A stretch of 64,000 bases of DNA from Alphaproteobacteria bacterium (GTDB lineage Bacteria; Pseudomonadota; Alphaproteobacteria; Rhizobiales; GCA-2746425). Shown in pieces: positions 1 through 64,000 of the stretch (position 1 is the stretch's first letter; the number at the start of each line of letters is the position of its first letter). The notes beneath the pieces were generated by a model. The model searched no databases. It was not told where the DNA came from and saw only the letters and a list, made by a program, of their open reading frames with translations. Location: positions 1-64,000 of the forward strand of contig JANSWZ010000013.1 in NCBI GenBank assembly GCA_024743215.1, written 5' to 3'. Position numbers and translations under genes: made by a program.

Positions 1-56
1 CCCAGTGCGATGGAGCCGAGGATCAGGATTGGAGCTGCGATTTTACGAAATGTCAT
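1..56 (-). CDS. Small secreted peptide, second tandem copy (3' end outside window)
   Basis: Reading down the minus strand from an ATG at 56, the first 19 residues (MTFRKIAAPILILGSIALG) are identical to those of the complete gene at 169-330. The DNA of the two copies differs at only two of these positions on the visible stretch. An AAGGA ribosome-binding site lies just upstream. The residues form a typical Sec signal-peptide start: a basic N-region, then a hydrophobic core. The rest lies beyond the left window edge, so its length and mature sequence are unknown. Position and orientation, 112 bp downstream of the first copy, make it a tandem paralogue probably co-transcribed with it. I do not recognise the family. 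Confidence 0.6.
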   Translation of the reverse strand, partial: MTFRKIAAPILILGSIAL

Positions 57-168
57 TTTATTATTCCTTGTTCTTATCTGACGTTTGTTTTGTGTTCCGG
101 TGGCCGGTCATCTCATCTGTCAGGGAGGAGAACAGAGAGACAATCGGCGTCCGGTGGGTGTGTCTGGC

Positions 169-330
169 TTATTTGCCGGACAGATCTTTGGCCAGACCAG
201 TGTAACCTGGGGTCATGGCATCCGGTGAGCTGTCATTGGCTGGGTTGTAAACATTTGCAGAAGCTGCAGATGCGCCCAGTGCGATGGAGCCGAGGATCAG
301 GATTGGTGCTGCGATTTTACGAAAAGTCAT
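169..330 (-). CDS. 53-aa secreted peptide, first tandem copy
   Basis: A complete small ORF from ATG at 330 to TAA at 169 encodes 53 residues. Residues 1-25 look like a cleavable Sec signal peptide: a K/R-containing N-region, the hydrophobic stretch APILILGSIALGA, and an ASAASA cleavage-type end. This leaves a mature peptide of about 28 residues that begins near NVYNPAND and ends in LAKDLSGK. It contains no cysteine, so it is neither a lipoprotein nor a disulfide-rich peptide. AAGGA sits upstream of the start. A near-copy begins 112 bp downstream at position 56. The duplication and the perfectly shaped signal peptide are the main arguments that it is real. Function is unknown; a periplasmic or exported structural or signalling peptide is only a guess. 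Confidence 0.7.
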   Translation of the reverse strand: MTFRKIAAPILILGSIALGASAASANVYNPANDSSPDAMTPGYTGLAKDLSGK

Positions 331-692
331 GTTGTTTTTCCTTTTTATTGATTTTCGATATTCGGTTTATTTTTGTTTGTTGCGAGCGGTGTTGGCCTCT
401 CGATGAGTTGGATTTAGGCGAGAAGTTCTGAGATTTAAACGGCAACAATTCGTTCGCAAAACCTGAACATTCACGGACGCGTGAGGTGGGCAGAGCCAAA
501 CCGCAGAACTCTGCGGATCGTCAAAATCAACCTCACAGAAATACTGAGACACCTCACAACCCTGTGTATCGATGTGACAAAGCTGTGTTTGAAAAATATG
601 AGGAATTCAGCTTGAAAGGGCGGTGAATGATACCGCGTCGTGATGAAAATCGCTGTTTTACTTTAATTCAAACGATCAGGAATCGATCAAGT
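331..692. other. Intergenic region upstream of the small-peptide genes
   Basis: I see no credible protein gene here. A 7-bp inverted repeat (CCGCAGA/TCTGCGG) lies at 501-516. It could be an operator for the peptide genes, whose promoter must lie here on the minus strand; a weak candidate is TTGCGA, 16 bp, TAAATC, near 435-465. A small GCGGT/ACCGC hairpin at 620-636 lies downstream of the LysR gene and lacks a strong T-run, so it is at best a weak terminator. Confidence 0.4.
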
Positions 693-1589
693 TCAACTGA
701 AAGCCTTGCCAGATAGTCGGTCCGCATTTTCGGTCATGATCGCAAGCAGGTGATCTGCAACAATCCTGACTCTGTGTGAGCCAGTAAGATCAGAATGCAT
801 GGCAAACCAGATCGGCTGATTGATACCCAGTTCCGCTTTCACAACAACAAGACCTGCTTCCAAGGCGAGGAAATGTGGCAGAACCGCCAGGCCAAGGCCC
901 GACATTGCAGCGCTGAGTTGGGCTGACAATGTTGTCGTGGAGATAGCGGCCATATCTCCCTTCAGAGTTTGGGCTATCCATTGAGCCGCTGAAATATGTG
1001 CCTGCTTCTCACTCCAGCCAATATAACGGTTTGATCGTGTATCACCTTTTGCAACATATGGGCGTTCTTCCAGATAGCCAGCAGATGCATATAATCCCAT
1101 GCCCAATGTGCCGACACGCCTTATGGTGACATTGCCCCTGTCAGGCCGAACCATTCGGATTGCGATATCGGCTTCGCGGTGGTCCAGATTAACGGTGGCG
1201 ACATCCGTGATCACATCAACCGACAAAGCTGGGTGACGGCGCAGCAACGCGCACAGTGCAGGGATGATGATCGGATTGGCCAGATTCTCTGCCGTCGCAA
1301 CGCGGACCTGCCCCACGGCACCAGTGCTGTCCTGCGCTTCAACCAAAAGGCCGCGCATTGTATCTTCCAAAGCCACTGCCTTTGGCAGCAGCATCTCGCC
1401 TTCATGGGTTAGCCGATAGCCGGTTTGATGCCGTGAGAACAACGGCAGATCAAGAGCCGCTTCAAGCCGTGCAATCCGCCGCGAGACTGTGGCCACGCCT
1501 AAGCCAAGCTCCCGCGCCGCTATGGAAACTGCACCCGTACGGGCTATGGCCAGAAATATACGCGTATCGTCCCAATTGGGCGTGCTCAT
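693..1589 (-). CDS. LysR-family transcriptional regulator
   Basis: This 298-aa protein has the standard LysR length. Residues about 5-62 form the winged helix-turn-helix (DDTRIFLAIARTGAVSIAAR, then VATVSRRIARLE). The remainder is a periplasmic-binding-protein-like effector domain. It is divergent from the aldo/keto reductase at 1688, with 98 bp between the starts, and that intergenic space carries a palindrome (1605-1623). By analogy with LysR regulators it probably controls the divergent reductase and itself. The ATG at 1589 is preceded by a weak GGAAAA site. The effector is unknown; regulators of this subgroup often respond to small aromatic or aldehyde compounds, but nothing here shows this. 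Confidence 0.9.
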   Translation of the reverse strand: MSTPNWDDTRIFLAIARTGAVSIAARELGLGVATVSRRIARLEAALDLPLFSRHQTGYRLTHEGEMLLPKAVALEDTMRGLLVEAQDSTGAVGQVRVATAENLANPIIIPALCALLRRHPALSVDVITDVATVNLDHREADIAIRMVRPDRGNVTIRRVGTLGMGLYASAGYLEERPYVAKGDTRSNRYIGWSEKQAHISAAQWIAQTLKGDMAAISTTTLSAQLSAAMSGLGLAVLPHFLALEAGLVVVKAELGINQPIWFAMHSDLTGSHRVRIVADHLLAIMTENADRLSGKAFS

Positions 1590-1604
1590 CAGGGTTTTCC
1601 GTTT

Positions 1605-1623
1605 TTGGAATAAACTCTTCCAA
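1605..1623. promoter_or_regulatory. Inverted repeat TTGGAA-N7-TTCCAA in LysR/reductase divergent region
   Basis: A perfect 6-bp inverted repeat with a 7-bp spacer lies 16 bp upstream of the LysR start. A second TTCC-N6-GGAA dyad at 1638-1651 shares the TTCCAAT half-site. Location and symmetry fit the binding site of the divergent LysR regulator, whose sites are usually interrupted dyads. The assignment to this regulator is inference. Confidence 0.55.
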
Positions 1624-1687
1624 TTTCTGACATTTATTTTCCAATTACGGAAGCCTAACTTTTGTGTCGAACGTCACAGGAGATACT

Positions 1688-2671
1688 ATGAAACACAGAC
1701 AATTATCGTCAGGCCTCTCGGTTTCTGCCCTCGGGCTTGGATGTATGGGGATGAGTGAGTTTTACGGCCCGCGTGAAGATACCGAGTCCCTCAAGGTTCT
1801 GCACCGTGCTTGCGATCTGGGTCTCAATTTTCTTGATACCGCAGATACCTATGGCATTGGTCACAATGAAGAGCTTGTCGGCCGGTTTCTGCGCGAAAGT
1901 CAGGCACCGATGGTGATTGCCTCCAAATTTGGAATCGTGCGCGAGCCTGGTGCTTATGAACGCCGGATCGACAACAGCGATGCCTATATAAAGCAAGCCT
2001 GCGAAGCCTCACTTTCCCGGCTGGGGATTGAGCATATTGATTTGTATTATGTGCATCGGCTTAACCCGGATCACCCGATCGAAGACACGATGGAAAGCCT
2101 GTCGCGTCTGGTAAAAGAAGGGAAGGTGGGCCACATTGGTCTATGTGAAGTAAGTGCAGATACTCTCAGACGCGCCCATGCCATACACCCCGTTGCGGCA
2201 ATTCAGACGGAATATTCATTGTGGACCCGCCATGTGGAGGAAGAGATTCTGCCAACATGCCGCGAACTGGGTGTTGGCTTCGTGCCTTATTCGCCATTGG
2301 GACGCGGTTACCTCACTGGAACCCTCGCAGCGAATACGGATTTTGCGGAGGGCGATTTTCGGGTGAACCTGCCACGCTTTCAGGAAGAGAATATGGAGGC
2401 CAACCGCCCGATCGTTGACACGCTTCATTCCATTGCCAAACAAAAAGGCGCGACAGCTGCCCAGATCGCACTGGCATGGTTGCTTTCAAAGGGCGAGGAT
2501 ATTGTCCCAATTCCCGGGACCAAGCGCCTGAAATATCTTGAGGAAAACACAGCTGCAGCCGAGATAATTTTGACCCTGGACGAGATTGAGGGTCTCGATG
2601 CTGCCGGTACGCCAGAGTTGGTTGTCGGTGAGCGGTACACTGAGGAGGGCATGAAAGGTGTTGAGGTCTAG
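1688..2671 (+). CDS. Aldo/keto reductase
   Basis: NAD(P)H-dependent reduction of aldehydes or ketones by a TIM-barrel enzyme, 327 aa. The AKR catalytic tetrad is visible at Asp50, Tyr55, Lys80 and His123 (motifs FLDTADTYG, ASKFG, YYVHRLNP). The C-terminal cofactor loop is IVPIPGTKR. The length and the GCMGMSEFYGP start match the AKR13-like subgroup of YajO/PLR-type reductases. The start was set at the ATG at 1688 because AGGAG lies six bases upstream; an earlier in-frame start at 1664 lacks one. It is transcribed divergently from the LysR gene, its probable regulator. The physiological substrate cannot be read from the sequence. Confidence 0.92.
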   Translation: MKHRQLSSGLSVSALGLGCMGMSEFYGPREDTESLKVLHRACDLGLNFLDTADTYGIGHNEELVGRFLRESQAPMVIASKFGIVREPGAYERRIDNSDAYIKQACEASLSRLGIEHIDLYYVHRLNPDHPIEDTMESLSRLVKEGKVGHIGLCEVSADTLRRAHAIHPVAAIQTEYSLWTRHVEEEILPTCRELGVGFVPYSPLGRGYLTGTLAANTDFAEGDFRVNLPRFQEENMEANRPIVDTLHSIAKQKGATAAQIALAWLLSKGEDIVPIPGTKRLKYLEENTAAAEIILTLDEIEGLDAAGTPELVVGERYTEEGMKGVEV

Positions 2672-2831
2672 GCCTTCAACGCCCTTCTGTAAAAACTGGA
2701 AGCAATTCAATTTGCGCGCCTTGAGAAGGCAAGACGTTTCGTTTTGCCCAATTGAATCCAGGGGAAGTATATCGCTTCAATGCAGGCATGGATGGAATTG
2801 TCCCGGATGTTGACCGTTTGTGCCTGTGTAA

Positions 2832-2862
2832 CAAAAAAGGCGGCCAATTGGCCGCCTTTTTC
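2832..2862. terminator. Bidirectional rho-independent terminator
   Basis: A GC-rich perfect palindrome (GGCGGCCAATTGGCCGCC, 2839-2856) is flanked by A6 on one side and T5 on the other. It therefore reads as stem plus T-run on both strands. It lies between the convergent groEL and aldo/keto reductase genes and can end both transcripts. Confidence 0.9.
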
Positions 2863-2884
2863 AAATCTGTCTGGGTCGTGGACT

Positions 2885-4552
<1,668 letters not shown>

Positions 4553-4595
4553 TCAAGTCGTGAAAATCTAAAATGTGATTAAGGGCAGAACTGGC

Positions 4596-4883
4596 TTAGC
4601 CAACTACGCCCATAATGTCGGATTCTTTCATGATCAGCAGGTCTTCGCCGTCAAGCTTGACTTCGGTGCCGGACCATTTGCCGAAAAGAACACGGTCGCC
4701 AGCTTTGACGTCCAAAGGTTGAACCTTGCCGGTTTCATCACGTGCGCCTGCGCCCACTGCAACGATTTCGCCTTCTTGTGGCTTTTCCTTAGCGGTATCT
4801 GGAATAATGATACCACCGGCGGTCTTTTCCTCGGACTCTACGCGGCGAACTACCACACGGTCGTGGAGAGGACGGAATTTCAT
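4596..4883 (-). CDS. groES: 10-kDa co-chaperonin GroES
   Basis: Heptameric lid of the GroEL chamber, 95 aa, full family length. The start [20 protein letters not shown] and the mobile-loop region around [10 protein letters not shown], which contacts GroEL, are both present. AAGGA precedes the ATG at 4883. It is the first gene of the groESL operon, with a perfect CIRCE element in the leader. Confidence 0.99.
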
Positions 4884-4944
4884 CGTCTTCTTTTCCTTCT
4901 GCTAGGCATCCCAATTGGATGCGAAACGTTAAACTAAAACTATG

Positions 4945-4971
4945 TTAGCACTCCCTACAAGAGAGTGCTAA
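4945..4971. promoter_or_regulatory. CIRCE element (HrcA operator)
   Basis: TTAGCACTC, nine bases, GAGTGCTAA: an exact match to the CIRCE consensus, 61 bp upstream of groES. HrcA repressor binds this inverted repeat and is released on heat shock. hrcA itself is not in the window. Confidence 0.97.
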
Positions 4972-4982
4972 CCGACTGCAGG

Positions 4983-5011
4983 CAGATAATGATTGCAGCG
5001 GCCTGTGTCAA
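4983..5011 (-). promoter_or_regulatory. groESL promoter (-35 TTGACA, -10 TATCTG)
   Basis: On the minus strand, TTGACA is followed after 17 bp by TATCTG. The -10 box lies 11 bp before the CIRCE repeat, so the operator would overlap the transcript start. This is the usual arrangement for HrcA repression. Confidence 0.75.
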
Positions 5012-5094
5012 CAGCAGAATGCGAATTGGGTTCCGAATAAATGTCGAATTCATTCTGTTGTTTCAAAAAAAACGAAGATGGAAGACACGCGTCT

Positions 5095-6021
5095 TTAGGT
5101 TGGATGCGGAAGTTTCTTTCGTCCAGCGACAAGGCAGGCCAGGACAACAAGTGCGGCTCCGAACAATGTGCGACTTTCCGGGACTTCTCCAAAAAACAGA
5201 AATCCGAACACAACGGCCCATATCAGAGCGGTATATTCTATCGGGCCCAATCGGGAGGCCGTCTCGCGCTTCAATGCCCAGACTATCATCAGATGGCCGG
5301 CTGTTCCCAAAAGCCCGATTGCAATAAAGAGCAGGGACAGGCGCCCATCAACAGCGACCCACTCGGTTTGGGGCAGGGGCAACAGACCAAATGGCAGGGC
5401 CAATAGAAGGGCGAAGCCAGATTGCAGCATGACCATTTCTTCCGGCGCAGTATGGGCGGTGTGCTTGCGCGACAGTACAATTGACAGCGCATAGAACAGA
5501 CTTGCCAGCAATGCGCTGAGCATGGGGATCAAAGCACCGCCAAGTGGTTCCAGAAATGCATCGCCAAAAATAACCAGCACACCACTGAACCCGAGCGCGA
5601 TGGCAGCCAGCGCGGACGCGGAAATGGGTTCACCCAGGATCACTCTGGACAACAAGACCATGAAGAGTGGTGCCGTGAAGACAATCGTCACCGCGCGAGC
5701 CAGCGGAAGCTCAGACAGGGCGAAAAAGAAACAGCTGGCGGTGAGAACAACAAACACAGCTCGTACAAAGCTGGTGGACAGCAGGTGCCACGAGGCAAGC
5801 CGCGTCAGGCGTGTGGGAAGGGATGCCAGCGGCGTCCGGTAGACCAGGAAAATAAATGCAAAGACGACACCGACACCGTAGCGCATGACGACGATTTGCC
5901 ACGTTTGCAGATCGAAGGACGCTGATTTGATACCTGCATCCAGCAGAGACAGCGCAAACAATGCGACAGTCATCGCTGCCAGCGGAGCCAGATCATGTTT
6001 GGCGAGTGCAGTATCGGTCAA
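5095..6021 (-). CDS. EamA/DMT-family membrane transporter
   Basis: Inner-membrane carrier of the drug/metabolite transporter superfamily. It shows about ten hydrophobic segments in two EamA-type halves; the first helix is around LAPLAAMTVALFALSLLDAG and the last around TLFGAALVVLACLVAG. Exporters of this family move metabolites or amino acids, but the substrate cannot be predicted. The reading frame extends upstream into the GNAT gene. I place the start at TTG 6021, seven bases after that gene's stop; ATG 5973 inside the first helix is the alternative. It is the last gene of a minus-strand run that includes the acetyltransferase and the secreted protein. Confidence 0.85.
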   Translation of the reverse strand: MTDTALAKHDLAPLAAMTVALFALSLLDAGIKSASFDLQTWQIVVMRYGVGVVFAFIFLVYRTPLASLPTRLTRLASWHLLSTSFVRAVFVVLTASCFFFALSELPLARAVTIVFTAPLFMVLLSRVILGEPISASALAAIALGFSGVLVIFGDAFLEPLGGALIPMLSALLASLFYALSIVLSRKHTAHTAPEEMVMLQSGFALLLALPFGLLPLPQTEWVAVDGRLSLLFIAIGLLGTAGHLMIVWALKRETASRLGPIEYTALIWAVVFGFLFFGEVPESRTLFGAALVVLACLVAGRKKLPHPT

Positions 6022-6028
6022 AGCGTGC

Positions 6029-6541
6029 CTATGATGGAGCTGTTGGTGCGTTGCAGACAAACAGGTGTTCCCAAGTCTGCCCGGCATCTCCCAGATACCG
6101 TACAACCGGCTGTTTGGCGAATCCCAGTTTCTCGTAAAATCTGTGACCGCTTGCAAAACGTGTGTCAGTCCAAAGCCGCAGGGATTTCAGGCCGCGTGCG
6201 CTGCCCCATTGCAAAGCTTCGGCGTACAGCTCCTGCGCTAACCCTGTCCCCCGCGCGTCTTTCGCAACATACATTTTGTACAACTCAAAAACGCCTGGTA
6301 TGGGCGTAGGTACAATCGCCAGGCAGCCGACAATCACAGTGCCATTGCCTGATGTGTCTGCGCTGTTAGCCACCCAGATCTCGCCATCCAATCCCAGGTA
6401 ATGCGTGGAGACCGCATCAAGCTCTCTGAGTTCGTCCTCCACAAAGGGGCAATTTTCATATTCGCTGTAGACCGACGCAATGAGACTTGCCAGCCCGCGG
6501 CCCGATCCATCTTCAGCGGTTTCGATTTTAAAATTTGTCAT
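6029..6541 (-). CDS. GNAT-family N-acetyltransferase
   Basis: This 170-aa protein has the GNAT fold. The acetyl-CoA pyrophosphate-binding motif A is seen in MYVAKDARGTGLAQELY (R-G-T-G-L-A), and a C-terminal motif B region is seen in GHRFYEKLGFAKQP. It would transfer an acetyl group from acetyl-CoA to an amine. The acceptor is unknown. It sits 14 bp downstream of the secreted protein gene and 7 bp upstream of the EamA transporter start, so co-transcription is likely. A link between acetylation and export is possible but unproven. Confidence 0.9.
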   Translation of the reverse strand: MTNFKIETAEDGSGRGLASLIASVYSEYENCPFVEDELRELDAVSTHYLGLDGEIWVANSADTSGNGTVIVGCLAIVPTPIPGVFELYKMYVAKDARGTGLAQELYAEALQWGSARGLKSLRLWTDTRFASGHRFYEKLGFAKQPVVRYLGDAGQTWEHLFVCNAPTAPS

Positions 6542-6555
6542 GATGAGTTCAGACC

Positions 6556-7164
6556 CTAATTGCCTTGCTGCGGCAGGGTTCCAAGAATGCCTTCGATGCT
6601 GAAGTCTTGCACAAATTGCGCTGCCTGGCCTGATGCCAGATCGCGCAAGGTAAAGGCGGCTTCATAATCTCCATCAAGCAGGGCAGGTGTTGTCAGGTTT
6701 ATCTCTATCGAAAATTCGGCAACTCGGCCGGAAACTGTTTGGGAAACAGAGGCGAAATCCTGCATGCTGGCCAACACGCGGCCACTGGTATGACGAATAT
6801 CGACATCAACGGCAAATGCAACGGCCAGAGAGTCTTCGCTCCCCTTATAGCTGAATCCAGTCAACAAGGTGCTGATCGACAGAACCTCACCGGATCGCAG
6901 AATTGCGGTTTGCTGTGGTTCACCATCGATCAACAATGTGGTTTCAACGATCTTGAGTTGCTGCAGGTCCCACAATGCGTCTGCCGCTTGTTGCATCCGC
7001 TCCATGGCAGCTGGCATGTTCCCCTCACGTGCAAGGGCTTCGGCTTCCCGAGCCAAATCAGAAGGGCTTGCAGCCATTGCGGTTGAAGCGGACCCAACGG
7101 AAAGTATCAGAAAGGCAATTCGCAAAACCTTTGAAAACGGCGCGGGAAAATTGCGGCAATACAT
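6556..7164 (-). CDS. Secreted protein of unknown function
   Basis: This 202-aa protein has a clear Sec signal peptide: residues about 1-30, hydrophobic core VLRIAFLILSVGSASTA, Ala-Met-Ala cleavage site. A short helical hairpin rich in Ala/Glu/Met (SDLAREAEALAREGNMPAAM) follows, then a beta-rich domain from about residue 70. I do not recognise the family. The ATG at 7164 was preferred over a TTG at 7182 because the signal peptide begins naturally there. It lies between the sigma-54 activator and the GNAT gene, all on the minus strand, but 100 bp separate it from the activator stop. Confidence 0.75.
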   Translation of the reverse strand: MYCRNFPAPFSKVLRIAFLILSVGSASTAMAASPSDLAREAEALAREGNMPAAMERMQQAADALWDLQQLKIVETTLLIDGEPQQTAILRSGEVLSISTLLTGFSYKGSEDSLAVAFAVDVDIRHTSGRVLASMQDFASVSQTVSGRVAEFSIEINLTTPALLDGDYEAAFTLRDLASGQAAQFVQDFSIEGILGTLPQQGN

Positions 7165-7207
7165 GATCAGGACCCAATACAAAGCGCCGAAGGTGTCTCA
7201 CAATCCG

Positions 7208-7240
7208 GCAGGCCTTATTATCGCATGAAACAAGGCCTGC
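7208..7240. other. 9-bp stem-loop between activator and secreted-protein gene
   Basis: GCAGGCCTT and AAGGCCTGC form a perfect 9-bp stem with a 15-nt loop. Neither strand has a following T-run, so it is more likely an mRNA-processing or attenuating structure than a standard terminator. Confidence 0.45.
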
Positions 7241-7264
7241 AACAAAATGATCAGACAAACAGCG

Positions 7265-8854
7265 TTAAACGCTCTGGCTCAACCAGGATTGGCGTTTTCG
7301 ATATATGGTGGACGGACTTATTTCCAACGCTGCAGCTGCGCGTGAAATATTGCCATCATAACGCGTGACGGCCGCTTCGATAATTGACTGTTCCTGTTGC
7401 CAGAACGGCAGACAATCATGCCCCTTGGAACGGCCTTCAAACGGGTCCTTCACACCTGCTTCTGCAATTGTGCTCTTTATGCCTGCATCCAAAGCTTCTG
7501 CAGCAACAGAGCTGGATCGCATGGAATCGGGCAACATATGTGCTTCAACAGCCTGACCATCATTCATGACAATCGTGTGGCGAACCACATTCTGCAATTC
7601 CCGTACATTTCCTGGCCAATGATAGTGCTTCAGACAGGCTTCTGATTGAGAGGAAAAAGTCGTGAACGCTCTTCCTTCCTCTCTGACATAGGATTCCAGA
7701 AACCGATTGGCCAATACGAGAACATCTTCTTTGCGCACGCGCAAAGGCGGAACAAAGATTGGCAAAACATGCAGGCGATAAAACAGATCTTCCCGAAACC
7801 GTCTGTCAGCGACAGCTTTGTAAGGATCACGATGGGTCGCGCAGATAATGCGGACATTCACTGAACGCATTTGAACATCGCCAATCCGGCGTACGGTTCC
7901 GGTTTGCAGGAAGCGCAACAATTTTGCCTGTAGCGCCATATCCATATCGCCGATTTCATCGAGGAATAGGGTTCCCCCGTCAGCCTGCTCGGCAGCACCT
8001 GGATGATCGGCAACAGCGCCCGTGAAGGCACCTTTGCAATGGCCGAACAGTTCGCTCTCCATCAAATCCTTTGGAATGGCGCTGCAATTCAGGGCCACAA
8101 AGGGTCTGTCCCCGCGTCCTGACCTGGCATGAAGGGCCTCGGCACACACATCCTTCCCGGTTCCGCTTTCGCCTGTGATGAAGACAGGTGCTGCAGAGGG
8201 AGCGACACGGTCAATTTGTTGATAGAGTTCCAGCATGGCGGCAGACCGCCCGCAAAACCCCTCAAAGGCCAATTCACTGGTCTTCTCGGTTTTCGCCGGC
8301 TTTGTGGCAGAAGAAGCCGGATGAATGCTCTCCAGCAGGGCGACTTTTTTCTGTTTCGCTTTCAAACGTCGCTTCAGATCTTTCTGATAGGAGGCAAGAG
8401 CCTCACCAATGCGTTTTTGCAGCGTTGATTTTCCAACCGGCTTGATGAGAAAATCCCAGGCACCTGCCCGCATCGCATCTATCGCCGATGAGAGCGCCCC
8501 AAGGCCAGAAAGGCTGATCAGCTTTGCATGCGGCGCAACCGAGGTGAGGGCTTCAACACCCTGAATGCCGCAAACGCTTTCCATATCTGCCAGAATTATT
8601 GCGGGGCCGGTGGCTGCAATCTGTTGATGGGCTTCCTCAAGATTACACACGACATCAAGGATGATGGTTTGATTTGCCGAGTTTTCAACTGAAATTGCCG
8701 TCAAGCTTTTGGCAGGATTTGCCGCCAAGCTTTTGGCTGGATTTGATTGTCTGGAAATGAAATCATTTATCAGCGTGCCAATGGCGCATTGCTGGGCCTC
8801 ATCCCCTTCAATGAGAAGGATCGAGTGGGATAATTCGTGCTCGGTATGCTGCAT
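7265..8854 (-). CDS. Sigma-54-dependent response regulator (NtrC family)
   Basis: Three-domain activator of RpoN-dependent promoters, 529 aa. Residues about 10-150 are a receiver domain with phospho-acceptor candidate Asp90 (IILADMES) and Lys138. Residues about 195-435 are the AAA+ domain: Walker A GESGTGKD at 228-235, the sigma-54 contact loop GAFTGA, and Walker B GTLFLDEIGD. The C-terminus is a Fis-type helix-turn-helix (NISRAAAALEISPSTIYRKR). The receiver is atypical, with GDE in the acidic pocket and an insertion built from an 8-residue tandem repeat (see 8702-8745). No histidine kinase is nearby. ATG 8854 was chosen over TTG 8911 from domain layout. It is divergent from the EAL protein. 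Confidence 0.93.
   Translation of the reverse strand: MQHTEHELSHSILLIEGDEAQQCAIGTLINDFISRQSNPAKSLAANPAKSLTAISVENSANQTIILDVVCNLEEAHQQIAATGPAIILADMESVCGIQGVEALTSVAPHAKLISLSGLGALSSAIDAMRAGAWDFLIKPVGKSTLQKRIGEALASYQKDLKRRLKAKQKKVALLESIHPASSATKPAKTEKTSELAFEGFCGRSAAMLELYQQIDRVAPSAAPVFITGESGTGKDVCAEALHARSGRGDRPFVALNCSAIPKDLMESELFGHCKGAFTGAVADHPGAAEQADGGTLFLDEIGDMDMALQAKLLRFLQTGTVRRIGDVQMRSVNVRIICATHRDPYKAVADRRFREDLFYRLHVLPIFVPPLRVRKEDVLVLANRFLESYVREEGRAFTTFSSQSEACLKHYHWPGNVRELQNVVRHTIVMNDGQAVEAHMLPDSMRSSSVAAEALDAGIKSTIAEAGVKDPFEGRSKGHDCLPFWQQEQSIIEAAVTRYDGNISRAAAALEISPSTIYRKRQSWLSQSV
8702..8745. repeat. 24-bp-period tandem duplication inside the receiver domain
   Basis: Two 20-bp units (8702-8721 and 8726-8745) differ at one base and are spaced 24 bp start to start. 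They encode NPAKSLAA and NPAKSLTA in the sigma-54 activator at residues 38-53. The period is a multiple of three, so the frame is kept. Confidence 0.85.
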
Positions 8855-9114
8855 CAAATATGTTCCAGGCCTGCGCTGAACTGATGGTCGCTGTCCGCAG
8901 TACTGGTGCAAGAGACCAGAGACGCTTGCAGTCCATCACTGCTGAAAGGTCGAAGCCCAATTTTCGTCTAACAGGGTAAATAAACCGTTTCCGATCGGCA
9001 ATTGGATTGGATTTTGGCCTGATTGTTTTCCAAACAGCAGCTTTCCTGCAAGATCACTTCGAAAATCTGGCACGCTCCACTTGGAAAAAATTCCGTTGTC
9101 ATTATTGTCGCTAT

Positions 9115-10422
9115 ATGGATCGAATCATCGCTACGCTCATATTCTGTTTTATGCTCGCAACCGCGATGGCTATTGCGGTTGGGGCGCGAACCATATTTGA
9201 TTTGCCGTTGCTCGCCAGCATTCTGATTGCCGGATTTCTACTGCTGATATTCACATTGACGCAGGGATTGGCAATGCAGCGCAAGCACCATATGCGGCTG
9301 GAATCAGAAATTGATAATCTTGCCGAAGAAGTAGCGACGGCTCGCAAGGGCTGGTCAGCCTGGAATTCACGTCTGCAAGTATGCGAGGAACGCGTTGATC
9401 TTCTGGCCGAGGATTTAGGGAAAGCGGAAGATTACGAGGCGCGTGCTGATATCGCCGAGTTGAGTGCCCTGATTAAAGACATTGTTGAGGCCATGGGTGA
9501 TGTGGATATTCGCTTGCAAAATCATGGCCGGCTCCTGACATCTTTGCCAAGCCAACGACCTGCTGAACCGCAAGTGGTGAAGCCGGCTGCAGATCCTGAC
9601 CAGTCTGCAGCCGATGCCATTGAAGATCGCAACGTTGACGCAACAAAACTGTCAGCGCTACGTCGTGCTTTGAACAGCAATGCTGTCACCTTCGAATATG
9701 AGCCGGTGGTTCGCATGCCACGTCGGCAAATCTGGTCCGGCTTTGCCAAGGTCAATGTTCAGGTTCCCGGAGAACGCGATCAGGCTGTGTTGCGAAAGAT
9801 TGCTGCCGAAAACGGGTTGCTGCCGTGTATTGATCTCTTGACCCTGTCCCAGGCGGGTAAGGGCTCCAGCATCAAGCTGGCTGATGGTCAGGCCGCGCCA
9901 GTTATCTGTCAGTTGAACCTGGAAAGTCTGCTGCCCAACCCATTTTCTGATGCTTTTGAGGAAGCTTTGGAAACACAGCGGGACAACGCACACAATATCA
10001 TTCTTGAGTTTCCTGACAGGGCGATAACCAGTCAACTGGCCGCCAATGCGCGGGACAGTGAAAGCACAGCCTTGCGCGCCAGGTTGCGCCGCTATGCGCG
10101 CTGGGGTTACAGCTATGCTCTGCACAAAAACGCCAGAGTTGGTCTGGCTGCCGATTATGGCATGCTTGCTGAACTCGGCTTCCGCTATGTTCGCATTTCT
10201 GCAAAGCCGCTCATTGCAGCGTTGGCCGCTATTGAGAAGGGCGAAAAAACGCCGTTTGATCTCCACCCAGCAGATTTGGCCGGGTTGACCGGCCGCTACG
10301 GTATGGAACTGATTGTTGGCGATCTGGAAGATGAAGCCATGGTGCTCGAAGCGTTGGAGCTCAACGCAGCATTCGCAATGGGCTACGCCTTTGAAGTCAG
10401 CCCCGCCAGGCGCGCTTCCTGA
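9115..10422 (+). CDS. Membrane protein with degenerate EAL domain
   Basis: This 435-aa protein has two N-terminal transmembrane helices (about residues 4-25 and 30-50), a coiled-coil-like segment (about 55-110), and a C-terminal EAL-type domain from about residue 195. The hallmark motif is gone: where active c-di-GMP phosphodiesterases have E-A-L it reads YEPVVRMPRRQIWSGFAKV, and the usual acidic metal ligands are not evident. It is therefore probably a catalytically dead EAL protein acting as a sensor or scaffold. The ATG at 9115 is preferred to a TTG at 9007 because it starts just before the first helix. The last 75 bp recur at 15568-15642. Confidence 0.8.
   Translation: MDRIIATLIFCFMLATAMAIAVGARTIFDLPLLASILIAGFLLLIFTLTQGLAMQRKHHMRLESEIDNLAEEVATARKGWSAWNSRLQVCEERVDLLAEDLGKAEDYEARADIAELSALIKDIVEAMGDVDIRLQNHGRLLTSLPSQRPAEPQVVKPAADPDQSAADAIEDRNVDATKLSALRRALNSNAVTFEYEPVVRMPRRQIWSGFAKVNVQVPGERDQAVLRKIAAENGLLPCIDLLTLSQAGKGSSIKLADGQAAPVICQLNLESLLPNPFSDAFEEALETQRDNAHNIILEFPDRAITSQLAANARDSESTALRARLRRYARWGYSYALHKNARVGLAADYGMLAELGFRYVRISAKPLIAALAAIEKGEKTPFDLHPADLAGLTGRYGMELIVGDLEDEAMVLEALELNAAFAMGYAFEVSPARRAS
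10348..10422 (+). repeat. 75-bp direct repeat, copy 1 (3' end of EAL gene)
   Basis: The last 75 bases of the EAL gene, stop codon included, are repeated at 15568-15642 with two mismatches, exactly 5220 bp away and in the same orientation. This copy completes the intact gene. Repeats of a gene's 3' end at both edges of a segment are typical of integration into that end. Confidence 0.95.
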
Positions 10423-10481
10423 AGAGGATAGTTTCTCGGCGTGAGGAATGGCTAATGCACAATTCTTGGACGCTGAATAAA

Positions 10482-11396
10482 TCAGTTTAACAGTGGCGTT
10501 TCGATTCCCGAAATGGTTTTGCAAATGCATTCTTCGGCAAGTGTCACAGACGTATCCAGCGTGCTATCCCTGCGACGGCCGAGGCGAAGTTCGTGGCTTT
10601 CCACATCGCGGCTGTGGATCGGAATATAGACCAATTGCCCATCCTTTAAGTCTTCTTCGACGTCGATGCGGCTGAGAAAGGTTATTGCTTCGCCAGACCG
10701 GGAAATTGACTTCAAAAGCTCAATTGAGTTGGAAAGAAAGGCAGGGCGCAGGGGATAGCCTGCGATTGTGAAGGCTTCGCCTATGAGATGGTTGATGGTA
10801 ATCGATTCATCCGCAAGAGCGATTGGCCAGTTTACGATTTCGGGCAGCCGCAGGCAGTTTCGCCCAACCAACGGATGGTCGCGACTGACCACAACACCAA
10901 GCCGGGTCGGAAACGTCATACTGGCAGAAATGCCGGTTCCATTTGGCCAGGAATAGGCGAGGCCAAGATCGCATTCTCCCGTTGCCAGATCATGCTCCAC
11001 ACCCGCTTCCGTCTGGCTGCGGACCGTGATTGCGATGCCGGGGTTTTCTGCACAGAAAACACGCAGGATCAGTGGAATAATTCCAGCCGCCAGTCCATGC
11101 ATGGCAGAAATTCTGACCCTTGGTCCGTCGGTGCCGCTCAACTCGCGCAGCCGCTGTTTCATTCGTTCATAGTCCCGAAGTGTTTGGCGGATGTGAGCGA
11201 TCACGACCTCTCCGGCAGCGGTGACGCGCATACCTCCAGAATGTCGGTGGAAAAGCGGGGTGCCAGTCTCTTCTTCCAGCTGAATAATCCGGCGGTTGAT
11301 CGAAGATGCCGAGACATTGAGAACGTCAGCCGCTGCGCGAATTGATCCGCGTCGGGACACCTCATCAATCTGATTCAACAGGCTGGAATGCAACAT
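10482..11396 (-). CDS. LysR-family transcriptional regulator of the TRAP operon
   Basis: This 304-aa protein has a winged helix-turn-helix at residues about 5-62 (IDEVSRRGSIRAAADVLNVS, then SINRRIIQLEEETGTPLF) and an effector-binding domain after it. It is divergent from dctQ, with 260 bp between the starts. That space contains two AT-rich dyads, one immediately upstream of this gene (11399-11420). By position it should control the TRAP transporter and cupin operon and itself. The ATG at 11396 gives the normal family start. Confidence 0.9.
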   Translation of the reverse strand: MLHSSLLNQIDEVSRRGSIRAAADVLNVSASSINRRIIQLEEETGTPLFHRHSGGMRVTAAGEVVIAHIRQTLRDYERMKQRLRELSGTDGPRVRISAMHGLAAGIIPLILRVFCAENPGIAITVRSQTEAGVEHDLATGECDLGLAYSWPNGTGISASMTFPTRLGVVVSRDHPLVGRNCLRLPEIVNWPIALADESITINHLIGEAFTIAGYPLRPAFLSNSIELLKSISRSGEAITFLSRIDVEEDLKDGQLVYIPIHSRDVESHELRLGRRRDSTLDTSVTLAEECICKTISGIETPLLN

Positions 11397-11398
11397 AG

Positions 11399-11420
11399 AA
11401 ATAAAATTTCCCTTTTATTT
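11399..11420. promoter_or_regulatory. Inverted repeat upstream of the LysR gene
   Basis: AAATAAAA, six bases, TTTTATTT: perfect 8-bp arms ending 2 bp from the LysR start codon, overlapping its ribosome-binding region. An 11-bp palindrome CTAAAATTTAG lies at 11437-11447. Autoregulation by the LysR protein is a plausible reading. Confidence 0.45.
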
Positions 11421-11656
11421 CAGTATTATATCAATTCTAAAATTTAGCGTACTCTTTTTAAGAACGCTGGTCACGCAAAAAGACGCTCGAACCGTAACCC
11501 AATTCAGACCACTGTTTTGTCAGAAAATATATCGAAGCAATCAATTGCAAGTGGTGTCCAGCCAACAGGTAAGGTCGGCCAGATTTTGGTAGCTCATCAG
11601 CCTGCGTGCTGAGGACCGCTGTACCCGTTTGTGACCATCGTCCCAGGAGATCAAAG

Positions 11657-12160
11657 TTGCGACAAAACGCAGGTCTTTTATCCGCTAAGCTGAACCGCCT
11701 GGTTGAGACAATCGTCGTCATCCTGATGGCGGCATTGGTATTGGACGTTTGGATCGGAGTGCTCGACAGATACTTTTTCAAATGGCAATTGAATTGGCCC
11801 GAGATATTGGCACGTTATCTGATGATCTGGGTCGCCTTGCTTGCAATATCCTGCGGTATTGCGCGACGCGAACACATTGGGCTGACAATCCTGACTGATC
11901 GCTTTTCGCCGACGTTTCGGCGATGCTCTCTCGTACTTTGTGATCTGCTTGCACTGGCTCTGTTTGTATGGGCTTTCGTCTATGGTGTGCAATTTGCCAT
12001 CAGCGGCGCCTCCCGCTTCGCAATGATCTTTGGCATGTCTATGGCACCCGCCTTTTCCGCTGTTCCGACAGCCGCAGCGCTCGCGGCGATTCAGCTTGCT
12101 TTGTGCCTGGTCCGTGACGCTGGGAAGTATCCTGTCAAAGAACAGGCGGCGGAGATTTAG
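11657..12160 (+). CDS. dctQ: TRAP transporter small permease subunit
   Basis: Four-helix inner-membrane subunit (167 aa) of a tripartite ATP-independent periplasmic transporter, which uses the sodium or proton gradient with DctM and DctP. Hydrophobic segments lie around residues 12-32, 45-68, 85-108 and 125-150. The family signature NWPEILARYLMIWVALLA is present. The start is TTG 11657, because AGGAGA lies six bases upstream; earlier in-frame starts (GTG 11606) have no such site. It is the first gene of the operon and ends two bases before dctM. Confidence 0.92.
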   Translation: MRQNAGLLSAKLNRLVETIVVILMAALVLDVWIGVLDRYFFKWQLNWPEILARYLMIWVALLAISCGIARREHIGLTILTDRFSPTFRRCSLVLCDLLALALFVWAFVYGVQFAISGASRFAMIFGMSMAPAFSAVPTAAALAAIQLALCLVRDAGKYPVKEQAAEI

Positions 12161-12162
12161 CC

Positions 12163-13443
12163 ATGGCAGTAGCATCTGTATTTTTCACTCTGCTTCTGCT
12201 TGGAATGCCGATTGCCTTTGCCATCGGACTTGCCGGCCTGGCAGGCTTGATTCAACTTGATAATCCCCGATTCATGCTGACAGGCGTTTCCAAGCTTTTT
12301 TCAGGAATGGATTCCTTTCCGTTTCTTGCAATGCCCTTCTTCATCTTGGCGGGCGAGATCATGAATCATATCGGCATCACAAAACAATTGATGCGTCTGG
12401 CGCACGTCCTGGTGGGGCACTTTCGTGGCGGGCTGGCGCAAGCCAATATGGTGGCTTCAGTGCTGTTTTCCGGTCTTACCGGTGCTGCAACGGCAGATGC
12501 AGCGGCATTTGGCAAGACACTAGTACCTGAGATGGTGCGTAACGGATATCGCAGAGATTATGCAGCGGCAGTCACGGCTGCTGGCTCAATCATCGGGCCT
12601 ACGATCCCTCCCTCTGGCTTGATGGTCGTTTATGGGTCTTTGATGGGGGTTTCAATCGGTGGCCTCTTCGCTGCTGGCATATTACCGGGCTTGATGATTT
12701 GCGCAGTGTGTATGGCCATCATTGCTATCGGCGCATCACGTAACAATCTACCTCAGGCGGATCGGCGGACAAGCCTGAAGCAGTTGGGTAAAGCGATATT
12801 GGACGCGACTTTTGCGCTCGTCATGCCGGTAATCATTCTGGGTGGCATTCTGGGAGGTATCGTTACGCCGACCGAAGCGGCTTCGCTCGCGGTGGCCTAC
12901 GCCGCGTTTGTTGGCGCTGTGATTTACCGCAATCTGTCGCTGCAGGCGCTCTATGCGATGTTGCTATCAACAGCCCGGACTACTGGCGTCATCTTCGCGA
13001 TCATCGCTTTCGCATCAATGCTGGGTTGGTGGCTGAGTTATGAGCGCATTCCGCAGGCAATTGCTGATGCGGTTCTGTCAGTCTCGGATAATCGCCTGAT
13101 CATCATCTTCCTGATTGTTCTCATTCTGCTGGTGATTGGCATGGTCATGGACATCACGGCAATTCTGATAATTTTAGCGCCCGTTCTCGTGCCACTGGCC
13201 AACGACATAGGTCTGGAGCCAATCCATTCCGGCATCATCTTCATTCTGGCTCTGAACATATCACTCATGACGCCGCCTGTGGGAGCCTGCCTTTTTGTAT
13301 TGTCTTCTGTGACGGGGGAGCGGCTTGAAGCTATTGCAGCCAAACTCTGGCCGTTTCTGATTGCAGAGGTTTTAGTACTTTTCATCTTTGCCTATTGGGA
13401 AAGTCTCGCATTGCTGATCCCTAGATTGCTTGGTTTCGTCTGA
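12163..13443 (+). CDS. dctM: TRAP transporter large permease subunit
   Basis: The 426-aa DctM subunit forms the transport channel, with about twelve membrane segments. Family landmarks are the N-terminal PIAFAIGLAGLAGL helix, SGLTGAATADAAAFGKTLVPEM, TIPPSGLMVVYG, and MDITAILIILAPVLVPLA near the C-terminus. Length is typical. It starts two bases after dctQ with a GGAG site in the dctQ end, so the two are translated as a coupled pair. Confidence 0.97.
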   Translation: MAVASVFFTLLLLGMPIAFAIGLAGLAGLIQLDNPRFMLTGVSKLFSGMDSFPFLAMPFFILAGEIMNHIGITKQLMRLAHVLVGHFRGGLAQANMVASVLFSGLTGAATADAAAFGKTLVPEMVRNGYRRDYAAAVTAAGSIIGPTIPPSGLMVVYGSLMGVSIGGLFAAGILPGLMICAVCMAIIAIGASRNNLPQADRRTSLKQLGKAILDATFALVMPVIILGGILGGIVTPTEAASLAVAYAAFVGAVIYRNLSLQALYAMLLSTARTTGVIFAIIAFASMLGWWLSYERIPQAIADAVLSVSDNRLIIIFLIVLILLVIGMVMDITAILIILAPVLVPLANDIGLEPIHSGIIFILALNISLMTPPVGACLFVLSSVTGERLEAIAAKLWPFLIAEVLVLFIFAYWESLALLIPRLLGFV

Positions 13444-13618
13444 TGAGCAGTCCGAGACCGAGACCAAACCGGGTGACGTGCTCATACCGGCCCTCTCTCC
13501 GAGCGACACGTGACCCTGAAACGAAGCCGAGACTTTCGGCACAACCCTCATATTCGATACGACGAAATACGCGTCGAAAATGAGGTCACACGATCAAACT
13601 CAACAGATAGGAAAAATA

Positions 13619-14659
13619 ATGAAGAAAGTTCTGATTGCGGCCACGGCCATTGCATTGATTACGACCCAGGTTTTTGCAGAGACCAAAGTCATTCGCTTCG
13701 CCCATGATTCCAATGCGGACATATACGACAACCCAAATCATGCCTGTGCTACCGTCTTTCAAGGCATAGTGAATTCGGGAAGTAATGGCGAACTTGCGGT
13801 CGAGATTTATCCCGGCGGCCAACTGGGCACCATCACCGAGGCCGTGCAAATGGTTCGTGACGGAGTGGTCGAGGTCACCAACGCTTCAACCGGAGCACTC
13901 GCGCCCTATTATCCTCGTATTGATGTTCTGAATCTGCCCTTTGCTTTTGCCAGCAATGGCTCAGCCGACACTGTCTTCAATGGTCCATTTGGCCATGCGC
14001 TGAAAAAGGATATCGAAGAAAACCTCAACGAAGTCGTGGTGCTGGGCTACCCTGACACCGGTGGCCTTTTTGTTATTTCGAATTCTAAACAGGAAATTGC
14101 AACACTGGATGATATGTCGGGTATTCGTCTGCGTACCATGACCTTGCCTTCTCATCAGGCGATCATGAATTCTCTTGGGATGGAAGCCTATCCACTGTCT
14201 TTTTCCGAAGTTTATTCGGGCTTGCAGACGGGTGTGATCGACGGTCAAATGAACCCGATTCCAATCATCGTGTCGGCAAATCTGGACGAGGTGCAAAAAT
14301 ACGTCACGCTGACAAATCACCTGTATTCACCTTTCACCATGCTATTCAATAAAGCGTTTTACGAGGGGCTGACTGACGCGCAAAAGGACCTGATCCACAC
14401 TGCAGCGCAGTCTTGCGAAAATGCAGCCCGTGGTATTTCGCGGATCATCGAGGCCTCAGAAAGAGGCTTGGCCAGCTTGGCCGGTGAATTGACGATCACC
14501 GCACTTTCCGCAGAGGATCGCCAACAGATGCGGGAAGTTACAGGTAACGCATTTGACGTTTATATTGCGGAAACGCACGGCGACGAAGCCAAAGCTCTGG
14601 TTGACCTCCTGAAGGTAGAAAGTGCCAAGGCGAACGTGGCCCGCTTCTTTGGCGAGTAA
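13619..14659 (+). CDS. dctP: TRAP transporter periplasmic solute-binding protein
   Basis: Periplasmic receptor (346 aa) that delivers the ligand to DctQM. It has a signal peptide MKKVLIAATAIALITTQVFA, then the DctP fold with landmarks VEIYPGGQLG, GIRLRTMTLPSHQAIMNSLG, and SFSEVYSGLQTGVIDGQMNP. The conserved arginine (GIRLRT) that usually binds a carboxylate is present, so an organic acid or similar anion is expected. The ATG at 13619 is preceded by AGGA; the frame extends upstream to 13580 without support. It follows dctM after 175 bp. Pairing with the cupin suggests a ureide-type substrate, which is inference. Confidence 0.95.
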   Translation: MKKVLIAATAIALITTQVFAETKVIRFAHDSNADIYDNPNHACATVFQGIVNSGSNGELAVEIYPGGQLGTITEAVQMVRDGVVEVTNASTGALAPYYPRIDVLNLPFAFASNGSADTVFNGPFGHALKKDIEENLNEVVVLGYPDTGGLFVISNSKQEIATLDDMSGIRLRTMTLPSHQAIMNSLGMEAYPLSFSEVYSGLQTGVIDGQMNPIPIIVSANLDEVQKYVTLTNHLYSPFTMLFNKAFYEGLTDAQKDLIHTAAQSCENAARGISRIIEASERGLASLAGELTITALSAEDRQQMREVTGNAFDVYIAETHGDEAKALVDLLKVESAKANVARFFGE

Positions 14660-14759
14660 GTTTCAAGAACTTGCTACGACATTTGTTCTGCCTGGCATGC
14701 CTGCAGTCAGGCGGAACTTCTCGCCCTCCCATGTCAACAGTCTGAGAAAGATTAACCGG

Positions 14760-15506
14760 ATGCTAGCGAATCTTGGCGAAACCAGATCAAAGGTCAAAGG
14801 TCTTCATGCATTGATTTGCCCGGACAGCCACGAAGTCATTGATCTGCCCCACTGGCCGGGGACCGATTTCGTGTCATTTGTAACGCCCGCTTTGGGCGCA
14901 ACGTTTTCGCTCAGTAAGATAACCGCTTTCAAGCAAACCCGAATTCTTCCGCCACCGCATAAGGGCACTCGCTTTTTTCTGGTGCAGAATGGGACGGCCC
15001 GCTTGAATGTTGATAACCAAAACAGCGAATTGTCTGACGGTCATTTCGCATTTCTGCCATCGGACTGCGACCATTCGATCGAGCTTGCCAAATCAACTGA
15101 ATTGCTTTGTCTCGAGCGACCTTACACACCGACGCAAAGCGCGGCAGCGCCAGGATTTTTCACCTCGTCGATGAAAGATATCGTGCGGACCAAACTGAAA
15201 GGTGATGACGGCCTGCATATCCAGAAGCTCCTTCCTTCCAATCCCGGTTTTGACATGGAAATCAATGTGATGGATTTCGCACCCGGCGCAACTTTACCCT
15301 ATGTGGAAACCCACTTCATGGAGCATGGTTTGATGATGCTGAGCGGCGGTGGAGTATACCGCTTGGAAGATGATTGGTACCCAGTGACAAGCGGAGACGT
15401 GATCTGGATGGGCCCGTTCTGCCCACAATGGTTTGGCGCCCTGGGGCGCGAAAATGCCCGATATCTCATTTACAAGAACTGGAATCGTGACCCGTTGGTC
15501 TGCTGA
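14760..15506 (+). CDS. (S)-ureidoglycine aminohydrolase-like bicupin
   Basis: A double-cupin protein (248 aa) resembling AllE/UGHY, which releases ammonia from (S)-ureidoglycine to give (S)-ureidoglycolate in allantoin breakdown. The C-terminal cupin carries all four manganese ligands known in the plant enzyme at the same spacing: Glu183, His185, His189 and Gln223 (YVETHFMEHG and CPQWFG). The ending YLIYKNWNRD also matches the family. The ATG at 14760 lines up with the E. coli protein start; 14697 is an alternative. It is the last gene of the TRAP operon. No other allantoin gene is in the window, so the substrate may be a related ureide. Confidence 0.82.
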   Translation: MLANLGETRSKVKGLHALICPDSHEVIDLPHWPGTDFVSFVTPALGATFSLSKITAFKQTRILPPPHKGTRFFLVQNGTARLNVDNQNSELSDGHFAFLPSDCDHSIELAKSTELLCLERPYTPTQSAAAPGFFTSSMKDIVRTKLKGDDGLHIQKLLPSNPGFDMEINVMDFAPGATLPYVETHFMEHGLMMLSGGGVYRLEDDWYPVTSGDVIWMGPFCPQWFGALGRENARYLIYKNWNRDPLVC

Positions 15507-15567
15507 TGGCAGGCTCCGGTAAGCCAACATAGGCATCAGCCTCGCTGACAAGGCGGCGGTGACGCCT

Positions 15568-15642
15568 GAAGCGTTGGAGCTCAACGCAGCATTCACAATG
15601 GGCTACGCCTTTGAAGTCAGCCCCGCCAGGCGCGCTTCGTGA
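15568..15642 (+). repeat. 75-bp direct repeat, copy 2 (orphan EAL 3' end)
   Basis: A second copy of the EAL gene's last 75 bases, including a stop codon, lying outside any gene. One mismatch changes GCA to ACA (Ala to Thr) and the other is a silent TCC/TCG serine change. Sequence similarity stops abruptly on both sides. It marks the right boundary of the putative island. Confidence 0.95.
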
Positions 15643-15674
15643 CAATCTTTCGAGTGAATGAAGGATTACCCCGT

Positions 15675-15707
15675 CGTGGACCCTCGGACTTGTTCGAAGG
15701 GTCCACG
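15675..15707. repeat. 10-bp-stem palindrome, REP-like or terminator
   Basis: CGTGGACCCT and AGGGTCCACG form a perfect 10-bp stem around a 13-nt loop, 23 bp downstream of the M16 gene stop. There is no T-run on either strand. Such GGACCC palindromes often occur as dispersed extragenic repeats in alphaproteobacteria. I found no second copy in this window. Confidence 0.55.
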
Positions 15708-15729
15708 AAGTCAGCAGTCATTAGGCAAA

Positions 15730-17079
15730 TCAGCCCTTAATCTCTTCAGAGACCTGAGTGACAAGCGGCTGCCCAACAACAACAGTAAGCAGTGGGCTTG
15801 AGAAGATACGCTTGGCAACACGCTTGGCATCTTCCAGTGAAACAGATTCAATCAACTCATTTCGCTGATTGATGTAGTCCGCATCTCTGCCTTGAATCTG
15901 CAAGCCAACCAATTGATTGGCAATCTTGTCAGACGTATCGAAGCGCAGTGCATAGGCGCCTTTCAGATATTCTTTCGCAGCACGCATTTCGGTCTTTGTC
16001 GGTCCGGTCTCTGCCATCCGTTTCAACTCGGCAACAATCACTTCGCGTGCCTTTTCCGCCCGGTCACTTCGCGAGCCGACGCCGACAAAGAAAAAGCCGC
16101 GTTCGTCAAAGCTGGAGAGATAGCTGAAGACCGAATAGGCAAGGCCACGCTTTTCCCGCACTTCTTTGTAGAGCCGGGATGTAAAACTGCCGCCGCCCAG
16201 AATGTGATTCACCACATAGGCCGTAATGAAATCGGGATCTTCGACCAAAATGCTGTTGCCACCCATCCGGATGGTGGTTTGCGGCTTGTCGAGCGGCACC
16301 AAAATTGTCTCTTCCATAATCGGGGCAGGGCCCACGATTTCCGACAATGCTTCACCTGCGGGCAGGGCGCCAAAGGTTGCATCGATAAAGGCGCTGGCAC
16401 TTTCAGCATCGATATCGCCCACAACGGCCAGCTTGAGTCCGTTTTGCTTGAAAATCTGACCGTGAAGCGCCCGCAAATCATCGGGTGTAATACGCCCAAT
16501 AGATTCAATAGTTCCCGAGCGGGGCGCGCCATAGGGATGCGCAGGGAAGGCCGTGGTAAACCATGTTTCAGATGCAATGCTGCGGGGATCCGTCAGATCA
16601 CCGCGCAAGCGGGACTGAATACGCGAGACCATTCGCTCTACTGGTTCCTTGTCAAATCTGGGTTGTGACATGGCTTTTCCCAGAAGTTCGAAGGCAATAT
16701 CCTTGTTGGAGGACAGCGTGCGCATGACGCCCGAGAATCGCTCTGCGCGCGAACTGAACGATAGACGAACCGCAGTTTCATCCAATGTCGCCTGAAAGGT
16801 CTGGCTATCCATATCCGCAGCCCCTTCATCCAGCGTCGCGGACAGGAGTTCTGCCAGCCCTTCCTTGCCGGAAGGATCCAGCACTGATCCCCCTGTCAAC
16901 GAGAAGCTGACAGTAATCAGTGGGACTGTGTTGTCAGAAACAAGCCAGTAATCCAGGCCGTTCGGGGTTGTAATTTCCTGAACATCGACTGCCATTGAGG
17001 GCCGGACAAGAAAACTGGCGGCCAGAAGTGTGAAGGCGCCGATCAGAAGCGTTTTAACGACGACGGGTCTTTTGAACAT
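15730..17079 (-). CDS. M16-family peptidase-like protein, non-catalytic partner
   Basis: This 449-aa protein has the two-domain M16 fold and an N-terminal signal peptide (VKTLLIGAFTLLAASFLV...SMA). The zinc-binding HxxEH is missing: the equivalent segment reads GLAELLSATLDEG. The C-terminal R/Y motif (SRLYKEVREKRGLAYSVF) that grips substrate is intact. This is the classic inactive partner of a heterodimeric periplasmic M16 protease. It lies 23 bp downstream of the catalytic subunit gene, so the two should be co-expressed and form the dimer. ATG 17079 was chosen over TTG 17091. Confidence 0.93.
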   Translation of the reverse strand: MFKRPVVVKTLLIGAFTLLAASFLVRPSMAVDVQEITTPNGLDYWLVSDNTVPLITVSFSLTGGSVLDPSGKEGLAELLSATLDEGAADMDSQTFQATLDETAVRLSFSSRAERFSGVMRTLSSNKDIAFELLGKAMSQPRFDKEPVERMVSRIQSRLRGDLTDPRSIASETWFTTAFPAHPYGAPRSGTIESIGRITPDDLRALHGQIFKQNGLKLAVVGDIDAESASAFIDATFGALPAGEALSEIVGPAPIMEETILVPLDKPQTTIRMGGNSILVEDPDFITAYVVNHILGGGSFTSRLYKEVREKRGLAYSVFSYLSSFDERGFFFVGVGSRSDRAEKAREVIVAELKRMAETGPTKTEMRAAKEYLKGAYALRFDTSDKIANQLVGLQIQGRDADYINQRNELIESVSLEDAKRVAKRIFSSPLLTVVVGQPLVTQVSEEIKG

Positions 17080-17102
17080 GGTCAAATCCAATTATCCAGA
17101 AA

Positions 17103-18470
17103 TCAGGAAGGGTTTTTGTCATCTGCCGACAGCAGATAGCCGGTGATAGAGCGGTCAGCATCGAGATATTGTCTTGCGGCGTTTTGAACATCATCTGTCG
17201 TTACTGACTGGAGCAATGCTGGCCAGTTTTGTATTTCTTCAAGGGTCTGGCCTGTGGTCAGCCCAACGCCGATAATCCGGGCCAGAGATGCCTGATTGTC
17301 CTGCGCATAAACGGTGTCGGAAATCATACGATTGCGCGCTTTGTCCAATTCATCCTGCTCGACGCCACCGGTTTTGATGTTTTCGACAATGCCCTGAACT
17401 TTTTCGATCAGGTCTTCAAGCTTCTGTGAACCATTTGGCACAGCATAGACTGAGACAAGGCCACTATCGAGCTGCTGCCCCTGATACCAACTACCTGCTG
17501 CTGTTGCAGGTCCGCCATTGAGAACCAGTTCCCTGTATAGGCGGCTGGTGGACCCGCCTCCCAGAATCTCGGTCAGCAAGGCCAAAGCAGCTGCCTCGGG
17601 CCCCTCAGCAGTGCTGTAGGATGGCGTCAGAAATGAGCGGCGCACAGAAGGCTGCTTGACCTGCTCATTAGCAAGCGTAACGGTGCGCGCGGTCTCCATA
17701 GGAGGTTCAGTAGGGCGCACCCTTGGCAATGCATCACCATTGGGCAAAATCGTGCCGTAAGTTGCTTTTGCAAGGTCAAACACTTCTTGTGGCACCACAT
17801 CACCTGCAACAATCAGAATTGCATTTTCTGGCGCGTAGTGTTTTTCGTAAAACGCAAAGGCATCCTCGCGGTTCAATTGCTTTATCTCATGCTCCCAGCC
17901 AATTACCGGGAAGCGATAGGGATGATTTTTGTAGAATGACGCATCAATTGCTTCACCCAGCCGTGAGGATGGATTGTTTCCAACTCGGGAGCTTCTTTCT
18001 TCAAGCACCACTTCCAACTCAGGAAGAACAACTTCATCGGTTAAAACAAGGTTGCGCATTCGATCTGCTTCCAACGCCATCATCTCAGCCAGATGTGTTG
18101 GGGCTACGCGTTGAAAATAACCTGTATAATCGCTGGATGTGAACGCATTTTCCTGGCCGCCAATTTCCGCAATGCGTTTGGAAAATGCCCCGTCAGGGTT
18201 GGCTTTCGTGCCCTTGAACAACAGATGCTCCAGAAAATGGGCTATGCCACTTTTGCCGGGCGTCTCATCTGCGGACCCGACCTTGTACCAAAGCATATGC
18301 GTGACGACCGGAGCGCGATTGTCGGGAATGACGACGATCTGCAAGCCGTTCTTCAACATGCTGGATTCAGCATTAGGCGCAATTTTAAATGTCTCAGCGA
18401 AGGAACTTGAAGCAAAAGATGCAGCAAAAATTGCTACAATAAGGTGTCGGGAAATCGGCCAAAGTTTCAT
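17103..18470 (-). CDS. M16-family zinc metallopeptidase, catalytic subunit
   Basis: Periplasmic peptidase (455 aa) with a signal peptide (LIVAIFAASFASSSFA) and the inverted zinc motif HxxEH in GIAHFLEHLLFKGT, followed by a downstream glutamate-rich helix (VVLPELEVVLEERSSR). It is expected to degrade oligopeptides as a dimer with the neighbouring inactive subunit. ATG 18470 has AAGAG about nine bases upstream; GTG 18479 is an alternative. In related bacteria this pair usually sits near the ileS-lspA-mutL region; here it is upstream of ribF. Confidence 0.95.
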   Translation of the reverse strand: MKLWPISRHLIVAIFAASFASSSFAETFKIAPNAESSMLKNGLQIVVIPDNRAPVVTHMLWYKVGSADETPGKSGIAHFLEHLLFKGTKANPDGAFSKRIAEIGGQENAFTSSDYTGYFQRVAPTHLAEMMALEADRMRNLVLTDEVVLPELEVVLEERSSRVGNNPSSRLGEAIDASFYKNHPYRFPVIGWEHEIKQLNREDAFAFYEKHYAPENAILIVAGDVVPQEVFDLAKATYGTILPNGDALPRVRPTEPPMETARTVTLANEQVKQPSVRRSFLTPSYSTAEGPEAAALALLTEILGGGSTSRLYRELVLNGGPATAAGSWYQGQQLDSGLVSVYAVPNGSQKLEDLIEKVQGIVENIKTGGVEQDELDKARNRMISDTVYAQDNQASLARIIGVGLTTGQTLEEIQNWPALLQSVTTDDVQNAARQYLDADRSITGYLLSADDKNPS

Positions 18471-18618
18471 GAAAATCACTCTTGTCAGAATTCAGTGTCC
18501 AGGTACGGTCGATATACGGGCGTCAGATACGGATGTCTGGCCCGATTACACAATTACATAGAGGAGCGTATGACACTCTGCCACTTAACTTTATGTAAGT
18601 CGCGCGCAGTTCCGGCAC

Positions 18619-19050
18619 TTAACGCTGCGCAAAATCTTCGGCTCTATTATTCGATTTCGTTGAAAAGCCCTGTCCGAACACATGTTCAATTTTGCCTTTC
18701 AGTGTCTGCGCATTGAAAGGTTTGAGAATGTAGTCGTTAACGCCAGCCCGTTTGGCCGCAATGACATGTTCGGTTTTGGCTTCGGCAGTGATCATAATGA
18801 AGGGTGTTTGGGAAAATCGCGGGTCTTCGCGAACTTTTAGCAACAATTCGTAGCCGGTCATCGGCACCATATTCCAATCGGAAATAACAAGGCCATATGG
18901 GCGTTCTTCCAACAGCTTATATGCGTCTGCTCCGTTGGAAGCATCGTGGATGTCATCAAAACCAAGTTGCTTGAGAAGATTCCGGATAATTCTGACCATG
19001 GTCGTGTAATCATCGACGATGAGCACAGGCATGGTGAGGTCAATCGTCAT
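18619..19050 (-). CDS. Single-domain CheY-like response regulator
   Basis: This 143-aa receiver-only protein has a complete phosphorylation site: Asp13/Asp14 acidic pocket, phospho-acceptor Asp58 (VISDWNM), Thr88 and Lys110 (YILKPF). The fold and the WNMVPMTGYELL segment are CheY-like. A C-terminal tail of about 20 polar residues follows. No chemotaxis, kinase or flagellar genes are near, so its partner is unknown. The ATG at 19050 is preceded by a purine-rich GAGATGGAAA stretch. It is divergent from ribF. Confidence 0.93.
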   Translation of the reverse strand: MTIDLTMPVLIVDDYTTMVRIIRNLLKQLGFDDIHDASNGADAYKLLEERPYGLVISDWNMVPMTGYELLLKVREDPRFSQTPFIMITAEAKTEHVIAAKRAGVNDYILKPFNAQTLKGKIEHVFGQGFSTKSNNRAEDFAQR

Positions 19051-19291
19051 TTTCCATCTCTTCAGTTGGCCGGATATTTGAATTCAACGTAGATAGGTAT
19101 CTTGAAAGTTTGGTTAAAATAGCTGTTCTTCTTGCCTCCAATGGGTGTGGCAAAATGGTACAACACACACAGGGACAGATGCCATCTTGACGTTGAGCAG
19201 CCCGCACGGCAGTGTGCGCCCAGCTTACGACATGCGACACCTTGTATGATCAAAGTAAAGCTAGAAAAATCGATATCGCCGGACCTCCCTT

Positions 19292-20284
19292 ATGCCTCTG
19301 CCTGACATTGAGACCGATTTCGTCCTGTTGGATGGCGACGCTGAACTTCCCGCCCAATTGCGTGGCGCGATTGTGGTCATTGGGAATTTCGATGGATTAC
19401 ATGCAGGTCATCGGGTCATTTTACAGCACGCGCTGGATCTTGCTGCCGGCACGTTGCCGGTGCTTGCACTCACCTTTGAGCCTCACCCCAGAAGCGTCTT
19501 TAAACCTTCTGAACCTGTGTTTCGCCTCAGCCCGATGCAGGAAAAAGCGTCCTTGTTACAGGCCTGTGGGTTGAAGGGGGTGGTGAATTGGGCGTTCTCC
19601 AAAGACTTCGCAAGCCTCAGCGCCCAGACATTTGTGGATGATGTTCTGATCAAATATCTGTCAGCGTCTCATGTGGTGGTGGGTTATGATTTTCATTTTG
19701 GCAAAGGGCGTGAAGGCAGTCCGGCTTTCCTGTTTGCTGCCGGCCAGGATGCTGGATTTGGTGTGACAGTCGTTCCAGAGGTAACACTGCCGGACGGTCT
19801 GGCAGTATCTTCCAGCGCAATCAGAACCCATTTGGAAAATGCTGACATACAGTCTGCCAACAATGAGTTGGGCTATCGCTGGTTTGTCCAATCCAAAGTC
19901 ATTCACGGTGAAAAACGTGGGCGGGATTTAGGGTATCCGACGGCCAATATGGTTCTGCCGTCCTCTTGCAAATTGGCGCTTGGCATTTACGCCGTTAGTG
20001 TGCGCAGACAGGATGGAACGCTCCATCACGGCGTCGCCAGCTATGGCCGCCGACCGCAATTTGACAATGGCGCTCCGCTTCTGGAAGCATTTCTGTTCGA
20101 TTTTTCAGATGATCTGTATGGTGAAATGCTTATGGTTACATTTCATGAGTTTCTGCGTGGAGAGGCCAAGTTTGATGGAGTCGATGCACTGGTAGCGCAG
20201 ATGGATAAGGACAGCGCCCAGGCCCGCGCGATCCTCAAAGCCGCAACGCCGCTTTCTGCGTTGGATGCAAGACTGTCTTTTTAG
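19292..20284 (+). CDS. ribF: Bifunctional riboflavin kinase / FAD synthetase
   Basis: Converts riboflavin to FMN and then FAD. Residues about 25-190 form the adenylyltransferase domain (VIGNFDGLHAGHR, with the GxxxGH nucleotide motif). Residues about 195-330 are the riboflavin kinase domain (HGEKRGRDLGYPTANM and the conserved GVASYGRRPQFD). Length 330 aa is normal. In many bacteria ribF is followed directly by ileS; here about 15.8 kb of other genes lie between them. The ATG at 19292 fits the family start, though its ribosome-binding site is poor. Confidence 0.96.
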   Translation: MPLPDIETDFVLLDGDAELPAQLRGAIVVIGNFDGLHAGHRVILQHALDLAAGTLPVLALTFEPHPRSVFKPSEPVFRLSPMQEKASLLQACGLKGVVNWAFSKDFASLSAQTFVDDVLIKYLSASHVVVGYDFHFGKGREGSPAFLFAAGQDAGFGVTVVPEVTLPDGLAVSSSAIRTHLENADIQSANNELGYRWFVQSKVIHGEKRGRDLGYPTANMVLPSSCKLALGIYAVSVRRQDGTLHHGVASYGRRPQFDNGAPLLEAFLFDFSDDLYGEMLMVTFHEFLRGEAKFDGVDALVAQMDKDSAQARAILKAATPLSALDARLSF

Positions 20285-20394
20285 GTTGAATTCGGGTCGA
20301 AGTCTGCTGGTCTTTTGCGCCAGCTTCTGTGATCGCAGACAATTCTCAGACACGAGGCATACCTAAAGGGACCATCTGAGATAAGGATTGAGTT

Positions 20395-21873
20395 TTGGCG
20401 GCGATACATTTCCTGAGACTCCCTGAAAACTCAAAGCTGTCCCTGCGCAATCAGGTTTGCGAAATGTTGAGCGATGCAATCTCAAAAAACAACATTGCGC
20501 ACAATGAGCCTTTGCCATCTTGTCGGGCACTTTCAAAACAGCTTGGTGTCTCCAGAAACACGGTCTTTGCCGCTTATGTCCGACTGATCGATTCAGGCCT
20601 TATTCTGTCCAGAAACCGAAGCGGTTATTTCGTCAATCCAGACATCGTAAAGCAGGTGCAACTGCCTGGGAACAAAAGGGCTAAGGTCCACGCGCCGCTT
20701 AGGCTCGATCTTGCGATTGATGGTTCAGATCTTATGCCTTCCGAATTGCGCAAAGTTGAGCATCCGGACGATTGGAACACCTACCCCTATCCATTCATTT
20801 ACAACCAGATGGATCCGCGGCTTTTCCCGCTTCAGGAGTGGCGCGAATGCATGCGCCTTGCGCTGAATTCCAAAGGCCTTGCGGATTGGAGCGGCGATTC
20901 CGGTGGAGCAGATAGTGCAAACCTGGTCAAACAGGTTCAGCAACGGCTGCTGACTTATCGTGGGCTGGATGCGGGAGAAGATGAAATCCTGATCACATCG
21001 GGCGCTCAAAACGCTATTTTCTGTCTTGCTACTCTGTTCGGGCGAAAAAACCGTGTGATTGCCCTGGAAGACCCCTGCTATCCGGAGGCACGTAATGCCT
21101 TCACCTTGGCCGGTTGCAAAATCGTCAATGTTCCGGTGGATGAACTCGGGATGAGAATTGATGACATGCCCTATGATTGCGGGCTCGTCTACACAACGCC
21201 CAGCCACCAATTCCCGACAACGGTGACCATGTCTGAGGAGCGACGCATTCAATTGAGTCAGATGGCTGCCGAAAAAGGATTTGTCATTTGCGAGGATGAC
21301 TATGAGGCAGAGATGAACTTCGTTTCAGAGCGCGCGCTGCCCATTCGCTCATTGGATCGTACCGGAAATGTTGTCTATATCGGCAGTCTTTCGAAATCAC
21401 TGGCTCCAGGATTGCGGCTTGGCTACATGGTGGCGCACCCGGACATTGTTAAGGAAGCAAAGGCTGTCCGGCGCGCCATGATGCGGCACCCACCGACATT
21501 GCTGCAGGAAGCCATGGCCCTGTTTTTGGGGCTGGGCTATCAGGATGTGCATCTGCGCCGCTTGCATCGACGGTATAAAGTTCGCTGGGAAGAAATGCGC
21601 CGCGCGTTGCAGGCTCATCTGCCGGATTTGCACATACAGGCATCTCAGGGCGGCACATGTTTCTGGATTGTCGGGCCAACCGCGCTCGATGCGAACCTTC
21701 TTGCTGAGCGACTTAAAAAGAAGGGCGTTCTGATTGACGTTGGCTCGGTGTTTTTTTCAGATCCCGAGAAGGGAACTGGTATGTTCCGACTGGGCTTTGC
21801 AGCCATTCCGAAAAAAGCAATAGCGCCCGGTGTGCAGATCATTTCCGAAGAGATTGTTCAAATCCTGTCATAA
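20395..21873 (+). CDS. MocR-type regulator (GntR DNA-binding plus aminotransferase-like domain)
   Basis: This 492-aa protein has a GntR winged helix at residues about 10-85 (LSLRNQVCEMLSDAISKNN, then SCRALSKQLGVSRNTVFAAY) and a fold-type I aminotransferase-like domain after it. The PLP-binding lysine is in YIGSLSKSLAPGLRLGY. MocR regulators use PLP to sense amines or amino acids and usually control the neighbouring genes. Here these are the aminotransferase, ABC transporter and oxidase genes just downstream on the same strand. The start is TTG 20395 with AAGGA about nine bases upstream. The effector is probably the operon's amino acid or amine. Confidence 0.93.
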   Translation: MAAIHFLRLPENSKLSLRNQVCEMLSDAISKNNIAHNEPLPSCRALSKQLGVSRNTVFAAYVRLIDSGLILSRNRSGYFVNPDIVKQVQLPGNKRAKVHAPLRLDLAIDGSDLMPSELRKVEHPDDWNTYPYPFIYNQMDPRLFPLQEWRECMRLALNSKGLADWSGDSGGADSANLVKQVQQRLLTYRGLDAGEDEILITSGAQNAIFCLATLFGRKNRVIALEDPCYPEARNAFTLAGCKIVNVPVDELGMRIDDMPYDCGLVYTTPSHQFPTTVTMSEERRIQLSQMAAEKGFVICEDDYEAEMNFVSERALPIRSLDRTGNVVYIGSLSKSLAPGLRLGYMVAHPDIVKEAKAVRRAMMRHPPTLLQEAMALFLGLGYQDVHLRRLHRRYKVRWEEMRRALQAHLPDLHIQASQGGTCFWIVGPTALDANLLAERLKKKGVLIDVGSVFFSDPEKGTGMFRLGFAAIPKKAIAPGVQIISEEIVQILS

Positions 21874-21905
21874 GCCGCGTGGCCACTGGCACAGGGTGAA
21901 CCATT

Positions 21906-21933
21906 CTGTCCTTTTTTTTGAGATGATCTGTCC
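21906..21933. promoter_or_regulatory. Direct repeat CTGTCC, 22-bp spacing, upstream of aminotransferase
   Basis: CTGTCC occurs at 21906-21911 and 21928-21933, 22 bp apart, about two helical turns, with similar T-rich flanks. MocR proteins commonly bind direct repeats in the promoter of their target operon. The site lies about 95 bp upstream of the aminotransferase start. Confidence 0.4.
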
Positions 21934-22026
21934 CTGTTTTCTCATTCCGTTCAAACCTAGCGTAGCGTCACCTTGGACAAGAACTTGCCAAAACATCCGT
22001 GGCGAGCGGGTTTGGAGAGACGCAAC

Positions 22027-23352
22027 ATGACAATCCCGAAAAATCCCGTTGATTGGTCTACACAGAAGATTATTGACAAGCGGAACCAGTATTACGCTGC
22101 CTCTCAGCGCGCCTTTGTTCCATATCAGAAGCCGCTGATCCTGAAACACGGCAATGGCCAATATATCTGGGATGAACTGGGCAACAAACTGACTGATCTG
22201 CTGGGCATGAATTTGTGTATCAGTGTTGGTCATGCCCACCCGATGGTTGTTGAGGCGGTCAAGGAGCAGGTCGAAGAACTCACGCACTGCACCACAATGT
22301 TCTATCATCCGGTGCCAGCGCATTTGGCAGAGGAAATTGCAGCCACCATGCCGGATGGGCATGACTGGGTTGTCCATTTCACCAATTCCGGAGCGGAAGC
22401 GATTGATCTGGCATTGATGATGGCCAGAGCCAGCACCGGCAATCAGGATTTGATTGCTCTGCGTAATTCCTATCATGGCGCCACCTATGGTGCGCAGGGC
22501 GTGACAGGCGTGCAGAATTTCCGTCATAATATCGCGCAATTGCCCAATGTCAGTTTTGCTGCAGAACCCTGCCAGTATCGGGGGATTTTCGGTAAAGGCA
22601 TCCAGCCTTATCTGGATGATCTGGACCGTACGATTTCCTTTGCCACCAGTGGTCAATTGGCAGGCATGGTGATTGAACCCGTGCAAGGGTATGGCGGCAT
22701 TATTCCCATGCCGGCTGGCTATATGAAAGGCGCTTTTGAACGCATTCGTGCAGCCGGTGGACTGTGTATCGTAGACGAAGTGCAGTCAGGATTTGGCAAG
22801 ACAGGCGAAGCCATGTGGGGGTTCGAATCCCATGACACAATTCCCGATATTGTTGTCATGGCCAAAGGCATGGGCAACGGCATTCCAATAGGCGCCGTCG
22901 TTGCCAAACGCCACATTGCCGATGCCATGGCAGGTAAATTCCTGTTTCACACATATGGCGCAAACCCTGTGGCTTGTGCCGCCGCTCGTGCTGTGCTCAG
23001 AATTATCAAAGAAGAAAACCTAATTGAAAATGCCAAAACGGTCGGCGCAAAACTCCATGAAGGTCTTCTTCAGCTTAAAGAAGAGTTTGAAATCATTGGA
23101 GATGTGCGCGGACTCGGGTTTATGCAGGCCATTGAACTGGTCCGGGATAGAACGAGCAAAGAACCCGCTGTGGAAGAGACAGCATGGGTCTTTGAGAAAA
23201 CGCGTGAACATGGTTTGATCGTGTCAAAGTCCGGTAATTTCAAGAATGTCCTGAGGATGGTGCCACCGCTTTGCCTGTCGATGAGCGACGTAGAGCCAGT
23301 GATTGCAGCTTTGAGGCGATGCTTCAGCGAGTTCGAACGGGACTTTTCTTGA
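22027..23352 (+). CDS. Class III aminotransferase (AGXT2-like)
   Basis: PLP-dependent transaminase, 441 aa. Landmarks are the SGAEAIDLALMMAR segment, the Asp of the pyridine-nitrogen site in CIVDEVQSGFGKTG, and the Schiff-base lysine in VVMAKGMGNGIPIGAV. Overall resemblance is to alanine-glyoxylate/omega-aminotransferases. It would move the amino group from the imported compound to a 2-oxo acid. ATG 22027 has GGAGAG upstream; an earlier in-frame start at 21973 lacks support. It is the first gene of the operon that continues through the ABC transporter and FAD oxidase. Confidence 0.93.
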   Translation: MTIPKNPVDWSTQKIIDKRNQYYAASQRAFVPYQKPLILKHGNGQYIWDELGNKLTDLLGMNLCISVGHAHPMVVEAVKEQVEELTHCTTMFYHPVPAHLAEEIAATMPDGHDWVVHFTNSGAEAIDLALMMARASTGNQDLIALRNSYHGATYGAQGVTGVQNFRHNIAQLPNVSFAAEPCQYRGIFGKGIQPYLDDLDRTISFATSGQLAGMVIEPVQGYGGIIPMPAGYMKGAFERIRAAGGLCIVDEVQSGFGKTGEAMWGFESHDTIPDIVVMAKGMGNGIPIGAVVAKRHIADAMAGKFLFHTYGANPVACAAARAVLRIIKEENLIENAKTVGAKLHEGLLQLKEEFEIIGDVRGLGFMQAIELVRDRTSKEPAVEETAWVFEKTREHGLIVSKSGNFKNVLRMVPPLCLSMSDVEPVIAALRRCFSEFERDFS

Positions 23353-23455
23353 ATTGATTTGGGCCTGGAATGAAGACTGAGAGAATTGACAGAGGCGACC
23401 TGCCAATAACCGACCAAAAATCGAAAACGAACGGAAACACGAAAGAGGGAATGTT

Positions 23456-24289
23456 ATGATACGACATCTTAAATCCGTAGTAGCAATGGTCTCCATTGCC
23501 GTTACGACGATGCTTTTTGCAGCAAGTGGCGCGCAGGCGCAATCCACAATGGACACTGTACAGGACCGGGGCACATTGCGTGTCGGTGTCATGCAGGCAC
23601 CACCTTGGTTCTACAAAGATCCAGCTGGTGATGAATGGACCGGCGTTGGCGCTTCTGTTGGCAAAGCCATGGCAGAAACACTTGGCGTTGAATTTGAACC
23701 GGTTGAAGTAACTTGGGCCACATCAATTGCTGCTCTTCAGGCTGGAAAGATTGATGTCCAGTTTGTGCTCGACGCAACGCCAAAACGTGCCTTGGCTGTC
23801 GACTTCCCATCCCAGCCGCTGCTCTATTACGCGCTGGCAGTGTTGGCTGATGAAGACCTCACCATTTCCGCCTGGGAAGATCTCAACAAGGAAGGCACGA
23901 AGCTCTCAGTGTCCAAGGGCACGACGATGGAAGCCTACATCAAGAAGCACCTGCCAAACGCAGAAATCCTGAGCTTCCCTGGTAATGCTGAGGCACTTGC
24001 TGCCTTCCAGTCGGGCCGCGTCAACGCCGTTGTCCTGTTCCATCCACCGCTGATCACCATGCGCAAAAACGTTGGCCGTGGCCAGATTGTCATTCCAACA
24101 CCGATCCGGGCTTCTGCTTCTTCAGCTGGCGTACGCAAGGAAGATGACAAGACCTTTCGTGACTGGGTGAACACAACCATCAGCTACATGTACAACACGG
24201 GCGAAACACAGAGCCTGTATGAGGATTTCCTCATCTCCTTTGACGTGGACCCTTCCACAGTTCCAGCTATCCGCCAGGAAAACTGGTAA
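23456..24289 (+). CDS. Amino-acid ABC transporter substrate-binding protein
   Basis: Periplasmic receptor (277 aa) of a polar-amino-acid (PAAT) importer. A signal peptide (about residues 1-28, ending SGAQA) precedes the SBP_bac_3 fold, with DRGTLRVGVMQAPPWFYKD, IAALQAGKIDVQF and KLSVSKGTTMEAY as landmarks. GAGGGAA precedes the ATG. The stop codon lies in a short 12-bp direct repeat (GAAAACTGGTAA/G). It is followed by a stem-loop and then two permease genes and an ATPase. The ligand is not evident; an amino acid or betaine-like amine fits the neighbouring aminotransferase. Confidence 0.94.
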   Translation: MIRHLKSVVAMVSIAVTTMLFAASGAQAQSTMDTVQDRGTLRVGVMQAPPWFYKDPAGDEWTGVGASVGKAMAETLGVEFEPVEVTWATSIAALQAGKIDVQFVLDATPKRALAVDFPSQPLLYYALAVLADEDLTISAWEDLNKEGTKLSVSKGTTMEAYIKKHLPNAEILSFPGNAEALAAFQSGRVNAVVLFHPPLITMRKNVGRGQIVIPTPIRASASSAGVRKEDDKTFRDWVNTTISYMYNTGETQSLYEDFLISFDVDPSTVPAIRQENW

Positions 24290-24325
24290 GAAAACTGGTA
24301 GTCTTTTGGAATAAGAACATGATCC

Positions 24326-24348
24326 GGGCGGGGTGTTGAACTCCGCCC
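24326..24348 (+). other. Intercistronic stem-loop after the binding-protein gene
   Basis: GGGCGG and CCGCCC pair across an 11-nt loop between the binding-protein and first permease genes. No T-run follows. Such hairpins commonly protect the binding-protein mRNA and keep it in excess over the membrane subunits. Confidence 0.5.
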
Positions 24349-24380
24349 CGACCTCTCACTTGATGCTGGGATAATCCGAA

Positions 24381-25061
24381 ATGGGATATGAGTGGGACTT
24401 CGCGATTGTCTTTCGCGACTTTGATCTGCTGCTGCTTGGTCTGGTCAACACCCTGAAAGTCACTGGTTTTGCGCTGCTCTTCGGGGTGCCGCTCGGACTG
24501 GTACTGGCTCTTGCCAGGCTTTATGGCGTTGCAATCATTCGAGTTCCTGTTGGATTTGTGATTGAGTTTTTGCGCTCCACACCGCCCATTGCTCAGCTGT
24601 TCTGGTTCTTTTTTGCCATGCCGCTGCTGTTGGACATAGAGATTGATCCATTCGAAGCGGCTGTCATTACATTTTCACTTCAGTCATCAGCGTTTTTCGC
24701 AGAAGTCTTTCGCGGGGGAATTGCTTCGATCGACAGCGGCCAATGGGAAGCGTCCAAGGCACTTGGCATGGAACGCAATGCCCAATTGCGCCGCATCATT
24801 CTGCCTCAGGCCATCAAGCGCATGGTACCGGCTTTCATGGAACGCGCCATTGAGGTCATGAAAACCACAACACTTGTCGGCACAATTTCCTATGCAGATC
24901 TGCTGTATGAGGCCAACTCAATTGCCGAAGAGACTTATCGATACCTCGAAGTTTTCACCGTCGCGGCAGGCATGTATTTCGTCGTGATTTTCATATGCTC
25001 CATGGGCGTACGCCACCTTGAGCATTACCTTGGCCGCACCGGCGAAATCACAACAGGATAG
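24381..25061 (+). CDS. Amino-acid ABC transporter permease (first)
   Basis: This 226-aa inner-membrane subunit has five hydrophobic segments. The HisM/GlnP-type coupling loop contacts the ATPase (GQWEASKALGMERNAQLRRI). A conserved ProArg-like start region is seen in EFLRSTPPIAQLFWFFF. It lies ten bases upstream of a second homologous permease; the two form the heterodimeric channel. Confidence 0.95.
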   Translation: MGYEWDFAIVFRDFDLLLLGLVNTLKVTGFALLFGVPLGLVLALARLYGVAIIRVPVGFVIEFLRSTPPIAQLFWFFFAMPLLLDIEIDPFEAAVITFSLQSSAFFAEVFRGGIASIDSGQWEASKALGMERNAQLRRIILPQAIKRMVPAFMERAIEVMKTTTLVGTISYADLLYEANSIAEETYRYLEVFTVAAGMYFVVIFICSMGVRHLEHYLGRTGEITTG

Positions 25062-25070
25062 GAGGGGCTG

Positions 25071-25736
25071 ATGGAGTATAATTGGGATTTTGGCGCGGTC
25101 TGGACCTACCGCGGCCTGTTGTGGACGGGCTTGCAGAACACAATCATTCTGGCTGTAGTGTGTCTCGTATTGGGCCTGTTTTTTGGCCTGTTTGTAGGCG
25201 CAGCACGTTACTCGACCAGACCTATCCTGAACTATCCGGCAACCGCTTTTGTAGAGCTGTTCCGTAACACGCCCGTGCTCATTCAGATCATGTGGTTCTT
25301 CTTTGCTTTTCCCATCATTTCGCCTTTTCAAGTCGATGCATTTACAGCCGCCACGCTTGGCCTTGTTCTCAACACCACAGCATTTTCATCGGAGATTTTT
25401 CGCGCGGGCATTCAGTCCATTGCGAAAGGGCAGTGGGAAGCGGCCAAGGCCCTTGGCATGACTTACATGCAGCAGATGAAACGTGTGATTTTGCCTCAGG
25501 CCATTCGGCGGATGGTACCAGCTTTCATGAACCGCGCCGTTGAACTGGTGAAAATGACCTCTCTGGCATCCGTGATTGCCTATGGCGAACTTATGCATCA
25601 GGCCAAATCAATCGCAGCGATCTCATTCAATCCCATAGAGATGTATACCGCCGTCGCGATTTTCTATTTCCTTCTCATATTTCCATTCGCAATTTTAGTG
25701 CGCCGTTTGGAAATCAAATTCCAGCCGGGGAGCTGA
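25071..25736 (+). CDS. Amino-acid ABC transporter permease (second)
   Basis: This 221-aa paralogue of the preceding permease has the same layout: [20 protein letters not shown], then the coupling loop [20 protein letters not shown]. An AGGAGG-like site (AGGAGGGGCTG) just after the first permease stop drives its ATG at 25071. Its end abuts the ATPase gene. Confidence 0.95.
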
Positions 25737-25740
25737 TGAC

Positions 25741-26526
25741 TTGACCAACGTTCTTGAAATCAAAAAACTGTCCAAGTCATTTGGCGATCTCAAGGTACTG
25801 GATGCCATTGATCTGACAGTGTCAAAGGGCAGCACCGTGGTCATCATTGGCGCGTCGGGTTCTGGTAAATCCACATTGCTTCGCTGTGTCAATTTCATGG
25901 AAATTCCAAGTGCCGGCCAAATTGTCCTGCAGGGCGATCTGATCGGCAGCGGAACCGGCGAATCCATGAGTTACAGTGATTCCGAACTGGCCAAAATGCG
26001 TGCGCGTGTGGGTATGGTATTTCAGCATTTCAATCTGTTTCCTCATATGACGGTTAAACAGAACGTCATGGAAGGGCCTCGCACGGTTCTGAAATGTAAT
26101 ACGGCAGAATGCGAGCGCCGTGCTGACAGATATCTTGAGAAAGTTGGTCTTGGCTGGAAAGCGGATGCCTATCCTTCCCATCTATCCGGCGGCCAGCAGC
26201 AACGTGTAGCCATTGCACGCGCTCTGGCCATGGAGCCGGAAGTCATGCTGTTTGACGAAGCAACGTCAGCCCTCGATCCGGAACTGGTAGGCGAGGTTTT
26301 GCAAACCATGAAAGAATTGGCGGATGATGGCATGACGATGCTGATTGTGACCCACGAGCTTGGCTTCGCCTATACGGTGGCCGACAGGGTTCTGTTTCTG
26401 TCCGAAGGAAAAATTCTGGAGCAGGGCGACCCAGAGGCCGTGTTGATCAACCCCAAGCAGGAAGCAACCAAGAATTTCCTGCGAGGCCATGGCTCGTTCC
26501 GTTTACCTGAACCAAACCTTGATTGA
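25741..26526 (+). CDS. Amino-acid ABC transporter ATP-binding protein
   Basis: This 261-aa ATPase is of the GlnQ/HisP type, with Walker [10 protein letters not shown], signature [15 protein letters not shown], Walker [13 protein letters not shown] and switch histidine in IVTHELGF. It powers import through the two permeases. The start is TTG 25741 with GGGGAG eight bases upstream; an ATG at 25736 is followed at once by a stop in its frame. It ends just before the FAD oxidase gene. Confidence 0.96.
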
Positions 26527-26534
26527 ACAACACT

Positions 26535-27773
26535 ATGAAGCCTGTAATCGTCATTGGCGGAGGCATCGTTGGCATATCAACCGCCATCTGGCTGCAACGT
26601 GCTGGCAAGAGTGTTACGCTGATTGATCGTGGCAATGCAGAAGCTCAAGCCAGCTATGGCAATGCGGGCGTGCTTGCTTCCTCGTCCGTCATTCCGGTCA
26701 CGACACCCGGCATTGCGCTCAAAATTCCGAAAATGCTGCTCGACCCGAAAGAGCCGCTTTTCGTAAAATTGTCCTATTTGCCAAGGCTCGCTCCTTGGGC
26801 CCTTCGTTATGTGTCGCATAGTAAAGCCAGCGAAGTGCGCAGAATTGCAGCCGCCCTTCGCCATATCATTGGCGACAGTCTTGAGGATCATTTGGCGTTG
26901 GCTGGGGGCACAAGTGCCGCAAAACGGATTATTCCGACTGATTTTACGTTTATGTATGAAAGTCAGAGTGCTTTTGAAAAAGACGGATTTGGCTGGTCTG
27001 TCAAAAAGGAACTCGGTTTTGAATGGGACAGTTTGAGTGAAGCTGAACGCAAAGCCTATGATCCTGTTTTTGCGCCAGACCTCACATTTGCCGCCCGCCT
27101 TGGCAATCACGGCCGTATCAATGATCCGAGCGCCTATGTGGCTGATCTGACATCCCATTTCTCTGCGCAGGGCGGCACAGTGCTAAAGGGCGAAGTCGAG
27201 GATTTTATTCTGGAAAACGGTCAGATCACCGGTGTTCGGGTTGGTGGTGTCCCGTTGGAAGCATCAGCGGTCGCCGTCACGGCCGGTGCCTGGTCGACCC
27301 GGTTGACCAGCAAGCTTGGCATCAAAATTCCTCTGGAAGCTGAAAGCGGATACCATCTGGAGTTTTGGGAACCGAACAAAATGCCGCGCTCGCCATCGCT
27401 CATTCCCAGCGGAAAATTTATTGCGACCCCAATGGAGGGACGACTGCGCGTTGCAGGCATGGTGGAGTTTGGCGGTCTTGAAAATCAGGCATCGCAGGCA
27501 CCATTCGATCTGCTGCGCAAGAATGCCATAAAGGCCATTCCGGGCTTGACCTGGAAAGAAGAAACGCAATGGATGGGTCACAGACCTGCACCGACGGACT
27601 CGGTGCCGATTATTGATCAGGTTCCCGGCGCACCCGGTGTGTTTATGGGGTTTGGGCATCAGCATGTCGGCCTGACCGGTGGCGCAAGAACCGGTCAGCT
27701 TCTGTCTCAGCTCATATCAAATCAAAAACCCAATATCGACATGGCGCCATACGCCTGTGATCGGTTCGCTTGA
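26535..27773 (+). CDS. FAD-dependent amino-acid oxidoreductase (DadA-like)
   Basis: This 412-aa DAO-family flavoenzyme has the N-terminal dinucleotide-binding motif VIGGGIVGISTAIWLQ and a C-terminal FAD segment around GFGHQHVGLTGGARTG. D-amino-acid dehydrogenases of this type oxidise an amino or imino acid to a 2-oxo acid, passing electrons to the respiratory chain. The gene begins eight bases after the ATPase stop (ATG 26535; TTG 26523 is an overlapping alternative). It is the last gene of the MocR-linked import and catabolic operon, so it probably acts on the imported compound or its product. Confidence 0.92.
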   Translation: MKPVIVIGGGIVGISTAIWLQRAGKSVTLIDRGNAEAQASYGNAGVLASSSVIPVTTPGIALKIPKMLLDPKEPLFVKLSYLPRLAPWALRYVSHSKASEVRRIAAALRHIIGDSLEDHLALAGGTSAAKRIIPTDFTFMYESQSAFEKDGFGWSVKKELGFEWDSLSEAERKAYDPVFAPDLTFAARLGNHGRINDPSAYVADLTSHFSAQGGTVLKGEVEDFILENGQITGVRVGGVPLEASAVAVTAGAWSTRLTSKLGIKIPLEAESGYHLEFWEPNKMPRSPSLIPSGKFIATPMEGRLRVAGMVEFGGLENQASQAPFDLLRKNAIKAIPGLTWKEETQWMGHRPAPTDSVPIIDQVPGAPGVFMGFGHQHVGLTGGARTGQLLSQLISNQKPNIDMAPYACDRFA

Positions 27774-28213
27774 GGTCAGGATAGAAACCTATTGGTGTTG
27801 CCGTGAAAGTGGTGCTGAAACAGATTTCTGACCCGGTGCCTGCAAGTCAATATTTGATGGATTGAGCCGCAGGTGCTGCGGCCTGTAATACTGGCTCATA
27901 TTGCCATCTGCAGGGAAAGACGAGTAGCAAATTGTCGGCCTGCAAATGAAGCATGACCAACAGCCATCTGCGACCAATCGTAGTTATTTGAAGCATTCAA
28001 ATTTGCAGCAAAGCGTTCAGGTTTAATGGTTGTGCCAGATGAAAGTCTGACGCTGGGTTGCAAGGAGCACAGCCATAAGTAGAATATCCTTAAAATGCGC
28101 CCCGGTAACGTTAACGATGTCTATACAAAACCCACAAAAATTGTTCGCAAAAGTGTAAACGGATTTGAAGGGATATGCTGACATATTAGCATCCTAACAA
28201 GGAACTCCTAGAA
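27774..28213. other. Intergenic region with a LacI-type operator-like palindrome
   Basis: No credible gene is seen in these 440 bases. A palindromic TAACGTTA lies at 28106-28113 within GGTAACGTTAACG, resembling a LacI-family operator with a central CG. It lies about 100 bp upstream of the RraA-like pseudogene, in an AT-rich stretch that could hold its former promoter. No terminator was found after the oxidase gene. Confidence 0.4.
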
Positions 28214-28896
28214 ATGCGCGACAAAATCAAGAAACACAATCAGTTGGATTTGCAGGATGGCCGCAATCCAAACCATGTCGTTTCCCACAGGGAAACGGAC
28301 CAAGGAGCTGTTATTGTACCGCTTGTATTCGTTGATGATTCTGAGGGCGCCAAAGCAACGTCAGCATCGTACGAAATGTGCAACGCAACAGGCTTAATGA
28401 CATACTCGCGATTTGAAAATGTTTCGGCCCTGCAGGTCAAGCAATTGCGGGAGTTTGAAACGCCTGAGATTTCAGATGCGCTCTGCGGCCAGACATTCTC
28501 TGTAAAAGTCCTCCATCACAATGCCTGCGTGGGTGACATGTTTGTTAACAAAACCACACATCTGGGCTCGGCCGGGTATTCGATTGATGGTCTGGTGCGG
28601 GACCTGCCCAGGTTACGCGAGATTGATTTTCCGGTCTGTGCATCCGGCATTGCCGCCGATGGCCCTCTGCATCGGGAGCCTGGCGAATTATGCCGTTGAC
28701 TGATTTCTTCGCGCGAATTGAAGCCCTTATACCGCTTCCAATGGCTTCAAGTTCCGATGCGGAGGTGCTGCTGCCCGGAGATGTTTGCTTGGCGAGTTTT
28801 GGAGCCAATGGCGACAACGGATTGGTTATTCCGCGAAAAATCCGAACTGAACTGACTGCCCGATCGGCAGAGTTCAACCTATCGACACGTTGGTAG
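28214..28896 (+). pseudogene. Decayed RraA-like / HMG-aldolase-type gene
   Basis: Two reading frames together resemble an RraA-family protein but with pieces missing. Frame one (28214-28699) contains LREFETPEISDAL, a GDMFV turn and IDGLVRDLPRLREIDFPV, which are family hallmarks at shortened spacing, and stops at ELCR. The family's C-terminal barrel strand (LLPGDVCLASF then GLVIPRKI) continues in a different frame at 28690-28896. About 70 N-terminal residues of frame one match nothing I know. The shift plus deletions indicate a broken gene. Intact relatives are aldolases or RNase E regulators. An alternative is two short real proteins, which I think less likely. Confidence 0.55.
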
Positions 28897-28903
28897 GTAT
28901 GTG

Positions 28904-30232
28904 ATGATGCCAAAATTTATCAGCTTGCTTTCCACCCTGTTCGGCATGTCATTTTTCTTGACTCTGGCCCGACTGGTGGGTGCTGGTACAGGCATCATTC
29001 TGCAGATTTTGATCGCACGGTTTTATGGTGCGGATGTACTTGGTACCTATTACGTGGCGGTGAGCCTCGCCAGTATCTTGTCGCTCTTTATTTCGATGGG
29101 GTATCCGTGGATTGTCGCACCCATCATCGCCGAGAACGACTCAGACAGTCGTTCGATGGACCTAAGGGCATTCCTCCAATTGGCCTGCAAGGATGCTTTG
29201 ATTCTGACATGTCTGTTCAGTATCCCTGTCGCCTTGCTGATTTGGCTGTATCCGGAAATGGCCATCGACAAACGTTATGCACTTCTGATTGGTCTGGCCA
29301 CCGCCCCTGTCTATTTGGTGATGCGGCTTTGCAGCGGCATTGCAAATGCCATGAAGTTCTTTCAAGTGGCCAATCTGCCGGAGCTTCTGTTCAGGCCGGT
29401 TCTAACACTTTTCTTTGTCGCGGCGGCCGTGGTCTTCTCGGTGCAGCTAGGCTCAATTTCAATTGTGACGCTCAATTTTCTGGTTGTAGCCGCCCTGGCA
29501 GTATGGATGGCATGGTCGTTGTACCAAAAGGCTGGTCCCGCATTTGCCGACGGTCCAGATGCATCCACTTTGTCAGGCCAGCAGAAATCAAAACTCAGAC
29601 GGCTCGCCGTTCCAATGATCTTTTCCACCTTATTCGTCAATATGTTTGCAGACATGGACATATTGATGATCGGGCTGATCCTGCCGGCCGAGGAAGCGGG
29701 TATCTTTGGCGTTGCCATGAAAATAGCGGCCTTGCTGGTCTTTGCTGTTCAGATTGCGCACCAGATTCTGTTGCGCGATGCTGCCGACGCGCATCTGGCA
29801 GCGGATCGGCAAAAAATGCATCAGATCATTCAAAAGGCTAACGTCTTTGCGATTGCATCCAGCTTTGCATCACTGATTGCCTTGCTGCTGTTGGGCACGT
29901 TTGTTCTCGGCCTCTTCGGCCCAGAGTTTCAGGCCGCTTATCTATGTCTCCTCGGCCTGATCATAGCGCATATCATTCGCGCTTCAGCTGGCCCTGCAAT
30001 CCAGATATTGATGATTACAGGAAATCAGCGCGCCGGGATCCCGGTCTATGTCTGCAGCACAATCCTGCTCTTTGTCAGTAACATAGTGCTGGTGCCGCTC
30101 TTCAAATATGAAGGTGCGGCAGCAGCCGTCATCATTACCACGCTCTTCTGGTCGATCTGGCTCAACTATCTGGCAAAACAGAAAACCGGGTATCAAGTGT
30201 CCATTTTCGGCAAGCTCAGCCCGGCACACTAG
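28904..30232 (+). CDS. Oligosaccharide flippase-like membrane protein (Wzx/MOP family)
   Basis: This 442-aa protein has about twelve transmembrane segments and a MOP-superfamily layout. Its N-terminal stretch LARLVGAGTGIILQILIARFYGADVLG is typical of polysaccharide flippases, and ADMDILMIGLILPAEEAGIFG is typical of the second half. It would move a lipid-linked oligosaccharide across the inner membrane. No glycosyltransferase or polymerase gene is in the window, so it is an orphan. ATG 28904 (or 28907) follows an AGG; GTG 28901 is possible. Its end overlaps the convergent dehydrogenase gene by four bases. Confidence 0.88.
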   Translation: MMPKFISLLSTLFGMSFFLTLARLVGAGTGIILQILIARFYGADVLGTYYVAVSLASILSLFISMGYPWIVAPIIAENDSDSRSMDLRAFLQLACKDALILTCLFSIPVALLIWLYPEMAIDKRYALLIGLATAPVYLVMRLCSGIANAMKFFQVANLPELLFRPVLTLFFVAAAVVFSVQLGSISIVTLNFLVVAALAVWMAWSLYQKAGPAFADGPDASTLSGQQKSKLRRLAVPMIFSTLFVNMFADMDILMIGLILPAEEAGIFGVAMKIAALLVFAVQIAHQILLRDAADAHLAADRQKMHQIIQKANVFAIASSFASLIALLLLGTFVLGLFGPEFQAAYLCLLGLIIAHIIRASAGPAIQILMITGNQRAGIPVYVCSTILLFVSNIVLVPLFKYEGAAAAVIITTLFWSIWLNYLAKQKTGYQVSIFGKLSPAH

Positions 30233-31212
30233 ATTGCGTCATCCAGACTGATGACAACATTCCCCTTCTTGCGTCCCGTATCCACATAGGCATGCGCCTG
30301 TTGAATCTGGTCAAGCGAATAGCACCGGTCAATTACGGGGCTGAACTGGCCGGCTTCCACAAGTTCTGCGATGAATTTCAAATCTTCGGCTTTCTCTGGG
30401 GCGTACCCTGCAATGCCTTTCTGGCCATCGGTCTTGGTTGCAAACATCATAGAAAGAAGTTGCGGCAAATCGCCGGACACCATCACAAAGCGTCCCTCTT
30501 TTCGCAATGCCTTTTGCGCGGATTTATAGGAAAGGGTGCCAGTCGTATCGAGAATGATGTCGTAAGCGTCTTCTTGCCAGGAAAAGTCCTCCCGGGTGTA
30601 GTCAATGACGCTGTCGGCCCCGATGGATCGAACGAGGTCCATATTGCCGGTGCTGCAGACACCGCTGACATGCGCACCAAAATACTTTGCGATTTGGACA
30701 GCTGCCGTGCCAACCCCGCCTGAGGCACCGATTATGAGCACTTTGTCACCGTATTGGATGTCGGCCTTGTCGCGCAAAAAATTCAGAGCTGTTGCCGGGC
30801 CAAAGGACAGACCCGCTGCTTCCTTGTAGGACAAGGCGGCCGGCATCAATGCAATGGCCTCGTTCTCAGCAATGGTGGCATATTCGGCATACCCGCCAAA
30901 ACTGGCGCCGGGATAGGCGAAAATGTCATCGCCAATCTTGAAACGAGTGACGCTTTGTCCAACCGCAACAATTCTGCCTGCATATTCCGTTCCAAGGATT
31001 TTGCGTCTTGGTCCGAATACCCCAAATACCAGGCGGCCAATCAGCCCAAATCCCCTTGGCAGGTCCAGGCTGCGTGCCTTTTGATCGCCGGTTGTCACGC
31101 TTGTTGCGTGTATCTTGACGAGGACCTCATTGTCTTTCGGTGTCGGTTGGATGGCCTGCGTCAGCTTAAGCACGTTGGGGCCACCATATTTGGTATAAGT
31201 CACAGCTTTCAT
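30229..31212 (-). CDS. Zinc-independent MDR-type oxidoreductase (quinone reductase-like)
   Basis: This 327-aa medium-chain dehydrogenase/reductase starts MKAVTYTKYGGPNVLKL. It has GTEYAGRIVAVG, the NADPH-binding Rossmann motif IIGASGGVGTAAVQIAK, and a typical C-terminal IQQAHAYVDTGRKKGNVVI. The zinc-ligand cysteines of alcohol dehydrogenases are not present, so it is more like quinone oxidoreductase. ATG 31212 has GGAG upstream; the frame extends further but without support. It is divergent from a LysR gene that probably controls it. Confidence 0.92.
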   Translation of the reverse strand: MKAVTYTKYGGPNVLKLTQAIQPTPKDNEVLVKIHATSVTTGDQKARSLDLPRGFGLIGRLVFGVFGPRRKILGTEYAGRIVAVGQSVTRFKIGDDIFAYPGASFGGYAEYATIAENEAIALMPAALSYKEAAGLSFGPATALNFLRDKADIQYGDKVLIIGASGGVGTAAVQIAKYFGAHVSGVCSTGNMDLVRSIGADSVIDYTREDFSWQEDAYDIILDTTGTLSYKSAQKALRKEGRFVMVSGDLPQLLSMMFATKTDGQKGIAGYAPEKAEDLKFIAELVEAGQFSPVIDRCYSLDQIQQAHAYVDTGRKKGNVVISLDDAI

Positions 31213-31257
31213 TGTTCCGCTCCAGATGAGGAAATTGATACCTGAGTGACTATATAA

Positions 31258-31308
31258 ATATGCATATGTCGAAGATAAATTGACTAAATTCGTGTAAATG
31301 ATATGCAT
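31258..31308. promoter_or_regulatory. Repeated ATATGCAT motifs in the oxidoreductase/LysR divergent region
   Basis: ATATGCAT occurs at 31258-31265, where it is part of the 10-bp palindrome ATATGCATAT (31258-31267), and again at 31301-31308. A further ATGCAT lies at 31311-31316. Repeated AT-rich dyads between divergent genes suit LysR-regulator binding. The attribution is inference. Confidence 0.45.
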
Positions 31309-31314
31309 TTATGC

Positions 31315-32205
31315 ATGGAATGGAATGGCGTCAAATTTGACTGGAACCACGCAAAAGCGTTTCTCATAACTGCCGAAGAAGGTTCATTGTCAGCGGCAGC
31401 ACGCGTGTTGGGGGCGGCTCAACCAACCCTTGGTCGGCAGGTCAGTGCGTTTGAGGAAGAGCTTGGCATCGTGCTGTTTCAAAGAGTGGGGCGCGGGCTG
31501 GCCCTGACGGAGGCAGGATTGGAACTGCTGGATCATGTGCGGGCCATGGGCGACGCGGCCAACCGGGTTTCTCTGACGGCCTTGGGTCAATCGCAATCCA
31601 TAGAAGGAATTGTCCGCATATCGGCAAGCGAAGTCTATGCGGCTCATTTGTTGCCACCAATCATTGCAAGGCTGCGACGGGACCAGCCAGGGATCGAGAT
31701 TGAGATTGTCGCATCCCATTCCACCAGTGATCTGAGACGACGCGAGGCTGATATCGCAATACGTAATTTCCGGCCCACCGAACCTGACCTGGTTGCCAGG
31801 AAAATCAGGGATGTGCCCGCTCAACTCTATGCAACGCCTGAATATCTGAATCGGATCGGCAACCCAAAACTGCCATTTGATCTGCGAAATGCCGAGTTCA
31901 TCAACATCACCAGTGGCGATGCCTTCATGCATGGCCTCAACAGAATGGGTCTTGACCTTACAAAGGCCAACTTTCCCATCATGACCGAGAATTATCTGGT
32001 GATGTGGGAATACGTGAAACGGGGTTTGGGCATTGGCGTTCTGGACGCTCATATAGGCGATGCGGAACCGACCGTGATGCGCGTGCTTCCGGACCTTGAA
32101 CCCCTCATGTTTCCCATCTGGCTCGTTGCCCATCGGGAAATAAGCACCAGTCTCAGAATCAGAACGGTGTTTGATCTTCTGGCAAGCGAGTTGGCAACGC
32201 CTTAG
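31315..32205 (+). CDS. LysR-family transcriptional regulator
   Basis: This 296-aa regulator has an N-terminal winged helix (FDWNHAKAFLITAEEGSLSAAAR, shown here in two parts: FDWNHAKAFLI and TAEEGSLSAAARVLGA) followed by QPTLGRQVSAFEEELGIVLF and an effector domain. The ATG at 31315 gives the common family start EWNGVKFDWNHA; ATG 31303 adds four residues. It is divergent from the quinone-reductase-like gene and the region between carries repeated ATATGCAT motifs. It probably regulates that enzyme in response to an electrophile or quinone, by analogy only. Confidence 0.9.
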   Translation: MEWNGVKFDWNHAKAFLITAEEGSLSAAARVLGAAQPTLGRQVSAFEEELGIVLFQRVGRGLALTEAGLELLDHVRAMGDAANRVSLTALGQSQSIEGIVRISASEVYAAHLLPPIIARLRRDQPGIEIEIVASHSTSDLRRREADIAIRNFRPTEPDLVARKIRDVPAQLYATPEYLNRIGNPKLPFDLRNAEFINITSGDAFMHGLNRMGLDLTKANFPIMTENYLVMWEYVKRGLGIGVLDAHIGDAEPTVMRVLPDLEPLMFPIWLVAHREISTSLRIRTVFDLLASELATP

Positions 32206-32214
32206 AAGACAGGA

Positions 32215-32230
32215 TGGGGCCGAAGCCCCA
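32215..32230 (-). terminator. UUCG-tetraloop hairpin downstream of the sugar-binding gene
   Basis: On the minus strand TGGGGC, TTCG, GCCCCA form a 6-bp stem with a stable UUCG loop, 23 bp after the binding-protein stop. Only a short pyrimidine stretch follows, so it is a moderate terminator candidate that may also serve the convergent LysR gene. Confidence 0.55.
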
Positions 32231-32253
32231 CCCATTCTTGATCAGTTCACTGT

Positions 32254-33396
32254 TTAGCGTTCCAGTGCGCCGATGCCGGAGAAGCGAAATGCTTCTTTTT
32301 CCAGAGCGTCGATTTCCTCTACACTCATCTGATCGTGGGCAACCGTGATGCGCCCAAGAAACACAAGTGGAAGCTCGGCTTCGCGACCTTCCAGATGGGC
32401 TTTGATGGCTTCCGCAGTAGCTGCGCCTACATCATCGCCCATGCGCATTGGCGTTGCGTCCAGTTCTCCACGGCGAATGGCATCCAGTTCCAGGCCTGTG
32501 CCACCCCAACCAGTTGAAAAGATTTCCTTTTCCTTGCCAACTGCCAGTTGTGCTTCAACGGATCCCATGGACATGGCCGTATTCGCATTGTGAATGACTT
32601 TTGCTTCCGGGTAGGCTTGAAGGATCAATTGTGTACCCTCAAAACCGCCTTCGCGCTGATACTCACCATAGTGCTCATAAACCACATTCCAGTTGGCTTT
32701 TTCCTGAACACAATCCTTGAAATCTCCGGACCGCTGATTGTCGGTAATGCCTGGAATACCGCGATTCATGGCATAGGTCACATCGGTGCCAAGCCGCTCA
32801 ACCATGTAGTCACAAATCTTGATTGCACCATAGGCTGAAGAAAAGTCGAACCACGCTGCAGGTTGTTGCTTGAGATATTTCAGCGGTGTGTGGAAAGCCC
32901 AGACAAATGTTGTCAGATCAGGGTTTTGCGCCAACTTGTCGATGTTATCGGCCTGTGTGGCCAGCTCAGAGGGGCCGAAAATCACGAAATCATAGAGATC
33001 TGCATCCTGATCGACTTGTGCGGCGTAAGTTGCCTGAAGCGAATGCTCGACCTGTCGCGAAGCAAATTCGCGGGTTTCATACTCAATTCCCAACTGATCC
33101 AGCCGCTTTGTGAGTGCCAGATAGTTACGTGCCCAGAAATCCGAAACATCAGCTGATGGATAGATCAAGGCAATCTGCAGTGGCTTGTCCTGTGTGCCGG
33201 TGTATTTGGTGGCTTCCAGGCCCGTCGCATTTTGCAGGGCTTCCAGTGCGCCATCCTGATTGACTTCACCCGGTAGATAATGCTCCCGGTCTGCATAGCC
33301 TTCCATTTCCTTCAATGGCAAGTCTGCCGCCATCGCTGTTGAGGTCAGCAAAGCTGCCGCAAGGCCCATTTTTAGTCCCAGTTTCCAATTTTTCAT
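32254..33396 (-). CDS. Sugar ABC transporter substrate-binding protein (CUT2 type)
   Basis: Periplasmic receptor, 380 aa, with signal peptide MKNWKLGLKMGLAAALLTS...AMA. The two-lobed type I fold is seen in LQIALIYPSADVSDFWARN, LYDFVIFGPSEL and AKVIHNANTAMSMGSV. It delivers a sugar or sugar-like ligand to the permease and ATPase encoded upstream. The order ATPase, permease, binding protein puts it last, after a hairpin at 33417-33441. GGAGGG precedes its ATG. Ligand unknown. Confidence 0.88.
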   Translation of the reverse strand: MKNWKLGLKMGLAAALLTSTAMAADLPLKEMEGYADREHYLPGEVNQDGALEALQNATGLEATKYTGTQDKPLQIALIYPSADVSDFWARNYLALTKRLDQLGIEYETREFASRQVEHSLQATYAAQVDQDADLYDFVIFGPSELATQADNIDKLAQNPDLTTFVWAFHTPLKYLKQQPAAWFDFSSAYGAIKICDYMVERLGTDVTYAMNRGIPGITDNQRSGDFKDCVQEKANWNVVYEHYGEYQREGGFEGTQLILQAYPEAKVIHNANTAMSMGSVEAQLAVGKEKEIFSTGWGGTGLELDAIRRGELDATPMRMGDDVGAATAEAIKAHLEGREAELPLVFLGRITVAHDQMSVEEIDALEKEAFRFSGIGALER

Positions 33397-33416
33397 TTTT
33401 TTCCCTCCCGGAATTT

Positions 33417-33441
33417 GCAGTCACTTTGGAAATTTGACTGC
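33417..33441 (-). other. Intercistronic hairpin before the binding-protein gene
   Basis: GCAGTCA and TGACTGC form a 7-bp stem across 11 bases, between the permease stop and the binding-protein start. It has no T-run and may act as an RNA stability or processing element that sets binding-protein levels. Confidence 0.4.
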
Positions 33442-33457
33442 GATGAAATTGTTGTCT

Positions 33458-34609
33458 TCAGCCGCTCGGATTTGGTGATCCTCCGAGCATAAGGCTGGCA
33501 ATGCTCAGAATGATCGCCGCTCCGACGATGTAGCCGGTCAGCCTCAATAGTTTTCGATTGTCGGGATTTCCCATTGCGGCCCTCATGCCGCCAGAGCCGT
33601 CGCGATCTTTCTTTTGCAGCCAGGTATAAAGGGCCACCGAGAAAATGATCACCACACCAGAGGCAACGGATTGCCAGAAGAACTCGATGCGCAGTGTCAC
33701 AAGCGCATTGATCATCATCGACAGCAAAAGCACACCAGCCAGTGACCCGACAATGGAGGCGCGACCGCCAAACAGTGATGTCCCACCCACAACGACAGCT
33801 GCAATGACATGCAGGTTGAAATAGGGAGCGGAGGTTGCCTGGATAGCGTTCAGCTTGCCCGTCAGCATGATGCCGGCAAGGGCGGCCATGGTCCCCATCA
33901 GCACATAGGCATATACCCGGTGCCGGTCGACGGCGATGCCGGTCATATCGGATGCTTCCGGATTGGAGCCAATGGCAATGGTGTAGCGCCCAAAATGGGT
34001 CGACTTCAGCAGCACATAACCGCCGATGAAAGTCAGCACACCGATCAGGACGGGCGTCGGCAGAAACATCAAGGACTGCCCCCGACCAATTTCAGTGATC
34101 ATGTCTGGAAAGCGAGCAAGCACCAGCCCTTTGGCAATGACCAGGGCGAAGCCGCGATAGACAAGGTCCATTGCCAGAGTGCCGATCAAATCCGGCACTT
34201 TGAACTTGGTGATGACGAGGCCGTTGATCAGCCCCATCATGGCGCCAAGGCACAAGGCAATGAGAGCGGCTGACCAGGCCGGAAAGCCATATTGTTTGAT
34301 CAGAAATGCCATGATGATCGACGACAGGGCAGCCACAGACCCGATGGACAAATCAATGCCGCGCTGGGTGATGACAAACGTCATCGCCATAGCCATTGGC
34401 ATATAAAGCGCTGCATCGAGCAGAATTTGATTGAGGTTTGAAAGCCGGAAGTAACGCGCAGGCTCCACAACGCCCATGAAAACGATGATCATCAGGATCA
34501 TCGCCATCGGGCCAAGGAAACTGACATAGGGGGCCAGACGCTCTGACAAGGTTTGGCGTTCTGACAGGGTTTGCGCGCCGCCGGGGGCGGTTGAATCAGA
34601 TTGTGACAT
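33458..34609 (-). CDS. Sugar ABC transporter permease (RbsC/FrcC-like)
   Basis: This 383-aa inner-membrane subunit has about ten hydrophobic segments and the CUT2 family landmarks RGIDLSIGSVAALSSII and GGTSLFGGRASIVGSLAG. The N-terminal tail carries a small tandem repeat (QTLSERQTLSER). It forms the channel driven by the single-domain ATPase encoded six bases upstream. Length agrees with FrcC-type permeases. Confidence 0.94.
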   Translation of the reverse strand: MSQSDSTAPGGAQTLSERQTLSERLAPYVSFLGPMAMILMIIVFMGVVEPARYFRLSNLNQILLDAALYMPMAMAMTFVITQRGIDLSIGSVAALSSIIMAFLIKQYGFPAWSAALIALCLGAMMGLINGLVITKFKVPDLIGTLAMDLVYRGFALVIAKGLVLARFPDMITEIGRGQSLMFLPTPVLIGVLTFIGGYVLLKSTHFGRYTIAIGSNPEASDMTGIAVDRHRVYAYVLMGTMAALAGIMLTGKLNAIQATSAPYFNLHVIAAVVVGGTSLFGGRASIVGSLAGVLLLSMMINALVTLRIEFFWQSVASGVVIIFSVALYTWLQKKDRDGSGGMRAAMGNPDNRKLLRLTGYIVGAAIILSIASLMLGGSPNPSG

Positions 34610-34615
34610 GTTTCT

Positions 34616-35377
34616 CTAAGCCGCCGTTCTGGTGCCGACGATAAGGCCGAGCACTTCTTCATTTGTTGTGTCCGCAGTCTTCACGACACCGGCACACTGG
34701 CCACGACGCTGCACATGAATGCGATCCGAAATTTCGAACACATCATCAAGTGAATGGGAGATGACGATAATTGCCAGGCCCTGCTGTTTCAGTACTTTGA
34801 TCAGCTCAAGGGTGCGGGCTGTTTCCTGAGGCCCCAACGCTGCCGTGGGCTCGTCCATGACCAGGACGCGCAGGTCATCGTGACGGACAGCACGGGCAAT
34901 TGCTACAGCCTGTCGTTGTCCGCCGGACAGGCTTTCTGTCGCAACATCCATGCTTTTCAATTGGACACCCAGCCGATCTTTCAGGACACGGGTGGCTTCA
35001 GACTTCATCAGCTTGTTGTCGAGGGCCTGGAACCCAAATACCTTTTTCGTCAACTCGGCGCCGAGAAACAGGTTTTCCGCAGGTGTCAGATGGTCGGCAA
35101 TCGCCAGGTTCTGATAGACCGCATCAATTCCATTCTCGATGGCATCGGAATGGCTGGCCATAGAAAAGGGTTTGCCATCAAGTTCAATCGACCCTTCGGT
35201 GGGCTGATACACACCGGTCAGGATTTTGATGAGCGTAGATTTGCCGGCACCATTGTCACCGACAATGGCCAATACCTCACCGGCATAGGCTTCCAGATCG
35301 ACATGGCTTAGAGCGACGACTCCGCCAAAACGTTTGCTGATGCCACGCATGGCAACGATAGGCTGATTCTCAACCAT
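34616..35377 (-). CDS. Sugar ABC transporter ATP-binding protein (single domain, FrcA-like)
   Basis: This 253-aa ATPase has Walker A GDNGAGKST, signature LSGGQRQAVAIARAV, Walker B VLVMDEPTAALG and switch histidine in IVISHSLDD. Unlike two-domain RbsA it has only one cassette, as in the FrcA-type transporters of rhizobia. The ATG at 35377 is set by GGAGGATAAGA immediately upstream; a TTG at 35398 would place that site inside the gene. It is the first gene of the operon, with two LacI-type operators about 150 bp upstream. Confidence 0.95.
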   Translation of the reverse strand: MVENQPIVAMRGISKRFGGVVALSHVDLEAYAGEVLAIVGDNGAGKSTLIKILTGVYQPTEGSIELDGKPFSMASHSDAIENGIDAVYQNLAIADHLTPAENLFLGAELTKKVFGFQALDNKLMKSEATRVLKDRLGVQLKSMDVATESLSGGQRQAVAIARAVRHDDLRVLVMDEPTAALGPQETARTLELIKVLKQQGLAIIVISHSLDDVFEISDRIHVQRRGQCAGVVKTADTTNEEVLGLIVGTRTAA

Positions 35378-36070
35378 TCTTATCCTCCCAAAAGGCAAAG
35401 GTCTTCCGTGTCCGAAAGCGACGAGCGCTCGCAGATTTCAGCTTTTTGCTGGCGTTAAAGAACCCCTGTTCAAGCACGATTGACTGGCAATCGAACCTGA
35501 TACCTCCACCTTCGATTCCTATACGTTACCGGTAACTTTCGTCAAGTGTTATCGATAACTTTTTCTGATTTATCCAATGATCCGGCACTTCTTAAACCTG
35601 AATCATAACGCCAGAAAAGCCGTGTAAACGCCTGATTTGACTCTTTAATAGGCCATCTGGAAGTGCATTAGATTCCGTTTGGATGGTCTTGCAGCCAGCA
35701 TTCTTACGACCACTGAATGGGCGCATAGCACGCAGCACCCTGCCCAATTGATGGTGGTTAAAGATGGCCTTGTGAACTCAGATCGAAGGGGCTTGGAAGC
35801 ATGACATGCGCAAAAATGACGTGTTTGGCAGCAAAAGCTTTATTCTGCCGCCAAGCGCTGTTAAAAGCCCCAACAGATAGACAACCGGCTTTGGTATCGA
35901 TGATACATTTATCAAGACGAACCATACGAATTACTGGCCCGGCCTCCCTTTGAGGCGCGGGCAGGTTTGCGCGCGGGGAGCCGGGTTCCACACACAACTG
36001 CAGCATAGAGCAAAGACAGGTCCCAGGGCCCTTTGTGCTCTTATACTTTCTCCTGACTTTAGAGTTGATA
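35378..36070. other. Regulatory gap between the sugar operon and ileS
   Basis: No credible coding sequence lies in these 693 bases. The part next to the sugar operon carries two operators (35525-35559). A GC-rich hairpin lies at 35937-35962: stem GCCCG plus GCCTC paired with GAGGC and CGGGC, one bulged G, loop CCTTT. It has no T-run. A TATACT at 36042-36047 is a candidate -10 box for ileS, without a clear -35. Confidence 0.5.
35525..35559. promoter_or_regulatory. Two LacI-family operator palindromes
   Basis: GTTACCGGTAAC (35525-35536) and GTTATCGATAAC (35548-35559) are perfect 12-bp palindromes with a central CG, spaced 23 bp centre to centre. This is the form of LacI-family sites in sugar operons. 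They sit upstream of the ATPase gene. The regulator is not in the window. Confidence 0.8.
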
Positions 36071-39000
36071 ATGGCTGAAAATACCAATGCGGCAACGCGC
36101 GACTATTCCAAAACATTGTTTTTGCCGAAAACCGGTTTTCCAATGCGGGCCGGTCTTCCCAAGAAGGAACCTGAAATTCTGTCCTTCTGGGAACGGGCTT
36201 CCTTGCAGAAACAGATCCTGAGCAACACCATGCTGCACGGTGTCAGCGCCCAAGAGCGTCCTAAATTCGTGCTTCATGATGGCCCACCATATGCCAATGG
36301 AAATCTGCATATCGGACATGCCCTCAACAAGGTCCTGAAAGACATCATCTGTCGGTCCAAGCAGATGCAGGGCTATTATGCGCCTTATGTGCCGGGCTGG
36401 GATTGCCACGGTCTACCGATTGAATGGAAGATCGAGGAACAATATCGCGCCAAGGGCAAAAACAAGGACGATGTTCCCATCAACGAATTTCGTAAGGAAT
36501 GTCGTGAATTTGCGGAACACTGGATTGGCGAGCAATCAAAAGAGTTTTTGCGGCTGGGCGTTCAAGGTGACTTTGACGACCCTTACAAGACCATGGCCTT
36601 TCACGCTGAGGCGCGGATTGCTGGCGAATTGATGAAATTTGCGAACACGGGTCAATTGTACCGTGGTTCCAAGCCCATCATGTGGTCTGTCGTCGAACGC
36701 ACTGCTCTGGCCGAGGCTGAGGTCGAGTATCACACCTATGAAAGCGATACGATCTGGGTAAAATTTCCCATCGTGAAAGGACCAGATGCGTTGCTGGATG
36801 CCTCGGTGGTGATCTGGACAACAACACCCTGGACAATCCCGGCCAACCGCAGTGTGTGTTTTTCGGGAACTGTATCCTACGGCCTTTATGAAGTTTCCGC
36901 TGCAGAGAATGATTTTGGCCCACAACCTGGAGACAAGCTGATCTTTGCCGATGCCTTGGCAGAAGAATGCGGGTCAAAAGCAAAAGTGCAGCTGAGCCGG
37001 ATTTCTGACGTGTCGGCTGATGATCTGACCGGCATGGTGCTGCATCATCCACTGCAGGGCATGGGCGTTGAGGGCTATCAGTTTCAGATCCCGATGCTGG
37101 AAGGCGATCATGTCACTGCTGAAACCGGTACTGGCTTCGTACACACAGCACCTGGCCATGGCCGTGATGATTTTGAAATCTGGGTTGCCAAACGCCGTGA
37201 CATAGCAGCGCTTGGCATTGATACGTCCATCCCTTTCACGGTGGATGATGCCGGATTCTTCACCGACGATGCGCCCGGATTTGGCCCGTCTTCAGAAGGT
37301 GGCGCTGCCCGTGTTATTGACGACAAGGGCAAGAAGGGCGATGCCAATCAGCGAGTCATCACTGCGCTGATCGGTCAGAGCAAGCTGTTTGCGCGCGGTC
37401 GCCTGAAGCATGATTATCCGCATTCCTGGCGTTCCAAGAAACCGGTTATCTTCCGCAACACCCCACAATGGTTCGTCTATATGGACGAAGACATTGAAGG
37501 GCAGGCAGACGATACGCTGCGTCATCGTGCATTGAACGCCATTGACGCCACACGTTTCTATCCCGATGCCGGACAGAAACGATTGCGCTCGATGATCGAA
37601 AACCGCCCGGATTGGGTCCTGTCACGCCAGCGTGCCTGGGGTGTCCCGATCGCGGTTTTTGCAGATGAAGACGGCAATGTCCTCGTCGATGACGCGGTTA
37701 ATCAGCGTATTCTGGATGCATTTGAGGCCGAAGGTGCGGATGCCTGGTTCGAAGCAGGTGCCAAGGAACGTTTCCTCGGCAATGATCATGATCCTGCCAA
37801 ATGGGAACCGGTGACAGACATTCTGGATGTCTGGTTCGACAGTGGATCCACGCATTCCTATGTTCTGGAAGATCGACCCGAATTGAAATGGCCGGCAGAT
37901 CTTTATCTGGAAGGCTCTGACCAGCACCGTGGATGGTTCCATTCGTCGCTTTTGGAAAGCTGCGGCACGCGAGGACGTGCACCCTATGAAGCCGTGCTGA
38001 CCCATGGCTTTACCATGGATCAGGATGGCCGAAAAATGTCGAAATCTCTCGGCAATACGGTTGCACCACAAGATATCATCAAACAATATGGCGCCGATAT
38101 TTTGCGTCTTTGGGTGGCATCGGTTGATTATTCCGAAGATCAGCGTCTGGGACCGGAAATCATCAAGACGAATGTCGAATCCTATCGCAAGCTGCGCAAT
38201 TCGATCCGCTGGATGCTGGGGGCATTGACCCACTTCAACGCTGAAACCGATCGGGTGTCCTATTCTGAATTGCCAGAGTTGGAGCGCTACATGCTGCATC
38301 AGCTGTGCACCTTGGAAAAGACGGTCAATGAGGGCTATGACGCCTATGATTTCAAAAAGGTGTTCGGCGCGTTGTCGCGTTTCATGAACCTTGATTTGTC
38401 AGCGTTCTATTTTGATGTGCGCAAAGACACATTATATTGCGATCCCATGTCCAGCCTCACCCGCAAGGCCGCGCTGACAGTGATTGATCAGATATTCGAC
38501 AATCTGCTGCGCTGGCTGGCACCAATCCTTCCATTTACCAGCGAAGAATCCTGGCTGTCGCGTCATGACAAGCTGGATGTGTTGGCTGCAGAAGAGGACA
38601 AGGCAGGTTCCGATAGCGAAACACCATCTATCCATCTTCAGGATTTCAATAAGCTTCCCGAAGAGTGGCTGGATGATGGGTTGTTGGAGAAATGGAGCAA
38701 AATCCGCGCGGTGCGCATGGTTGTCACCGGTGCATTGGAAATAGAACGACGCGAAAAACGTATTGGCTCGTCTCTGGAAGCAGCACCACATGTCTATCTC
38801 GAAGGTGATGCCTATAGCGGTGTGGAAGAACAGGCTGATTTCGCAGATATCTGCATCACCAGCGGTATTGATGTCAAAGCCGGTGAAGCCCCGTCGGATG
38901 CGTTTCGTCTGGACGAAGTGCCCGGTGTGGCCGTGGTCTTTGCGGCAGCCGATGGGCAGAAATGTGCACGCTCCTGGAAGTATTCCACTGAAATTGGGCA

Positions 39001-39082
39001 GGACCCGGATTATCCGGAAGTCACGCTGCGCGATGCTCAGGCACTGCGCGAGCTGGCAGCTGCCGGTCTTTTGGAGGCATAG
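36071..39082 (+). CDS. ileS: Isoleucyl-tRNA synthetase
   Basis: Charges tRNA-Ile; class I synthetase, 1003 aa. The HIGH motif is in [15 protein letters not shown], the editing (CP1) domain contains [13 protein letters not shown] and [19 protein letters not shown], and the KMSKS motif is in [12 protein letters not shown]. The C-terminal zinc ribbon of E. coli IleRS is reduced: only one cysteine (QKCARSWK) remains near the end. The ATG at 36071 fits the family start [17 protein letters not shown]. It is followed four bases later by lspA. Confidence 0.98.
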
Positions 39083-39085
39083 CTT

Positions 39086-39619
39086 GTGAAGACTGGTCAG
39101 CGATGGCCCCAAAATCTGGCCTTGTGGAGCCCCAGCGCAGCTTTTGTTTTGCGCTGGGCGGCAATTTTGTTGATTCTGGATCAGGCATCAAAATACGGAA
39201 TTCTCTACGGGCTTGGGCTTCGACAGGGACAGAAGATTGTTCTGAACCCGTATATGGACCTGTTGATGGTATGGAATCGGGGGATCAGCTATGGCCTGTT
39301 TCAACAGAACAGTGACATTGGCCGGTGGCTCCTGGTCGTGGTTGGTTTAGCCGCTTGTGTGGCCATCTGGATCTGGGCAAATCGTGTTCAGACAAAATGG
39401 TTCTGCATAGGCGCAGCGCTCGTAATTGGCGGTGGGCTTGGCAATACGATTGACCGCGTGATCTATGGCGCGGTCGCGGATTTTGTTTCTCTGCACGCAT
39501 TCAATTTTTACTGGTATGTCTTCAACATCGCTGACGTTGCAATCGTTGCAGGATTTGTGCTGCTCCTGTATGACATGATCTGGCCGGGATCGGCCCCTGA
39601 GAAGCCGGACGGGTCTTAA
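39086..39619 (+). CDS. lspA: Lipoprotein signal peptidase (signal peptidase II)
   Basis: Inner-membrane aspartyl protease, 177 aa, four membrane helices, that cleaves the signal peptide of diacylglyceryl prolipoproteins. The catalytic aspartates lie in GGGLGNTIDRVIYGAVADFV and FNIADVAIVAG. GTG 39086 is the start, with GGAGG eight bases upstream inside the ileS end. The next gene encodes a lipoprotein, a likely substrate class. Confidence 0.97.
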   Translation: MKTGQRWPQNLALWSPSAAFVLRWAAILLILDQASKYGILYGLGLRQGQKIVLNPYMDLLMVWNRGISYGLFQQNSDIGRWLLVVVGLAACVAIWIWANRVQTKWFCIGAALVIGGGLGNTIDRVIYGAVADFVSLHAFNFYWYVFNIADVAIVAGFVLLLYDMIWPGSAPEKPDGS

Positions 39620-39709
39620 TTGCGCCATTTTGGTTGCACAAAAGCGTCCGGTAGTGAAAGTTTATTTAAGGTTTTCTGTCAAAAGCGCATTTGCAGAATG
39701 GCCATTTGA

Positions 39710-40354
39710 GTGAGAACGGGTGTTGTATTGACCGTCACGAAGTCCTTAAAACGTGCCCTCAAGGCATCGGCAGCTTTTGGCCTCCTAGCCTCGCTTCTTG
39801 CGTTGGCCGGGTGCAATACACCGACTTATGGCACCGGCAAATCGCCCGAATTGTCCATGATTCAGGAATTGACCGGAAACCTTGGTGCCGGCCCGAAGAA
39901 GAAAGAGCCGATTGAATATCAGGCCCGTTCTGAACTGGTACTTCCACCATCTTCACAATTGCCGGCTCCTGAAGAAAAGCTGGCTCTGTCACAGTCTGCT
40001 GCATGGCCGAATGATCCGGATCGAAACAAGCCGACAGCAAATACATCGGGTGAAATTCCCGAGGAGTTTCGTCGCGGACGTCTGGCCCGAGGGTCAAGCC
40101 GTGATGCGGACCCGAATGTCAGCCCTATTGATGTAACCGAAATGAACACGGCACAGCGTCTGGAAGCCCAGCGTAAGTTCCGTGAGCAGCGCGCGTCGAT
40201 GAACAGCCTGAACCCGACAGAGCGTAAATATCTGACAGATCCACCGGTTGAATATCGCGTGCCATCAGCCAATGCACCTCAGCCGGATGATTTCGAAGAA
40301 AGTACCGAAGCCAGAACCCTGTTTGGGTCTCTTTGGAAACGCTGGCGCGACTGA
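39710..40354 (+). CDS. DUF3035-type lipoprotein
   Basis: This 214-aa protein has a lipobox LALAGC with Cys35 as the lipidation site, so it is exported and anchored, probably in the outer membrane. The Pro/Ser-rich mature part includes YQARSELVLPPSSQLPAP and a C-terminal region ending FGSLWKRWRD. This matches the alphaproteobacterial DUF3035 family found beside lspA. Function is unknown. The start is GTG 39710 or TTG 39728; neither has a strong ribosome-binding site. Confidence 0.8.
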   Translation: MRTGVVLTVTKSLKRALKASAAFGLLASLLALAGCNTPTYGTGKSPELSMIQELTGNLGAGPKKKEPIEYQARSELVLPPSSQLPAPEEKLALSQSAAWPNDPDRNKPTANTSGEIPEEFRRGRLARGSSRDADPNVSPIDVTEMNTAQRLEAQRKFREQRASMNSLNPTERKYLTDPPVEYRVPSANAPQPDDFEESTEARTLFGSLWKRWRD

Positions 40355-40431
40355 CCCGCATAAAATCTATAATGTGACGACCGAATCACCGGGGTGAAGA
40401 TACCTCGGCATTTGTGCTGGGAGTTCATGCA

Positions 40432-42282
40432 ATGATCATCCGACAATTGACGGAAGGCACCATCAACCGCATTGCCGCTGGCGAAGTGGTGGAGCGGCCT
40501 GCCAGTGTGGTCAAGGAACTGGTCGAAAACGCGATTGACGCAGAATCGACCAGAATTGATATCGTGACCGCAAGCGGCGGCAAGACCATGCTCAGGGTCA
40601 CCGATAATGGTGTCGGCATGAATGCAGACGACCTTGCACTGGCCGTTGAACGCCATTGCACCAGCAAGCTCAATGAAAGTGACCTGTTTGATATTCAAAG
40701 CCTTGGCTTTCGCGGTGAAGCACTACCATCAATTGGCTCGGTGGCAGAATTATCCATCAAGACCAGGCAGCAAGGCGCAGACACTGGCTGGGCACTTACA
40801 ATTGATGGTGGACAGAAATCTCCTGTCAGCCCGACGGCACTGAATACCGGCACCCAGATTGAAGTACGAAACCTGTTTTTTACAACACCAGCCCGCCTGA
40901 AGTTTTTAAAGAGTGACCGTGCTGAAACCTCCGCCATTACAGATGTGGTAAAACGCTTGGCGCTGGCGCATCCCAATATTCGATTTTCCCTGACGGGACC
41001 AGACCGCACAGCGCTCGATTATGGCGCGGCCACTGGAGATGACGCGCTGCTGTCGCGCATTACCCAGGTCATGGGAAAAGAGTTTCGTGACAATGCTGTT
41101 GCCATTGATGCGGTTCGGGAAGGTGTTCGGCTTTCCGGGTTTGCAGCCCTGCCGACCTTCAATCGCGCAAACACGCTTCAGCAGTTTTTCTTCGTCAATG
41201 GTCGCCCGGTCCGGGACCGGCAATTACTGGGCGCATTGCGTGCAGCCTATTCGGATTTTCAGTCGAAACACCGTCATCCCGTTGCCGTTCTGTTTGTCGA
41301 CATTGATCCACATCAGGTGGATGTCAATGTGCATCCCACCAAAGCCGATGTCCGCTTCCGGGACGCAGCGCTGGTGCGTGGTCTGATCATTGGCGCAATC
41401 CGCGAAGCGATGGCTGCAACCGGCCACCGCTCGGCGACCACCGGTGGAGCAGAGGCGCTGGCGCTGCTGCAGCGGCGGCACATTCCTTCAACGCGACCAT
41501 CAGATTGGCAACAATCGGCATTCAGGCCCGATCGTCAGGATGTCCCGGAAGCACGAGATGCAGCGCAGAATAACGGGTTTTCTGAACCCTTGCAGTCTGC
41601 CTATGGTGCGCCCGGCGCCAACACCGGTTTTGAAGCCTTTCAAACCCCGTCCACGGACACCAGACCCATGCAGGTGGAGCAATCCGAGCCAGAGGCAGCT
41701 CATCTGCCACTGGGGGCGGCACGCGCGCAAATCCATGAGAATTACATCGTGGCCCAGACCGAAGATGGTCTGGTGATCGTCGATCAACATGCGGCCCATG
41801 AACGGCTTGTCTATGAACGGTTGAAGGCCGCGCTGGCAAAGAAAGAAGTCGCGAGTCAGATGTTGTTGATACCTGATATCATAGATCTGCCGGAAGATGA
41901 CGTGGATCGGCTGGAAGCACGTGCTGAAGAACTCAACCATCTGGGCCTGCATTTGGAACGTTTCGGCCCTGGGGCAATCTGCGTGCGTGAAACTCCGGCT
42001 CTGCTGGGCGATACGGATGTGGGCGGTCTGGTGCGCGATATTGCTGACGATCTTGCCGAACTGGACGCGTCCACACGCCTTGAAGAACGGCTGCATTATG
42101 TGGCTGCGACCATGGCTTGCCATGGCTCGGTGCGCTCCGGTCGACGATTGAGAGCGGAAGAAATGAATGCTCTTCTGCGCGACATGGAGGCGACGCCAAA
42201 CTCTGGTCAATGCAATCATGGTCGTCCGACCTATGTGGAGCTGAAGCTGGCTGACATTGAAAAACTGTTTGGTCGTCGCTGA
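40432..42282 (+). CDS. mutL: DNA mismatch repair protein MutL (endonuclease type)
   Basis: This 616-aa protein has the N-terminal GHKL ATPase: [20 protein letters not shown] and [14 protein letters not shown] motifs. A C-terminal dimerisation domain carries the metal-dependent nicking motif [12 protein letters not shown]. MutL proteins with this motif cut the new strand themselves, as expected in bacteria that lack MutH. A Pro/Ser/Gln-rich linker (about residues 350-430) joins the domains. The ATG at 40432 has GGGAG nine bases upstream. Confidence 0.97.
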
Positions 42283-42350
42283 TTGCAGAACGACCGACTT
42301 GCCACGCGGTACTTCCTTCCGCTAAACCGCTTCACATAGGGGAGAATTTC

Positions 42351-43103
42351 ATGACACAGAAAACAGCACTTGTAACAGGCGGCAGCTCGGGCATTGGCCG
42401 GGCCACGGCATTAAAACTTGCGGGCGCAGGATACACAGTTGCTGTCTGTGGGCGGCGTCTGGACGCACTGGAAGAGACAGTTGCGCAAGGCAAAGACCTG
42501 CCGGGAACCATTATCGCGTCTGCTGCAGATGTGTCGAATGCCGCCTCGGTGGAGGCCATGTTTGCTGATTTGAAGGAACGCCTGCCACGGCTGGATGTCC
42601 TGTTCAACAATGCCGGGGTTTCCAGCCCTTCTACCAATTTTGGCGATGTCACATTCGACGATTGGCGCCGGGTGATGGGCATTAATCTCGATGGTATGTT
42701 TTTGGTTGCCAACAACGCCTATCGCTGGATGCGCGATCAGGACCCGCAAGGTGGACGGATCGTCAATAATGGTTCCATTTCAGCCTATGTCCCGCGGCCA
42801 GGTTCCGTCTGCTACACTGCTTCCAAACATGCTGTGACCGGCCTGACGCGCACGATTTCGCTGGATGGCCGCGTCCATAACATCGCTTGCGGGCAAATTG
42901 ACATTGGCAATGCAGCGTCCGATATGACAGCTCATTTCGACAAGGGGCTGCCCCAGGCCGATGGTTCGGTAAAGCCTGAGCCGACCATCGATGTGGACCA
43001 TGTGGCCAATGCAGTGTTGCAGATGGCAGAACTACCCTTGAATGCCAATGTTCAATTCATGAACATCATGGCGCGCGACATGCCATTCATCGGTCGCGGA
43101 TAA
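42351..43103 (+). CDS. SDR-family oxidoreductase
   Basis: NAD(P)-dependent short-chain dehydrogenase, 250 aa. The cofactor motif TGGSSGIGRA is near the N-terminus. The active-site Ser lies in NGSISAY and the Tyr-Lys pair in CYTASKHAVTGL. Substrate unknown. It follows mutL after 68 bp and is convergent with ubiA; seven bases separate the stops. Confidence 0.94.
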   Translation: MTQKTALVTGGSSGIGRATALKLAGAGYTVAVCGRRLDALEETVAQGKDLPGTIIASAADVSNAASVEAMFADLKERLPRLDVLFNNAGVSSPSTNFGDVTFDDWRRVMGINLDGMFLVANNAYRWMRDQDPQGGRIVNNGSISAYVPRPGSVCYTASKHAVTGLTRTISLDGRVHNIACGQIDIGNAASDMTAHFDKGLPQADGSVKPEPTIDVDHVANAVLQMAELPLNANVQFMNIMARDMPFIGRG

Positions 43104-43110
43104 ACGAAAC

Positions 43111-44049
43111 CTACAACAAGGTTTCCAGCACCAGGCCTGCGAACAACAGCAGGCCTGCATTGCGGTTGGAGCGGAACTGCATCAGGCAGCGCTCGGAATT
43201 ATTCGGTTGAAGTGTGGCAATCTGCCAACCCAGATGCACGCTGAATCCTGTCAGACCCAGAGCTGCATAGGTGCCGCCGCCGGAAGCGAAGATTGCGATG
43301 GCAGCAAACAAAATGGCACCGCCAAAGAATCCCCCGATGATCAATTGAGAATTGTCACCAAATGTGCGGGCCGTTGAGCGCACGCCGATCAAAGCGTCAT
43401 CTTCCTGATCCTGATGCGCGTAAATTGTGTCATAGCCGATCGTCCACATAATGGCCGCGACATAGAGGCAGTAAGGGGCCAGTTGGTTCAACTCACCATA
43501 ACGTGCGGCAAAACCCATCAGCGCGCCCCAGGAAAACGCGAAGCCCAGAACGATCTGGGGCCAATTGGTAATGCGTTTCATAAACGGATAGATGGCGATA
43601 ATCGGCAGTGAGGCGAGCCCGAGGTAAATCGCAAACTGGTTGAATTGCAGCAACACCAGAAAACCTGCAAGCGCCTGCAAAACCAAAAAAGTAACGGCTT
43701 GTTTGACCGTCACCTGCTCTGATGGCAAGGGCCGGGAACGGGTGCGGGCCACCTGCGCATCAATTTTGCGGTCCACCAGATCATTAAACGTGCACCCGGC
43801 ACCGCGCATTGCAATCGCGCCAATAAAAAACAGCACGAGATGCCATAAATTTACATGCGTATTGGCCGCATTGGCGGCCAGCGCAACGGACCACCAGCAA
43901 GGCAGCAGCAACAGCCACCAGCCAATAGGGCGATCCCAGCGGGCCAGGCGCGCATAGGGGCGCAGCCACTCTGGAGCTGAGGTATCAACCCAATGGCCGC
44001 TCACCGCATCAGAAACGCTTTCCTGCAGATTATCTGTTGTCTCATTCAT
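43111..44049 (-). CDS. ubiA: 4-hydroxybenzoate polyprenyltransferase
   Basis: Integral membrane prenyltransferase, 312 aa, that attaches the polyprenyl tail to 4-hydroxybenzoate in ubiquinone synthesis. Both aspartate-rich magnesium motifs are visible: GCTFNDLVDRKIDAQVARTR and YAHQDQEDDALIGVRS. About eight hydrophobic segments follow. It is divergent from purD; the ATG at 44049 leaves 142 bp between the two starts. Confidence 0.96.
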   Translation of the reverse strand: MNETTDNLQESVSDAVSGHWVDTSAPEWLRPYARLARWDRPIGWWLLLLPCWWSVALAANAANTHVNLWHLVLFFIGAIAMRGAGCTFNDLVDRKIDAQVARTRSRPLPSEQVTVKQAVTFLVLQALAGFLVLLQFNQFAIYLGLASLPIIAIYPFMKRITNWPQIVLGFAFSWGALMGFAARYGELNQLAPYCLYVAAIMWTIGYDTIYAHQDQEDDALIGVRSTARTFGDNSQLIIGGFFGGAILFAAIAIFASGGGTYAALGLTGFSVHLGWQIATLQPNNSERCLMQFRSNRNAGLLLFAGLVLETLL

Positions 44050-44191
44050 GGGGCGGACAAATGGCTTGCAATCGGCAATCCGTCAAGCTTTTAGAAGCGC
44101 CGATCCCGCCTTTACCCGTAGGTATCGGCATGTTAACCGCACACATGAAGCCGGATTCAAGGCCGGAAAGTGCAGGCGAAAGATTGCTATT

Positions 44192-45454
44192 ATGAATGTT
44201 TTTCTCATCGGACATGGTGGACGCGAGCATGCTCTGGGCTGGAAACTGGCTCAATCACCCTCATTGACGCGACTCTGGTCCACGGGCGCGAATCCCGGTC
44301 TTTTGGCGCTGAGCCAGCCAAGCCAGGTGGATCCGGCGGATCACGATGCAATTGTCGCCTTCTGCAAAGCCAACATGATTGACCTTGTGGTCGTCGGCCC
44401 GGAAGCTCCGTTGGTAGCTGGCCTTGTGGATGATCTGGCCGCTGCCGGAATTGCCGCCTTTGGTCCGGGGCGGGAAGCGGCTCAATTGGAAGGCTCCAAA
44501 CATTTTACCAAAGCCCTGTGTGAAGAAGCCAATATTCCAACGGCTGGCTTCGGGCATTTTTCCAATCTGGAAGACGCCAGAGCCTATGTCGCAGAGAAGG
44601 GTGCACCGATTGTCATCAAGGCCGATGGTTTGGCTGCGGGAAAGGGCGTGACCGTTGCTATGACTTCCGACGAGGCTGACGCTGCCCTTCAGGACTGTTT
44701 TGATGGACAGTTTGGTGAAGCAGGCGCAAGTGTAGTGATTGAGGAGTTCATGGAAGGCGAAGAAGCCAGCATCTTCATTCTGTGCGATGGTGAGAACATG
44801 TTGCCCATGGCCAGTGCACAGGACCACAAACGTGTTGGCGAGGGTGACACTGGCCCAAATACAGGTGGCATGGGTGCATATTCACCGGCTCCAGTCGTCA
44901 GCGACGCCCTTCTGGAACTGACCTTGCAAACCATTGTCGCACCAACGCTGAAAACATTGGCTGCCCGAGGCACGCCCTATCGGGGCGTATTATACGCTGG
45001 ATTGATGATCAACGAGAATGGTCCAAAACTGATTGAATATAATTGCCGGTTCGGCGATCCTGAATGTCAGGTTCTGATGATGCGGATGCAAAGCGATCTG
45101 CTGCCATTGTTGAGCGCAAGCGCCACAGGCAGTCTCAAAGATGCCGCCATTGATTGGCATGATGACCCGGCAATGACGGTCGTCATGGCAGCCAACGGGT
45201 ATCCCGGTCCCTATGGAAAGGGCAGCATCATCTCAGGCCTTGAGGATTTGAAAGACCAGGCAGATGTGGTGGTGTTTCATGCCGGGACCAAAGAGGTGGA
45301 TAGCAAGATCCTTGCTGATGGAGGCCGTGTTCTGACTGTTACCGCCCGCGCGGACACAATCAAAGCGGCGCAGCAACTGGCCTATAAGGCGGTTGACAGA
45401 ATAGACTGGCCGGAAGGGTTCTGCCGCCGCGATATTGGCTGGCGTGCCTTGTGA
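44192..45454 (+). CDS. purD: Phosphoribosylamine-glycine ligase
   Basis: Second step of purine synthesis, ATP-grasp enzyme, 420 aa. The start [17 protein letters not shown], the ATP-grasp segments [17 protein letters not shown] and [15 protein letters not shown], and the metal-binding [19 protein letters not shown] match the family. The ATG at 44192 was chosen because the frame's 48 upstream codons have no family similarity. Confidence 0.98.
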
Positions 45455-45478
45455 TGGTGATTGTGAGGCTTTAAAGAC

Positions 45479-46321
45479 ATGCGTCAGACAGTTCCTGTTT
45501 CACTTGCTCTTGGCGGTGGTGGTGCACGTGGATTGGCGCACATTGTCGTTTTGGAGGCCTTGGATGATCTGGGCATACTGCCAAGAGAGATTTCCGGGAC
45601 ATCAATCGGGGCCATTATGGGAGCTGGATATGCCAGCGGCCTGAGCGGTAACGAAATTCGCGAAGCCGTGCTGGCTCTGTTTTCAAACCGAGGGAAAACC
45701 ATTCAATTGTTGTGGCAAATGCGCGGCAAACGCGTTCTGCCCAAGATGTCTTTGACGGATGTTGACCCATTGCTGGTTCTGAATACTTTTGTCGGCGATC
45801 TGATCCCACAGAATTTTGATGCACTGAAGGTTCCATTGACTGTCGTCGCCACAGACTTTTATGGCTGGAGCGAAAGGATTTTTAAAACTGGAGATTTGCG
45901 ACAGGCTGTTGCAGCCTCCATTGCCATTCCTGTGCTGTTTTCTCCAGTCAGGGTTGATGGCCGCATTCTGGTTGATGGCGGATTTGTCAATCCTTTGCCG
46001 TTTGATCATCTACTCACAGAGGATTTGTGTATCGCTGTTGACGTAGTCGGCGGCCCAAAAGCACCTTCAGTTGAAGATGCTGGCCAACATCCCCCAATGC
46101 CAGCATTGAAAGAAGTGATTTTCGGCAGCACGCAGCTTCTGATGCAATCCATCGTTTCGGAAAAACTGAAAAGCCGCAGTCCGACCATTCTGTTTCGACC
46201 ACAGATCGAGGAATTCGGTGTGCTTGATTTTCTGGATGCCAATGAAATCCTGGAAGCCGCGGAGCGCGATCGTGACATCATCAAACGCACCATTGCGGAA
46301 AAGGTTGAAAGTGGTCTCTAA
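45479..46321 (+). CDS. Patatin-like phospholipase (RssA-like)
   Basis: Serine lipase/acyl hydrolase, 280 aa. The oxyanion hole GGGGARG (residues 12-18), nucleophile elbow GTSIG with Ser42, and catalytic Asp166 in VDGGFVNPLPF form the Ser-Asp dyad. No signal peptide is seen, so it acts inside the cell on membrane lipids. Its end overlaps tadA (convergent) by four bases. Its specific lipid is unknown. Confidence 0.93.
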   Translation: MRQTVPVSLALGGGGARGLAHIVVLEALDDLGILPREISGTSIGAIMGAGYASGLSGNEIREAVLALFSNRGKTIQLLWQMRGKRVLPKMSLTDVDPLLVLNTFVGDLIPQNFDALKVPLTVVATDFYGWSERIFKTGDLRQAVAASIAIPVLFSPVRVDGRILVDGGFVNPLPFDHLLTEDLCIAVDVVGGPKAPSVEDAGQHPPMPALKEVIFGSTQLLMQSIVSEKLKSRSPTILFRPQIEEFGVLDFLDANEILEAAERDRDIIKRTIAEKVESGL

Positions 46322-46776
46322 CGCTTTTGGCTGAAGAAGGTCTTCAACAGACCAGCAGCTTTGGCCGCGCCAATACCGCCATAAATCTCTGGCGCATGGT
46401 GGCAGGTCGGATGTGAAAAGTAGCGAATTCCGCTTTCCGCACCGCCGGATTTTTCATCCTGTGCGCCATAGTAAAGCCGCCCGATGCGGGCAAATGAAAT
46501 GGCAGCAGCGCACATGGGGCAGGGCTCCAGCGTGACATAGAGATCGCAGCCGATCAGTCGTTGGCTGCCAAGTTCCGCGCCTCCAGCCCGAATGGTCAGC
46601 AATTCAGCGTGGGCGGTCGGGTCATTCAGTTCCAATGTGCGGTTTCCAGCGCGGGCGATAATCTGATTATCCTTGACAAGAACCGCGCCGACCGGCACTT
46701 CCCCGCGATCAGCAGCGCTCTGTGCTTCCTCGAAAGCCAAATCCATGTAACTGTTGAACATCTTCGTTCTCATCAT
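46318..46776 (-). CDS. tadA: tRNA-specific adenosine deaminase
   Basis: Converts adenosine 34 to inosine in tRNA-Arg(ACG). This 152-aa zinc enzyme has the proton-shuttle motif in PTAHAELLTI and zinc ligands in LEPCPMCAAAI. The start is uncertain: ATG 46776 or 46773 are upstream, but 46761 or 46746 (YMDLAFEEA) would give the more typical family N-terminus. It is divergent from rluB, with 16 bp between the starts, and overlaps the convergent patatin gene. Confidence 0.96.
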   Translation of the reverse strand: MMRTKMFNSYMDLAFEEAQSAADRGEVPVGAVLVKDNQIIARAGNRTLELNDPTAHAELLTIRAGGAELGSQRLIGCDLYVTLEPCPMCAAAISFARIGRLYYGAQDEKSGGAESGIRYFSHPTCHHAPEIYGGIGAAKAAGLLKTFFSQKR

Positions 46777-46792
46777 TTAACACCGGACACTT

Positions 46793-47824
46793 ATGACATC
46801 TGATCAGGAAAAAGGCGACCGCATTGCAAAGGTCATGGCGCGCGCAGGATTGTGCTCCCGCCGGGATGCCGAGCGCTGGATCGCCGATGGACGTGTTTCG
46901 GTAAATGGCACCAAGCTGACCAGCCCGGCGGTGGTGGTCGGGTCAAAGGACAACATTCTGGTCGATGACACACCGCTGCCAATGAAAGATCGCACCCGGC
47001 TTTGGCTGTACCACAAGCCGAAGGGCCTTGTGAGTTCAAACAAGGATTCAGAAGGCCGTCCTACCGTTTTTGCAAACCTGCCGAAGGGAATGCCAAGGGT
47101 CATCAGCATCGGACGCCTTGATATCAACACCGAAGGCCTGCTGTTGCTGACCAATGATGGTGCATTGGCACGCCATCTGGAATTGCCCAGCACCGGATGG
47201 CTGCGGCGCTATCGCGTGCGTGCCTTTGGCAGAATTACGCAGGCTGAATTGGACAAGTTGGCAGACGGGATTGCTATTGAAGGTATTCTCTATGGGGGCA
47301 TAGAAGCCCAACTGGAGCGAGAGCAGGGGTCGAATATTTGGCTGACTCTGGGCCTGCGCGAGGGTAAGAACCGGGAAGTCAAAAAGATACTCGAGCATCT
47401 TGGCCTTGTGGTGAACCGCCTTATCAGAATTTCATATGGTCCTTTTCAATTGGGTGATCTGGACACGGGTGTGACACGGGAAATCAAAAGCCGCATGTTG
47501 CGTGACCAGTTAAGCGAAGGATTGGTTGCAGAGTTGGGATTGAGCTTTCACGGGCCCGACAATGTGGAAGAAGACGTAAGTTCTGCTCCGAAACGCGCAA
47601 GACCAAATGCGGCAAAACCTGATCAAAGGTCCGGTGCCAATGCTCGAACCGAGCAGAAAAGAAAACCCAAGAAGCGCGATCGAAAAGCCGAGGCGCTGGA
47701 GCATATGAGCACCTCCAAGCCTCCCAGATCTGCTGGCAAAAAGTCCGGACCGGCAAAATCATCCCAAAACAGGCGTCCTGGTGGCAAACCTGCAGGGGGG
47801 CCTCGTGCGGATCGTCGCCGGTAA
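46793..47824 (+). CDS. rluB: 23S rRNA pseudouridine synthase RluB-type
   Basis: This 343-aa protein has an S4 RNA-binding domain (residues about 8-55: RIAKVMARAGLCSRRDAERW) and a RsuA-type catalytic domain with the active Asp in GRLDINTEGLLLLTNDG. The catalytic part ends near residue 245. A basic, Lys/Arg/Pro-rich tail of about 95 residues (KRKPKKRDRKAEALE and PRSAGKKSGPAKSS) follows, typical of alphaproteobacterial RluB. Its 3' end overlaps rsmD. Confidence 0.94.
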   Translation: MTSDQEKGDRIAKVMARAGLCSRRDAERWIADGRVSVNGTKLTSPAVVVGSKDNILVDDTPLPMKDRTRLWLYHKPKGLVSSNKDSEGRPTVFANLPKGMPRVISIGRLDINTEGLLLLTNDGALARHLELPSTGWLRRYRVRAFGRITQAELDKLADGIAIEGILYGGIEAQLEREQGSNIWLTLGLREGKNREVKKILEHLGLVVNRLIRISYGPFQLGDLDTGVTREIKSRMLRDQLSEGLVAELGLSFHGPDNVEEDVSSAPKRARPNAAKPDQRSGANARTEQKRKPKKRDRKAEALEHMSTSKPPRSAGKKSGPAKSSQNRRPGGKPAGGPRADRRR

Positions 47825-48374
47825 GTTCAAGGGACGGCGTCTGACTGAGCCAAAATCCGATGCCATTCGCCCTACCAGCGATCGGGCGCGGGAGACCATG
47901 TTCAACATTCTCCAGCATGGCTGCAATGTGTCGTTTGAGGGGGCTCGTATTCTGGATCTGTTTGCCGGAACCGGCGCGCTTGGTCTTGAAGCCCTGTCAC
48001 GCGGCGCTGCGTTCTGCCTGTTCGTTGAAGATGCGGCAGAAGCACGCGCGCTGATCCGCACCAATGTCGAGACATTTGGGCAAATGGGTCACACCAAGAT
48101 ATACCGGCGCAATGCGACCAGTCTTGGGGCATCTGAGGGACTTGGTACATTTGATCTGGCCTTGCTGGACCCGCCCTATGACAAGGGATTGGGAGAAGCT
48201 GCCCTGCAAGCATTGGCACAAGGGGGTTGGCTCCGCGCCGATGCAATTGTGGTTCTTGAGGAGCGCCGGGGCAATACGATAGCCACCCCGGCGGAATTTG
48301 AAACACTTGACCAGCGTGAGCTTGCTGACACTCAAATGCTGTTTTTGCAGCATACCGGATCTAACGCCGGGTAA
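47805..48374 (+). CDS. rsmD: 16S rRNA (guanine966-N2)-methyltransferase
   Basis: This 189-aa SAM-dependent methyltransferase has the SAM site in ILDLFAGTGALGLEAL and the catalytic DPPY in LLDPPYDKG. The start is GTG 47805 (V-R-I-V-A-G-K-F-K-G, the family's usual beginning) with a GGGGGG site four bases upstream. It overlaps the rluB end by 20 bases, so translation is probably coupled. Confidence 0.94.
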   Translation: MRIVAGKFKGRRLTEPKSDAIRPTSDRARETMFNILQHGCNVSFEGARILDLFAGTGALGLEALSRGAAFCLFVEDAAEARALIRTNVETFGQMGHTKIYRRNATSLGASEGLGTFDLALLDPPYDKGLGEAALQALAQGGWLRADAIVVLEERRGNTIATPAEFETLDQRELADTQMLFLQHTGSNAG

Positions 48375-48377
48375 TTT

Positions 48378-49013
48378 TTAATGCCGTGCGATGATTTCCG
48401 AAGCCGGTGAGAACATCACAACATTGGATCCCTGTATGCCGGTTTGACGCTTGGCCTGAAAACGCGTGCGGCGTTTTGATAGCGGATTCCCGAAGCGGCG
48501 CGGCAATGGGTCGGATTTTGAAACATCCAGGGCACCCGGAGGAACGACAATGTTTCCTTCAAGGTCTATCAACCTCAAAGGCAGGTTCAGCATCTGGCTC
48601 CATGCTGCCCAGTCGACCGCAAGGTGTTCCGGGCATTCGGCCTCTGCCAGAACTATATTCAGATCTGCATCATTATGAACCAGTTCCAGCCGCGCAAATA
48701 TGCGATGGTCGCCCTCATAGGAGGATAGAATCCGGACAGCCACCATTTCATAATTTTTGATGTTGGCTTTCACGTTAAGTTCCAGGCCGCAACTCAGACG
48801 GTGACGAATAATAACCCGCTCAGCATCCAGATGAACCAGGCCCAGCGCATCCGTAGGGCCACTATAGGGAACATTCGTTGGATCAATCCGGTTATGTAAG
48901 GTGTAGAGCGGCTTTTGTTTGGGGCAGTTCGGCTCTTGATGACCTTCACAAATGTTGTCATTTGCGTAAGCCGTGTCCGCTGCAACGATGCCAATGAAAT
49001 TTCTTACGTTCAC
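48378..49013 (-). CDS. DUF6101-type protein of unknown function
   Basis: This 211-aa cytosolic protein shows features I recall for DUF6101 of Hyphomicrobiales. It has a central LDAERVIIRHRLSCGLELNV segment, LVHNDADLNIVLAEA, a WAAWSQMLNLPLRLID core, and a basic tail with RRFGNPLSKRRTRFQAKRQ ending EIIARH. No catalytic motif is visible. It is convergent with rsmD, and 298 bp separate it from pmbA. The domain assignment is from memory of the family pattern. Confidence 0.65.
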   Translation of the reverse strand: MNVRNFIGIVAADTAYANDNICEGHQEPNCPKQKPLYTLHNRIDPTNVPYSGPTDALGLVHLDAERVIIRHRLSCGLELNVKANIKNYEMVAVRILSSYEGDHRIFARLELVHNDADLNIVLAEAECPEHLAVDWAAWSQMLNLPLRLIDLEGNIVVPPGALDVSKSDPLPRRFGNPLSKRRTRFQAKRQTGIQGSNVVMFSPASEIIARH

Positions 49014-49311
49014 AGTTGACCCTCAAGTGAGTTTGTGATGATTTTTGTGAGGGGAGAATTGCGCCAAATCCGTTCAGGTGTTCCTAAGTTTTCTGGTTAA
49101 AAAATTGTTGTTTTACAGTAGGTTACTTGATGGTGTATGAAGTCGGTAAAAATGTATGTGTTTTGGTTCCATGTCCTAAATGCTGGACGGCATCAGGACG
49201 CGGTCTTGCAGACGCTGAACTGAGCCCCTAAACACAAGCTATAGAGTCCCTGACGACAAACCGGGGCACACGCCCTCTTAGCCAACACAGCCAGAGAACT
49301 GCTTTTTGCCC

Positions 49312-50676
49312 ATGAGCGAAACCGAAACGGCCGGACCGGACCTTCAGCAACTGACCGATGATGCAAATATGCTCATCAAAAAAGCGTTGTCAGCAGGTGC
49401 GGATGCTGCAGATATTGTAATTTCCAAATCCGGTTCGCTGAGCGTTTCTGCACGTCTCGGCAAAGTGGAAAACACGGATCAGTCAGAAAATGACGGTCTT
49501 TCTCTGCGGGTTTTTTGTGGAAAACGTGTTGCCTCTGTGGCGGCCAAAGCCGGTCTTATTCGGCAAGAAGGTGATGCCCTGATTGAGCGCGCGCTTGCTA
49601 TGGCTGGCTCAGCGCCGGAAGACCCCCATGCGCAATTGATGGATGCAGACCAAATCGCCAGTTCCTGGCAGGATCTTGATATGTACGATCATGAGACTGT
49701 GTCAGCCGACGAACTGGCCGAAGCGGCTCTGGCACTGGAGCAGATTGCCCTGGATGTGGATGGCATTGCCAATTCCATTGGCGCGTCAGCAGCCTGCGGC
49801 CTTGGTGGTATGGTGTTGGCCACCTCCAACGGTTTTTCAGGGGCCTATCTGGGAACACGTCATTCTCGCTCAGTGTCTGTTGTCGCTGGAACAGGCACAG
49901 CCATGGAACGCGATTATGATTATGACAGTCGCACCCATTTGGCGGATATGCGCACGCTGGAAGATATCGGTCAGACCGCAGCAAAGCACACACTGGAACG
50001 GCTGAATCCCAGGAAAGTTGAAACCCAGACGGTTCCGGTTCTGTTTGATAAGCGCGTTTCTGCGAGCTTTCTGGGGCATTTCTCCGGTGCCATCAACGGA
50101 GCTGGAATTGCACGTGGTTCCAGCTTCCTGAAAGACCGGCTTGGTGAGCAGATATTTCGGTCGGAAGTGACCATTCGTGATAACCCTCTTCTTTCCAGAC
50201 GGGCAGGATCAAGGCCATTTGACGCAGACGGCCTGTCGCAAGGTCAATTGGATCTGGTGGAAGAAGGCATATTGAAAACCTGGCTTCTGGATGGCTATAG
50301 CGCACGGGAACTGGATTTGTCGTCCAATGGACGTGCGTCCTTCGCCGGCAGCGGCACTCGGCCATCAGCGACAAATTTGTGGATGGAACCAGGCGGGGAT
50401 GCACCCGAAGACATGATCAAATCCATGGAAAAAGGGATGATTGTGACGGATTTCATCGGCCATGGCGCAAATCTCGTCACGGGTGATTACAGCCGTGGCG
50501 TATCCGGTTTTTGGGTGGAGAATGGAGAAATTGCATTTCCGGTAAGCGAATTGACCCTGGCAGGTTCCCTGCCGTCGATTTTTGCAGAACTGGTGCCTGC
50601 CGCCGATCTGGAAATCCGGGGCGCAACAAATGCGCCATCCCTCTATGTAGAAGGTTTGACCCTTGCTGGACGCTAA
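49312..50676 (+). CDS. pmbA: TldE/PmbA-type metalloprotease partner
   Basis: This 454-aa cytosolic subunit pairs with TldD in a peptidase that processes modified peptides and quinone-type antitoxins. Landmarks are ENTDQSENDGLSLRVFCG, GHFSGAINGAGIARGSSFLK and DFIGHGANLVTGDYSRGVSG. TldD is not in the window. ATG 49312 is preferred over TTG 49306. The 298 bp upstream hold no gene. Its end overlaps the next gene by 14 bases. Confidence 0.95.
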   Translation: MSETETAGPDLQQLTDDANMLIKKALSAGADAADIVISKSGSLSVSARLGKVENTDQSENDGLSLRVFCGKRVASVAAKAGLIRQEGDALIERALAMAGSAPEDPHAQLMDADQIASSWQDLDMYDHETVSADELAEAALALEQIALDVDGIANSIGASAACGLGGMVLATSNGFSGAYLGTRHSRSVSVVAGTGTAMERDYDYDSRTHLADMRTLEDIGQTAAKHTLERLNPRKVETQTVPVLFDKRVSASFLGHFSGAINGAGIARGSSFLKDRLGEQIFRSEVTIRDNPLLSRRAGSRPFDADGLSQGQLDLVEEGILKTWLLDGYSARELDLSSNGRASFAGSGTRPSATNLWMEPGGDAPEDMIKSMEKGMIVTDFIGHGANLVTGDYSRGVSGFWVENGEIAFPVSELTLAGSLPSIFAELVPAADLEIRGATNAPSLYVEGLTLAGR

Positions 50677-51502
50677 GCCCCAAACGCATTATCGGCAGGA
50701 TCACGATTTGCTGGAAGCGACAGCCAGAACGGCTGGCGCGGTGGCCATGCGGTATTTCGGCAAAGATCCACAGGTCTGGATGAAAGAAGGGGACTCTCCG
50801 GTCACGGAAGCAGATCTTGCCGTGAACAAACACCTTCTTGAATTGCTCACAAGCGCCCGCCCGAGCTATGGCTGGCTTTCGGAAGAAAGCGAGGACAATG
50901 AAGGGCGTCTGGCGACTGACCGCCTGTTTGTCGTTGATCCCATTGATGGAACGAGAGGCTTTATGGACGGGTCCGAGGACTGGACCATCAGTGTGGCTGT
51001 TGTGGAGCGCATGAGTGGAGCAAGTACAGAAGCTGCTGGTCAATCCCGCTGGCGACCGACCAGTGCAGCGCTTTACAATCCCTGCCGGGATGAGATGTAT
51101 GTTGCAGAGCAGGGCGGCGGCGCATTTCTGAATGGTAAAAAAATGTCGGCGTCGAAAGAAGGCATCCTGGCCGGATCGCAAATATCTGTATCGAACCCGA
51201 TGTACCGCGCTCTTGATCTTGAAGCTCTGGGATCGGCAAAGACCCGTTACATCCCGTCATTGGCCTATCGACTGGCGCTTGTCGCTTCCGGTGCAATTTC
51301 CGCAGCGATAGCTAGACCAAATGCCCATGACTGGGACCTTGCCGCTGCCGACCTTCTGGTGCATGAAGCGGGCGGATTGCTTTGGGGCGAAACCGGAGGC
51401 CCGATCAGCTACAATTCACCTGTACCCAGACATGGGGTTCTGTTCGCGTCTGGTGAGTTGCTTGGCAAGCCATTATTGGATCTGGTCCGCAACTGGCGAT
51501 AA
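50663..51502 (+). CDS. Inositol monophosphatase family protein (CysQ-like)
   Basis: Mg-dependent sugar- or nucleotide-phosphatase, 279 aa. The metal site DPIDGTRGF and the second site WDLAAADLLVHEAGG are intact. In this block it is likely a 3'(2'),5'-bisphosphate nucleotidase or inositol phosphatase. The start is TTG 50663, inside the pmbA end, with AAGG eight bases upstream; the resulting N-terminus (ATARTAGAVAMRYFG) matches the family. Confidence 0.9.
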   Translation: MLDAKPQTHYRQDHDLLEATARTAGAVAMRYFGKDPQVWMKEGDSPVTEADLAVNKHLLELLTSARPSYGWLSEESEDNEGRLATDRLFVVDPIDGTRGFMDGSEDWTISVAVVERMSGASTEAAGQSRWRPTSAALYNPCRDEMYVAEQGGGAFLNGKKMSASKEGILAGSQISVSNPMYRALDLEALGSAKTRYIPSLAYRLALVASGAISAAIARPNAHDWDLAAADLLVHEAGGLLWGETGGPISYNSPVPRHGVLFASGELLGKPLLDLVRNWR

Positions 51503-51556
51503 TCGCGGGGCCCGGATCAAGCGCCTGAACTGTAAGTCGTAAAGGATTTAAAGAAC

Positions 51557-51787
51557 ATGAGTGACCAAGACGAACAATTATTGCACCTTGTTTTTGGTGG
51601 TGAGCTTGAAGACATCAGTGATGTTGAGTTCAAGGATCTTGAAAAACTGGACGTTGTCGGCATCTTTCCGAACTACGCGACGGCCTATAATGCCTGGAAG
51701 ACCAAGGCTCAAATGACCGTAGACAATGCACAGATGCGCTATTTTATTGTACACTTGCATCGTCTGATGGATCCGGATGCCGCCTAA
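51557..51787 (+). CDS. DUF4170-type small protein
   Basis: A 76-aa protein with the conserved pattern LLHLVFGGELEDISDVEF, KLDVVGIFPNYATAYNAW and MRYFIVHLHRLMDP, which I recall as DUF4170, restricted to alphaproteobacteria and normally beside waaA/lpxK. No known function. Its stop overlaps the start of the ABC exporter gene, so the two are probably co-translated. Confidence 0.88.
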   Translation: MSDQDEQLLHLVFGGELEDISDVEFKDLEKLDVVGIFPNYATAYNAWKTKAQMTVDNAQMRYFIVHLHRLMDPDAA

Positions 51788-53765
51788 AGGGCAATTGGTT
51801 CCTGGGCGGAAAACAGGTGTAGATTTGGCCAAATCAAAAGACAAAATGGCAAAAACCGATGGTGAGGCCGAGGTTAATTTGCTGGCGCCAGCCCGTTTTT
51901 CCCGAGGTGCGGATGCGCTTGATGCTGTTGAGTTCACTGCAAAAGAGCTGATACACCGCATTTCAAAGGTGTATTTGAAGCCGCTCTGGAAATACCTCGC
52001 AATTGCGTTGATTGCCATGGTGTTCATGGCCGCAACCACAGGTGCCCTGCCATTCATGATGCAGCAGGTCATCGACAAGGTGTTTGTTGCAAAAGATCAG
52101 GGTCTCCTGTTCATTCTACCGATTGTGGTAATGGGCATAATGATCCTGCGTGCTGGCGGCGAATATGTCAGTCGCATCTCTATGGCAAAGATTTCAAATG
52201 AGGTGGTGGGCGCTCTGCGCATGGATATGTTCCAGAGCCTTACACGTGCAGATATTGGCTATCTGGAGGCCATGCATAGCGGACGTTTCGTCTCCGCCTT
52301 CATGACAGATGTTGGCATGGTCAATCAAGCCGCGGCTGGCACACTGACTTCATTGGTCAAGAATGGATTGACGGCCATATTTCTGGTTGGTGCAATGTTC
52401 GTCATGGACTGGTTCCTGGCACTTCTGGTGATGGTCGGTGCACCCTTTGCGATTTACTTCATGGGACGGCAACGCGTGAAAATTCGCAAGTCAACACGCG
52501 GAATGCTGCGTGAAACCGGTGATTTGTCGTCTATTATCGGGCAGATGTTGCGCGGGGTTCGCATCATCAAGGCCTATGGCCAGGAAGACCTTGAAGAAGC
52601 CCGCTTTTCTCACTCCATTCGGCGCATCATCACTCATCTGATGCACAAGGCGCGGGCGCAATCTGCCATGGGCCCAGTAACGGAAGCCTTGACCGGCGTT
52701 GGTTTTGCCGCTGCAATCCTGTATGGCGGTTGGAAGGGTATCAACGGCAATTTGAGCCTTGGCAGCTTTTCCGGTTTCATGACGGCCGCCATGTTGGCCT
52801 ATCAACCCTTGAAAGCATTGGCGGCGTTGCAGGGCCAGTTGACGCAGGGGACAGAGGCCGCCAAGCGGATTTTTACGCTGATCGATCACGCTCCGAAGAT
52901 CAATGATGACAAGAGCGCCGGTTCCTTGGCTGTTAACAAAGGTGAGATCACCTTTGACGGTGTGAGCTACGCCTATGATGAAGAAAATCTTGTGCTTCAG
53001 GATTTTTCACTGACCATTCCGGCAGGAAAAAAAGTTGCTCTTGTTGGTCCCAGCGGGTCCGGCAAGACGACTTTGATGAACCTGACAATGCGCTTTTTTG
53101 ACCCTACCAAGGGGCGGGTTCTGGTCGACGGACAGGATATTTCGACGAAAACCATTGCAAGCGTTCGGGCCGCGACCGCGCTTTTGACCCAGGATCCGAT
53201 CCTGTTCGACGATACAGTTCGGGCCAACATCGAATATGGCATGTCGGATGTCACGGAAGAGCAGCTTCATGGCGCGGCAAAAGCGGCTGCCGCTCATGAA
53301 TTTATCGAGGAATTGCCCGAAGGCTACGATACAAATGTTGGAGAGGCAGGCTCGCTGCTATCTGGTGGTCAACGTCAGCGGATTGCCATTGCAAGGGCTT
53401 TGTTGAAATCAGCACCAATATTGTTGTTGGATGAGCCAACCAGTGCCCTTGATCCGGGCAGCGAGGCCAAGATTCAAAAGGCATTGGAAACTCTCTTCGT
53501 TGGCCGGACTGTGTTGATGATTGCTCACAGACTGACCACTGTCCGAGATGCAGACCTGATTTGTGTCTTGGACAAGGGGCGTCTCGTTGAAAGCGGTACT
53601 CATGAGGAATTGATTGGCAGAGATGGGCTCTATTCTGCCTTTTGCAAAAGTCAGTTTGATGATGGCTCGGCCGAAGAATCCGGTGATCAGGTATCGGTAA
53701 AAGCAGCGATTGATACGTCTGACGCCGCGGAAACCGTCAGCCAAAAAGAACAGATTGTCTCCTGA
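51777..53765 (+). CDS. ABC exporter with fused membrane and ATPase domains (MsbA-like)
   Basis: This 662-aa half-transporter has a six-helix membrane domain (about residues 70-360) and a C-terminal ATPase: Walker A GPSGSGKTT, signature LLSGGQRQRIAIARALL and Walker B ILLLDEPTSALDPG. Its place before the DUF374 acyltransferase, waaA and lpxK suggests export of lipid A or another envelope lipid. ATG 51777 overlaps the DUF4170 stop; ATG 51846 is an alternative. Confidence 0.93.
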   Translation: MPPKGQLVPGRKTGVDLAKSKDKMAKTDGEAEVNLLAPARFSRGADALDAVEFTAKELIHRISKVYLKPLWKYLAIALIAMVFMAATTGALPFMMQQVIDKVFVAKDQGLLFILPIVVMGIMILRAGGEYVSRISMAKISNEVVGALRMDMFQSLTRADIGYLEAMHSGRFVSAFMTDVGMVNQAAAGTLTSLVKNGLTAIFLVGAMFVMDWFLALLVMVGAPFAIYFMGRQRVKIRKSTRGMLRETGDLSSIIGQMLRGVRIIKAYGQEDLEEARFSHSIRRIITHLMHKARAQSAMGPVTEALTGVGFAAAILYGGWKGINGNLSLGSFSGFMTAAMLAYQPLKALAALQGQLTQGTEAAKRIFTLIDHAPKINDDKSAGSLAVNKGEITFDGVSYAYDEENLVLQDFSLTIPAGKKVALVGPSGSGKTTLMNLTMRFFDPTKGRVLVDGQDISTKTIASVRAATALLTQDPILFDDTVRANIEYGMSDVTEEQLHGAAKAAAAHEFIEELPEGYDTNVGEAGSLLSGGQRQRIAIARALLKSAPILLLDEPTSALDPGSEAKIQKALETLFVGRTVLMIAHRLTTVRDADLICVLDKGRLVESGTHEELIGRDGLYSAFCKSQFDDGSAEESGDQVSVKAAIDTSDAAETVSQKEQIVS

Positions 53766-53768
53766 GCA

Positions 53769-54476
53769 ATGCGCAAACGCATAAAGCGATTGATGAGTTC
53801 AAAGGCCGTCCAGATTGTGCTGGGACGCTGCGCGGGAACGTATCTGTTGATCGTTGGTTGGACAAACCGCATAAGGACCAAACCTGAAGACATCTATGCC
53901 CTGATTGATCATGATATGCCGGTGATTGTAACCATGTGGCACGGCGAACATTTCATGCTGCCTTTTGCCCGGCGCAAGGATCACCGTGTTCAGGTTCTGA
54001 TCTCCAATGCCCGTGATGGAGAAATTAACTCCATTGCCGCAAAAATGCTCGGAATGGAGGTTATCCGCGGCTCAGGCGGAAGACAAAGGGACCGCAGAAC
54101 AGTTGGCAAGGGGGGCGCAAAAGGGCTCCTTGCAATGGTTCGCTCCCTAAGCGAAGGCATTAGCGTCAGCATGACTGCAGATATACCAAGAGGAACATCT
54201 CGAAAGGCGAGCCCCGGAATCATAACGCTTGCGCGCCTGTCGGGACGGCCCATTCTGCCGGTGGCATTTGCCTCGACGCGCTTCAAGCGGTTGGACACCT
54301 GGGACAAATCCGTGATTACACTTCCCTTCGGTCGCGGCATGTTTGTCGCTGGCGATCTGGTGCGAGTTGCAGCAGATGCAGATGAGGAAACACAGGAAAC
54401 AGCGAGATTGGAATTGGAAACCTCGCTCAATCAGGCCTATGCTGAGGCATACCAGATTGTAGGAAGAAATCCTTAA
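53769..54476 (+). CDS. DUF374 lysophospholipid-acyltransferase-like protein
   Basis: This 235-aa protein has the DUF374/LPLAT pattern: TMWHGEHFMLPFA, SNARDGEINSIAA, GIITLARLSGRPILPVAFAS. It probably acylates a lipid A or phospholipid precursor at the inner membrane. It begins four bases after the ABC exporter stop and ends one base into waaA. Confidence 0.9.
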   Translation: MRKRIKRLMSSKAVQIVLGRCAGTYLLIVGWTNRIRTKPEDIYALIDHDMPVIVTMWHGEHFMLPFARRKDHRVQVLISNARDGEINSIAAKMLGMEVIRGSGGRQRDRRTVGKGGAKGLLAMVRSLSEGISVSMTADIPRGTSRKASPGIITLARLSGRPILPVAFASTRFKRLDTWDKSVITLPFGRGMFVAGDLVRVAADADEETQETARLELETSLNQAYAEAYQIVGRNP

Positions 54477-55807
54477 TGCGAATGCTTGGTGACCTGGCGC
54501 TTCAGACTTATTGGCTTGCGACCCAGGCTGCGCGTCCGTTTCTGCCGCTTTTCATAGCCAGGCGCAAGCGCGCTGGAAAAGAAGATGGCCAACGACATCA
54601 GGAACGCCTCGCGCAGACAAATTGTCCAAGGCCCGATGGCCCGCTTGCCTGGGTGCATGCTGCCAGTGTTGGTGAAACGAATGCGGTCTTGCCGCTTTGT
54701 GTCGAACTCACGGAACGCGGTTTTACGGTGCTCCTGACAACAGTGACAACGACTGCCGCGCAAACACTTGCCGAAAGAGCATCAGAAAACCCACGTATTC
54801 TGCACCAATATGCGCCGTTTGATGTGCCTTCAATCATCCAGAAGTTTCTGGATCACTGGCAGCCCAGTTTGGCCATTTTCGCCGAATCCGAGATATGGCC
54901 GATGACCATCAAAGCCCTGTCAGTTCGGGAGATTCCTTCGGCCATCGTCAATGGGCGCATGTCAGATAGGTCCTTTCGGCGTTGGCGAAAGTTCAAATCT
55001 GCCACACCGTCCCTGTTCGGGAAAATTGATCAGGTTCTGGTGCGTGGCGAGGAAGATATGCTGCGGTTCCAGGAACTGGGCTCTGAGCGGGTCACCATCA
55101 CGGGCAATCTGAAATATGATTCACCGGTGCCCAGCATTGATCCTTCCGAGCGGGCGAATTTGCAGCACGACATCGCAGGACGTCCTGTCTTTCTGGTGAC
55201 CAGCACCCATAATGGCGAAGACGAGATTGTTCTCAAGGCGCATAAAATTCTAAGGCAATCTTTCCCTGACTTGCTGACCTGTATAGTTCCACGCCATCCA
55301 AGGCGTGGCGCGACGATCGTGGAGCTTGCCAGTACCTTGGGTATCAAGGCTGAATTGCGTACGGCATCCGGGAACCCGTCTGCCTCCTGCGAGGCCTATG
55401 TAGCGGATACCATGGGTGAGCTTGGCCTGTTTTACTCGATAGCGCCCGCGGCTTTGGTTGGTGGGTCGCTGGAACTGATTGGCGGTCATAACCCAATTGA
55501 GGCGGTCCAACAGGGCTGCGCAGTTCTCAGCGGACCCCATGTTTCCAATTTTCGCGAAGTGTTTGGCGTATTGGAAGGCGCGGAAGCTTGTCTTACGGTG
55601 CGCAATCCGGAAGAAATCGCCACCGCAGTTGCGCGTTGCTTGTCTGATCCGCTCTACACAAAGGCGCTCGCTGCCAATGCCACCAAGTCGCTTGAAAATG
55701 TCGGGGGTGCCGTCGCACGAAGTCTGACCGCATTGGAGCCGACGTTGTTGCGGGCGATCAAGCAGAGTGCAGAGCTGATCAAACATCCTCGCAATACGGC
55801 TGCCTGA
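54476..55807 (+). CDS. waaA: 3-deoxy-D-manno-octulosonic-acid transferase
   Basis: Adds Kdo from CMP-Kdo to lipid IVA, 443 aa. The N-terminal membrane-associated helix and first Rossmann domain (GPLAWVHAASVGETNAVLPL) and the second domain (YSIAPAALVGGSLELIGGHN, with the family's EXXGGHNPIEA pattern) are present. ATG 54476 overlaps the previous stop by one base, and the gene overlaps lpxK by one. Confidence 0.96.
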   Translation: MRMLGDLALQTYWLATQAARPFLPLFIARRKRAGKEDGQRHQERLAQTNCPRPDGPLAWVHAASVGETNAVLPLCVELTERGFTVLLTTVTTTAAQTLAERASENPRILHQYAPFDVPSIIQKFLDHWQPSLAIFAESEIWPMTIKALSVREIPSAIVNGRMSDRSFRRWRKFKSATPSLFGKIDQVLVRGEEDMLRFQELGSERVTITGNLKYDSPVPSIDPSERANLQHDIAGRPVFLVTSTHNGEDEIVLKAHKILRQSFPDLLTCIVPRHPRRGATIVELASTLGIKAELRTASGNPSASCEAYVADTMGELGLFYSIAPAALVGGSLELIGGHNPIEAVQQGCAVLSGPHVSNFREVFGVLEGAEACLTVRNPEEIATAVARCLSDPLYTKALAANATKSLENVGGAVARSLTALEPTLLRAIKQSAELIKHPRNTAA

Positions 55808-56847
55808 TGCTCGGGATGGACCTGACGGCACCTGAGTTTTGGTGGCAGAAAAAACCGACTCTATCAGCCTGGCTGTTATCTCCCATTGGAGCAATTTACG
55901 GGTGGTTGACAGTGCGCCGCATGCTACGAGCGCCAAGGGGAAACGCAGATATCCCGGTCTTGTGTATTGGCAATCTCACTATGGGGGGTGCTGGAAAGAC
56001 ACCTGCCACCCTTGCATTGGTGAACCACCTGGTGAACCTGGGGCACAAGCCTGGAATCCTGCTGCGCGGATATGGCGGAACGGAAAAAGGACCGCTCTTG
56101 GTCAAAAGCGGTCACAATGCGGGGCAGGTTGGCGATGAAGCATTGCTCTATGTCAATGTTGCTCCGACAGCTGTCTGTGCAGACAGGGTGGCCGGGGCAA
56201 CGCTCTTGGGGAAGGCGGGTGTGGACATCATTTTGATGGATGACGGGTTTCAGAACCCGTCGCTGCACAAGGATTTATCACTTATTGTGGTGGACACACA
56301 GACGGCATGGGGCAATGGATTGTGCTGTCCCGCAGGACCGTTACGCGCCCCCGTAAACAGCCAGTTGCAAAATGCCTCCGCAATCATTGCCCTTGGCGAT
56401 GGCGCTCGGGGAGGAGACGTTGAGGACGCCGCAAATCGTCACGACCTTCCCATATACCGCGGTGTGATGGTTCCCGTTCAAATGTCAGAGGATTTCGTCG
56501 GTCGACGTTTCATCGCTTATTCCGGCATTGGACGACCGGAGAAATTCTTCAAGTCTTTGACAGACGCAAATCTGGAAGCGGTGGAACGTTTTTCCTTTCC
56601 TGATCACCATGTGTTTACGGAACAGGATGCGGAAAAAATACTTTCCAGATGTCGCTCTCAAGATGCCATGCCGATCACAACCCAGAAGGACTTCGTCAGA
56701 TTGTTGGCAGCACCGGAGCATACATTTGCAGCTGAGCTACGCCAGGTCTCTAAGGTTCTGAAAATTCAAATTGAATGGGAGGACCCGGACAGCATAGATG
56801 AGATGCTCCGTGGCCTTATGGCCAGTTCGAACGGAGCAGGCGCTTGA
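55807..56847 (+). CDS. lpxK: Tetraacyldisaccharide 4'-kinase
   Basis: Phosphorylates the 4' position in lipid A synthesis, 346 aa. It has an N-terminal membrane helix, then the P-loop GNLTMGGAGKTPATLAL and the Walker-B-like DIILMDDGFQNPSLHKD. ATG 55807 shares a base with the waaA stop. It ends 12 bp before the convergent DUF2093 gene. Confidence 0.96.
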   Translation: MLGMDLTAPEFWWQKKPTLSAWLLSPIGAIYGWLTVRRMLRAPRGNADIPVLCIGNLTMGGAGKTPATLALVNHLVNLGHKPGILLRGYGGTEKGPLLVKSGHNAGQVGDEALLYVNVAPTAVCADRVAGATLLGKAGVDIILMDDGFQNPSLHKDLSLIVVDTQTAWGNGLCCPAGPLRAPVNSQLQNASAIIALGDGARGGDVEDAANRHDLPIYRGVMVPVQMSEDFVGRRFIAYSGIGRPEKFFKSLTDANLEAVERFSFPDHHVFTEQDAEKILSRCRSQDAMPITTQKDFVRLLAAPEHTFAAELRQVSKVLKIQIEWEDPDSIDEMLRGLMASSNGAGA

Positions 56848-56859
56848 TTCAGCGCCAAA

Positions 56860-57087
56860 CTACCGTGTCCGGCTTTGTCGGCTGGCAAGTTCAGCCTTGA
56901 GTGATGCCTCGATTGTTGCGTAGGCCTCTTGCCGGGCCACGCTCCAATATTTCAGCTCTTCAAGCTCTATCAACGTTGCAGTTATGGCGCATTTCACGTG
57001 GCTACCTGGGCGAACGACCTGAAAATCATTGTCCAGATAACGCAACTCCGCAAGCGAGCCACCCATGGGGGTCAGCTGATCAAGCAT
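56860..57087 (-). CDS. DUF2093 small protein
   Basis: A 75-aa protein with the pattern AELRYLDNDFQVVRPGSHVK and IELEELKYWSVARQEAYAT, which I recall as DUF2093, common beside lpxK in Hyphomicrobiales. Function unknown. It is convergent with lpxK and 45 bp downstream of the MATE gene stop on the other side. Confidence 0.85.
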   Translation of the reverse strand: MLDQLTPMGGSLAELRYLDNDFQVVRPGSHVKCAITATLIELEELKYWSVARQEAYATIEASLKAELASRQSRTR

Positions 57088-57132
57088 CTAAAAAATCTCC
57101 TTAAAGCCCACTACTAAATAGTCCCTCATGGC

Positions 57133-58611
57133 TCAATTGTGAAGAGTGGCGCTTTTGGCGCTGGAGAAGGCGGAAGCGCCACTGCGCCATAAGGGCGGCT
57201 TGCGTTCGTCCGGGTCTCGTGTGTCCAGTGTCCGCAGCACCCGGAAACAGACAATTATGGAGGCAAGACCAAACAGCAATGCGCCCACAGCCTGACCCAA
57301 AAGCACGCCTGTTGCCCCCATCCATACAGATCCCGCCCAAACAAATGGAATGGTCCCGATGGTGGCCTTGCCCCAATTGAACAGGGTCGACAACGTCGGA
57401 AACCCAAGATTGTTGAAAGCCGCATTGGCCACAAACAACCCGCCATTGAACAGAAAACCAAACGCTGCGACGGTGCAGAAAAAGCTGATCAATTCTGCCG
57501 CATTTTCGGTGGCATCGAATATGGAGATCACAAATCCCTGCAGCATGAACAGGATTGCCCAGACGAGAAGGCAGTAGCCGATCATCAAAATCAACGCATC
57601 GCGCATGGCTTGCCGAACACGGTCAAATTTCCTTGCTCCAAAATTCTGACCAAGGATTGGGCCAATTGCGCCTGACAGGGCAAATATGGCTCCGAACGCC
57701 ACCGGGATGATCCGTCCAATCACAGCCCAGCCGGCAACCGCATCATCGCCATAAGGCGCGATTGCGCCTGTGATGTATGCATTGCCGACAGGGGTTGCGA
57801 TATTGGTCAACACGGCGGGCAGGGCAATGCCTGCCAATGCGCTGGCATCTTCCGTCATACCACTGAGAGAGGGCATCCCGACCAGATCATGTATTTTAAT
57901 GGCGCCATAAAGGCCAATCATGACCATCACGATCCGAGAGCAAACCGTTGCAATGGCAGCGCCGGTAACGCCCAGATCAAACCCGAAAATGAACAGTGGG
58001 TCGAGCAAAGCTGCGGCGAAGCCTGCGCCAAGCGTGACATACATCGCCCGTTTTGCATCGCCCTGAGCGCGCAGCAGCCCGCTCAGGCACATGCCAAAAC
58101 CCATGATCGGCATGGACGGCAGGACAATCAGCAAAAAGCCCTTCGCAATTGTCTTGGTTTCGCCGCTAGCACCCAACAATGCCAGAGACGAATCCGCGAA
58201 CGCAATCATCAATGCGGCGACGGCAATGGTCACCAGCACGATAAAGGCGAGCGCTGAGCCTGCCATATGGCGGGCGCGCTCTCGCTCGCCTTGCCCGATG
58301 TAACGGGACACGAGGGCGGTTGCAGCAATGGTGATGCCGATACAGATGGAAACATTGAAAAACAGAATGGTTCCGGCATAGCCAATGGCGGCTGCCAGAT
58401 TTTGCTGGCCGAGTTGCGCAATGTAAAACAGATTTGCGAAATCAACGAGAAAAACCGCCATCAGGCCAACAGACCCGGTCGAGGTCATCACGAACACATG
58501 CCGCATGGTCGACCCTTCGACAAAACGTGCTTTGGGCGGCGTGTTTGCCGCCGTTGCCGCAGTGGCCACAGATCCAGTTCCTGCTGATTCAGGCTTGTCT
58601 TTGGCGGTCAT
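57133..58611 (-). CDS. MATE-family multidrug/toxin exporter
   Basis: This 492-aa inner-membrane antiporter has about twelve helices and MATE hallmarks (GQQNLAAAIGYAG, GFGMCLSGLLRAQGDAKRAM, GQNFGARKFDRV). It exports cationic compounds against a sodium or proton gradient. It is 30 bp downstream of the CPA2 antiporter on the same strand and may be the last gene of that operon. Confidence 0.94.
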   Translation of the reverse strand: MTAKDKPESAGTGSVATAATAANTPPKARFVEGSTMRHVFVMTSTGSVGLMAVFLVDFANLFYIAQLGQQNLAAAIGYAGTILFFNVSICIGITIAATALVSRYIGQGERERARHMAGSALAFIVLVTIAVAALMIAFADSSLALLGASGETKTIAKGFLLIVLPSMPIMGFGMCLSGLLRAQGDAKRAMYVTLGAGFAAALLDPLFIFGFDLGVTGAAIATVCSRIVMVMIGLYGAIKIHDLVGMPSLSGMTEDASALAGIALPAVLTNIATPVGNAYITGAIAPYGDDAVAGWAVIGRIIPVAFGAIFALSGAIGPILGQNFGARKFDRVRQAMRDALILMIGYCLLVWAILFMLQGFVISIFDATENAAELISFFCTVAAFGFLFNGGLFVANAAFNNLGFPTLSTLFNWGKATIGTIPFVWAGSVWMGATGVLLGQAVGALLFGLASIIVCFRVLRTLDTRDPDERKPPLWRSGASAFSSAKSATLHN

Positions 58612-58641
58612 TCACAATCCAGTCTTTGAGGTGTTGCGGGA

Positions 58642-60513
58642 CTAAAGATGAGGGCTTTTATCCGGAAGCTCGTCGGATTGAGTGCCTTCATTTTCATCCA
58701 CCAGTTCCCCGGTTTCCTTGGTAAGAGGCTTTGCCGGACGGCGGGGTGCCAGAAGGGGTTCTGGTTTGACCGTATTGATATGCAGGGTGTGGCGTGCAGC
58801 ATCGGGGTCGCCATCAGCCTGCATCTGAAGGCGCAGCTCATCTCGTTTTCTAACATCTTCTGCAATTTCTTCAATGCGCTCAGGTGGCACACCCAGACCT
58901 TTCAGGGCCTCAGTACCCATCCGCATCGCCGATTCAACGGATTCCCGGATTTCATAATCTACATCTGCCTGACGAAGTGCAATGGAATGCGAACGGTCAT
59001 TACTGCGGACATAGACTTTTGCCTGCGGTGCATTTTTTTGCACCATGCGGACGACCTGCGATGTCTGGGCCGCACCATCCGTGCAAACGATCACCATCCT
59101 TGCGCGTTCCAGACCCGCAGCGCGCAGCACATCCAGCCGACGCCCGTCGCCATAATAAATCTTGAAGCCGAATTTGGCGGCACTGCGGATACGCTCCGCA
59201 TTGTTGTCGATAATGGTCACATCAATACGCTCGGCCAGCAGAAGCTGGGACACCACCTGCCCAAACCGTCCAAAGCTGATCATGATGACATTGCCGGTAA
59301 CTTCGGAAAAGTCTTCTTCTATTTCTTCGCCGGCAACGGTTGGAATAAGCCTAGGTGCAAGGCTCATGGCCAAAGGCGAGAGGGCCATGGTTATGGTCGC
59401 AACGGCTGTCAATATGGAGGCATCCGTTGTGTTCATGAGGCCGGTTGCAACAGCTGCCGTGAACAGGACAAAGGCAAACTCACCATGTTGCGGCAGCAGC
59501 AGGGCTGTGCGCACTGCAACCGCATGCCCCAATCGGAACAGCCGGCCCAGCCCATAAAGAATGGCGGCTTTCAGGCTGATGAACAACAGGGCCGTAATGG
59601 CAATCAATGCCCAGTTCTCGGAGATAATGGTGAGATTGAGCGTCATGCCCACAGCCATGAAAAACAGGCCCATCAACAACCCCCTGAAGGGTTCAATATT
59701 GGCCTCCAACTCATGCCTGAATGACGAATCTGCCAGCATCACACCGGCCAGGAAGGCTCCCATGGCACTGGACATGCCAGCAAATTCAAGCAGGGCAGCA
59801 GCCCCGAACACCACCAAAAGTGCCGCGACCGTCATGATTTCATGGGCTTTGGAATTCGCCAGAATGCGGAACATGGGGTTCAGGAGATAGCGGCCAATCA
59901 CAACCAGCAACACAACGCTTCCGGCAATCAGGCCGAGTTCCAGAAAGGCGGTTGTTAAGCCAACAGGTTCACTGTCACCGCCCGTGCGCGGGGCAAGTGC
60001 CGCCACCATCGCCAACAGCGGCACGATGGCCAAATCCTGAAGCAGTAAAATTGAAAAACTCTTTTGTCCATAAGGCGTAGACAATTCGCCGCGCTCATTG
60101 AGGGTCTGAATACCGATAGCGGTGGAAGACAGGGCCAATCCCATTCCAACAACCAATGAGACCTGCCAGTTCAGACCAAACAGATAGACAATGGCGGTAA
60201 GCACCGCGCCTGTCACAAGAAGTTGCGCGCTGCCCAGCCCGAAGATGTCCCGCCGCATGCTCCAAAGCCTTGACGGCTTCAATTCAAGCCCAATGACAAA
60301 CAGCAGCAGAACCACGCCCAGCTCGGCCACTTTCAAAATGGATTCGCTTTCCGTGATCAATCGCAGGACCGGACCGATTACCACCCCGGCGGCCAGATAG
60401 CCCAGAATTGACCCAAATCCCAACCGCTTGCATATCGGCACTGCCAGAGCAGCTGCACCCAACAGGATCAGCGGTTCGGTAAAAAGGGATTCGCTTCCCG
60501 GAAGTGAAGCCAT
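58642..60513 (-). CDS. CPA2-family K+/H+ antiporter with RCK domain (KefB/KefC-like)
   Basis: This 623-aa protein has about twelve membrane segments (residues about 12-385; ALSSTAIGIQTLNERGEL and FMAVGMTLNLT are typical), then a cytosolic TrkA-N/RCK domain (VIMISFGRFGQVVSQLL) that binds nucleotide ligands. It moves potassium or another cation for protons. ATG 60513 is set by GGAG seven bases upstream; ATG 60519 is too close to that site. It lies 65 bp after the PII-like gene and upstream of MATE. Confidence 0.93.
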   Translation of the reverse strand: MASLPGSESLFTEPLILLGAAALAVPICKRLGFGSILGYLAAGVVIGPVLRLITESESILKVAELGVVLLLFVIGLELKPSRLWSMRRDIFGLGSAQLLVTGAVLTAIVYLFGLNWQVSLVVGMGLALSSTAIGIQTLNERGELSTPYGQKSFSILLLQDLAIVPLLAMVAALAPRTGGDSEPVGLTTAFLELGLIAGSVVLLVVIGRYLLNPMFRILANSKAHEIMTVAALLVVFGAAALLEFAGMSSAMGAFLAGVMLADSSFRHELEANIEPFRGLLMGLFFMAVGMTLNLTIISENWALIAITALLFISLKAAILYGLGRLFRLGHAVAVRTALLLPQHGEFAFVLFTAAVATGLMNTTDASILTAVATITMALSPLAMSLAPRLIPTVAGEEIEEDFSEVTGNVIMISFGRFGQVVSQLLLAERIDVTIIDNNAERIRSAAKFGFKIYYGDGRRLDVLRAAGLERARMVIVCTDGAAQTSQVVRMVQKNAPQAKVYVRSNDRSHSIALRQADVDYEIRESVESAMRMGTEALKGLGVPPERIEEIAEDVRKRDELRLQMQADGDPDAARHTLHINTVKPEPLLAPRRPAKPLTKETGELVDENEGTQSDELPDKSPHL

Positions 60514-60578
60514 CAACATTCTCCAGATCAGCGCCCAAACCGGTGCAGTTCAGACGAATCGGCTTGTTCAGTCTGATG

Positions 60579-60893
60579 TTAAAACAATTCCGGGCGCACC
60601 ACTTCCACATCAGACAGGGTGACAATGCCAACCTGTCTTGAGACGATTGCATAGGCTGCGCTCAGCACATCGTCCACACGACTTTCATCGAGAATGCACA
60701 CCAGTGCGACCATATGACCCGCTCGTGATAACGCATTTTCGCGATGCCATTGCCCGTCGGATCCATAGCCGCCAAGAGCTGGCAGAATGGTGTAACCGGT
60801 TACTTTTTCTTTGATCAGCGCGTCAGTGAGCCGACTTAGAATGGGCTCTTCAACGATGATTTCCAGTCGCTTTTTGCGAAATGTCTGTGTCAT
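60579..60893 (-). CDS. PII-like regulatory protein (SbtB-like)
   Basis: This 104-aa protein has a ferredoxin-like PII fold: RLEIIVEEPILSRLTDALIK, then TGYTILPALGGYGSDGQW in the T-loop region and SRQVGIVTLSDVEVV at the C-terminus. Its position right after sbtA, with the stop codons and start four bases apart, makes it the partner that binds SbtA and senses nucleotides. No cysteine-rich C-terminal R-loop of cyanobacterial SbtB is present. ATG 60893 has a GGGA site upstream. Confidence 0.85.
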   Translation of the reverse strand: MTQTFRKKRLEIIVEEPILSRLTDALIKEKVTGYTILPALGGYGSDGQWHRENALSRAGHMVALVCILDESRVDDVLSAAYAIVSRQVGIVTLSDVEVVRPELF

Positions 60894-60897
60894 GTTG

Positions 60898-61887
60898 TCA
60901 TCCCGCAATCCATGTTCCGATTAGATTATAGACCGGTATACCAATTACCAGATTAAATGGGAATGTAACGCCCAGCGACAGGGTCAGATAAATACTGGGT
61001 CGCGCTTCCGGCAAGGCAACACGCATGGCTGCAGGCACCGCTATGTAAGACGCTGATGCAGCCAATGTGCACAGCAGCGCAACACCACCCGCAGACAGGC
61101 CAATTATCCAGCCAAAGGGCGCAGCGATCACAGCGCCAATCAGCGGCATGGTCATTGCAAAAAACACCACCGGCAAGGTCAGAACCTTGCGGCTTTGGCG
61201 CAGCCCGCGCCCGGCAATGATGCCCATATCCAGCAAAAACAGACACAGCACACCCTGAAACGGGCTGACGATAAAGCTTTCAATCTTGCTGAGACCGTCT
61301 TCTCCGGTAATCCAGCCAATAACAAAAGCGCCGATCAGCATGACAATCGAACCATTCAGAAGAATTTCCCGAAATGGCACGGCTTGAACCGGTGCGCTGC
61401 TTTTATCGGAGCCATCAATGGCCTTCTTGGCCAGATACAGGCCGACCAGAATGGCCGGTGCTTCCATAGCTGCAGCAACCGCAACCATATAGCCTTCCGA
61501 ACTCATCTGCAGTGTTTTCAAAGCTTCGGTCGCTGCCACGAAAGTAACAATGGAAATGGAGCCATAATGGGCCGCAACCGCCGCTGCATCCACACGAGGC
61601 AGACGGCTGATCGCTGACAGATAGGCAAAGGCCACCAGGGGAATGAGTGAGGACAGCACGATGCCAGAAATCAGCGCCCCAACCAGCCGCGCGTCCATAC
61701 CATGGGCAGCCATGCCCGCACCGCCTTTGAAGCCAATGGCAAACATCAGATAAAGCGCAATGGTTTTGGCGACCTGCTCTGGAATGGCCAGATCAGATTT
61801 TGCCAGAGCTGCAGCAAGGCCCAGCACAAAAAACAGCACAACTGGAGAAAGCAGGTTCTGCCCTGCCAGTGCAAACATATCGGCCAT
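60898..61887 (-). CDS. sbtA: SbtA-family sodium-dependent bicarbonate transporter
   Basis: This 329-aa membrane protein has about ten helices in two inverted halves. Family features are YLMFAIGFKGGAGMA, AAHYGSISIVTFVAATEAL, and AAGGVALLCTLAASASYIAVPAAMRVALP, shown here in part (GGVALLCTLAASASYIAVP, AAMRVALPEARPSIYL). In cyanobacteria it imports bicarbonate. It is followed at once by a PII-like gene, the usual SbtB place. The ATG at 61887 is chosen from homology; no strong ribosome-binding site is seen. No carbon-fixation gene is in the window, so its role here is uncertain. Confidence 0.85.
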   Translation of the reverse strand: MADMFALAGQNLLSPVVLFFVLGLAAALAKSDLAIPEQVAKTIALYLMFAIGFKGGAGMAAHGMDARLVGALISGIVLSSLIPLVAFAYLSAISRLPRVDAAAVAAHYGSISIVTFVAATEALKTLQMSSEGYMVAVAAAMEAPAILVGLYLAKKAIDGSDKSSAPVQAVPFREILLNGSIVMLIGAFVIGWITGEDGLSKIESFIVSPFQGVLCLFLLDMGIIAGRGLRQSRKVLTLPVVFFAMTMPLIGAVIAAPFGWIIGLSAGGVALLCTLAASASYIAVPAAMRVALPEARPSIYLTLSLGVTFPFNLVIGIPVYNLIGTWIAG

Positions 61888-62006
61888 GTCGAGTAACACC
61901 AGAGAATTGGGAGCGGTTGTCTTTCTATAGCAGCTTTTGCACGATACAAAAGTGCAATGCGGCCGTAGAGCCGCAGGTTTCTGCCGTGGCCGCTCTAACC
62001 ACCTGA

Positions 62007-62032
62007 CATGCTGACAACATGCTGTCAGCATG
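62007..62032. promoter_or_regulatory. 26-bp palindrome between sbtA and uvrB
   Basis: CATGCTGACA and TGTCAGCATG are perfect 10-bp arms separated by ACATGC. The same stretch also reads as three 11-bp units from 62006 (ACATGCTGACA, ACATGCTGTCA, GCATGAGTGAC). It lies about 120 bp before sbtA and 70 bp before uvrB. It is not the GTTC-N7-GTTC LexA box expected for alphaproteobacterial SOS genes. It could be an operator for sbtA. Confidence 0.6.
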
Positions 62033-62101
62033 AGTGACAAAGTTCTGCCAAAAGCATTCTGGGACCTTCACATCAGAGCGCAGGCGCGCCATATTCCTAT
62101 C

Positions 62102-64000
62102 ATGACCAGTGACTCCAAAAAAAACAGTGGATTTGAAGAAGCTCCTCAGCAGGAACTGACCGGTGCGCCCTTGTCCGGTTCTGTATCGGATTGGGCTGAT
62201 GAAATCAGCCGCGAAGCTGGTGCGCCCGCCAATACTGCACCCGCAAACGTCGAACCGACTAAAACCAAACCAGCCAGACCGGCGCCCACAAAAGCCAGGA
62301 AGAAACCCGCCAAAACGGCAGGCCTTAAAACCGCGCGTGGCACGTCCATGGGCGGCCCGGCCTCAGCGAAGGACCGCGCCGCTGGCGGCCTCAACCCGGT
62401 TGCCGGGCTGGATATCTCGCTGGAAGATGCGGACAAGGTCGATAATTCCGGTGTGACCGCCACGGTCGCGGCGCTTTCGCGCCTCATTGAGACTGGCCGC
62501 AAGGAAATGGATGACGTCTGGGTGCCCCACCGCCCGGAACGTCCGTCGAAATCTGAAGGCGGTATTTCCTTTGATCTTGATTCGGAATTTGAACCGAAGG
62601 GCGATCAGCCAACAGCTATCAACGAACTTGTTTCAGGCCTGGTCGACGGCGAGCGAGATCAGGTGCTGCTGGGCGTCACTGGCTCCGGCAAGACTTATAC
62701 AGTTGCCAATATCATTGCTGAAACCAACCGGCCTGCGCTGATCCTGGCTCCAAATAAAACGCTTGCTGCCCAGCTTTATGGCGAGTTCAAAAGCTTCTTT
62801 CCGAACAATTCGGTTGAGTATTTCGTTTCCTATTACGATTACTATCAGCCGGAAGCCTATGTGCCGCGCTCCGACACCTATATCGAGAAAGAATCCTCGG
62901 TTAACGAGCAGATCGATCGCATGCGCCATTCGGCCACCCGCGCCTTGCTGGAGCGGGACGATGTGATCATCGTCGCCTCCGTATCCTGCATCTATGGTAT
63001 CGGATCGGTGGAAACCTATACGGCCATGACTTTTGAAATGAAGGTTGGCCAGAACATCGACCAGCGCCAGATCATGGCCGATCTTGTGGCCCTGCAATAC
63101 AAGCGCAATGATCAAGCCTTTCAGCGTGGCACTTTCCGCGTGCGCGGGGATACGCTGGAAATCTTCCCGGCGCACTATGAAGACCGCGCCTGGCGTCTGT
63201 CCATGTTTGGCGATGAAATTGAATCCATTACCGAATTCGATCCGCTGACGGGTCAAAAGAGCCAGAATCTGGATTCGATCAAAGTCTACGCCAACTCGCA
63301 TTACGTAACGCCCAAGCCAACCCTGCAACAGGCTGTCAAAAGCATTCGCGCGGAGTTGGTTCTGCGGCTGGCGGAACTCAACCAGGCCGGACGTTTGCTG
63401 GAAGCGCAGCGCCTGGAGCAGCGCACAAATTTTGACATTGAAATGATTGAAGCCACTGGTGCGTGCGCGGGCATTGAGAACTATTCGCGCTATCTGACAG
63501 GCCGCGCACCCGGCGAGCCGCCGCCCACATTGTTCGAATATCTGCCGGACAATGCACTCGTTTTCGTCGATGAAAGCCATGTTACTGTGCCTCAAATCGG
63601 GGCTATGTATCGCGGCGATTTTCGCCGCAAGGCAACGCTGGCCGAATATGGTTTTCGCTTGCCGTCCTGTATGGATAATCGCCCGCTGCGCTTTGAGGAA
63701 TGGAACGCCATGCGCCCGCCTTCCGTCTATGTCTCGGCTACCCCCGGCGGATGGGAGCTGGAGCAGACCGGCGGTGTCTTCTCAGAGCAGGTCATCCGAC
63801 CTACGGGCTTGATTGATCCACCTGTTGAAATCCGCCCGGCCACATCACAGGTCGATGATCTGCTGGGCGCGATCCGTGAAACCACAGCGCGAGGTTACCG
63901 CACGCTGGTTACGACGCTCACTAAGCGCATGTCGGAAGATCTGACCGAATATCTCCACGAAAACGGTGTCAGAGTGCGCTACATGCACTCCGATATTGAA
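62102..64000 (+). CDS. uvrB: Excinuclease ABC subunit UvrB (3' end outside window)
   Basis: Damage-recognition helicase of nucleotide-excision repair. From ATG 62102, 633 codons are open to the window edge. The conserved protein begins near residue 157 ([17 protein letters not shown]), with Walker A GVTGSGKT, the DNA-clamping hairpin [12 protein letters not shown] and helicase motif DESH. The first about 155 residues are an extra, Ala/Pro/Lys-rich region that includes [17 protein letters not shown], as found in some alphaproteobacterial UvrB proteins. The C-terminal UvrC-binding domain is outside the window. Confidence 0.97.

Follow-up and report, generated by a model that had tools for sequence, protein, structure and literature searches.

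A 5220-bp segment of the window, the whole 64,000-nucleotide stretch of DNA analysed here, is an insertion in this lineage, since the segment is missing at the corresponding site in all four same-genus genomes (G001-G004). It lies at the 3' end of a flagella-type signalling gene encoding an EAL-domain protein, carries five genes and is bounded by two direct copies of the last 75 bp of the EAL gene. The chances appear about even that it is an integrase-type island at a gene 3' end, solitary and CIME-like, whose integrase has been lost or acted in trans. The features of the region are the following (window coordinates, with strand for genes and repeat copies):

9007..10422, + strand: EAL-domain gene (TipF-like), the insertion target; Pfam EAL, 41.7 bits against a cut-off of 31.3
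10348..10422, + strand: left copy of the 75-bp repeat, contiguous with the native upstream flank; G002 base at both mismatch sites
10351..10367: perfect inverted repeat (6-bp arms, 5-bp spacer), lying 3 bp in from the left end of the 75-bp repeat; a weak candidate for a recombinase core
10423..10481: left insert margin, 59 bp; a query of 10423-10490 finds in the five genus genomes itself and one match of 19-20 bases (E 0.58)
10482..11396, - strand: LysR-family regulator (PF00126, PF03466)
11606..12160, + strand: TRAP small permease DctQ (PF04290)
12163..13443, + strand: TRAP large permease DctM (TIGR00786, 400 bits)
13619..14659, + strand: TRAP solute-binding protein DctP (TIGR00787)
14697..15506, + strand: putative (S)-ureidoglycine aminohydrolase-like cupin (TIGR03214, 259.3 bits against a cut-off of 200)
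15507..15567: right insert margin, 61 bp; for a query of 15506-15567 the other matches in the five genus genomes are short (best E 0.034)
15568..15642, + strand: right copy of the 75-bp repeat, running on into the native right flank; differs from the left copy and from G002 at positions 28 and 72
15643..15729: native spacer 3' of the EAL gene, 87 bp, with an inverted repeat at 15674-15706 that is also present in G002

Target gene and empty site in the genus

The target gene scores 87 bits against the NCBIfam TipF model, below the model cut-off of 600, and an orthologue is present in 4/4 same-genus genomes, with identities of 95% (G002), 88%, 78% and 53%. The four 20-kb genus-mate loci show neither a match to a cargo protein nor an insert DNA match longer than 25 bases. 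The original prediction expected the EAL gene of relatives without the segment to run straight into the right flank, and this is the arrangement of G001, G002 and G003 (3/4), but not of G004, which has a different stretch of about 2 kb at this point. G002, the closest relative, contains exactly one 75-bp copy (L039:10203-10277) with both flanks contiguous: its alignment breaks at window position 10422 (L039:10277) and restarts at 15568 (L039:10203). In G001 and G003 the left alignment reaches 10422-10423 and the right one restarts at 15727-15729, about 60 bp further in those genomes. G004 also has the EAL and peptidase genes side by side, and their spacer of about 2.1 kb (L042:7055-9174) contains a gene encoding a methyltransferase of 214 aa (Methyltransf_31, 97.9 bits), for which the other four genomes offer no match above 36% identity. 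The best direct repeat of this spacer (51 bp, 74.5%) lies on either side of the methyltransferase gene (L042:7363-7413 and 8274-8324), away from the EAL end, and the G004 spacer shows no repeat like the 75-bp pair.

Because G004 has a different gene at the same spot, the spacer seems to tolerate foreign genes, and two genus members have acquired different genes there, by what look like dissimilar routes; the lack of a comparable repeat makes the same integrase unlikely for the G004 stretch. An RNA gene as the insertion target was discarded, since the window contains no tRNA and positions 10000-16000 show no Rfam match.

The 75-bp direct repeat

In the self-BLAST of the window, 10348-10422 and 15568-15642 match over 75 bp with 73/75 identical positions (97.3%, E 1.7e-29) and a spacing of 5220 bp, which agrees with the original reading that the last 75 bp of the EAL gene, stop codon included, recur 5220 bp away with two mismatches. 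The block coincides exactly, in frame, with the final 24 codons and the stop codon of the EAL ORF (9007-10422). When the 91 bp around the left copy were compared with the whole 5.09-Mb genome, 13 matches were found: the two known places and 11 others of 14-25 bases each, with E values of 0.75 or more. A survey of direct repeats (minimum 35 bp and 88% identity, 0.2-40 kb apart) covered 400 kb of contig C12 and the whole 108-kb contig that holds the window (C18), and gave two pairs only, the EAL pair and a pair spaced 274 bp apart at the contig start. No repeat of the EAL kind was found at the five other indel boundary pairs tested between this genome (G000) and G002. The idea that such repeats are a general habit of the genome was therefore dropped, as none comparable was found at these five pairs or in the 400 kb of C12.

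In the whole genome, the 6-5-6 palindrome near the left end of the repeat is present at the two repeat copies only. Among 20,000 random 75-bp stretches of the window, 11% contain such a palindrome anywhere and 1.2% contain one whose left arm starts within 5 bp of the left edge, figures that belong to a motif noticed before it was tested. Few chance sites would be expected in the genome in any case, so that the palindrome is a weak argument.

Several other features of the contig were recorded. The pair at the contig start (1-75 and 275-349; a 75-bp direct repeat, 90.7% identical, 274 bp apart) shows no Rfam match, and it may be shared with G002, in which the alignments overlap similarly. Two directly oriented stretches, 24688-24925 and 25378-25615, share about 70% identity and are probably paralogous genes; G002 has a comparable pair. 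A perfect 28-bp palindrome at 2834-2861, just downstream of a groEL-like ORF (2885-4534, - strand), is possibly a terminator. Past the window end, 9.5 kb of C18 (64718-74185, L108) containing two-component-like and other ORFs are not aligned to G002 there, opposite about 0.9 kb, and show no long repeats at their edges.

Age and direction of the duplication

The left copy and G002 have different bases at 7/75 positions, and at 7/7 of these the right copy has the state of the left one, so the duplication is younger than the split from G002 or has been homogenised since. At the two mismatches between the copies, positions 28 and 72, the left copy has the G002 base; the right copy, which has ceased to form the end of the gene, shows two changes, one of them an amino acid replacement (A to T). 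In the EAL gene as a whole, 59/221 fourfold sites differ between this species and G002, and the comparison with 2/75 between the copies suggests, with a wide error, that the insertion is fairly recent. The right copy had been taken to be the displaced original; its continuation into the native downstream flank is in favour of this, but the G002 bases of the left copy fit either direction.

Cargo genes

Between the copies the original prediction placed a complete LysR-dctQ-dctM-dctP-cupin unit, and the five cargo ORFs are indeed all intact, each with a family match. The start of the cupin gene was set at the in-frame ATG at 14697, in a frame open from 14622, and the relatives of its product with a solved structure are 1sfn and 4e2q. 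The cargo shows a GC content of 0.51-0.54 and a GC3 of 0.55-0.59, and the six neighbouring host genes show 0.51-0.53 and 0.51-0.57, respectively; the foreignness of the cargo is marked by its absence from relatives, not by its composition. The cargo is new to the genus: among the matches listed for DctP in the four genus-mates, the maximum identity is 32%. A 14-bp similarity between 11214 and 15552 was taken as chance.

Further afield, relatives of the cupin reach at most 57% identity (31 loci) and those of DctP at most 60%, and the best DctM relative found is 78% identical and belongs to another family of the order. The whole LysR-dctQMP-cupin set is present in none of 39 loci (tblastn, E 1e-15, identity >30% shown), many of them too short for these loci to count as a survey of gene order, and in none of five loci obtained at E 1e-5. 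None of the 41 matching plasmid records covers 80% of the insert. Each of the five genus genomes contains another such cupin beside a ureidoglycolate lyase, 30-36% identical to that of the island, which therefore brings a second, different one. The island may be predicted to serve the uptake and probably the breakdown of a small molecule. The "ureide" label given to the cargo is a candidate function that is partly supported, because the cupin passes the TIGR03214 cut-off, yet on two annotated Roseobacteraceae plasmids the neighbours of the TRAP relatives are an M81 peptidase and a MurR/RpiR regulator, followed a few genes on by RidA.

Recombinase, attachment sites and mobility genes

In line with the original prediction that no integrase remains, the five cargo proteins and six tested alternative-frame ORFs of the segment show no recombinase match (Pfam), and the 108-kb contig shows no match to a tyrosine recombinase (PF00589). 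PF00589 has six matches in the genome, on contigs C4, C5, C6, C9 (two) and C17, and among the matches listed for 33 relatives no such gene shares a contig with the EAL homologue at a distance of 200 kb or less. A transposon with target-site duplication was rejected, since the same tested proteins show no transposase match and the insert has four listed inverted-repeat pairs, none of which joins its ends. No attP was found in the own genome, phage records or viral contigs, and the 75-bp repeat has no match in phage records. Two exact patterns were run against the viral contigs: one gave nothing and the other a single hit (L152) of 20 matching bases, which was discarded as an attP because it is at about the chance level estimated for so large a collection. 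In these three collections the 75-bp sequence was found at the edges of no other cargo, the kind of case that the original reading had proposed to look for.

Mode of insertion

In the reading that we prefer, a 5220-bp horizontally acquired island containing a LysR regulator, a TRAP importer and a cupin enzyme would have arrived as a circle, and a short EAL-3'-end sequence on this circle (attP-like) would have undergone reciprocal recombination with the chromosomal EAL 3' end (attB-like). The upstream part of the EAL gene would have been joined to the incoming end, keeping its codons and stop, and the original EAL end would have been displaced to the right edge of the island. The likeliest agent would be a tyrosine integrase, since lost by the element or supplied in trans, and what remains would be a solitary CIME-like island. 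We infer the circle, the integrase and its loss. Since both copies share 7/7 states, this reading requires that the EAL copy of the circle stem from this lineage or one very close to it.

Integration of the att type is favoured by an in-frame gene-end duplication that stops at the stop codon, a behaviour typical of att sites that restore their gene, and by the single-copy site in G002; the original claim of integration into a gene 3' end holds as far as this repeat and this site go, and is conditional as regards the recombinase. The integrase reading is further favoured by the cargo-free site in 4/4 genomes, with the continuity from EAL gene to flank also in G001 and G003, by the lack of such a repeat at the five other indel boundary pairs, by the different gene of G004 at the same spot, by a tRNA-Thr repeat with a PF00589 gene in the same genome, as a comparison, and by published elements at protein-coding 3' ends and CIMEs without recombination genes (both described below); the 6-5-6 palindrome adds weakly to these. 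It is disfavoured by the lack of a tyrosine-recombinase match in segment and contig and, among the listed matches for the 33 relatives, near the EAL homologue, by the lack of an attP, by the margins of 59 and 61 bp, which are short for arm-type sites, by the lack of any other use of the repeat and by the G004 insert without a repeat.

Some of these points are accounted for by a single crossover of RecA type, in which a non-replicating circle with about 75 bp of the EAL 3' end of this lineage is integrated through ordinary homologous recombination with no dedicated recombinase. This would yield the same anatomy, would explain the missing integrase and the missing att arms and agrees with the 7/7 lineage states common to the copies; however, it requires a source for a circle that joins foreign cargo to the exact gene end, and a stretch of 75 bp is short for homologous recombination to work efficiently, so that we consider it unlikely. 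The 7/7 shared states, which make both copies own-lineage sequence, and the G002 base of the left copy at both mismatches also agree with a staggered break of about 75 nt whose filling-in coincided with the capture of a linear piece of foreign DNA and produced a long target-site duplication. Such a repair needs no integrase, and the G004 spacer insert without a long repeat implies that other routes into the spacer exist. End joining is weakened by the lack of a Ku match in the genome, and the repeat stops exactly at the stop codon though 87 bp of native spacer follow, with margins of about 60 bp on either side of complete genes, which makes this origin rather improbable.

Homology-facilitated illegitimate recombination has been reported for competent bacteria and for E. 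coli conjugation (PMC3240628), and by such a route the EAL-linked cargo of a close relative could have recombined on the EAL side and been joined illegitimately on the other, with duplication of the 75 bp. Nevertheless, 0/4 genus-mates have the cargo beside the EAL gene and the proposal merely shifts the first insertion to another strain; its chances seem slim. There is likewise only a small chance that a cassette free of mobility genes was moved in trans to an attachment site at the EAL 3' end, or inserted by a process duplicating about 75 bp of target with no known recombinase; the literature search found no report of the 3' end of a flagellar-type EAL gene as an attachment site.

For Haloquadratum, deletion between repeats with a single copy left behind has been proposed (PMC3119063), and the relatives could in this way have lost an old segment that lay between two old copies, but separate losses across the genus would be required and the agreement at 7/7 G002-differing positions makes the copies younger than the split unless homogenised, so that ancestral presence is very improbable. 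An assembly artefact or chimera, conceivable in a draft genome of 19 contigs, is hardly credible given that the repeat is presumably shorter than ordinary reads, two mismatches separate the copies, a relative with a single-contig genome is collinear across the flanks and the GC and GC3 of the cargo are close to those of neighbouring genes.

Comparison with known elements

The same genome contains, on contig C5, a 67-bp repeat overlapping a tRNA-Thr gene (25299-25365 and 35409-35474, 92.5% identical, 10110 bp apart) with a PF00589 gene (26138-26626) between the copies. Both this region, as read in the own genome only, and the EAL island show a repeat of a gene end bounding a segment, there of about 10 kb, but the tRNA-Thr region has a tyrosine-recombinase gene and a tRNA target and the EAL island has neither.

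Phage 21/e14 reportedly integrates in the icd 3' end. Among thaumarchaeal elements, 14/68 use 3' regions of protein-coding genes, according to a passage of PMC6563490, and the elements of S. salivarius use the 3' ends at rpsI, fda and rpmG, according to one of PMC7563491. The island resembles the thaumarchaeal iMGEs, as that part of PMC6563490 presents them, and phage 21/e14 in its gene-end target, the stop codon re-supplied by the insert and the empty site in relatives; unlike them, since they typically carry an integrase, none was found in it. Compared with an integrase-type genomic island, it has the one-copy empty site, and no integrase gene was found within it.

By the definition in the relevant passages of PMC5704250 and PMC7563491, a CIME is a decayed ICE or IME with attL and attR retained, and the second paper describes CIMEs with cargo and without recombination genes, of 1.2-13 kb, as common; single (solitary) ones are, in the same passage, beyond the reach of its identification method. 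With the CIMEs of these two sources, as far as those passages go, the island shares a few kb of cargo flanked by direct repeats at a gene 3' end, the lack of recombination or transfer genes in the segment and a metabolic cargo. It differs from them in that no parent element or integrase is known for it and in its target, a TipF-like EAL gene. The island is CIME-like and not a proven CIME, its repeats being putative att sites and no parent ICE or IME having been found.

The island is thus ordinary in kind and tidy as an example: it is a clean case of a solitary, integrase-less island at the end of a protein-coding gene, the single-copy site of G002 fixes both its boundaries, and the two repeat copies permit a test of continuing excision.
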